Shown: positions 1 to 38,624 of the stretch, one piece after another
Position numbering within the stretch: position 1 is the first letter of the stretch
Layout: each line of letters opens with the position of its first letter
Source: Bacteroidota bacterium
GTDB taxonomy: Bacteria > Bacteroidota > Bacteroidia > Chitinophagales > Saprospiraceae
Direction of reading: 5' to 3'
DNA: 38,624 nt
Assembly (NCBI GenBank): GCA_018969455.1
Contig: JAGWYI010000002.1
Coordinates: forward strand, 1-38,624
Position numbers and translations under genes: made by a program
The notes under the pieces: generated by a model
Told to the model about the DNA's origin: nothing
Databases searched by the model: none
What the model saw: only the letters and a program-made list of their open reading frames with translations

Positions 1-174
1 GAAACCCTTGCAAAAGCCTTGCACGATGCGCCGGAACGCATGCAAACCGGCCCCGCCATACGCGGCGATGTTGAAACCATCAACCGACACTTGCATTTGC
101 TGGAAAAACATCCAGCCTGGCGCGAATTATACCTCGGACTCACCCACAGCATCAACCGCGACTTGCAGCTCTGA
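1..174 (+). CDS. C-terminal end of a DUF2520/Rossmann-like (F420-dependent NADP oxidoreductase-like) protein, partial at window edge
   Basis: Frame 1 is open from base 1 to TGA at 172-174: ETLAKALHDAPERMQTGPAIRGDVETINRHLHLLEKHPAWRELYLGLTHSINRDLQL*. The GPAxRGD..T...H...L motif resembles DUF2520 C-termini. It is not in the ORF track because it lacks a start. Confidence 0.6.
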   Translation, partial: ETLAKALHDAPERMQTGPAIRGDVETINRHLHLLEKHPAWRELYLGLTHSINRDLQL

Positions 175-209
175 TTTGCAGGCTTTTGATTTTTGTATGT
201 TACCTTTGC
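175..209 (+). promoter_or_regulatory. Candidate Bacteroidetes-type promoter for purK (TTTG - 22 nt - TAccTTTGc)
   Basis: TTTG at 175-178 and TACCTTTGC at 201-209 fit the TTG/TAnnTTTG consensus. The in-frame ATG at 214 follows immediately. Confidence 0.45.
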
Positions 210-213
210 CCGC

Positions 214-1362
214 ATGTTCAACACCAATCAGAAAATCGGCATTTTGGGTGGCGGTCAACTCGGAAAAATGTTGTGCCTCGCCGCTGCCAATTTCGACTTT
301 AAAACTTATGTTCTCGACGCCAAATCCGATTATCCGGCAGCCAGCGTTTGTACCGCTTTTTCAGAAGGCGATTTTAAAAATTTTGACCACGTATGGGAAT
401 TCGGTCAGGATAAAGACCTGATTACCATCGAAATAGAACATGTAAATACCGAAGCCTTGCACGCGCTCGAGCAGGCAGGCAAAACCGTACACCCCTCCCC
501 GCGTGCACTCGATCTCATTAAAGACAAAGGCCTGCAAAAGCTGTTTTATCGGGAAAACAACATCCCAACTGCCGAGTTCGAACTGTTTGACGATGAAAAA
601 GCATTAAAGGAAGCCGTAAATTCCGGCCGTTGGTCACTTCCCTTGGTACAAAAAACACGCACCGCCGGTTACGATGGAAAAGGGGTGGTTATTTTGCGCA
701 ATCTGGCCGATTTAACTGAAAAAATACTGCCCGGCCCCTGTCTGGCAGAAAAATTGGCGCCCATCCAAACCGAAATTGCCGTAATTGCCGCGCGCAATGC
801 CAACGACGAGGTAAGCCTTTTTCCCGCCGTAGAAATGGCGTTCCATCCCGAGGCCAATTTGGTTGAATGGCTTATTTGTCCGGCACGCATTGCGCCCCTT
901 GTAACAGCCGAGGCCGAAGCACTCGCCGAACGGGTTATCCGCACTTTTGATGTGTGCGGCCTCCTGGCTGTGGAAATGTTTCTCACCACCGATGGCCAAT
1001 TGCTGATAAATGAGGTTGCGCCACGCCCGCACAACAGCGGCCACCATACCATCAACAGTGCTGTTACAAGCCAGTTTGAACAACATTTACGGGCTATTTG
1101 CAATCTTCCCCTGGGAAATACCGAACAAATCATGCCTGCCGTGATGCTCAATGTATTGGGTGAGCCTGCCTACAAGGGGCCGGTTCGATACGAAGGCGTT
1201 GACGCTTGTTTGGCATTGCCCGGCGTACACCTGCACTTGTACAGCAAAGCCCACACTGCCCCTTTCCGAAAAATGGGACATGTCACCGTCACTGCATCCA
1301 ATTTGAAAACCGCGCTGGAAAACGCGCAATTTGTCAAAAACACCTTAAAAGTTACATCCTGA
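214..1362 (+). CDS. purK: 5-(carboxyamino)imidazole ribonucleotide synthase
   Basis: ATP-grasp protein MFNTNQKIGILGGGQLGKML...KTRTAGYDGKGV...NEVAPRPHNSGHHT. Start placed at 214 rather than 193 because GILGGGQLG should lie near the N-terminus. Confidence 0.95.
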   Translation: MFNTNQKIGILGGGQLGKMLCLAAANFDFKTYVLDAKSDYPAASVCTAFSEGDFKNFDHVWEFGQDKDLITIEIEHVNTEALHALEQAGKTVHPSPRALDLIKDKGLQKLFYRENNIPTAEFELFDDEKALKEAVNSGRWSLPLVQKTRTAGYDGKGVVILRNLADLTEKILPGPCLAEKLAPIQTEIAVIAARNANDEVSLFPAVEMAFHPEANLVEWLICPARIAPLVTAEAEALAERVIRTFDVCGLLAVEMFLTTDGQLLINEVAPRPHNSGHHTINSAVTSQFEQHLRAICNLPLGNTEQIMPAVMLNVLGEPAYKGPVRYEGVDACLALPGVHLHLYSKAHTAPFRKMGHVTVTASNLKTALENAQFVKNTLKVTS

Positions 1363-1848
1363 ATGGTTGCCATCATTATGGGTTCCGATTCCGATCTGCC
1401 AGTTATGCAAAAAGCGGCAGATATTCTACAGCATTTGGCTGTACCTTTTGAAATGACCATCGTTTCGGCGCATCGAACCCCCGCGCGTTTGTTCGATTTT
1501 GCCCAAAATGCACATACCCGGGGCATTGAAGTTGTAATTGCAGGCGCAGGCGGCGCTGCACATTTGCCTGGTATGGTCGCGGCCATTTCTCCCCTGCCTG
1601 TAATCGGCGTGCCCGTAAAATCGTCCAATTCCATAGACGGTTGGGACAGCATTTTATCCATCCTGCAAATGCCAGAGGGGGTACCTGTAGCCACAGTGGC
1701 CCTCAATGCAGCCCGCAATGCGGGTATTTTGGCTGCACAAATGCTCAGTTTAAAAGATCCCAATCTTCAGGAACGCATTGTGGAATACAAAAAACTGATG
1801 GAATCCACCGTTTTGGAAAAAGCCCAAAAAATGGAGGACCAACGCTAG
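1363..1848 (+). CDS. purE: 5-(carboxyamino)imidazole ribonucleotide mutase
   Basis: VAIIMGSDSDLPVMQKAADIL...VSAHRTPARLFDF...IAGAGGAAHLPGMVA is the typical PurE motif set. ATG directly follows the purK stop. Confidence 0.96.
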   Translation: MVAIIMGSDSDLPVMQKAADILQHLAVPFEMTIVSAHRTPARLFDFAQNAHTRGIEVVIAGAGGAAHLPGMVAAISPLPVIGVPVKSSNSIDGWDSILSILQMPEGVPVATVALNAARNAGILAAQMLSLKDPNLQERIVEYKKLMESTVLEKAQKMEDQR

Positions 1849-1904
1849 CACTTTTTAAGAAAAACCGGAGTATCCCGGCATAACTTTCAATACATCAACC
1901 CTTT

Positions 1905-2657
1905 ATGACTTCCAAACTAACAAAAATTGCCTTCCTTGCACTTTTATTCTGCGCGTTTTTGAACGCCCAAATGCAGGCGCAAACCAGCAACAAAAAAGTT
2001 GCCCTCACTACTTTTTTTGTGCGTCGCCAAATCGACATGTCGGAATTGTCGGTTCAGGCACAAAAAGGGGCCGAGATGTTGAAAACCGTGAAAGACTCGG
2101 CTTTCAATCTTGAACCCATGTTGAACGATTTTAAAAAGGTATTTTTCGAGGATTATGCCAAAAATTTCAACTTCATGCTGATGCCCGAAACCAGCGTGCT
2201 GGACAATCCGGATTACAAAGCTTATGCCGAGCCTGTATACGACGATGCCGTGCATCCGGTAGTTCCTCCGGGCTACAAGGTGATGTTTCCCGGGTTTTTC
2301 CTGCAAAAGAAAGAAGACCGTGCCCAAAACGAGATGCTCAAAATATTCCCGGATGCCGATGGCGTCATGTTTGTGTTTATGAGTTACGGATTTTTTGTCA
2401 AGGCAGCCATCGGCGGCACGGGCGCTGCCGGAATACGGGCATACTGCCACATTTGGCTGTACAACAAAGAAGGAAAAGTTGTTTTTAAAGTAAATGAGGG
2501 CGCCACATCCAAAGGCTCTGTTGGTTTGGTTGGCGGCATTCCTGTGATGGGCGTGGATAAAGTTTTGCCATTGTGCAAAGATGCAACCACCCGCTTGCTG
2601 GAGGATTTAAAAGATCGCTTGCCCAAAATGCTGAAAAAGGCGGGCGAAAAACTGTAA
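1905..2657 (+). CDS. Hypothetical secreted protein (signal peptide)
   Basis: 250-aa ORF with a hydrophobic N-terminus (KIAFLALLFCAFLNAQMQAQT). No family recognised. Confidence 0.7.
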   Translation: MTSKLTKIAFLALLFCAFLNAQMQAQTSNKKVALTTFFVRRQIDMSELSVQAQKGAEMLKTVKDSAFNLEPMLNDFKKVFFEDYAKNFNFMLMPETSVLDNPDYKAYAEPVYDDAVHPVVPPGYKVMFPGFFLQKKEDRAQNEMLKIFPDADGVMFVFMSYGFFVKAAIGGTGAAGIRAYCHIWLYNKEGKVVFKVNEGATSKGSVGLVGGIPVMGVDKVLPLCKDATTRLLEDLKDRLPKMLKKAGEKL

Positions 2658-2678
2658 GAAACTGTTTACCTCATTTTG

Positions 2679-2710
2679 GAGCCTGTAAAAATGCCTATTT
2701 TTACAGGCTC
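2679..2710. terminator. Bidirectional hairpin terminator between convergent genes
   Basis: Perfect 14-bp stem GAGCCTGTAAAAAT/ATTTTTACAGGCTC, loop GCCT. Confidence 0.8.
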
Positions 2711-2724
2711 TCTCCTATTAAGCC

Positions 2725-3447
2725 TTATCGCCCGTGTACCCCGCCAGATCCCGAAATATCTATTTTGGTTGTCGGCTTGCCGCCGTATGAAATTTGGCCG
2801 CTTCCGCTAACGCTGGCATCCAGGTATTTGTTTACCGTTCCACAATCCAGGAACCCGGATCCCGATACACTTGCTGCACTGGAATCAGAACGCAGGTTTT
2901 GGCCTTCTATCTGTCCGCTGCCACTGATAGAAGCATCCAACGAATTGGCTTCTCCCCCTACAACGATGGATCCACTGCCGCTGATAACCGCATCCAAAAC
3001 CCCACAATTTAAGTTCTTCACTTGAATGTTTCCGGAGCCGCCGAGGTTGAGGGCTAATTTTGCAGCTTTAATAGAATCTTCCGAGGTAATGTTGCCACTT
3101 CCTTGCAGGGAAAGCAAATCCAGACTGGGCGCCCAAACCTTTACTTCCACACCTTGAGAATTCATCACATTGGTGTCAAAAAAAAGGCTGAGTTCTCCGT
3201 TCGAAACTTCCGTTTTAAGGTGTGGCAGCAAATTTTCCTGAGCCTGAACCTCTACTTTAAAAACATCGGAAACAAAGAACTGGACATTTCCGGCCAGGTT
3301 GGCCTCCAGGGCGTGAAAGCGGGGCACTTCCCGGATCTCCGTTTTAATGGGCCCTTTCCCGGATAGGCCGAAAAATGAAAAAGAAAGGAAGCGTTTGCCC
3401 AGAACAAAAATTCCCACAAGGAGCATGAAAAGCAGCAGGTAGCGCAT
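2725..3447 (-). CDS. Head GIN domain-containing (DUF2807) protein
   Basis: N-terminal hydrophobic segment, then FHALEANLAGNVQFFVSD..VEVQAQENLLPHLKTEVSNGELSL and repeated SGSG turns typical of DUF2807 beta-solenoids. Confidence 0.85.
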   Translation of the reverse strand: MRYLLLFMLLVGIFVLGKRFLSFSFFGLSGKGPIKTEIREVPRFHALEANLAGNVQFFVSDVFKVEVQAQENLLPHLKTEVSNGELSLFFDTNVMNSQGVEVKVWAPSLDLLSLQGSGNITSEDSIKAAKLALNLGGSGNIQVKNLNCGVLDAVISGSGSIVVGGEANSLDASISGSGQIEGQNLRSDSSAASVSGSGFLDCGTVNKYLDASVSGSGQISYGGKPTTKIDISGSGGVHGR

Positions 3448-3640
3448 GATTTATCGTTTATTTGTTGTTTCAAAAATGCGATTTTTTTTAAAATATCCGG
3501 CACGCTGCCTATTTTTGTGTTTGTCATTCGACATAACTCATTGAAAAACAGCGCCTAGTTTGATTGCACATGCAGCCAGCGCGGCCGCATGTTTATTCCC
3601 TAAGACACCTTGTTGGTGCTTCAGGTTACAATATAGACAC

Positions 3641-4018
3641 ATGAAATCAATTTTTCCCACTTGTTTTTTGCTTGTATTCATCGCATGGATGCAGGCGGGT
3701 TTCGTTCAAGCTCCGGTAGTATCCTGGAAAACCGAAACAGACCACAATTTTGGGCAGGTAAGGCAGGGATATCCTGTAAAATTTACTTTTCAGTTTACCA
3801 ACATAACCCAGGAGCCGGTGTTGTTGCAAACCGTACGTACAACCTGTGGGTGCACGGCAGCCAAATGGCCGGAATCGGCCATCCTGCCCGGGGAAACCGG
3901 AGATATCCTGATTGAATACGATACTTATAAAAGCGGCGATTTTGAAAAGAAAATACGGGTTTTCTTTGACAAGCAACGAAAACCGGAAATTTTATGGATA
4001 AGGGGCAGCGTGGATTAA
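3641..4018 (+). CDS. DUF1573 domain-containing protein
   Basis: HNFGQVRQGYPVKFTFQFTNITQEPVLLQTVRTTCGCTAAKWPESAILPGETGDILIEYDT matches the DUF1573 pattern. Start moved to 3641 (signal peptide MKSIFPTCFLLVFIAWMQA). Confidence 0.85.
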   Translation: MKSIFPTCFLLVFIAWMQAGFVQAPVVSWKTETDHNFGQVRQGYPVKFTFQFTNITQEPVLLQTVRTTCGCTAAKWPESAILPGETGDILIEYDTYKSGDFEKKIRVFFDKQRKPEILWIRGSVD

Positions 4019-4022
4019 ACGC

Positions 4023-4706
4023 TTATTCGCTTTTAGAATTCAAACTTGAAAATACCAGGGCTTGCATAAAAGACTTCACGTTGTCAACCTGCTGATCGGC
4101 ATGGAAATCGGTCAAACGCGGCAAATGATGCATAAAATAGGTCTGTAAATGAGCCATTTCCATCAGTGTACTGGCCAGGGAACGCGGATAAGGGTAGCTC
4201 GGGTTGTATTCGATAAAAAGTTCGGCAATGCGGCCGCAGAGGTCCTTGTAGGGCTTAAACAATTGAACCTGATTGATTTGATTCACCTCACGGGTAAGGT
4301 AGGTTTTGTTGCTTTCGGCAATCACAATTTGGTAAAGGGCTTTTTTGTCGAGCCCCGAATTATCAAGGTCCTCTGGCAGTTCCTCCACCAGCAACTCAAT
4401 CACCTTTTGGATTTTCTGTTCAGTGTCGTTCAGATTTTGGAGGTAAAAGACCACCAGATATTCCAGAAAATTCCAATAAAAGCTTAAGATATACAATAAA
4501 AGCCGGTGTTTGTTTTCAAAATACCGGTAAATGCTTGCTTCGGTGGTATGAATTTCGTCGGCAAGTTTTTTGAAAGTAAAATGCTCATAGCCCAGTTTAT
4601 GCATCAAAACCAGTCCTTGGCGTACAATATTTCTTCCAAGTGGGGTGTCTTCAGGGTCCCGTAAAGCGAGCCGATCGTTTGGTGTGATTTTTATTTGAAA
4701 TTGCAT
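4023..4706 (-). CDS. TetR/AcrR family transcriptional regulator
   Basis: N-terminal HTH FTFKKLADEIHTTEASIYRYFENKHRLLLYILSFYW is typical TetR. Confidence 0.9.
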   Translation of the reverse strand: MQFQIKITPNDRLALRDPEDTPLGRNIVRQGLVLMHKLGYEHFTFKKLADEIHTTEASIYRYFENKHRLLLYILSFYWNFLEYLVVFYLQNLNDTEQKIQKVIELLVEELPEDLDNSGLDKKALYQIVIAESNKTYLTREVNQINQVQLFKPYKDLCGRIAELFIEYNPSYPYPRSLASTLMEMAHLQTYFMHHLPRLTDFHADQQVDNVKSFMQALVFSSLNSKSE

Positions 4707-5030
4707 GTGGGAGATTGCTTTAAAAATGCAAAATTAAAAATTTAAGCAAAATTGGTGTTAGAACATTTGGTTTCACAACTTTTTTTGAGCAGTTTTTTAA
4801 ATAACCGAAGGCGAACGGGAATTCACCGATAAAAACGGCCCGCTTATCTAAATTGAACAAAAAAAGGGTACTTTCAGAAATCATTTATGGTTTGTACTTC
4901 GTTATATACACAACATAAAATAAAGTTTTGTAAGTTTGTCGGTAACACGATGCTTCATCACTGAAAAGCCCATTGTTCCAACGATTCTTGAAAGAAATTT
5001 CAAGTTTTATTGTTTAAGTAATAATCTCCC

Positions 5031-5354
5031 ATGTTTATGATCCAACACAATTCCTTGCCCGATCTTTTACAATCCATGGCCCAGAAGGGCTACCAATTTG
5101 CCGATGCGCATGTTGCAGCCATGCCTCCGGAATCGATTCAATCGGACGATTGGCGGCTCGATTCAGTTCAACAGGTATATCAAGACCCCAAAAAACAAGT
5201 AAAAGCGCTCGTAATTGCAGTTTCGAGCGAAAAACGGCGTATGAAGCTGGTATTCGTAGAAGTAAGTTCTCCGCAAGAAGCATTCAATCCAATGCATTTA
5301 TTGCGTCGGCTTTTTCCACTGCAACATCCCAAGCGCCAAATTGTGCATCTTTAA
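5031..5354 (+). CDS. Hypothetical protein, 107 aa
   Basis: Stand-alone ORF preceded by an AT-rich intergenic region and followed by a hairpin overlapping its stop codon. Confidence 0.55.
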   Translation: MFMIQHNSLPDLLQSMAQKGYQFADAHVAAMPPESIQSDDWRLDSVQQVYQDPKKQVKALVIAVSSEKRRMKLVFVEVSSPQEAFNPMHLLRRLFPLQHPKRQIVHL

Positions 5355-5374
5355 AAACGGATTTAAAGATGCAC
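5343..5374. terminator. Hairpin between convergent genes (terminator candidate)
   Basis: Perfect 13-bp stem GTGCATCTTTAAA/TTTAAAGATGCAC with loop AACGGA. The stop codon of the upstream ORF lies inside the left arm. Confidence 0.55.
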
Positions 5375-5394
5375 CCTACCCGATTCTGGAAAAA

Positions 5395-5805
5395 TCAGTC
5401 CTGTTCCCGGTAATCCATTGGATCCACATGGTCGAAATGGTGTCTGAGGCTCTGCAGGCCCTTGGTATTTTGTGCATCCAGGGTGAGGTCGTCGGTTACA
5501 CTTGTTTCAAGCCAGGTATTTCCTGATTTGCGAAAAACCTGCACGTGCAAACCGAAGGCTTCTTCAAACAACCGTTCTACCTGCCAGGTTGGCATATCGT
5601 CTTCGATGTACAGGTTTCCGGAATGCGGATTTTTTTCAATTTGAATCAGTTTCTGGCTGGGGTCGTTGATCATAAACTTGGCGGGACTTCCCTTGTAGGC
5701 TTCGTGTTTTTTGGTAAAAAACCGCAAACTTAGGGCGGGAAATTGTTGGCTGAATTCGCGTTGTACTTCAGCAATGGTGCGTTCAATATTCAAATCAATT
5801 TTCAT
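5395..5805 (-). CDS. Conserved-looking hypothetical protein (~136 aa)
   Basis: Well-formed ORF; likely start MKIDLNIERTIAEVQREFSQQFPALSLRFF at 5805 rather than 5835. No named domain recognised. Confidence 0.6.
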   Translation of the reverse strand: MKIDLNIERTIAEVQREFSQQFPALSLRFFTKKHEAYKGSPAKFMINDPSQKLIQIEKNPHSGNLYIEDDMPTWQVERLFEEAFGLHVQVFRKSGNTWLETSVTDDLTLDAQNTKGLQSLRHHFDHVDPMDYREQD

Positions 5806-6051
5806 GGCAGCAGTGTTTAAGGTTAAAATGTCCAAATCGCCATCATTCCCAAAAAAGCTTGAATTTCGAAATGAAATTTGGGAAATAGACTAAAGTGTAG
5901 TCAGAACACCACACAAAACTGCTGTTTTGCCAATACAATAATTATGAGTCGAATCAGCACCCGCGTTGATTTATGTCAGCCTAGTCAATAGTCAACAGCG
6001 AGGATACACGGAAAATGCAGGAAATTGGGATTTTAAAGGCTTTTTGGCACT

Positions 6052-6918
6052 TTACGCTTCGTTTAAGGCGGTAATAAAGCATTTGGGATAAGATTTCCTG
6101 GCAACCTGTTTTTGTTGTGCTTCAGCGCTTTTACGGTCGGGATAGGGGCCCAAAATGAGGCGATAACTGGAGGGATTGCCATCAGCATCTTTTTGCACAC
6201 GCACCAGTACTTTTCCGGGCCAAATTTTTTCAAGTTTGGCAACTTCAGGCAGTACATTTTGCGCATCATTAAGGGTTCCAACCTGAATTCCAAAACCGGT
6301 TTTACCCGCTTTCTTCATCTGAATTTTAAACAATTCTGAACTTCCGGCGCTTGCCTGACGCGGAGTATGTGCCACGCCGGGTTTGTTTTCATTGATAGAA
6401 GCGATGGTGGCCGGGCGTGGATCTGTGGGCGAATAATCAACCGAACGTGCTTTGGAAGTTTGGGGAATCAGCAAACGCGTGGAGCCGTTGGCCCCCGTTT
6501 CAGTAGAATAGCGCACCGGTTCCGGATCGCGAATCTCCTCGGTGCTGGTAGCAATAACTTCAATTTTTACATCTGCAACCCCTGCCTTGATCAAATTTAT
6601 TTCGGTCGCAGCGGCACGGGAAAGGTCTACAATAAACCCGGCTTTGTATGGGCCACGATCGTTTACAGTTACGATAACTGCCAATTGATTGTCCAAACGC
6701 GTTACCCGCAGTTTCGTTCCGTAAGGCAGGGTTTTGTGTGCGCAGGTAAACGCATTTTTGTCGTATTTTGCACCACTTGCGGTTTTTCTACCATGTAAAG
6801 CATCCGAATAGTATGCAGCCTTTCCATATTCTTCAAATGAAGTGTGGGCAAAGGCTGGAAACAACATAAAACTCAGAAAAACAGAGCACAAAATTTGCAC
6901 AAAAACGAGTTGGCGCAT
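6052..6918 (-). CDS. rlpA: RlpA-family septal ring lytic transglycosylase with C-terminal SPOR domain
   Basis: GKAAYYSDALHGRKTASGAKYDKNAFTCAHKTLPYGTKLRVTRLDNQLAVIVTVNDRGPYKAGFIVDLSRAAA is the RlpA double-psi barrel. C-terminal FGIQVGTLNDAQNVLPEV...LILGPYPDRKSAEAQQ is SPOR-like. Confidence 0.9.
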   Translation of the reverse strand: MRQLVFVQILCSVFLSFMLFPAFAHTSFEEYGKAAYYSDALHGRKTASGAKYDKNAFTCAHKTLPYGTKLRVTRLDNQLAVIVTVNDRGPYKAGFIVDLSRAAATEINLIKAGVADVKIEVIATSTEEIRDPEPVRYSTETGANGSTRLLIPQTSKARSVDYSPTDPRPATIASINENKPGVAHTPRQASAGSSELFKIQMKKAGKTGFGIQVGTLNDAQNVLPEVAKLEKIWPGKVLVRVQKDADGNPSSYRLILGPYPDRKSAEAQQKQVARKSYPKCFITALNEA

Positions 6919-7111
6919 GGTACTTATTTTAGAAATGAACAATTATACATGCTGCAGCAAAACAGGCCGCAGATGAGAATAATCGTGGCAAATATACCAA
7001 GGTTTACCAAATTTAAAAGACCCTGAGGGATTGATCGGTCTGATTATTAAGGATTTATAAAAAGCGTAATACACAAAACATTGCCTGATTCAGCATTAAC
7101 ACCCATCATAA

Positions 7112-7954
7112 TCAGGTGGCCAGGCTCCATTGCTCCCATATTTTTATGGTTTCAATTGCAGCCTTCACATCGTGTACGCGCAGGATACGCGCACCTTGTT
7201 GCAAGGCCAGCATGTGGGCAGCAGTTGTGCCATTTAATGCATTTTCAGGATTCACATTCAGCACTTTACATATCATAGATTTTCTCGAAATGCCTACCAG
7301 GACGGGTTTGGCTGTAACTGTTTCAAAAACCGACAAATTCTTCAGCAGGGCATAATTGTGCGCTATGGTTTTGCCAAAGCCAAACCCGGGATCCAGGAGA
7401 ATGTCGTTGATGCCCAAAGTGTGCAGTTTTTTTATTTCATCTATAAAAAAATCAAGCACTTCGGTTACAATATCCTGATAATGGGGATCTAATTGCATAT
7501 TTTGAGGTTGCCCCTGCATATGCATCAGAATATAGGGCAGGTTTTTCTGCGGCAAGTTTTGCAACCATGGATACAGTGTGGAATCGAGTCGACCGGCAGA
7601 AATATCGTTCAGCATGGATACACCGGCATCCAGTGCAGCCTGGGCCACTTCAGCGCGCCAGGTGTCGACAGACAGGATGGCATCGGGGAAGTAGCGCCGC
7701 AAGCGGGCAATGACCGGCGCCGTGCGACGGATTTCCTCCTGGGTTTCTACGGTGCTTGCGCCCGGACGGGAAGAAGCTCCCCCCACATCGAGCAAGGTGG
7801 CGCCTGCCTCCAGCATTTCCTCGGCCTGCCGCAGGGCCTGATCGGGCGTTTCCAGCCAACCGCCATCATAAAACGAATCGGGCGTTAAATTCAGGATACC
7901 CATCACCCGAGGCCTGGACAAATCGAGCAATTGACCGCGGCAATTTAAAGTCAT
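7112..7954 (-). CDS. folP: Dihydropteroate synthase
   Basis: RVMGILNLTPDSFYDGG, LLDVGGASSRPGA, ILSVDTWRAEVA, ILLDPGFGFGKT and PVLVGISRKSMI are the DHPS signatures. Confidence 0.96.
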   Translation of the reverse strand: MTLNCRGQLLDLSRPRVMGILNLTPDSFYDGGWLETPDQALRQAEEMLEAGATLLDVGGASSRPGASTVETQEEIRRTAPVIARLRRYFPDAILSVDTWRAEVAQAALDAGVSMLNDISAGRLDSTLYPWLQNLPQKNLPYILMHMQGQPQNMQLDPHYQDIVTEVLDFFIDEIKKLHTLGINDILLDPGFGFGKTIAHNYALLKNLSVFETVTAKPVLVGISRKSMICKVLNVNPENALNGTTAAHMLALQQGARILRVHDVKAAIETIKIWEQWSLAT

Positions 7955-7960
7955 AATCCT

Positions 7961-9016
7961 TTATTTATCGTTCAAATTTCGAATCCAGTTTTTAACCAAT
8001 GCAATACCCTCCTTATGGGCCAGTTGGCGTCCCAGTTCAGGCATGCGAATACCCGGATCATCGCTTTCCATCCGGTAACACAATATGCTTTCCTGGGGTT
8101 TTCCGGGCACAATGGCATAGCGCAACTTACCGCTGCCGCGTCCGGCCGCTACCGGCGATTTATACACCCCCCATTTTTCTTTATCTGTCTGATTGTATTC
8201 CAAAAACAATCCGCTGGTACTGGCGGGGCCGTGTGGATTGTGGCAATGGGCGCAATTGGCATCGAGGTAGGCGCGCGCAGCAGCGTTCAATTCGCCCGAA
8301 AATTCAGCATAAGGGCTGAGCTGTGATAGTTTTGGCGCGTTTGATGCATCAAAATCGCCTGGAAGTTCCAGGATGTCGGATTTATGCCAGGATGCCAACT
8401 GGGATTCCGGGTTGCCAGCGCGTACCGTAATCCGGTTGAGTTGGCGGGCGGTGAGACCAATCGGGGTAAATACACCATCATACGAATGGCAACCTTTGCA
8501 TTGGTTCAGGTTGGGAACCTGGTAATTCAGTGCTTGTTTGTTTCCTTTTGCATCGATCCAGGAAACAGGAAGTTCAGCGCCGGCTATTTCCAGGTGTGCA
8601 TCGGTTTGGTCTTCATTCCACACATAAGTAAGGGCTTTCCAGCCCGTTTTTTCCCGCAAAAGCAGGCGTGTTTCGAGCAGTCGACGGCCTTTTTCGGGAT
8701 GGGAGGCGTCGTTATAATAAAAAAACTGCTTGATGAGTACGGCGCCAGGCGGTAATTCGAAGGCTACATTGGCTTGATATTGCATTTTAGTACCTTCCGG
8801 CAAATAAACGAAGCGCGCTTTTTCGGCATAGTCGCTAAACAGCGGCGCGTTCACTTCGTATGGAAAAACCTGCCGAGTCGGATTCAAATCGGCAAGCGGG
8901 CCGGTAAAAAAGCCGTATTCCGACAAATTGGCCTTGGGTGCGGGCGCAGAAGGCGCCGTTGCAAGGCAGGTCAGTAGGCCCAGAAAAAAAAAGACACGCA
9001 AATACATGGTCCTCAA
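7961..9016 (-). CDS. SO2930-type diheme c-type cytochrome
   Basis: LSEYGFFTGPLADLNPTRQVFPYEVNAPLFSDYAEKARFVYLPEG resembles TIGR03806. Two CxxCH motifs: CKGCH and CAHCH. Confidence 0.88.
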   Translation of the reverse strand: MRTMYLRVFFFLGLLTCLATAPSAPAPKANLSEYGFFTGPLADLNPTRQVFPYEVNAPLFSDYAEKARFVYLPEGTKMQYQANVAFELPPGAVLIKQFFYYNDASHPEKGRRLLETRLLLREKTGWKALTYVWNEDQTDAHLEIAGAELPVSWIDAKGNKQALNYQVPNLNQCKGCHSYDGVFTPIGLTARQLNRITVRAGNPESQLASWHKSDILELPGDFDASNAPKLSQLSPYAEFSGELNAAARAYLDANCAHCHNPHGPASTSGLFLEYNQTDKEKWGVYKSPVAAGRGSGKLRYAIVPGKPQESILCYRMESDDPGIRMPELGRQLAHKEGIALVKNWIRNLNDK

Positions 9017-9017
9017 A

Positions 9018-10259
9018 TTATTTCAGATTCCGGCAGTCGAAAGGCCTGGTATCCCGGCTGATGCCTTTAAATTTCTTATCTGCTTTCAAATTGGCAAAAC
9101 TGCCGTTTTCATTGTCGTATACACAAATCTGGTATGGAGGCTTTAATCGACCGTTGGCCATCAACCATTCCGGATTTTGGATGCCATCGTATAAAATATG
9201 CGGCACGTTGCGGCCAAATTTCGTCCAGAATAAAACGCCCATTTTGTTTTTCCAGCTGGGCATGCGTTTTCCCATGGAATAAATGTTGTCGTGAACGTAA
9301 ATGTTTGAAGGATATGGATTGTACTGTTTGTCCTGAAAAGGTCGTTCAACCAGGAAGTAGCTGACAATGGCGGTGGAAACCGTTTTATTTTCCCATATTT
9401 TATTTTCATAAATTTCTACATCGTTGGTAGCGAGCACCATTATGCCGGTTCCGGGCGGCACTTCGCCAACGATGTTTCCTTTAGGTGCGAAGTTGCGCAG
9501 GTTGTTGCGCGTTACCAGGTTTTTGTATACTTTAACGTGTCCGCCGCGTTTTTTGGGCAAGTCGGGCAGGTCGAACACCAGGATACCGCCGGTATTATCG
9601 AAGGCTTTGTTGTTCCATACCCATGCGTTGGTGGTATTTTCGATTTCGATGCCGGCCACATTATTTTTGGCTATACAATCGGAAACCCACACCGAATCTG
9701 ATTGGCCAACATATATCCCGGCATCGGAGGCGCCTATGGCGGTGCAGCGTTCGAGGTGCACCTGGCTGCATTGCACGGGGTACAAGGCGTAGGAGCCGTT
9801 GCTGCTTTTGGGGCCGCCCGTCCAGCGTGCAGTAACGTCCTGAATATATAATTCTCTCACATTCTGCGCTTTAATCAAATCCCCCTTGCTGTCTTGGATG
9901 GTAAACTGTTCGAGGCGGATGTTTTCAGCGTTGGAGATTTTGAGTCCTTCGGCGCCTTGTTTCTGGTTTTTGAAGGACAAAATGGTATTATCCATTCCGG
10001 CGCCGCGCAGGGTGAGGTGTTTTTTGCCATCGATGGAAAGCGACCCGTTGAGTTCCATGATCCCGGAAGGCAGTTGAATCAGATCGCCGTCTTCTGCCAG
10101 GATGAGTTGGGTTTGGAGTTGTTTTTCCAGTTCGGGTTGGGCGATCGCGGTTTTAAATCGGAATAAAACCAAAAAAAGGGTAAAAGCCCAGGTAAAACGG
10201 TATTTTTTTACGAGGAAGCACATAAAATCAAGGTGTTGAATAATCTGTCGAAAAATCAT
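9018..10259 (-). CDS. Parallel beta-helix repeat protein (TIGR03805-like companion of the SO2930 cytochrome)
   Basis: GIMELNGSLSIDGKKHLTLRGAGMDNTILSFKNQ...ENIRLEQFTIQDSKGDLIKAQNVRELYIQDV...GIEIENTTNAWVWNNKAFDNTGGILVF right-handed beta-helix pattern. Lies next to the cytochrome. Confidence 0.82.
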   Translation of the reverse strand: MIFRQIIQHLDFMCFLVKKYRFTWAFTLFLVLFRFKTAIAQPELEKQLQTQLILAEDGDLIQLPSGIMELNGSLSIDGKKHLTLRGAGMDNTILSFKNQKQGAEGLKISNAENIRLEQFTIQDSKGDLIKAQNVRELYIQDVTARWTGGPKSSNGSYALYPVQCSQVHLERCTAIGASDAGIYVGQSDSVWVSDCIAKNNVAGIEIENTTNAWVWNNKAFDNTGGILVFDLPDLPKKRGGHVKVYKNLVTRNNLRNFAPKGNIVGEVPPGTGIMVLATNDVEIYENKIWENKTVSTAIVSYFLVERPFQDKQYNPYPSNIYVHDNIYSMGKRMPSWKNKMGVLFWTKFGRNVPHILYDGIQNPEWLMANGRLKPPYQICVYDNENGSFANLKADKKFKGISRDTRPFDCRNLK

Positions 10260-11629
10260 TAAGCTACCTGTGTAAAATTGAGTCGAAAGATGGTCCCGAC
10301 CCCCTGGGTTGAGCGTACATCCATGTGAATTTTATGGATTTTCATGATGCTGTCTACCAGCGAGAGGCCGATTCCGGATCCGCGTACATGGATGCTTTCG
10401 GAACTTCGGTAAAAGGGTTGGAAAATAAGTTGCAGGTCTTTTTCAGAAATACCGGGCCCATGATCGCTTATTTCAACGCGATGTTTACCCAGGGCATCGA
10501 AATGAATTTTAACTGAAACGCGTTTATCGGGCGAGAATTTGCATCCATTGTCCATCAAGTTCAGAAAAGCGGCACGCAGGAGGGGTTCATTGCCATGCAC
10601 ATAAAGATCCTCTTCCGATTCGGGCACCCCTTCCAGGTCAAACACCACATGATAATCTGGATGCAACCGGATCAAGGTTTCCCGGCATTGCAGCATCAGT
10701 TCGTCGAGGCGTACGTTTTCGAAGGGGATGTTGGTATCTTCGGAATAAACCCTTGCGAGTTGCAACAATTTTTCGGTGATGCCATTGAGTTCGTACATAT
10801 CATCGAGTACCGAAGAGAGGGTATTTCGGTATTCTTGCGGGCTGCGTTCTGCTTTATCGAGGGAAACCTCGAGTTGGGAAATGATTACAGAGAGCGGGTT
10901 TTTTAATTCGTGGGAGACGTTAGAGATGAAGCTTTTTTGCATTTTAAAGGCAAACTGGATGCGGTCGAGCAGGCGATTAAACGTTTTTACGAGTCGGGCC
11001 AGTTCGTCTTTTTGAGATTTAACCCGCAAGCGAGCACTGAGGTCGTTGGGCAAAATTTGGTCTACCTGATTGATGATACGGGATACCGGAGCGAGCGCTT
11101 GAGCGGCATAGATCCATCCTCCTGCGGCCACGATACCGATGGCGATCAGAAAAGTAATGAGTAGAATGTTACAAAGGCGTCGGAGGTATTCGGAGCTAAA
11201 TACCGATTCTCCCACGATGAGGTATTCCTTACCGCTTTGGCTGGTGTGTCGGAAACAGATCAGATTGCTTTTTCCGCGATCAAAATGGTATTCATTGCCT
11301 TTTTTGATGTTTTTGAGTTCTTGCGGGTTTAGCGGGTTGGCGTTGGGGTTAAAGGCGAATACTTTTTCCAGGTTTTGGTTGTATATGATGATGTTTTCAC
11401 GAAAAGGCAGGGTTTTGCTGCCGGTATTGAGTTGATTGGCAAGGGGTTTGAGCGTCGATTCGTCGTGCAGCACCATTTCTGCTGTCATGAGGGATTTGGA
11501 GCGCAAGCCGGCATAAAATTCATTGATGCTGAATTCCCGGAATTTAAAATAGATAAAATAATGTGAGAACAGCAGGATTCCAGCTACGAGCAGGATAAAC
11601 TGGAGGGTGAGTTTGCTTCGGATTTGCAT
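10259..11629 (-). CDS. Sensor histidine kinase (HAMP/HisKA/HATPase)
   Basis: FISNVSHELKNPLSVIISQLEVSLD (H-box), LLRAAFLNLMDNGCKFSPDK (N-box), ISDHGPGISEKDLQLIFQPFYR and GSGIGLSLV (G-boxes). Confidence 0.95.
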   Translation of the reverse strand: MQIRSKLTLQFILLVAGILLFSHYFIYFKFREFSINEFYAGLRSKSLMTAEMVLHDESTLKPLANQLNTGSKTLPFRENIIIYNQNLEKVFAFNPNANPLNPQELKNIKKGNEYHFDRGKSNLICFRHTSQSGKEYLIVGESVFSSEYLRRLCNILLITFLIAIGIVAAGGWIYAAQALAPVSRIINQVDQILPNDLSARLRVKSQKDELARLVKTFNRLLDRIQFAFKMQKSFISNVSHELKNPLSVIISQLEVSLDKAERSPQEYRNTLSSVLDDMYELNGITEKLLQLARVYSEDTNIPFENVRLDELMLQCRETLIRLHPDYHVVFDLEGVPESEEDLYVHGNEPLLRAAFLNLMDNGCKFSPDKRVSVKIHFDALGKHRVEISDHGPGISEKDLQLIFQPFYRSSESIHVRGSGIGLSLVDSIMKIHKIHMDVRSTQGVGTIFRLNFTQVA

Positions 11630-11636
11630 GGCAAGC

Positions 11637-12320
11637 TTATTCTTCGGTTCGGAGGATATAGCCGTTTTTGAACTGTGTGTGGATTACTTTTTGGTTAAAA
11701 CCTTTTTCCAGTTTTTTTCTCAAAAAGTTAACATAAACCTCCACCACATTGGTGCCGGTATCAAAATCGAGGTTCCAGACTTTTTCCGAAATTTCGGATT
11801 TAGAAATTACGCGGTTCGAATTGCGCAAAAAGTATTCCAGAAGGGCAAATTCACGGGGAGTAAGCAGGATGTTTAGGCCACTCCGGGTGCAAGTTTTGGC
11901 GTCGAGGTTTAATTCGATATCGGCATATCGCAAAATACTTTGATTGGCAAAATTACCATTTTTTCTGCGGGACAATGCCTTTATTCTTACCAAAAGTTCC
12001 CGAAATTCAAAAGGTTTCGTCAGGTAGTCGTCGGCGCCTGCATCAAATCCTGCAATTTTGTCGTCTGTTAGTCCAAGTGCAGTGAGCAAAATAACAGGAG
12101 TTTGATTACCTTTGTATCTTATTTGGCGAATTACATCCAGTCCGGTGACGCCACCCGGCAAAATAATATCGGATATAATGACGGCATATTCACTTTGGTC
12201 TGATAACATTAGTCCTGTAATACCGTCCAAAGCAAAATCGACTTCAATCTGGTGCTCTTCGAGGCCTTTTTTCAGGGTTTGAACCATTTTCGGCTCGTCT
12301 TCGATCAGCAAAACCTTCAT
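11637..12320 (-). CDS. OmpR/PhoB-family response regulator
   Basis: MKVLLIEDEPKMVQTLKKGLEEH...VIISDIILPGGVTGLDVIRQIR...PVILLTALG..DDKIAGFDAGADDYLTKPFEFRELLVRI plus winged-helix LLTPREFALLEYFLRN...VEVYVNFLRKKLEK. Start moved to 12320. Confidence 0.95.
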   Translation of the reverse strand: MKVLLIEDEPKMVQTLKKGLEEHQIEVDFALDGITGLMLSDQSEYAVIISDIILPGGVTGLDVIRQIRYKGNQTPVILLTALGLTDDKIAGFDAGADDYLTKPFEFRELLVRIKALSRRKNGNFANQSILRYADIELNLDAKTCTRSGLNILLTPREFALLEYFLRNSNRVISKSEISEKVWNLDFDTGTNVVEVYVNFLRKKLEKGFNQKVIHTQFKNGYILRTEE

Positions 12321-12370
12321 AACGCGAAAAAATTTTGACAAAGCTACCTTCATTTTGGCCTAAATTCACA

Positions 12371-12410
12371 TTTTAAGCCAATTTTAATCAATTTTAAAGC
12401 ACGTTTTAAT
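12371..12410. promoter_or_regulatory. Four TTTTAA direct repeats at about helical-turn spacing; candidate response-regulator binding array
   Basis: TTTTAA starts at 12371, 12382, 12392 and 12404 (spacing 11, 10, 12) in the divergent intergenic region between the response regulator and the haloperoxidase-like gene. Confidence 0.55.
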
Positions 12411-12479
12411 CCTGGTTTCCTGAAATGGCCCGTCCTTTGCACTCACAATCTCATGAATGTTTCACCAATTCAACTGATC

Positions 12480-13871
12480 ATGCGTATTATTAAAAACTAC
12501 TCCATTTATTTTTTGGCCCTATTGGCAGTGGGGATGACTACCTGGTCTTGTAACAAAGGAGATGACAACACAGTTGTTGTACCTACAATCAAGCAGGCAG
12601 CGGATTATAGCCACGATGTGGTTTCATCCTGGAATCAGCGGTTTCTCGAAATTGAACGTTATGCTGCAGGCTACCGCCCTGGTCCTGCTCCGCGTGCGCT
12701 GGCTTACATTGGTTTGGCCAATTACGAGGCTTGCATCTCCGCGATGCCCAAGTACAATTCACTTGCCTCCAGCTATGCGGGCCTAAGCATCCCCAAAGTT
12801 CAGGCTGGCTCTGAGTACTACTGGCCTGCCGTGGTGAATACCTGCACCGCTTATTTGATGCGCCGTTTTTTTGCATCCGTGGCTTCCGACAAGTATCAAA
12901 AGATTGACGAACTCGAAAGCCTGAATAACAGCCTGTTTGAAGGCCAAGCTAGCAAAGAGGTACTGGATCGTTCGAAATTATACGGCCAGGATGTGGCTGC
13001 TGCCGTATGGACCTGGTCAAAAACCGATGAAGTAGGCCACGATGCCTACCTGGATCCATTCAAAAATTATGACTGGACGCAGCACATTGCCAACCCAGGC
13101 GACTGGAAACCAACCTTCCCAGGCCCCGGCAAACCCATGTTCCCCAACTGGGGCAGCGCACGCACATTTGCAATTCAGGAAGCAGACAAACTGTGTCCAG
13201 CACCCCTGCCATACAGCGAGTCTACCACATCGCCTTTCTTTGCACAAGCCATGGAAGTGTATGCCAATACGGTAAATGCTTCTTATGAAAATGTATGGAT
13301 CGCCGAGTTCTGGAGCGACGACCTTATTGACCTGACCTTCAGCCCCGGCCCACGCTGGCTGGCTGTCGCTGATCAAGTGTACTACCTGGAAAAAGTCAGT
13401 TTGGAAACGGCCCTTTACTGCAACGCCAAAATGGGTATGGCCCTGAATGATGCAGCCGTGGCTTGCTGGAAATCCAAATACTACTACAACCTCCAGCGCC
13501 CTCAAACCTACATCAACAAGGTAATTGACCCTTCCTGGAAACCACTGTTGTACAATCCGCTTACCAACCAAGACGGACTTACACCTTCCTTCCCGGCTTA
13601 TCCTTCCGGCCACTCCACCATGGGCGCTGCCGGTGCAGAAGTGTTGACATCTGTCTTCGGCATCAATTATGCCATGAGCGATCGTTGTCACGAAAACCGC
13701 ACCGAATTTGAAGGAAAACCGCGTTCCTTTACCCGTTTTTACGACATGGCGGAAGAAAATGCCTGGTCACGCGTACCCCTGGGTGTGCACTACCGCATGG
13801 ACTCTGAAGCAGGCGTCAACCTGGGTTACCGTTGCGGCCAACGGGTGAACGCCCTGCCTTGGAAAAAATAA
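12480..13871 (+). CDS. Vanadium-dependent haloperoxidase / PAP2-superfamily protein, lipoprotein-like
   Basis: FPAYPSGHSTMGAAGAEVL and SRVPLGVHYRMDSEAGVNLG match the vanadium haloperoxidase/PAP2 active-site motifs. N-terminus MRIIKNYSIYFLALLAVGMTTWSCNKGDD looks like a lipobox. Start chosen at 12480. Confidence 0.85.
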   Translation: MRIIKNYSIYFLALLAVGMTTWSCNKGDDNTVVVPTIKQAADYSHDVVSSWNQRFLEIERYAAGYRPGPAPRALAYIGLANYEACISAMPKYNSLASSYAGLSIPKVQAGSEYYWPAVVNTCTAYLMRRFFASVASDKYQKIDELESLNNSLFEGQASKEVLDRSKLYGQDVAAAVWTWSKTDEVGHDAYLDPFKNYDWTQHIANPGDWKPTFPGPGKPMFPNWGSARTFAIQEADKLCPAPLPYSESTTSPFFAQAMEVYANTVNASYENVWIAEFWSDDLIDLTFSPGPRWLAVADQVYYLEKVSLETALYCNAKMGMALNDAAVACWKSKYYYNLQRPQTYINKVIDPSWKPLLYNPLTNQDGLTPSFPAYPSGHSTMGAAGAEVLTSVFGINYAMSDRCHENRTEFEGKPRSFTRFYDMAEENAWSRVPLGVHYRMDSEAGVNLGYRCGQRVNALPWKK

Positions 13872-13926
13872 TGTCAAACCCTTTTTGAGGTTTTCCGGCT
13901 ATATTCTAATTGAATTTTAAGCCATA

Positions 13927-13958
13927 AGAGACCATCCAGATCGGATGGTCTCTTTTTC
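13927..13958 (+). terminator. Rho-independent terminator downstream of the haloperoxidase-like gene
   Basis: Stem AGAGACCATCC/GGATGGTCTCT with loop AGATC, followed by TTTTCTTTG. Confidence 0.85.
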
Positions 13959-13984
13959 TTTGTATCTCCATAATCTAATACAAA

Positions 13985-14473
13985 ATGAACACCACAAAAA
14001 AATGGATTGCCTTGCTGACCACGGCCTCAATAATGGCCTGCGGCAAAAAATCGGGACCTGAAGAACGTATTTTATATTACCCGAACAGCAACAAGGTTAT
14101 GCGGAAATACACCGAAAACCAGGGTAAAATAGAGGGTAAAATGCAGGAATTTTACCCTGAAGGCCCCTTGAAAATGGAACGCGATTTTAAAAATGGCCTG
14201 GAAGACGGACTGAATACGCTGTATTATCCTGATGGACAAATTAAAGAAAAACAACACTTTGTACAGGGGGTGCAACAATTGGGGGATACCATTTTTTACC
14301 CGGGAAACAAACCGCAATTGATTGTCACCTTCAAGGATGGCAAAAAAAACGGGCTTTTGCAAAAATGGAGCCCGGAAGGTGCTTTGTCTTTTGAAGCAAT
14401 GTACGAAAATGACGCACTAAAAACCGTTACCAAAACCCCAAACACGGTTGAAAAATCGGAAACCTCTAAATAG
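13985..14473 (+). CDS. YwqK/MORN-like repeat lipoprotein
   Basis: Lipobox-like SIMACGKK, then repeated G.L...YYPDGQIKE... / G.M.EFYPEGPLKMERDFKNGLEDG / NGLLQKWSPEGALSFEAMYEN units. Confidence 0.75.
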   Translation: MNTTKKWIALLTTASIMACGKKSGPEERILYYPNSNKVMRKYTENQGKIEGKMQEFYPEGPLKMERDFKNGLEDGLNTLYYPDGQIKEKQHFVQGVQQLGDTIFYPGNKPQLIVTFKDGKKNGLLQKWSPEGALSFEAMYENDALKTVTKTPNTVEKSETSK

Positions 14474-14479
14474 CCGATC

Positions 14480-16654
14480 ATGAAAAAAATGCTTCTTTTT
14501 GGCGCCTTACTCGGCGCCCTTCCGCTTTTTAGCCAAAATACCCCGGCAGATAGTACCTTGACCAAAACTTTGAAACAGGTAATGATTGCCCGGCAAAAAA
14601 GCAATCTCGAACGCCTGCCCGATATCAAGGATGGCTATTTGTGGTCGGGCAAAAAAAATGAGGTGATCAATGTACAAGGTCTGGACGCCAACCTGACCGA
14701 ACGGGTGCCCCGCCAGATTTTTGCCAAAATACCCGGGGTATTCGTATATGATATGGACGGAACTGGCAATCAGATCAGTATTTCAACCCGCGGACTCGAT
14801 CCGCACCGGGGTTGGGAGTTTAACATTCGGGCCAATGGCGTGATTACCAATTCGGATATGTATGGCTACCCGGCCAGCCATTTCAGCCTGCCCATGGAGG
14901 CCATCGACCGGGTAGAACTGGTGCGCGGCACCGGAGCGCTCCAATACGGCGCCCAATTTGGAGGTATGCTCAATTATGTCATGCGCAAACCCGACACCAC
15001 CCGCGCGTTCAGCCTGGAAACCGTTAATGCATTGGGTTCTTATGGGGTTCTGAGCAATTATATTGGTGCAAGTGGTAAAATCGGTAAGTTCTCGTATTTT
15101 ATATATGCCAACCGACGCGTTGCAAGCGGATATCGAGCGAACAGCGACTCCAAATTCGGGGCAGAAGCTTTGGTACTGAATTACGAAGCCTCCCCCAAAT
15201 TGAAGTTCAATTTCACCCTTGGCCATTCTAATTACCGGATTCATCTTGCCGGTATGCTCAATGACAGCATGTTTCGGGAAAACCCTCGACAGGCTTCCCG
15301 TTCGCGCAATTATTACAGCCCAGATATTTACGTACCCTCTTTTACCAGCACCTGGAACTTCCGCCCAACAACCCAGTTGAAATGGACCGTATCGGCGGTA
15401 TTGGGCTCCCGAAACAGCGTCATGTTTGACAAACCCGTAACCACGGTCGACAAAATAGATCCAGTTACGCTTCAATACGCGAATCGTCAAGTAGATATAG
15501 ATCAATTTAACAGCTATACTACCGAATTGCGTCTGTTGCAACAATATGTTTTCTTGCGCGAGATTTCTGCCTTGTCGGCGGGTGTCCAATACATCAACAA
15601 TGATTTGCACCGTCAGCAATTGGGCAAGGGAACCACTGGTTCTGATTTCAATTTGAGTTTGGTTACGCCCGGATTTGGCCGAGATATGCACTTGAAAACC
15701 CAGAACATTGCCTTTTTTGTAGAAAACAAATTTCAATTGTCTTCCAAATGGTCGCTTACGCCAGGTATTCGCGTGGAAAGCGGGGTATCCAATTTAACTG
15801 GAAAAATCAGTTATTACAATTCCGACAGTTTAAAAACCAGCATTACGCATCGTTTCCCCCTGTTGGGCCTAAACAGTACCTATCAATTGGGCGCCGCCCA
15901 AAGTGTATATGCTGGCTGGTCACAAGCCTATCGTCCGGTGATTTTCAAAGACATCATTCCGGGATCGGTGTATGAATATACCGACAAAAACCTTAAAGAT
16001 GCTTTTGGTTACAACCTGGAATTTGGGTATCGCGGGGCAGCCGGTAATTTCCGTTGGGACCTGAGCGGCTTTGAAATGCGATACAACAACCGACTGGGCA
16101 GCGTTGCAGTAGAGCAAAACGGAACTGTGACTATTTTTCGAACCAACATCGGAGATTCACGTACCCGTGGCCTCGAGGCATTTGCGGAGTATAGCTGGTA
16201 CCCATCAGAAAATCTGCGATTGAATGTATTTACGTCTACTTCCTATTTTAATGCAGTGTATGTAAAAGGCAACATTCGATCCGGAAATGAGAATAAGTCC
16301 TTGGCAGGCAAAAAGTTAGAAGGTGTTCCCAACTGGATCGTCCGCAATGGCGCGAATGTTCGATACAAGAAATTAAGTGGCTCGGTTCTGTATAGTTATA
16401 CCAGCGAAAGCTATGCAGATCCTTTAAATACAGTAAAACCCTCCCCCTCTGGTTCTATTGGGAAGGTGCCGGGATATGGCATTTTGGATTTGAATTTTAC
16501 CTTTTTGGCTTCTGCGCGGTTGACATTTCGCTTTAATGTAGGCAATGTGCTGAACAAACAATATTTTACCAAACGTCCAACATTTTACCCGGGGCCCGGC
16601 ATTTGGCCCTCGGATGGAAGGAGTTTGAATTTTTCAGTTGGATTGCGGTTGTAG
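14480..16654 (+). CDS. TonB-dependent receptor, FecA-like
   Basis: Plug domain QIFAKIPGVFVYDMDGTGNQISISTRGLDPHRGWEFNIRANGVITNSDMYGYPASHFSLPMEAIDRVELVRGTGALQYGAQFGGMLNYVMR; C-terminal beta-barrel ending ...SLNFSVGLRL. Confidence 0.92.
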   Translation: MKKMLLFGALLGALPLFSQNTPADSTLTKTLKQVMIARQKSNLERLPDIKDGYLWSGKKNEVINVQGLDANLTERVPRQIFAKIPGVFVYDMDGTGNQISISTRGLDPHRGWEFNIRANGVITNSDMYGYPASHFSLPMEAIDRVELVRGTGALQYGAQFGGMLNYVMRKPDTTRAFSLETVNALGSYGVLSNYIGASGKIGKFSYFIYANRRVASGYRANSDSKFGAEALVLNYEASPKLKFNFTLGHSNYRIHLAGMLNDSMFRENPRQASRSRNYYSPDIYVPSFTSTWNFRPTTQLKWTVSAVLGSRNSVMFDKPVTTVDKIDPVTLQYANRQVDIDQFNSYTTELRLLQQYVFLREISALSAGVQYINNDLHRQQLGKGTTGSDFNLSLVTPGFGRDMHLKTQNIAFFVENKFQLSSKWSLTPGIRVESGVSNLTGKISYYNSDSLKTSITHRFPLLGLNSTYQLGAAQSVYAGWSQAYRPVIFKDIIPGSVYEYTDKNLKDAFGYNLEFGYRGAAGNFRWDLSGFEMRYNNRLGSVAVEQNGTVTIFRTNIGDSRTRGLEAFAEYSWYPSENLRLNVFTSTSYFNAVYVKGNIRSGNENKSLAGKKLEGVPNWIVRNGANVRYKKLSGSVLYSYTSESYADPLNTVKPSPSGSIGKVPGYGILDLNFTFLASARLTFRFNVGNVLNKQYFTKRPTFYPGPGIWPSDGRSLNFSVGLRL

Positions 16655-16680
16655 ACAGAAAATCTGCAGTTATTCCATCT

Positions 16681-17637
16681 TCAATACCGTTTTACCGACT
16701 CAATGATGTAAGGCGGCCTGTTTTTTAATTCAGTATATATATTAGAAAGATAAATAGACATTATATACAAATTCAGGCAGGTTATGGCAAAGAAGATGGA
16801 AATCAGCACCACCAGAAATGCCCAACCGGAAAGCGTTTGGTGGTAGTCACCGAAAATATCTACATTGGTGAAGCGCACTTTTACAGCGTTGTAAATGGTC
16901 GTACCGGCCACCAGCACCGAGCCGAGGAAGATCCACAACAACACGCTGCGGAGGAAGGTTGTAAATGAGGTAACAGCCACCAGTGCATTACGGAACTGTG
17001 CGCCCAATCCGGCGCCGGGTTCGGGTAAAATAGGCGCCGAAACAGGCAGAAAAGCGGTATTGTACCCCACCATGGCATAAATGGCTTTGATGTAATGGCT
17101 GTTTTCGCGCATGCGCAGGAGCGAATTCAGGGCGCGTCGGCTGATGATGCGGCTGTGGTGTGCCATCGGGTCGAGTTGCAGACCGGAATACCGGCGCATA
17201 ATGGTATAGAACAGTCCGTACAACTGTTTTCCTGCCCAGGACAGGTGTCGCTCAGGTGCGCGCAGGTACACGATATCGAAACCCTCCTGCGATTTTTCCC
17301 ACATTTGGGTGATCAAATCCGCTTGTTTTGAAAAGTCAAATTCAAAAATAAGGGCATAATCGCCGTTGGCCCGGTCTAGTCCGGCAAGAATGGCATTGTC
17401 ACGGTTGACGGAGGAGCTTAGGGAGAGGAGAAATAGGTGTTTGCGCAATGTTTCCGGCAGGGGTCGGATGGCAGCATCGATTTCGGAGGTCGCGCAATGG
17501 TTGTTGATGAGCACAAACTCGAAATCGCTGAATTGTGTCGACAGTTCGGTATGCACCATTTGAAGCCATTCAGGGAGTACCCGAATGTGGTAGGGCGTTT
17601 GAATTACGCCAATGATAGACAGGAAACTGTGGTGCAT
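16681..17637 (-). CDS. Family 2 glycosyltransferase with C-terminal TM helices (polyprenyl-phosphate GT-like)
   Basis: LSIIGVIQTPYHIRVLPEWL..., NRDNAILAGLDRANGDYALIFEFDFSKQ..., two C-terminal hydrophobic segments. Confidence 0.75.
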   Translation of the reverse strand: MHHSFLSIIGVIQTPYHIRVLPEWLQMVHTELSTQFSDFEFVLINNHCATSEIDAAIRPLPETLRKHLFLLSLSSSVNRDNAILAGLDRANGDYALIFEFDFSKQADLITQMWEKSQEGFDIVYLRAPERHLSWAGKQLYGLFYTIMRRYSGLQLDPMAHHSRIISRRALNSLLRMRENSHYIKAIYAMVGYNTAFLPVSAPILPEPGAGLGAQFRNALVAVTSFTTFLRSVLLWIFLGSVLVAGTTIYNAVKVRFTNVDIFGDYHQTLSGWAFLVVLISIFFAITCLNLYIMSIYLSNIYTELKNRPPYIIESVKRY

Positions 17638-17705
17638 ATAACTTGCAAAATATGAACTGCGAAGGTATATCGGCCAGATCTATTTGTCAAAAACAATAAA
17701 AAAAA

Positions 17706-17728
17706 GCTGCATTCGGAATGAATGCAGC
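17706..17728. terminator. Bidirectional hairpin terminator
   Basis: GCTGCATTC/GAATGCAGC stem with A-tract on the left and T-tract on the right (AAAAAAA...CCTTTTTT). Confidence 0.8.
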
Positions 17729-17759
17729 CCTTTTTTATCATTGAAAATGCAAGTCTGAT

Positions 17760-19259
17760 TTATTGTTTTACCATTTTCACAACTGCGGCTGCACCATTTA
17801 CGATGATGCGGCTGTAGTACACACCAGCCTGATTTGTTTCAAAACGGAACGTATGGATTCCGGCGTCCATGCGGGCTTGCGCAAGCACCTGAACCAAACG
17901 GCCCAATTGGTCATACACTTCGATGCGCACTTGTGCCTGTTCTTTCAGTTCAAAGCTAATGTTGGTTTGCTTGTCGAAAGGGTTTGGAACCACTTGAATA
18001 TGTTGGCCTAAAACAGCTGGATCATTTACCGCAACCGATGGCAGCGCATAATCGATCAACAATTTGCAAGCACCCGCAGGTAATCCATCGTACGACTCTG
18101 CTTCGCGCAATCCTTTACCGGCGAGGGTAAACACCATGGCATTTCCGGAAGCCCAATCGGCCCGGTCGACCAGTTTTTGAACCAAGCGTGCGATGTTACT
18201 GCTGCGCTGGTCGGCGCCGTTCTGACCAACCACGGTCCAGGAAGCCGCTGGAATTGACCAATAAACAGAATCTGTTAAAGTTGGGCGGGAAGAAATATCA
18301 AACGGAGTAGTGGTAAAGGAAAGCGGCGTTACGCTGTTTTGGGCTTTGATCCAAACAGCACAGGGATCGGTGTTTTTGTTGGTATTATCTACCTGAAATT
18401 GCAGGCGCGCATTGGAAATTTTGGCCCCTTTTGGAATGGCCAGGTTGGCAAAACGCACGCCAACCAATTGAGGATCTACGTTATTGGCGGTTTCGCAGCC
18501 CAACTCCAGGTCAGAGCTGCCTGCATCGAGGTCGCCCACCGTTTTGGTTTGGTTGGCGCCTGGCAAATATTCTTCCAGATCGTCTTCAGCTGCGCTCACT
18601 TGAGCGGTTACACTGCTGCTCGCTGGCTCGAAATTGATGATCAGTTTGCAAGCGCCGGTAGCACTTCCGTCAAAAGATTCTGCTTCACGCAAGCCCGAGC
18701 CATACAGGAAAAACGCCATGGCATTGCCGGATACCCAGCCATCGCGGGTTACCAGAGATTGTACCAGTTTGGAAATATCGGTGCTGCGTTGATCGGCATC
18801 ATGGGCGCCCACGGTAGTCCAGGAACCGGCCGGAATGGCCCAGTACACAGAGTCTTGCAATTTTGGGCGTTGAGAAAGGTTGAAAGGCGTAGGATCAAAC
18901 GTTACCGGATTGTCGCTATCCTGTGCTTTGATCCAAAGGTTGCAGGGGTCGGTGTTTTTATTGGTGTTGTCTACCTCAAATTGCAGGTAAGCAGAGGCAA
19001 TCCAGGCATTTTTGGGAATGTTTACCCCGGTAAAACGCAGGCCAACCAATTGAGGGTCAACATTACCTGCGGTTTCATTACCCAATTCCAGGTCGGAACT
19101 GCCAGCATCGATTCCACCCACGGTTTTGGTTTGAGTTGGGCCTGGCAAGTATTCTTCCAGGTCGTCGTTGATGGTATTTACTTGAACGGTAATGGTTTGC
19201 TGAGCGGAAAGGCAAAAGCACCAAACCATAGAAAGGGACAAAAACAATCCTTTTTTCAT
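17760..19259 (-). CDS. T9SS type A sorting domain protein with two copies of a ~190-aa beta-rich repeat domain
   Basis: Signal peptide; two units DDLEEYLPG.QTKTVG.DAGSSDLELG.ET...VDPQLVG.RF...IPK.A.I..A.LQF.VDNTNKNTDPC..WIKAQ...AESFDG.A.GACKLII; C-terminal VVPNPFDKQTNISFELKEQAQVRIEVYDQLGRLVQVL...GVYYSRIIVNGAAAVVKMVKQ. Confidence 0.85.
   Translation of the reverse strand: MKKGLFLSLSMVWCFCLSAQQTITVQVNTINDDLEEYLPGPTQTKTVGGIDAGSSDLELGNETAGNVDPQLVGLRFTGVNIPKNAWIASAYLQFEVDNTNKNTDPCNLWIKAQDSDNPVTFDPTPFNLSQRPKLQDSVYWAIPAGSWTTVGAHDADQRSTDISKLVQSLVTRDGWVSGNAMAFFLYGSGLREAESFDGSATGACKLIINFEPASSSVTAQVSAAEDDLEEYLPGANQTKTVGDLDAGSSDLELGCETANNVDPQLVGVRFANLAIPKGAKISNARLQFQVDNTNKNTDPCAVWIKAQNSVTPLSFTTTPFDISSRPTLTDSVYWSIPAASWTVVGQNGADQRSSNIARLVQKLVDRADWASGNAMVFTLAGKGLREAESYDGLPAGACKLLIDYALPSVAVNDPAVLGQHIQVVPNPFDKQTNISFELKEQAQVRIEVYDQLGRLVQVLAQARMDAGIHTFRFETNQAGVYYSRIIVNGAAAVVKMVKQ
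18048..18612 (-). repeat. Repeat domain copy 2 of the shorter paralog
   Basis: VSAAEDDLEEYLPGANQTKTVGDLDAGSSDLELGCETANNVDPQLVGVRFANLAIPKGAKI...CKLLIDYA; approximate limits. Confidence 0.75.
18630..19193 (-). repeat. Repeat domain copy 1 of the shorter paralog
   Basis: ITVQVNTINDDLEEYLPGPTQTKTVGGIDAGSSDLELGNETAGNVDPQLVGLRF...CKLIINF; approximate limits. Confidence 0.75.
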
Positions 19260-19413
19260 GATAGAGAAATTTGATCAAAAAAATAAAAAAGTTGAATTAA
19301 TGTGATAGCAATTGCGCTTCCTGTTATTGTATTTGGCCTTTGGCCTAAAACATTGACAATCAGCGTTAAAAAAACAATGAAAGCAGCTTCCAGGGGGCGT
19401 TCGGAACAACATG

Positions 19414-19449
19414 AAAAGGATCCTGAAATAAAGCATTCAGGATCCTTTT
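19414..19449. terminator. Hairpin terminator downstream of the PhoX-like gene
   Basis: 14-bp perfect stem AAAAGGATCCTGAA/TTCAGGATCCTTTT with loop ATAAAGCA, adjacent to the stop codon at 19455. Confidence 0.8.
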
Positions 19450-19454
19450 ATCAA

Positions 19455-22400
19455 CTATTGTTTTACCATTTTTACCACTGCTGCGGCGCCGTTTACGATC
19501 ACGCGGGCATAATAAACACCTGCCTGATCGGCTTCGAAGCGGAAAACCTGCGTACCTGCATCAAAACGGGCTTGTGCGAGTACTTGAACCAGGCGGCCCA
19601 GTTGATCATAAATTTCAATGCGCACCTGTGCTTGTTCGAGCAGTTCAAAAGCGATGTTGGTTTGATCGCCAAACGGATTCGGGTAAACCTGAATTTGCTG
19701 TCCTAATACGGCAGGATCATTTACTGAAACCTGAGGCCCCAGGTAATCGCGGCGGGATATTGCAAGTGCGACGCTGCGGTTTATTTTTTCTGAACGGCCG
19801 CTGATATCTGTTTGTAAGGTGTTGTTTCCGGGATTTGGTCCCTGAATGGACACAAACATATACCGATAATCGGGTGTGAAAGTCATCCCTGTGGGTTCAG
19901 AACTGAGCGGAGTTTGCATGAAAATCTCCACTTTGGGATCTGCTTGAGTATGGTTTGGACGTACAATCCAGATGTGATTGCGACCGCCATCTTGAAGTAC
20001 CCACAAGTTGCCGCGGTCGTCGAAAGTCAGGTTGTCATTGCCCACACCCCAATCTTCCGAAACCACTTCATTCCCACTGGTAACGCGGTAGGTTTTACCC
20101 CCTACATAAGTTTCGAAACCGCTTACAGTGCTTCCATTGTCGGCAAAGGTGTAAACGCGGCTTGCGCCCTTTACGGCAAAATAGACATGTCCGGTAAGCG
20201 GATTAATCTCTACATCTTCGATACCGGCAAAAGTGGTACCATTGGCTGCGGCGAATGTTTTGGTGGCATTTTGTTCGGCTTTGGTGGTATTAGGAACTTG
20301 CACCCAGGTACCGGTTGACCCGGTTGGTTCAAAACCGGCAAATGGCTGGTTGAGTTTCAACACATACAATTTTCCGCTAGACAAGTTGTCTTGCTGATCG
20401 GCGACAAATTTGTAGATGCTGCCATTGGGCTCATCTTCCCCCTGGTAAACTGTTTTCCGGTCGGATGCCACCACCACATTTTCGTGGCTCATGCGTCCCA
20501 TTGCCCACAATTTTTGCGGACCGTTGCCATAACTGCGCACCTGGCGGGTGAGCGGGTCAATTTCAACGTTCCAACCCAAATCGATGTAACCATCGTTGTT
20601 GGCGTCGGTATTGGAAGTGGTTTCCTCGCAAGTAATAACGGTTCCCCAAGGGGTAACGGTACCAGAACAGTTGCGCTGGGTACCTCCTACCGGTGCGAAA
20701 TTTACAGGGCCGGAGCTATCTACTTTCCAAAGTCCTGTTGCATTGTTGAAGTGCAAGTCTAAAACAGATACAGCGCCAACCGATTCTTCATGGTTGATCG
20801 ACAAATGTCCGAGGCGGCTGTTGGTTCCGTTTGCGGGAACATAACCGGTAAAGTCGAAAGTGGGGGGCAGTTTTCCGGAAGTAAGTGTATACGGCTCGTT
20901 TTCAAAGGCAACGTATTGGAAAACGTGAGAGGCATTTGGAATTTCAAATGTATCGCGTTGTTCGCGTGGTATCAGGGAGGTAAAGCACCCGATGTGTTTG
21001 TCGTTGGGATCCACACAACCCAGATCGCTTGGGTTGCTCACGCCAACCGGCGTATTCAAAGACAGATCGAAAACGAGGTCGGGACTATTGGGGGCAACTT
21101 GGTGCACTTCAGCAGCAATAATATTTACATCATTAACAAACAATGACTTAGGCACATCGAATGTAAAATAAGCATATTCGCGGTTTCCACTCACTTCTGC
21201 ATTAGCCAGGGTGTTGTTGGTGATTGCGCCAGCATTCATGTTACGGCGCAGCACTTCGGTTCCATTTACATAAACGACAACGCCGTCATCTGCGCGCACC
21301 TGCATTTCCACTTGAGCGGGCAAGGAAGCGACATCGGCAATTCGGATGCGCTTTCTGAAATAGGTAGTGAGGTATTTATTGTTGGCGTTGGGACCAAAAC
21401 CGATGGTGGTGTTTAATTCGTTGAGATTGTACCCCAATGGCCCCGGGCCGAATGCCCATTGTGCATCATTGAAAGTCAAAGCGTTCCAGTCGGCAGCAGG
21501 AGAAGTTCCATTATCGAGGTAAGCCCAGCTTCCCTTTTTATTCAATGGGTAGTTGGTTGTTGGGTTACCTGGCTGTGGCGTATCGTTGGAAACGTATTCT
21601 ACGATTAATTTACAAGCGCCAGCAGGCAAGCCATCATAAGATTCTGCTTCGCGCAAGCCTTTACCGGCGAGGGTAAACACCATGGCATTACCCGGCGCCC
21701 AGTTGGGGCGATTAACGAGCGCCTGAACCAGGGGAGCGATGTTGTTGCTGCGTTGGTCGGCGCCAGCAGCGCCAATTACCGTCCATGATCCATTGGGAAT
21801 TGCCCAGAAAATGGAATCTTTCAGGGTTGGGCGACTGGAGATGTTAAAAGGAGTCAATTCGAAGGAGGGAGGATTGTCGGCATCCTGTGCTTTTACCCAA
21901 ACTTCGCAGGGGTCGGTATTTTTAGTGGTATTATCTACCTGAAACTGAAGGTATGCATTTGTGATGGCTGCGTTTTTGGGAATATTCAAATTGGCAAAGC
22001 GCACTCCAACCAATTGAGGGTCAACGTTATTGGCTGTTTCGGTGCCCAGTTCGAGGTCGGAGCTGCCGGCATCCAGGGTACCTACCGTTTTGGTTTGGTT
22101 AGTGCCCGGCAAATATTCTTCCAGGTCATCTTCGGCGGCGCTTACCTGTGCGGTGAGGGTATTGGTAGGCACGTAATCGATCAAAAGTTTACATGCGCCG
22201 GATGGTAAACCATCGTATGATTCCGCTTCGCGCAAGCCTTTACCGGCCAGTGTAAACACCATGGCGCTGCCGGCAGCCCAATCGGGGCGGTTGACCAGTG
22301 TTTGTACCAGACGGGCAATATTGGTACTGCGTTGATCTGCGCCATTTTGTCCGATTACATTCCAGGATCCATCAGGGATAGACCAGTAAACAGAATCGGG

Positions 22401-23381
22401 CACAGTTGGGCGGGAAGAAATGTCGAAAGGAGTAAGGGTAAAAGAGGCGGGAGAAACGCTGTTTTGGGCTTTAATCCAAACGGCACAGGGATCGGTATTT
22501 TTATTGGTATTATCTACCTGAAATTGCAGGTGTGCATTTACAATTTTAGCGCCTTTGGGAATGTCCAGATTTGCAAAACGGACGCCAACCAATTGAGGGT
22601 CAATGTTTCCGGCAGTTTCATTACCCAATTCGAGGTCGGAGCTGCCGGCATCGAGGGTACCCACGGTTTTGGTTTGATTGGTTCCGGGCAGATACTCTTC
22701 CAAATCGTCTTCTGCTGCGCCAACCTGAGCCGTTAAGCTATTGGTTGGAACAAAATTAATGATCAATTTGCAAGCGCCTGTGGCAGTGCCGTCATAAGAT
22801 TCTGCTTCCCGCAAGCCCGTTCCCTGAATGAAAAATGCCATGGCATTTCCGGAGGCCCAGCCATCGCGGTTTACCAGAGCCTGAACCAAACGGGCAATAT
22901 TCGCGCTGCGTTGATCGGGGCCATTGGCGCCAATGGTGCTCCATGAACCGCTTGGAACAGACCAGTAAATTGAATCGGGCAGTGTAGGGCGTTTGGACAG
23001 GTTAAAAGGCGCAATTTCAAAGGTAAGCGGGTTATCGCTGTCTTGCGCTTTGATCCATAAATTACAAGGATCGGTGTTTTTGCTGGTATTGTCAACCTCA
23101 AACTGCAGGTAAGCCGACAAAATCCAGGCATTTTTAGGAATGTTCACATCGGTAAAACGAACGCCGACCAATTGCGGATCGATATTGCCTGCGGTTTCTG
23201 TCCCCAATTCAAGGTCGGAGCTACCTGCATCAATGGCGCCAACGGTTTTGGTTTGGTTTGGACCAGGGAGATATTCCTCCAAATCGTCATTAATGGTATT
23301 TACCTGAACGGTAATGCTTTGTTGTGCACAAAGGCTCAATCCCCAGGCTAAACTGAGGAGTATGGGTAGAAATTTTTTCAT
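19455..23381 (-). CDS. Large T9SS type A cargo: three ~190-aa repeat domains + Gal-binding-like module + PhoX/DUF839-like domain + sorting domain
   Basis: 1308 aa. Three tandem repeat units; GSWAYLDNGTSPAADWNALTFNDAQWAFGPGPLGY...VRADDGVVVYVNGTEVLRRN module; PhoX-like SRLGHLSINHEES...GTVITCEETTSNTDANNDGYIDLGWNVEIDP...AMGRMSHENVVVASDRKTVYQGEDEPNGSIYKFVAD...GIEDVEINPLTGHVYFAVKG; C-terminal T9SS domain. Confidence 0.85.
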   Translation of the reverse strand: MKKFLPILLSLAWGLSLCAQQSITVQVNTINDDLEEYLPGPNQTKTVGAIDAGSSDLELGTETAGNIDPQLVGVRFTDVNIPKNAWILSAYLQFEVDNTSKNTDPCNLWIKAQDSDNPLTFEIAPFNLSKRPTLPDSIYWSVPSGSWSTIGANGPDQRSANIARLVQALVNRDGWASGNAMAFFIQGTGLREAESYDGTATGACKLIINFVPTNSLTAQVGAAEDDLEEYLPGTNQTKTVGTLDAGSSDLELGNETAGNIDPQLVGVRFANLDIPKGAKIVNAHLQFQVDNTNKNTDPCAVWIKAQNSVSPASFTLTPFDISSRPTVPDSVYWSIPDGSWNVIGQNGADQRSTNIARLVQTLVNRPDWAAGSAMVFTLAGKGLREAESYDGLPSGACKLLIDYVPTNTLTAQVSAAEDDLEEYLPGTNQTKTVGTLDAGSSDLELGTETANNVDPQLVGVRFANLNIPKNAAITNAYLQFQVDNTTKNTDPCEVWVKAQDADNPPSFELTPFNISSRPTLKDSIFWAIPNGSWTVIGAAGADQRSNNIAPLVQALVNRPNWAPGNAMVFTLAGKGLREAESYDGLPAGACKLIVEYVSNDTPQPGNPTTNYPLNKKGSWAYLDNGTSPAADWNALTFNDAQWAFGPGPLGYNLNELNTTIGFGPNANNKYLTTYFRKRIRIADVASLPAQVEMQVRADDGVVVYVNGTEVLRRNMNAGAITNNTLANAEVSGNREYAYFTFDVPKSLFVNDVNIIAAEVHQVAPNSPDLVFDLSLNTPVGVSNPSDLGCVDPNDKHIGCFTSLIPREQRDTFEIPNASHVFQYVAFENEPYTLTSGKLPPTFDFTGYVPANGTNSRLGHLSINHEESVGAVSVLDLHFNNATGLWKVDSSGPVNFAPVGGTQRNCSGTVTPWGTVITCEETTSNTDANNDGYIDLGWNVEIDPLTRQVRSYGNGPQKLWAMGRMSHENVVVASDRKTVYQGEDEPNGSIYKFVADQQDNLSSGKLYVLKLNQPFAGFEPTGSTGTWVQVPNTTKAEQNATKTFAAANGTTFAGIEDVEINPLTGHVYFAVKGASRVYTFADNGSTVSGFETYVGGKTYRVTSGNEVVSEDWGVGNDNLTFDDRGNLWVLQDGGRNHIWIVRPNHTQADPKVEIFMQTPLSSEPTGMTFTPDYRYMFVSIQGPNPGNNTLQTDISGRSEKINRSVALAISRRDYLGPQVSVNDPAVLGQQIQVYPNPFGDQTNIAFELLEQAQVRIEIYDQLGRLVQVLAQARFDAGTQVFRFEADQAGVYYARVIVNGAAAVVKMVKQ
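21594..22155 (-). repeat. Repeat domain copy 3 of the PhoX-like protein
   Basis: VSAAEDDLEEYLPGTNQTKTVGTLDAGSSDLELGTETANNVDPQLVGVRF...CKLIVEY; approximate limits. Confidence 0.75.
22173..22742 (-). repeat. Repeat domain copy 2 of the PhoX-like protein
   Basis: VGAAEDDLEEYLPGTNQTKTVGTLDAGSSDLELGNETAGNIDPQLVGVRF...CKLLIDY; approximate limits. Confidence 0.75.
22752..23315 (-). repeat. Repeat domain copy 1 of the PhoX-like protein
   Basis: ITVQVNTINDDLEEYLPGPNQTKTVGAIDAGSSDLELGTETAGNIDPQLVGVRF...CKLIINF; approximate limits. Confidence 0.75.
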
Positions 23382-23491
23382 GATAGAGAAGATTGAGATG
23401 CATTATAGCAATGCTATCACAAAGGAAAGGCTCTATCATTATTTCAATTTAAATGGGGTATTAAGTTTTATTTAATCTCCAGAAAATTGAA

Positions 23492-26400
23492 TTATCCGGC
23501 TTCAAACACCAGTGCTTCGTGTCCCAATTGTCGGAAATCGACGGGTGTTACGGCAGAGACGCCTTGTTCGGGCATGTAAACGCCGTAGATGGTATCCACG
23601 GCAGCCATGGTAGCCTTATTGTGGGTAACCACAATGAATTGGGAATCTGCGGAGAATTTGCGGATGATGTTATTGAATTTTTCGATGTTGGCATCATCCA
23701 GGGGTGCGTCTACTTCATCAAAGATGCAGAAAGGGGCAGGTTTGAGGAGGTAGAGGGCAAAAAGAAGGGCTGTTGCGGTGAGTGTTTTTTCTCCGCCCGA
23801 GAGTTGGGCGATGGTTTGGGGGCGTTTGCCTTTGGGTTTGGCAATGATGTTGATGTCCGATTCCAGCGGGGCATCGGGATTTACCAGCAGTAAGTCGGCC
23901 GAGTCGTCTTCGGTGAAGAGGGTTCGAAACACCTGGATAAAGTTGGCGCGCACTTGCTCGAACGATTCCAGGAAGCGTGCCGTTGCCGTGGATTCGATTT
24001 CCAGCATGGTTTGCATCAGGTTTTCTTTTGCAGCCATGATGTCGGCTTTTTGGCCGGCGATGGTGTCGTATCGTTCTTTAATTTCATTGTACGCTTCGAT
24101 GGCGAGCGGGTTGATTTCGCCGTATCCATCCAGTTTTCGTTTTAGGGCATTCACCTCTTTTTCCAGCACATCGCGATCGAATTTGGGATCGGGTTCCTGG
24201 TTAATGACGTCATTGACGCCCATGCCGAATTCGGCGCGCAGGCGTTCTCCAATGGCTGTAATTTCGAATTTAACGTCTTGAAATTTTTCTTTAACCCGGT
24301 TTACGAGCACCTGTAATTCTTGTTGGCGGCGGAAATTTTCCCGATTTTGGTTTTCGAGTTCGTGAATTTCGTTTCGGGCTTTAAAATACGACTGTTCTAC
24401 TTCACTTAAAGCAGCTTCCAGGGTTTTCTTTTCGGCATACCAAGCCGAGAGTTTGGCATTGATATCGCTTAGTTCGGTTCGGATACGTTCCAGTTCTTCG
24501 GCATTTTTGGTTTTGGCCTGGTCATTTTGATGCACCTGGGAACGCAATTCGGCGAGGCGTTTTTCGCGGAAGCTCAATTCCTGCTGCAGGGTGCTTACCT
24601 TGTTTTGTTGTCGAATAAACTCGATGTTTTGTTGATTGAAGGCTGCTCCAGCCTGGCTGAGTTGTTCGGCCACATCGCGGAAGCTACCATCGGCATTGCT
24701 CATCCGTTCTTTGAGCGCATCGAGTTCGGCCATTTTTTCTTTCAAAAATGCTTCAATTTGCGCATTTGAATGCTCCAATTCAGCGATTGTCCGGCCGGAT
24801 TCGGCATTTTTAAGGTCAAAATTTTGAACGAATGCGGCAATATTTTCCAGTCTGGCTTTAACAGCAGCCATTTCCTGGGCGATGCGGCTGGATGCATCGC
24901 GTTCACGCGCGAGTGTTTGCGACTGATCTCCATTTTTAAGTGCCTGAAGATGCGTGCGGAGGGTAGCCAGTTTGATGTTGTGATCGGAGTCGTTGCGTTC
25001 CAGTTTTTGGATATCGCTTTCCAGCATTTCCAGGTTTTTCTTTCGGCCTATTTTTTTACCTTCAAAAAGGCCCACAGAACCGCCCGACATGGAGAATTTT
25101 TTACGTACCAATCCACCAGTTTTTGACAGCAGGACCACATTTTCTACCGGTGTTTTGCTTGGAATCTGATTGTCTTCCACCACCATTACGTTTTCGAGCA
25201 GGAAATCTACCAGATGGCGGTAGCGTTGGTCACATTCGACCAAATCGGCAGCCCGGATGCCGTTGAAAAGTGCCAAAGGCACATTGTATCCTTCAAAGGC
25301 ATCGAGAAGGAAGAAATTGGCGCGTCCTTTTTGGCTGGTTCCCAGGAGTTGAATGGCTTTTACCGCCTCGTCGGCATTGGGTACTACATAATAGTTGAGG
25401 TATGGCTCGAGGTAGTTTTCAATGACCACGCGAAACTCTTCGCGCACGTACATGAGGTCAGACAAAAGCGGGCAATTTTTGGCCCAATCTTTTTGTTGGC
25501 TAAGGAATTTGATGCTTTCGGGAAAGCCCTCGAGGCTTTCGACCATGCTTTTTGTTAGTTTGAATTCATTGCGTTTGGCATCGAGTCCTCGTTGAATGGC
25601 CGAAATTTTCTTTTGAAGTTCATCGGCATTTCGTTCGGTTTCGGCAATGTCGTTTTTTCGTTTTTCTTCTGCCAGTTGGATGGCCTCAATTTTTTCCAAT
25701 TGAGCGATTTCCTCTGCGTGGAGGCCATCCATTTTAGCCTGGAGGAGTTTCATTTCTTCGCGGCGTTGGGCTACATCAGCCAGGGTTCGGTCAACATCGC
25801 GGCGCAGGTTTTCGATCTGACTGGCCTGCACGGCGCGTTTTTTTTCAAATTCGACGATTTCGCGTTCGAGTCCTTGTTGGGCTTTTACGAATTCATCGAT
25901 GTTTCCCTTCATCAAGTTATGGTCGGCGCGCACTTGTTCCAGGCCGGCTTTGGAAAGTTCTACAGCTTCTTCGAGTTCGGCTTCTAATCTTTTTTCATAA
26001 TTTACATCAGTTTGGTAGCCTTCTACTTCCAGTTCCAGTTGTCGGATCTGGTCGCCGGCACGCAATACCAGGTCCTCCAGTCGACGTGCATCCTGTTCTA
26101 CGAAACTGAGTTTTTGGCTCAGCATATTTTTTTCATTTTCCGTTCCGCGAATGCGTCCGGTGAGCCGATTTACGATTTGTTGTTGGTCGCTGAGGCTGCT
26201 TTCTTTATCGGTATGCAGTTTTCGTTTGTATTCGATGGATGCTTCAAGTTCCCGGCCTTTGATTTCGGCGAGGCGGTAGTTGTCTTCCTCGCGGGCAATT
26301 TGGCCTTCCAGTTCCTTGTAGTTTTTTTTGTGTCGGGCCAGGTTATGAACAGCCAGTTCAATTGAGCGCTGCTTGTATTCGTCTTTTAGTTCATAGAATT

Positions 26401-27040
26401 TTTGGGCTCGTTGAGCCTGCTTTTCGAGTTTTTTCAGTTGATCTTCAATTTCGAACAGCAAATCTTCCACCCGATCGAGATCGGCAGCGGTGGCTTCCAG
26501 TTTTTGTTGGGTTTCGTGTTTTCGCGCTTTATACTTGCTTACGCCGGCTGCTTGTTCAAACATCCGACGACGAGCCTGTTCGCGATCGCTCAACAGGTCT
26601 TCCACCATGCCCAAGGCGATAATGGCATAAGAGTCTGCGCCTATACCCGTATCCATAAACAGGGAAGTAATGTCTTTAAGGCGGCAGCTCACGCCATTGA
26701 GTCGGTACTCACTTTCGCCCGAGCGGTATAAAATGCGCGTAATTGACACCGTATTATACTCGATGGGCAGGATATTTTTGGTATTTTCAAAGGTAAGAGA
26801 CACCGAAGCCATTTGGGCTTCCTTTCTTTTTTTGGTCCCGTTGAAAATAACGCTCGCCATTTTATCCAGGCGCAGCGAACCGGTTTTTTGTTCGCCCAAC
26901 ACCCAGCGAACTGCGTCTACCACATTGGATTTACCCGAGCCATTGGGCCCTACCACACCTGTTACATCCGCATTGAAGTGGATGACCGTTTCGTTGGCAA
27001 AACTTTTAAATCCTTTTAATTCGAGTGTCTTCAGTCGCAT
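23492..27040 (-). CDS. smc: Chromosome segregation protein SMC
   Basis: MRLKTLELKGFKSFANETVIHFNADVTGVVGPNGSGKSNVVDAVRWVLGEQ (Walker A), coiled coils, hinge, C-terminal LSGGEKTLTATALLFALYLLKPAPFCIFDEVDAPLDDANIEKF (ABC signature/Walker B). Confidence 0.97.
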   Translation of the reverse strand: MRLKTLELKGFKSFANETVIHFNADVTGVVGPNGSGKSNVVDAVRWVLGEQKTGSLRLDKMASVIFNGTKKRKEAQMASVSLTFENTKNILPIEYNTVSITRILYRSGESEYRLNGVSCRLKDITSLFMDTGIGADSYAIIALGMVEDLLSDREQARRRMFEQAAGVSKYKARKHETQQKLEATAADLDRVEDLLFEIEDQLKKLEKQAQRAQKFYELKDEYKQRSIELAVHNLARHKKNYKELEGQIAREEDNYRLAEIKGRELEASIEYKRKLHTDKESSLSDQQQIVNRLTGRIRGTENEKNMLSQKLSFVEQDARRLEDLVLRAGDQIRQLELEVEGYQTDVNYEKRLEAELEEAVELSKAGLEQVRADHNLMKGNIDEFVKAQQGLEREIVEFEKKRAVQASQIENLRRDVDRTLADVAQRREEMKLLQAKMDGLHAEEIAQLEKIEAIQLAEEKRKNDIAETERNADELQKKISAIQRGLDAKRNEFKLTKSMVESLEGFPESIKFLSQQKDWAKNCPLLSDLMYVREEFRVVIENYLEPYLNYYVVPNADEAVKAIQLLGTSQKGRANFFLLDAFEGYNVPLALFNGIRAADLVECDQRYRHLVDFLLENVMVVEDNQIPSKTPVENVVLLSKTGGLVRKKFSMSGGSVGLFEGKKIGRKKNLEMLESDIQKLERNDSDHNIKLATLRTHLQALKNGDQSQTLARERDASSRIAQEMAAVKARLENIAAFVQNFDLKNAESGRTIAELEHSNAQIEAFLKEKMAELDALKERMSNADGSFRDVAEQLSQAGAAFNQQNIEFIRQQNKVSTLQQELSFREKRLAELRSQVHQNDQAKTKNAEELERIRTELSDINAKLSAWYAEKKTLEAALSEVEQSYFKARNEIHELENQNRENFRRQQELQVLVNRVKEKFQDVKFEITAIGERLRAEFGMGVNDVINQEPDPKFDRDVLEKEVNALKRKLDGYGEINPLAIEAYNEIKERYDTIAGQKADIMAAKENLMQTMLEIESTATARFLESFEQVRANFIQVFRTLFTEDDSADLLLVNPDAPLESDINIIAKPKGKRPQTIAQLSGGEKTLTATALLFALYLLKPAPFCIFDEVDAPLDDANIEKFNNIIRKFSADSQFIVVTHNKATMAAVDTIYGVYMPEQGVSAVTPVDFRQLGHEALVFEAG

Positions 27041-27117
27041 TTTTCAACAACTTGATCGGTTGCAGGGGTATTTTTTTGAAAAAGAGGCGCGAAGATAGGT
27101 TTTTTAATAAAAAAAAA

Positions 27118-27144
27118 GCGCATAAGTTATCAACACTTATGCGC
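27118..27144. terminator. Hairpin terminator between smc promoter region and the SprB-repeat gene 3' end
   Basis: GCGCATAAGT/ACTTATGCGC stem, loop TATCAAC, flanked by an A-run (left) and CCTGTTTTTT (right). Confidence 0.8.
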
Positions 27145-27152
27145 CCTGTTTT

Positions 27153-30100
27153 TTATCGGATCAAGGTCGAATTTCCGTGTAAAATTTCTGTTTGTCCATC
27201 CAGATAGATTGCTTCTACCACCCATACGTACACACCCGGATCGCAGGCTTTGCCCCGGAAAGCGCCGTCCCAGCCAAAGGCACCGTCATTGGTTGTAAAA
27301 TTATCTGCCTGGTACACCAATTCACCCCAACGATCGTATAGACGGAAATTTTTAATTTTCGCATTGTTTTGTCCGTGTACCACAAGTCGGTCATTTTCGC
27401 CATCGCTGTTGGGGGTGAAAGCCGTGGGGACGTAAATACGCCGTGGGCGCTCTACTGAAATTCGAATACGATCCGTTCCTTCACATCCATTCGCATCAAC
27501 AACTTGTATTTTAAACCAATGTTGTTGCATCAAATTTTGCACCTGTGGATCGGGGCAGGTAAAGCAGGAAAGCCAGGTCGTGTCGCTGAAATTCCAGGCA
27601 AATTGATAAGGCTCAATACCATGTAATACCAGGGCATTCAATTGCGTATCTTGGCCGATTTCGATGCTGAAATCGGGACCAAGTTCAACTTCTACCTGAT
27701 CGGGCTGCTGTACCCGGATGGTATCAAGCGTGGCAATACATCCATTTTTGTCTATGATTTGCGGCTGATACAATCCGGCTGCGATGCCAATTTGCACGGC
27801 GGCTCCAATAAACTTCTGATTTCCTGTTGAATACCGGTAAGGTGGTGTGCCGCCGGCGCCGGAAAAGCTCATTTTTCCGTCTCTTCCACCAAAACAAGAT
27901 GGGTCTTCTTTTTGCACCTGTCCATATACGGAAGTATCGGGTTGAGGAATCATTAAATTGCCTGCATACACGCAGCCATTCTTGTCGGTAACATTCAACC
28001 AAACGGGTCCGGCAGCTTGCAATTGAATGCTGTCGTTGCTTGAGCCTGTTGACCAGCTAAAAGTATACGGCGGAACGCCCCCTTTGGCTTTGGCACGCGC
28101 GCCACCATCGGAACCGCCAAAACATTTGACAGGAATTGCCGATAAGTCGGCACGAAGGGCATCAGGCTCCGAAATACTTACCGTGGCAGTTTTTGGACAG
28201 CCTTTTGCATCGGTCACGGTAACAAAATATATGCCCGCTTTCATCCGTAATCCGATGGAATCGTTGGGGGCAGGCACGCCAGCACTCCAAAAGTATTGGT
28301 AAGGTGCGGTTCCACCACGACCTACCGCGCGGGCGCTTCCGCTTGCATTCCCCTGACAATCAACATTTTGAACATCTAAAATTGACACCTCAACAGGTTC
28401 CGGATTTCCCAGTGTGACCGATGCGGAACTTGTACAGCCTTGAGCGTCGGTGAGGGTCACGGTGTATTGCCCGAGCGCACTCAATCCGGTCGCCACAGGC
28501 TTATTTTGGGGTGGTTGGGTGCTCCAGGCATAAGTAAACAATGCGGGATCGGCGGTATTTGCTCCATAGAAAATGGCACTCAGACGGGCTTTGCCATCAT
28601 TGCCATTGTAGCAATTTGGATTTTCGTAGGCGCCCACGGCAAACAATTGATCTTGTTGCGTTACAATGGTTTGGGCGCTTTGGGAACACAAATTGGCATC
28701 GGTAACCGTGAGGGTATACACGCCGGTTGGCAGCCCAACTGCCTGTTGGGTGGTTTGCGCAGTGCCGTTGATGTCCCATAGATAAGTGAATGGAGGCGTT
28801 CCGCCAAAAACGGCGCCCCGGGCTTTACCGTCGGCGGCATTAAAACAAATGGTGTCGGCAAACTCGGGCAATTGGAGCACCAGCTCGGCTGCTGGTTCGG
28901 TTACGGGTTCAATAATGGTTCGGGTGCACGCTTTTGCGTCGGTGATGGTTGCGCGGTAAACACCTGCAAACAGACCAGAAATTTGGGTATTTTGATCAGA
29001 AAACCCATTCGGGCCGGTCCATTGAATGGAATATCCGGGAGTTCCCCCGTAAAGATCGATCAAAATAGAGCCGCTTGCCTGGCCCTTACACCGTACATTT
29101 TGGGTTGCCACGTTGATGGTAATTGCCGGAGGCTGGCCAATGGTAGCGGTTGCCGATTGAGTACAATTGTTGGCATCGGTAAGGGTAAGCGTGTAAACAC
29201 CGGCAGTTTGATTGTTTAAATTTTGTGTCGTGGCCCCATTGCTCCATTTATAGGAATATGGCGAGAGTCCGCCGCTTGCGGTCACCGAAATTTTTCCGTT
29301 GGCATCGGCAAAACAGCTGGCATCACTTACAAGTGTTTGTATTTGAATGGCTTGCGGTTGGGCTAAGCTTGCGCTTTGAGCGAGCGTACAGCCTTTGGCA
29401 TCAGTGATGGTTACGGTGTAGGATCCGGCAGACAAATTGGCGGCGGTTGCGCCGGTTTGTTGACCGGCATCACTCCATTTATAGGTGTAAGGACTGGTTC
29501 CACCAGCCGCTTGTACCGTTAAACTTCCTGAATTGCCCTGATTACAATCTACATTTACAGGTGTAATGGTTGCAGAAATGGCGTTGGGCGCAGGAACAAG
29601 TACAGATTGAACTGCAGTGCAGCCATTGGCATCCTTAACTGTTACGGTGTAATTTTGTGCAGCCAAATTGATTGCAGTTGCCGTAAGTTGAGGGGGCGTT
29701 GTATTCCAGGAATAGGTAAAAGCGCCAGTACCGCCGCTCGCCAAAGCAGCAGCGCTCCCATTTTGATCACCCAGGCAGGCAACACCAATAGCATTGACGG
29801 TAACAGAAATAGCGGGCGCCTGGCCGACACTCACAAATGCAGTGGTTGCACAGCCGTTGGCATCGGAGAGGGTGATGGTATAATTGCCAGCGGGCAAATT
29901 GTTGTTGATTGGGCCGTTGACATTGTTACTCCAGGCAAAGCCATAGGGCGGAACACCGCCGGATCCGGAAGCGGAAGCGCTTCCGCCAGGTAAACCAAAG
30001 CAAGGCGCCAGCGAAGACAAAGCGCTTACAGAAAGACTTGTTGGCTGGGTAAGGGTTGCCGAGGCCGTTGTTGTACAATTGTTTACATCGGTAATGGTCA

Positions 30101-32615
30101 CCGTATAAGTTCCTGCTGTCAAATTGGAGGCAGAAATGCCGGTTTGAGTCGGGCTGGTACTCCAAGTGTAAGTGTATGCAGCAGTTCCTCCGTTTGGAAC
30201 GGCCGTTAATTTTCCGTTGTCACCACCGAAGCAACTTACCGCCTGGACTGGTGTGGCTGTACCGGTCAATTGTTGTATTTCACCCACATTTACCGGTATT
30301 ACATTGGAACATCCCGTTCCATCGGTAATGGTTACGGTGTAAGTGCCCTGAGAGAGGTTTTGAAACAAACCCGTACTGTTGGTTTGAGTTCCCAATAAAA
30401 ATGCATAAGGCGGGTTGACCCCATCGGGTGTAAGTTGAATGCGGCCGTTGCTTCCTCCAAAACAGGAAACATCGGTCACGCTGGTGCTGGAAGCGGGTTT
30501 CTGGCAGCACACACCTGTACCGATTTGTGCGGTACAGGTATAGGCCGGATTAAAGCCGCGTACCTGCAGGGTAACTGGCGCACTATTAGACAATCCGGAA
30601 ATGGTATGCATGAGATTACCGGAAGCAGGAATCCAGCCTGCGCCATTCACATTAACCTCATATCCTGTGGCATTTGCGACGCTATTCCAGGAGAAAGTGG
30701 CATTTCCAGATCCAAAACTGGCACAATCAACGGTTGGAGCCGCAATTTCGGGTAAAATATCTATGCGCACGCTGTCGCTCACCACACAACCATATGAATC
30801 GGTTGCATACAACTTGTAGTTGGTAGAAGTACTTGGATGCAAGGTCGTTACCGGACATGTTGGACAATTTACACCAACAATGGGCGTCCATTGATAATCT
30901 ACCTTGTAATTGGGCTCAAATGTGATGGTCCAGTCGAGCAAGTTTCCTACATTACCCAAACCATCGTCGCGCAATTGTAGCTGCCAAACTCCATTCGCCG
31001 GGTAATTGCCATCCCAAAGATCGCTCCATTCCCCTTCTGGCAAAAAGTCTCCCGTGAAAGGTGCTGCACTGGATGGGGCAACAGGGCCCGGGAAATTGAT
31101 CTTTTTGGTTGCACTAGGCTTGAAACAGGTATTTGTATAGTTGTCGCCGCTGCCGCCGTTGTCGGTCGATAGCTCCAGATACTGCCCGCCAGGGGAAATC
31201 AGGTACATGTCTATGTCATCATCCCAACTATGGGCAATGTTCAGGCAAACCGAGCGGATGGAATTGGCGGTAAGAATTGCCGGTGTAACACCCGAAACGG
31301 TAATGGGCGAAAATACTGGTCCGAACAAGAACGGGATTTGATAATCCTGAAAATTGCTAAAAGAGGGCGGCGGCGGGTAAACGATTGGCAAGGTACCGTT
31401 GACATTCAAGGCCGGTGCATTTTGACAAAGCGCTGTATCCGGGCGCAAAGACGGTGGAAGCAATGCATTGTCTTTTATAAAAACGACAATTGTATCGCGC
31501 GTACATATATCGCGCTGAAAATCAAAGGCGAATGACTCCAAAGGCTCCGAAATGTTGTCCTCAATCGCATTGATGGGAATGGATAATTCGGTTTGGCCGG
31601 CGGGAATAATCAAATTATTGGGGATATTGGGGAAATCAACTCCATTAATTGCGGTCCCAAAAAACGAACAATCGATCTTAAAATCGGTGGTTTGGGGGTT
31701 GGGTATTCGGAAAGTCACCGACGCAGCGGCACAGCCTTCCACAATTTTACCATCGGGGCTTGCTGTTACCAATTCGGCCCGTAAGGTTCCGGTACCGAAA
31801 CTCTTGGCCTCAAGAAAAACGCCTGAATCCCATGCGGAATCACCCACATCGGCAATTGCCAGGGTAATGGTGTATTGTTGGCAAGGAACCACCACGGCTT
31901 CTGCTGTAAATACTTTGGTAAAACCGTCATAAACAGGTTGCTTGTTGCTAGCCAAATTATCGTTGTAAAAAATGGCATTTAAAGGGTCACAACCTGGTAC
32001 TGAAGGGTTGGAAGGATGTAAATTATTGATGGCTACCGGAAGATTGGTTCCCGGAATTAGGGCGATGTTTTTGGGAGTAGCATAACCGGGCCCCTGTATA
32101 AAGAACCCGAAAATGTCGTTGTACTGGGTACATGCAAATTCCGGGTATTCTTCCGAAGCGAAAACATAGCGAAAACGAAGGGTATCCGAAACTGGTATAA
32201 AGGTAATTTTATACACTGCCACATCGTTCAAAGTTCCCGTAGTCACGGCCTTCAAGTTGGGATCGGTTGCAGTGCTGCCGTTGCCGTTGGATGCAAAAAT
32301 CATCCCGTCCTCTTCAGAACCGTAGTTGTTACCCTGGGTTTGAGCACGCCCTGAAGTCATGATAATGCCGCGATCAAGTCCGAGTACCTGTTTCCCTCCG
32401 GTAAAATAACCCACTGCCTCAGGTTTCCCGTTGAAAGTGATGTTGGTTACCTCTACCCCATTGCCCAATAAGATGTTGGAAATCAAATTTTGGGGCGTAA
32501 TAGGCGACACAGTGGCATCAGTGACTTGCATCTGAGCCAGTGCCAATTGGGTGAAAAACAAGAAAAAGATGCAGGGTAAAATTTGTTTTGGGGAATGGCA
32601 ATGTGTGTAGTTCAT
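27153..32615 (-). CDS. Giant SprB-repeat protein: choice-of-anchor L domain, P-domain-like module, ~12 SprB repeats, gliding-motility-associated (T9SS type B) C-terminal domain
   Basis: 1820 aa. FRYVFASEEYPEFACTQYNDIFGFFIQGPGY (choice-of-anchor L); CLNIAHSWDDDIDMYLISPGGQYLELSTDNGGSGDNYTNTCF (P-domain-like); repeated xxVxCfGgxnGxaxxxaxGGtxPYtYxWs...YTVTITDaxGC units; C-terminal IYVPTAFTPNSDGENDRLVVHGQ...NFRLYDRWGELVYQADNF. Confidence 0.92.
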   Translation of the reverse strand: MNYTHCHSPKQILPCIFFLFFTQLALAQMQVTDATVSPITPQNLISNILLGNGVEVTNITFNGKPEAVGYFTGGKQVLGLDRGIIMTSGRAQTQGNNYGSEEDGMIFASNGNGSTATDPNLKAVTTGTLNDVAVYKITFIPVSDTLRFRYVFASEEYPEFACTQYNDIFGFFIQGPGYATPKNIALIPGTNLPVAINNLHPSNPSVPGCDPLNAIFYNDNLASNKQPVYDGFTKVFTAEAVVVPCQQYTITLAIADVGDSAWDSGVFLEAKSFGTGTLRAELVTASPDGKIVEGCAAASVTFRIPNPQTTDFKIDCSFFGTAINGVDFPNIPNNLIIPAGQTELSIPINAIEDNISEPLESFAFDFQRDICTRDTIVVFIKDNALLPPSLRPDTALCQNAPALNVNGTLPIVYPPPPSFSNFQDYQIPFLFGPVFSPITVSGVTPAILTANSIRSVCLNIAHSWDDDIDMYLISPGGQYLELSTDNGGSGDNYTNTCFKPSATKKINFPGPVAPSSAAPFTGDFLPEGEWSDLWDGNYPANGVWQLQLRDDGLGNVGNLLDWTITFEPNYKVDYQWTPIVGVNCPTCPVTTLHPSTSTNYKLYATDSYGCVVSDSVRIDILPEIAAPTVDCASFGSGNATFSWNSVANATGYEVNVNGAGWIPASGNLMHTISGLSNSAPVTLQVRGFNPAYTCTAQIGTGVCCQKPASSTSVTDVSCFGGSNGRIQLTPDGVNPPYAFLLGTQTNSTGLFQNLSQGTYTVTITDGTGCSNVIPVNVGEIQQLTGTATPVQAVSCFGGDNGKLTAVPNGGTAAYTYTWSTSPTQTGISASNLTAGTYTVTITDVNNCTTTASATLTQPTSLSVSALSSLAPCFGLPGGSASASGSGGVPPYGFAWSNNVNGPINNNLPAGNYTITLSDANGCATTAFVSVGQAPAISVTVNAIGVACLGDQNGSAAALASGGTGAFTYSWNTTPPQLTATAINLAAQNYTVTVKDANGCTAVQSVLVPAPNAISATITPVNVDCNQGNSGSLTVQAAGGTSPYTYKWSDAGQQTGATAANLSAGSYTVTITDAKGCTLAQSASLAQPQAIQIQTLVSDASCFADANGKISVTASGGLSPYSYKWSNGATTQNLNNQTAGVYTLTLTDANNCTQSATATIGQPPAITINVATQNVRCKGQASGSILIDLYGGTPGYSIQWTGPNGFSDQNTQISGLFAGVYRATITDAKACTRTIIEPVTEPAAELVLQLPEFADTICFNAADGKARGAVFGGTPPFTYLWDINGTAQTTQQAVGLPTGVYTLTVTDANLCSQSAQTIVTQQDQLFAVGAYENPNCYNGNDGKARLSAIFYGANTADPALFTYAWSTQPPQNKPVATGLSALGQYTVTLTDAQGCTSSASVTLGNPEPVEVSILDVQNVDCQGNASGSARAVGRGGTAPYQYFWSAGVPAPNDSIGLRMKAGIYFVTVTDAKGCPKTATVSISEPDALRADLSAIPVKCFGGSDGGARAKAKGGVPPYTFSWSTGSSNDSIQLQAAGPVWLNVTDKNGCVYAGNLMIPQPDTSVYGQVQKEDPSCFGGRDGKMSFSGAGGTPPYRYSTGNQKFIGAAVQIGIAAGLYQPQIIDKNGCIATLDTIRVQQPDQVEVELGPDFSIEIGQDTQLNALVLHGIEPYQFAWNFSDTTWLSCFTCPDPQVQNLMQQHWFKIQVVDANGCEGTDRIRISVERPRRIYVPTAFTPNSDGENDRLVVHGQNNAKIKNFRLYDRWGELVYQADNFTTNDGAFGWDGAFRGKACDPGVYVWVVEAIYLDGQTEILHGNSTLIR

Positions 32616-32896
32616 CCGGTATGAAAATTAAAAAAAGTGCTCAAGACCTTCTCTGAGATACAGGATTCCAACCGGGAGGATGGGAGCAGGATTACGGATT
32701 AAAGTTGTTTGTCAATTGAAAGCCTAAATGTAGGAGTTTCTTCCAATTCCAAATGTATTATTCCCCAGGAAAAACAATTCCATCTGTCAAATCCGGTCTT
32801 TTATCTAATTTTGAAATCCAACGCACCAACTTCTTGTTTGTTTTGCAGGAATTACCCCGAACCGAACCTGTCCATTTAAAATAATTTAAATTTAAT

Positions 32897-34684
32897 ATGA
32901 ATCAGTTTTTCAAGTTTCTCTTCGCTTCCTGTCTGGGCACTGCACTGGCTTTGTTTCTGCTGTTCTGGATCGGTGTGGGCTGGATTACAAGCCTGGCTGG
33001 CAGCGCAACTTCCAAAGAAAAAGTGCAGATTGAGGAAAATTCGGTACTCGAACTCGATTTTAAAAAACAAATTCCGGAAAAAACCAACAACCTGTCCATG
33101 GATCCCTTTGATGTGGAACAGGAAGACATTCTGGGTTTGCAAGATATTCTGAGCGCGATTAAAAAGGCTAAGGAAGATCCCGATATCAAAGGTATTTTCA
33201 TCAATGGCTCCGAAATTTCGGCGGGAAAGGCTACGGCATCGGCTATTCGCGCCGCTATTGCCGATTTTAAAACCGCCAACAAATTCGTAGTGGCCTATGC
33301 CCACTACTATACCCAGGGTGGTTATTACCTCGCTTCGGTGGCCGATTCTATTTTGATCAATCCTGTGGGTGGCGTCGACTTTCGCGGATATGCCAGCATG
33401 ATCGCTTTCTATAAAGGCATGCTCGATAAATTAGACATCAAAATGCGCATTTTTTATGCCGGCAAATTCAAAAGCGCCACCGAACCGTTCCGTTTCGATA
33501 AAATGAGCGATGAAAACAAACTTCAGGTGCGCGCATACCTGAATACCTTGTACGACAATACCGTGCAGGAAATTGCCCTGAGCCGCCACCTGACCGAAGC
33601 GCAGGTGCGCACCATCGCCGAAAATTACGACGGCCGCAGTGCAGAAAGTGCATTGAAAGCCCATCTGGTGGATCGCATTGCCCACGAAGACGAAGTTTAT
33701 GCCCTCTTGCGCCAAAACATCGGGCTAAAAGCCAAAGACAAAATCAACCGCATTTCGGTAGAAGATTATTTTAACAACCGCGCAAAAAAATTAGACCTGA
33801 GCACCAAAGACAAAATTGCCGTTGTATATGCCGAAGGTACCATCACGGATGGCGCCGAACGCCAGGCCGGAAATATTACCGACGGTGAATTTGTCAAAAT
33901 TTTGCGCAAAATCCGCAAAGACGAACATGTGCGCGCCGTAGTATTGCGCGTCAACTCCCCCGGCGGCAGCGTGCTGGCCAGCGAAAACATTTTCCGCGAA
34001 GTGATGCTGTGCAAAGCAGAAGGCAAACCCGTGGTGGTGAGCATGGGCGACGTAGCGGCATCCGGCGGGTATTACATCGCCTGCCAGGCCGACAGCATTT
34101 TTGCCGAAGCCAATACCATTACCGGCTCCATCGGGGTGTTCGGCATGATCCCGATTTTGCAAAATACCATGAAAAACAAACTGGGCATCACCTACGACAC
34201 GGTGCGCACCAGCAAATACGCCGCATTTGGCTCCCCTTTCATCGATTTTTCAGATGCCGAAGGTAAAATGATCCAGGATCGCATCGATGAGACCTACCAG
34301 AACTTCCTCGAAAAAGTAGCAACCGGACGCAAAAAAACGCCTGAACAAATCAATGAAATCGCGCAAGGACGCATCTGGGCAGGCTCAACAGCCAAATCAA
34401 TCGGTCTGGTTGACGATATCGGCGGACTCGACCGAGCCATCAAAGCAGCCGCTCAATTGGCGCATTTAGACAAATTCCGCACGACCGATTTCCCTCGAAC
34501 CCAAACCGGTATCGAACAATTTATCGAAAAAATAACGCGCAAAAAAGACCGCGATGATTACGTGCGCACCCACATGCTGCAATCGGAACTCGACGATTTG
34601 TACCCGATGTACAAAACCTTGCACGACATCCGCCAAAACAGCGGCATCCAGATGCGCATGCCGTATGAGTTGATGATCCGGTAA
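32897..34684 (+). CDS. sppA: Signal peptide peptidase SppA, 67K type
   Basis: N-terminal [27 protein letters not shown]...[49 protein letters not shown]...[40 protein letters not shown]. Confidence 0.95.
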
Positions 34685-34705
34685 TATTTGCTGTTAAAAA
34701 AATGT

Positions 34706-34740
34706 CGCGGCCTCAAAAAGTTTCCCTTTTTGAGGCCGCG
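34706..34740. terminator. Strong hairpin terminator after sppA
   Basis: 15-bp perfect stem CGCGGCCTCAAAAAG/CTTTTTGAGGCCGCG, loop TTTCC. Confidence 0.8.
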
Positions 34741-34816
34741 TTGTTTGTAGCGGCATGCAACATGCCCGGAAGTCCTTATTTTTTGATGCGTTTTCCGGAA
34801 AATTGGCCGTTTTTCA
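34741..34816. repeat. Duplicated segment: copy 1 of lipoprotein 3' end plus its downstream sequence (partner 36524-36599)
   Basis: By manual alignment, 74 of 76 positions are identical to 36524-36599 (differences at 34758 and 34789). Confidence 0.9.
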
Positions 34817-34829
34817 TCCGGATGGTGTT
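34776..34829 (-). pseudogene. Remnant C-terminus of a lipoprotein paralog (NTIRMKNGQFSGKRIKK*)
   Basis: Minus-strand reading matches DTFRLKNGQFSGKLIKK* at the end of the intact gene at 36559-37086. An in-frame stop (34830-34832) lies directly upstream. Confidence 0.75.
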
Positions 34830-34962
34830 TTAGTATATAAATTTACCGACATTAATTCTATAATTCAAGCGGTTAAAATGAAATCATTTAAATTTAACAA
34901 ACAAAAATATGCGCGTTTCAGAAGCATTTTTACAAGCCAACTTTTAATTTACAAAATGGCTA

Positions 34963-35043
34963 AAAACCTTGCACGACATCCGCCAAAACAGCGGCATCCA
35001 GATGCGTTTGTCGTTTGAATTGCTGATTGAACAGGGCGCGTAA
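34963..35043 (+). pseudogene. Second, divergent sppA 3' end (…[26 protein letters not shown])
   Basis: 34963-35006 is identical to 34613-34656 inside sppA. It then diverges but stays coding-compatible: [10 protein letters not shown] in the intact gene versus MRLSFELLIEQGA* here. Confidence 0.85.
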
Positions 35044-35072
35044 GCCTGGCATGTGCTTTCCGGGAAAAACGC

Positions 35073-35080
35073 TATTTTTG
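35073..35080 (+). promoter_or_regulatory. Candidate -7 element (TATTTTTG) for the AAA-ATPase gene
   Basis: Matches TAnnTTTG, 24 nt upstream of ATG at 35105; no clear -33 partner. Confidence 0.3.
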
Positions 35081-35104
35081 CCTGTCAGATAAATCAGCAT
35101 ACAC

Positions 35105-36694
35105 ATGCCAAAAAAACTCCCGCTCGGGCTTCAGGATTTCAAGGGCATCATCGAAGACGGGTACAAGTACATTGATAAAACCCGATACTTGTATCAGATG
35201 ACCTCAAGCGGCAAGTATTTCTTCCTCTCCCGCCCCCGCCGGTTTGGGAAATCCATCACCATCAATACCCTGCACGAACTGTTCAGCGGCAGCCGGGAAT
35301 TGTTTGAGGGCCTGTGGATTCAGGACAAATGGGACTGGAATAAAAAGCACCCGGTGTTGCGCCTTACTTTTACCGGAATCGGGTTTGTTGAACAGGGACT
35401 GGAAGCGGGCATGCATTATTTATTAAACAAAAACATCAAAGACCATGGATTGCCCGCCGTTGATTTGCCCGTCAGCGGAAAATTTGAATATTTGATTCAA
35501 GCACTCTCCGAAAGAGGCAAAGTAGTGGTGTTGATTGATGAATACGATGCGCCCATCATCCATTATTTGGGGGGCGACACCCAACGCGCCATCCAAAACC
35601 GGGAACTGTTGCGCGAATTTTATACCGTGCTCAAAAACAACGACAGCTACCTGGAATTCGTTTTCCTTACCGGCGTGAGCAAGTTCAGCAAAACCGGCAT
35701 TTTTTCCGGATTGAACAACCTCACCGACCTGAGCATACACCCCGCTTATGCTACCATGCTGGGCTACACCCAATCGGAACTGGAACACCATTTCAGCGAA
35801 GAAATTGAAAATACGGCGCAAACCATGAATCTGAGCCGGGAGGCGCTGCTTAATAAAATGAAGACCTGGTACAATGGATACCGGTTTCATTACCTGGCAG
35901 ATAAAGTGTACAACCCTGTTTCAGTGAACATGTTTTTTGATCGGCAGGAGTTCGAAAACTTCTGGTTTGCCACTGGAACGCCTACTTTTCTCATCAATTT
36001 ATTGAAAAAAGACGGCATTTTCGACCTCAATCACACCCGGCAAACGGTGCTGGACTTCGACAGTTTCGATCTGGAGGATATCCGAACCTATGGGCTGCTG
36101 TACCAAACCGGTTACCTCACCATTCAATCGCGCGATGCTTTTGGACAGTACACGCTCGATTACCCCAATCTGGAGGTTAAAAACGCCATGCTGGCTTATC
36201 TGCTGGAGGCTTTTGGCGGGGTATCGAAAGGGACAGGCATATCCACTGCCATCCGCATGGAAATTGCCTTTATGGAAAATGATCTGGAAACGGTAATCCG
36301 CAGTTTGCAAGCCATTTTTGCCGATATTCCCTATTTCCTGGTCGAGAAATACCCCGAAAAATTCTTCCACGCGGCGATACACCTCTTGTTTACCTACATC
36401 GGCATTCGCGTTCGCAGCGAGGTATGTACCACAGAAGGCCGGGCCGACAGCATGGTGGAAACACCCACCCATGTGTATATTTTAGAATACAAACTGGATA
36501 AAAGTCCGCAGGCAGCACTCGAGTTGTTTGTAGCGGCATGTAACATGCCCGGAAGTCCTTATTTTTTGATGAGTTTTCCGGAAAATTGGCCGTTTTTCAA
36601 ACGAAACGTGTCTGGATATGCGGAATACGGCCGGACTTTAACAATAAAACTCAGGTTAAATACACCTTTTATTTCTTTCGTAATTGTATCATAG
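35105..36694 (+). CDS. AAA-ATPase-like / PD-(D/E)XK nuclease superfamily protein with an apparently replaced C-terminus
   Basis: LPLGLQDFKGIIEDGYKYIDKTRYLYQMTSSGKYFFLSRPRRFGKSITINTL (AAA-ATPase-like, Walker A), VVLIDEYDAPI (Walker B), RSEVCTTEGRADSMVETPTHVYILEYKLDKS (PD-(D/E)XK: GRAD...EYK). From ~36524 the frame runs through sequence antisense to the neighbouring lipoprotein gene. Confidence 0.85.
   Translation: MPKKLPLGLQDFKGIIEDGYKYIDKTRYLYQMTSSGKYFFLSRPRRFGKSITINTLHELFSGSRELFEGLWIQDKWDWNKKHPVLRLTFTGIGFVEQGLEAGMHYLLNKNIKDHGLPAVDLPVSGKFEYLIQALSERGKVVVLIDEYDAPIIHYLGGDTQRAIQNRELLREFYTVLKNNDSYLEFVFLTGVSKFSKTGIFSGLNNLTDLSIHPAYATMLGYTQSELEHHFSEEIENTAQTMNLSREALLNKMKTWYNGYRFHYLADKVYNPVSVNMFFDRQEFENFWFATGTPTFLINLLKKDGIFDLNHTRQTVLDFDSFDLEDIRTYGLLYQTGYLTIQSRDAFGQYTLDYPNLEVKNAMLAYLLEAFGGVSKGTGISTAIRMEIAFMENDLETVIRSLQAIFADIPYFLVEKYPEKFFHAAIHLLFTYIGIRVRSEVCTTEGRADSMVETPTHVYILEYKLDKSPQAALELFVAACNMPGSPYFLMSFPENWPFFKRNVSGYAEYGRTLTIKLRLNTPFISFVIVS
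36524..36599. repeat. Duplicated segment: copy 2 (partner 34741-34816)
   Basis: 74 of 76 positions identical to 34741-34816 by manual alignment. Confidence 0.9.
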
Positions 36695-37086
36695 GCAGTT
36701 AATGACACCACATTTGTACTGCTATCAGATTCTAAAAGGTCGTATTCTCCCATGGGTTGATCAGCATCCCACATTGACAGGGATGCATCAAGTTGATCCA
36801 CCCCATAAGCATATCTATTTACTCTAAATGTGCCCAGACGCGGTGGAATATCAGAAATTATGAGAGATTCCTTTAAATAAAAGTCTTGCCAAAATGAATC
36901 CAGTTCCACCACCAAATTGGTGTGGTCTATCAAATCAACCCAACATGCTGGATGACCTGTCCACGGTTTTCCATTTCGTTCAGCGCTGGCAGTTCCGTAG
37001 TAGCCATCAGGCAAGGAAGGCTTGGCAGGCTCCTTTTTGCAGGCAAAGAGGATGAAAATAAGGGCGAAGAATAGAATGTGTTTCAT
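36559..37086 (-). CDS. Hypothetical lipoprotein
   Basis: MKHILFFALIFILFACKKEPAKPS is a lipoprotein signal with lipobox. Start moved from 37119 to 37086. C-terminus RLKNGQFSGKLIKK is repeated as a remnant at 34776-34829. Confidence 0.75.
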   Translation of the reverse strand: MKHILFFALIFILFACKKEPAKPSLPDGYYGTASAERNGKPWTGHPACWVDLIDHTNLVVELDSFWQDFYLKESLIISDIPPRLGTFRVNRYAYGVDQLDASLSMWDADQPMGEYDLLESDSSTNVVSLTAYDTITKEIKGVFNLSFIVKVRPYSAYPDTFRLKNGQFSGKLIKK

Positions 37087-37110
37087 AGGAGCAATGTTTT
37101 TTTGAAACCT

Positions 37111-37147
37111 TTGAGGCATCGAACCTTGGACAGGTTCGATGCCTCAA
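37111..37147. terminator. Long perfect hairpin between metalloprotease and lipoprotein genes (terminator or leader structure)
   Basis: 15-bp stem TTGAGGCATCGAACC/GGTTCGATGCCTCAA with loop TTGGACA. No canonical U-tract directly after the stem on the minus strand. Confidence 0.6.
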
Positions 37148-37166
37148 GAGAGATAAAGTTAAAAGG

Positions 37167-38624
37167 TTATTTTCCGGTTATGGCAAGCTTATGAACACGG
37201 CCAGATGTGCCGGACTGATTTAACCTGATCAGATACAATCCTGCCGGAAGTTTTGCGACATCAATTTGGAAGTTCTGTATATCCTGACCATTCTTATTTA
37301 AGGTTTTTAAAATACATACCTCCCCTGTCAGATTTGTTACAACAACTTCGATGTCCTGTTTGATTGGCGTATCTAATTGAATTTGAATGTTATTAATTGC
37401 CGGATTTGGAATAATTTGAAAATCGGCCGGGAAGCCTTCTGGTTCTTTTTCATCTCTTTCATTAGAAGATGGCCTGTAATGCGGACATTTGAGGTAATCA
37501 GAGTAAGCCCATGTAGAACTAGTTGCGTAATCTGTACCATTCGTTACGGTTAATTCTACATAAATCATCCCGTAAAAATTACCCGGGATCGTATAATTAA
37601 AAGTGCTTTGTGAATTATTCGGATTATAGTCAATCCAGGCGCCGTTACCCAATCTGTACTTCCAGTAAAATTGATATGGTCCAAATCCACCAAATGCAGT
37701 TCCAGTCAAACTGATTGAATAACCTGGACAAGTAAATGGAATTGGCCCATTTATGATATTAACATTTATAGCATGCGACTCACGATAGTTTGCTATTCTG
37801 CAGGCAGCATTTCTCAATATTTTTGCATTGTTACTTTCTCCAGCAACGCCGGTTTCTTTACCATTAAACTCAACACCCGGATTTGAGTAATAAAGAATTT
37901 TTGCATATTGACCATAATTACATGCATTAACTATTGTTCTATAATATCTTTGAAAATTAAGCAGTCCTAAATGGAATCCTTTTCCCCAGTTGTGCGCATG
38001 CGCATCAGATAATCCTGAATTGTCATGATTTAGGTAGCAATCAGTATCCAATTGATGTCTGCAACCAAAAAGGTGTGCAAACTCATGCGCGAAAGTGTAG
38101 GTAGGCGCATTTGCGAACCCCGTCTCAACGACAGCAAAAGCATGGTTGTTACCATCCGCTTCAGAATCACCAAAATTTATTACCGCACCAGAAAAAAAGG
38201 TATAAACTTCAGGTACCATAATTAAAACAAGGTCCGCATTGTATGCATTCCTTAACATTCTAACAGCAGAGTTTGCTCCGATAATTGTTGTCGTATCTGC
38301 TCCCCACATTCCAGTAGGCTCAAAACCTGACACAAGTTGTACTCCTACTAAATTAGGGTTCAGCCGGGATTTTGGCACAACGCTATTTGTAAGTGCCGTC
38401 ACTGTATTTGAAAATGCAAGGTATGCCCTGCTTATTATATCTGGATAAGCATTCAGCGCTGCTTGAGTGTAAAGGATGAGTACATCCACGTTCGGGCATT
38501 GCTCCCTTTCATCTATGATTTCATTCGCATCTGAAATTACCCCTCCCCCGCTGATGCACTCTGAATTTCCTTCCGAAATGTTGTATTTTACCAAAGCATT
38601 CAAGTTATCACCAAGTGCCGGAAT
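37167..38624 (-). CDS. Zinc metalloprotease (reprolysin/M12B-like, HExxHxxGxxH) with T9SS type A sorting domain; 5' end beyond window
   Basis: TYTFAHEFAHLFGCRHQLDTD zinc-binding motif; VDVLILYTQAALNAYPDIISRAYLAFSNTV; C-terminal FQIIPNPAINNIQIQL...GLYLIRLNQSGTSGRVHKLAITGK. The frame stays open to 38624 (IPALGDNLNALVKYN...), so the ATG at 38603 is probably not the start. Confidence 0.85.
   Translation of the reverse strand: MPALGDNLNALVKYNISEGNSECISGGGVISDANEIIDEREQCPNVDVLILYTQAALNAYPDIISRAYLAFSNTVTALTNSVVPKSRLNPNLVGVQLVSGFEPTGMWGADTTTIIGANSAVRMLRNAYNADLVLIMVPEVYTFFSGAVINFGDSEADGNNHAFAVVETGFANAPTYTFAHEFAHLFGCRHQLDTDCYLNHDNSGLSDAHAHNWGKGFHLGLLNFQRYYRTIVNACNYGQYAKILYYSNPGVEFNGKETGVAGESNNAKILRNAACRIANYRESHAINVNIINGPIPFTCPGYSISLTGTAFGGFGPYQFYWKYRLGNGAWIDYNPNNSQSTFNYTIPGNFYGMIYVELTVTNGTDYATSSTWAYSDYLKCPHYRPSSNERDEKEPEGFPADFQIIPNPAINNIQIQLDTPIKQDIEVVVTNLTGEVCILKTLNKNGQDIQNFQIDVAKLPAGLYLIRLNQSGTSGRVHKLAITGK

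Follow-up and report, generated by a model that had tools for sequence, protein, structure and literature searches.

The aberrant C-terminus of the AAA-ATPase/PD-(D/E)XK open reading frame (ORF) at positions 35105 to 36694 (+ strand) is probably the result of a chimeric contig join, misjoined at a branch of the assembly graph or mixed from two strains, and not of a gene fusion. Here, "the window" refers to the whole stretch of DNA analyzed (38,624 nucleotides), which is contig C175 of a draft genome with 774 contigs (4.57 Mb, 99.35% complete, 2.54% contamination). A first-pass annotation of this DNA had proposed that the protein acquired a new C-terminus from the antisense strand of its neighbor. 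This proposal is not supported, as the canonical 3' end of the same gene was found on a second contig of the same assembly (C686), in syntenic position before mutS. With the canonical ending and the expected neighbor both present on another contig, no newly evolved protein end is therefore needed.

The ORF encodes 529 amino acids and, up to codon 473, belongs to the AAA-ATPase_like/PDDEXK_9 (DUF1703) family. The AAA-ATPase_like domain (Pfam PF09820) was recovered along its full length (E value of 1.6e-56, profile positions 1 to 201 of 201), while PDDEXK_9 (PF08011) was matched only from profile positions 2 to 54 of 105, compared to 2 to 105 in the paralogs. The alignments with these paralogs (60 to 68% identity) all ended at window residue 474, and ca. 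40 C-terminal residues were absent according to the family alignment. Thus, the family likeness to about residue 473 and the loss of some 40 to 50 typical residues expected by the first-pass annotation were both borne out. Taking contig C686 as the reference for the normal gene, the first base at which the window departs from it is 36523. The genuine part of the gene (35105 to 36522, +; Pfam PF09820 and PF08011, alignment A1) consequently comprises 472 codons plus two bases of codon 473, and the anomalous tail extends from 36523 to 36694 (+). The earlier placement of the shift, at a duplication breakpoint at 36523/36524, was right in that the switch coincides with the boundary of a repeat, but the switch lies one base earlier, at 36522/36523.

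As had also been recognized, the final 56 codons of the ORF run antisense to a lipoprotein gene (36559 to 37119, −), covering its 3' end and 3' flank, and the two convergent ORFs overlap by 136 bp. Runs of at least 56 open codons begin at 1.7% of the start positions on the + strand of 36523 to 38624; that is, the open tail is uncommon, yet unremarkable after selection. None of ca. 22 homologous C-termini (ORFs reaching their own stop) carried it, and in this sample the fusion was thus not seen in related species. We had considered whether the tail is an alternative C-terminus already known from the DUF1703 family and rejected this, given that no homolog carries it, although a bad join and a true fusion are not told apart by this absence alone.

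The alternative continuation is found on contig C686 (G000:C686), the first 98 bases of which are 100% identical to window positions 36425 to 36522 (+), with the divergence starting exactly at 36523. Past base 98, C686 continues in frame and encodes DQIKQKKYYRSAWTTGKPVVGVGVNFSSKTRNIEAWVAEEL followed by a stop codon, the canonical C-terminus of the DUF1703 family, and the ca. 22 homologous ORFs with a stop of their own end in the same way. The composite of window and C686 measures 513 amino acids, close to the 514 to 515 of the nearest paralogs, and the C686 fragment matches PDDEXK_9 positions 28 to 105 of 105. Since the paralogs of the same genome show at most 74% DNA identity to the stretch shared by C686 and the window, C686 holds the 3' end of the window's own AAA gene and not that of a paralog. 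The AAA gene is followed on C686 by mutS, on the opposite strand, and between both genes (L060, positions 250 to 370) there is a short tandem repeat of GCCTCGCGYGAACACAGGYAAATA-like units.

The effect of the switch on the nuclease domain is considerable. The PD-(D/E)XK signature (D and ExK) is present in the window ORF, with D448, E461, and K463 invariant in alignment A1. To this extent, the statement that the nuclease motif is retained is correct (D...EYK remains). However, the core topology of the family includes a helix bearing the motif IV glutamine and the last core strands (Knizewski et al., PMC1913061), and the window ORF lacks the helix with this Gln (the second core helix) as well as those strands, all of which are present in C686. 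Q474, I475, and Y480 are invariant in alignment A2, while the residues of the window ORF past 473 are unrelated, and a full-length PDDEXK_9 domain is missing. The AlphaFold2 model of a full-length paralog (on contig C689) displayed a helix at residues 468 to 477 and strands at 490 to 499 and 504 to 513, with pLDDT values of 80 to 87. In the model of the window ORF, residues 471 to 529 were below 50 almost throughout, and the tail was predicted to be disordered (pLDDT of 32 to 50) and devoid of strands. The ORF, if expressed as read, is unlikely to be a working nuclease or a functional chimera. Searches with the AAA protein as the query gave no match in PADLOC or among PDB sequences, and the best Foldseek matches were ORC-type AAA+ ATPases with low TM-scores, providing no information about the tail.

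Synteny also points to C686. Immediately 5' of the AAA gene lies sppA (signal peptide peptidase, S49; 32897 to 34684, +; Pfam/NCBIfam TIGR00705), of which the bin has a single full copy. In G007 and G023, the two closest sister species (SppA 79% identical), mutS follows sppA in convergent orientation at a distance of ca. 10 to 14 bp, and no AAA gene is located between them. Continuing the window with C686 places mutS next to sppA again, and this synteny leads us to infer that the orthologous locus, sppA-AAA-mutS, consists of window positions 1 to 36522 joined to base 99 and onward of C686. In this locus, the final 2.1 kb of the window, with the lipoprotein and M12 protease genes, is foreign. 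The real protein is most likely an ordinary DUF1703-type AAA-ATPase/nuclease of ca. 513 amino acids, inserted between sppA and mutS in the window's species. The GC content at third codon positions (GC3) was 0.32 to 0.38 in the lipoprotein/M12 segment versus 0.58 to 0.61 in sppA, AAA, and mutS, which is only suggestive of a foreign segment; genes for secreted proteins may differ in GC3 from housekeeping genes within one genome.

The foreign segment comprises two genes (36559 to 38603) that are also paired elsewhere in the genus. The lipoprotein gene has a 51% identical ortholog in G007, on another contig and beside hemB, and its partner in the genus is the M12/reprolysin-like metalloprotease with a T9SS sorting tail (37167 to 38624, −; Pfam/NCBIfam), cut here by the contig end. 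Adjacent pairs of such a protease and a small lipoprotein, sometimes with two or more lipoproteins, recur in the relatives (G008, G004, G005, G001, and G013). The stretch from 36523 to 36611 (−; copy A') comprises the 3' end of the lipoprotein gene, which is native coding sequence and ends in NGQFSGKLIKK (G007 ortholog, NGKFSGKLIKK), and 36 bp of flank. A fragment similar to the terminal codons of a lipoprotein gene (RMKNGQFSGKRIKK and a stop codon) plus 36 bp of 3' flank is located behind sppA (34742 to 34828, −; copy A), with 96% identity over 80 nt to 36520 to 36599. The duplication invoked in the earlier annotation exists as a repeat pair (34737 to 34828 and 36520 to 36611; 91% identity over 92 nt, 96% over the first 80), but it is more simply described as the lipoprotein gene's own 3' end and flank plus a similar tail fragment behind sppA. 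The possibility that the 92-bp repeat is a dispersed element was rejected, as only two copies exist in the bin and there was no match in Rfam.

We looked for the source locus of 36523 to 38624 in the bin by way of hemB and did not find it. What follows hemB on contig C510 (L105, reverse complement of ca. 1303 to 1380) is a lipoprotein-tail remnant, GQFSGKMFKK followed by a stop codon, at the place where G007 has an intact lipoprotein; the rest of the place is taken by a different gene (ORF 1376 to 1858). This remnant and copy A suggest that lipoprotein genes have been replaced up to their last ca. 12 codons. No overlap of the right end of the window with another contig was found either. The region between sppA and the AAA gene is a patchwork in which copy A sits behind a bidirectional terminator-like hairpin (34706 to 34740, 15-bp stem) that follows sppA. 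Farther downstream, the sppA 3' end occurs again in diverged form (34963 to 35043, +), with a 44-bp exact match to 34613 to 34677 before the two diverge; one of the divergent endings reads MRLSFELLIEQGA plus a stop codon. This doubled 3' end may be a strain mosaic or a remnant of the arrival of the AAA gene.

Breaks at AAA genes are frequent in these assemblies. At least 19 of about 67 AAA matches in the genus started or ended ca. 10 bp or less from a contig edge. A second AAA 3' end of the bin is also located at a contig-end branch, where the end of C689 and the start of C135 share 79 identical bp. At that place (C689 14064 to 14142 and C135 1 to 94; L063 and L127), an intact AAA gene is preceded by a stray piece of an AAA/PDDEXK gene, made up of its last ca. 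31 codons and fused to a degenerate frame; the nearby protein is, by the appearance of its sequence, presumably similar to lumazine synthase. Among 17 random contig starts in the bin, there was no comparable exact overlap save for one dispersed repeat. This repeat (G000:C35:1-120, ca. 105 bp) had some 27 further matches among those listed, at 79 to 93% identity, throughout the genome. A scan of genome contigs gave a single distant relative.

Taken together, these results are best explained by 36522/36523 being a branch point of a metagenome-type draft assembly at which the contig probably took a wrong or other-strain continuation. The genuine gene goes on through C686, from the same 98 bp to the canonical PD-(D/E)XK C-terminus and mutS. 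The last 2.1 kb would have been appended from elsewhere, as short-read assemblies break or are misjoined at AAA/PDDEXK genes and at the small repeats next to them. The 529-residue "chimera" would then arise only from translating across the join, and the organism would not make it. The exact overlap with C686, the fit in length of the composite, the sister-species synteny, the single sppA, and the lipoprotein ortholog beside hemB elsewhere in G007 all favor a join artifact, along with the small size of the foreign part, its GC3-poor composition and terminal position, and the tendency of AAA genes to lie at contig edges. Against it, the homology of 77 bp between copies A (34742) and A' (36523) begins precisely at the junction, which a random misjoin would not predict, no single k-mer size fits overlaps of both 98 and 79 bp, and GC3 may differ by gene class.

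The coincidence at the junction is the main reason why we keep a genuine rearrangement, carried by a fraction of the population, as a minority explanation, unlikely but well above the others. The M12-lipoprotein unit, ending at 36523, would have recombined into the AAA gene and truncated it, with C686 as the intact allele from other cells and the variant AAA as a pseudogene product. It is as if a defined end of the lipoprotein unit had been joined at two places, and the patchwork 5' of the AAA gene (lipoprotein tail, AT-rich spacer, and second sppA 3' end) fits such a history, as does the frequent recombination of DUF1703 paralogs in Cardinium (PMC6387759). However, C686 begins right at the branch and contains nothing from the far flank of an insertion, which a contig of a rearranged chromosome would be expected to include, and the bin has one sppA and no further contig copy of the lipoprotein end. 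Somewhat more doubtful still is the specific form in which some cells truly carry the join and M12-lipoprotein units with a defined end (the 36-bp flank with its GGCATG-NNN-CATGCC hairpin) recombine beside other genes, leaving lipoprotein tails behind sppA and beside hemB and truncating the AAA/PDDEXK gene. Much less credible is a protein that remains functional with a new C-terminus taken from antisense sequence: the open 56 codons and the conserved D...EYK speak for it, but the motif IV helix and the last core strand are missing, the tail is modeled without structure, and no relative has it. Ordinary decay, with the AAA gene truncated species-wide and C686 as a separate second copy of its 3' end, is the least probable of all; interrupted AAA copies do occur in relatives (G018 and G010), but on C686 the next gene is mutS, whose partner by synteny is the only sppA, and a separate locus would break this synteny.

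With a wrong or strain-mixed join as the preferred explanation, the case illustrates how a draft genome can mimic a striking gene birth, complete with an antisense-derived C-terminus and a convergent overlap. Checking contig overlaps and synteny resolves most of it, and databases translating contig C175 would hold a false fusion protein.

Compared with the DUF1703 family, the window ORF is alike in its N-terminal 473 residues, in the RPRRFGKS Walker A variant, the DEYD Walker B, and the GRAD...EYK motif, as well as in being multicopy in the genus. It is unlike the family in ending in lipoprotein antisense and lacking the last 40 residues, which C686 supplies. Chimeric and strain-mixed contigs in metagenome assemblies have been addressed before (e.g., PMC9661791 and PMC8201837), and the window resembles them in that the interior of the contig exactly overlaps the start of another and synteny is broken. 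A close parallel within the family is that of Cardinium cCpun, in which partial DUF1703 genes were found near scaffold borders and were considered by the authors as possibly artifactually truncated (PMC6387759). The same expanded family is cut at contig edges in both cases, but the genes of cCpun simply stop at the edge, while the window contig runs on into unrelated DNA.
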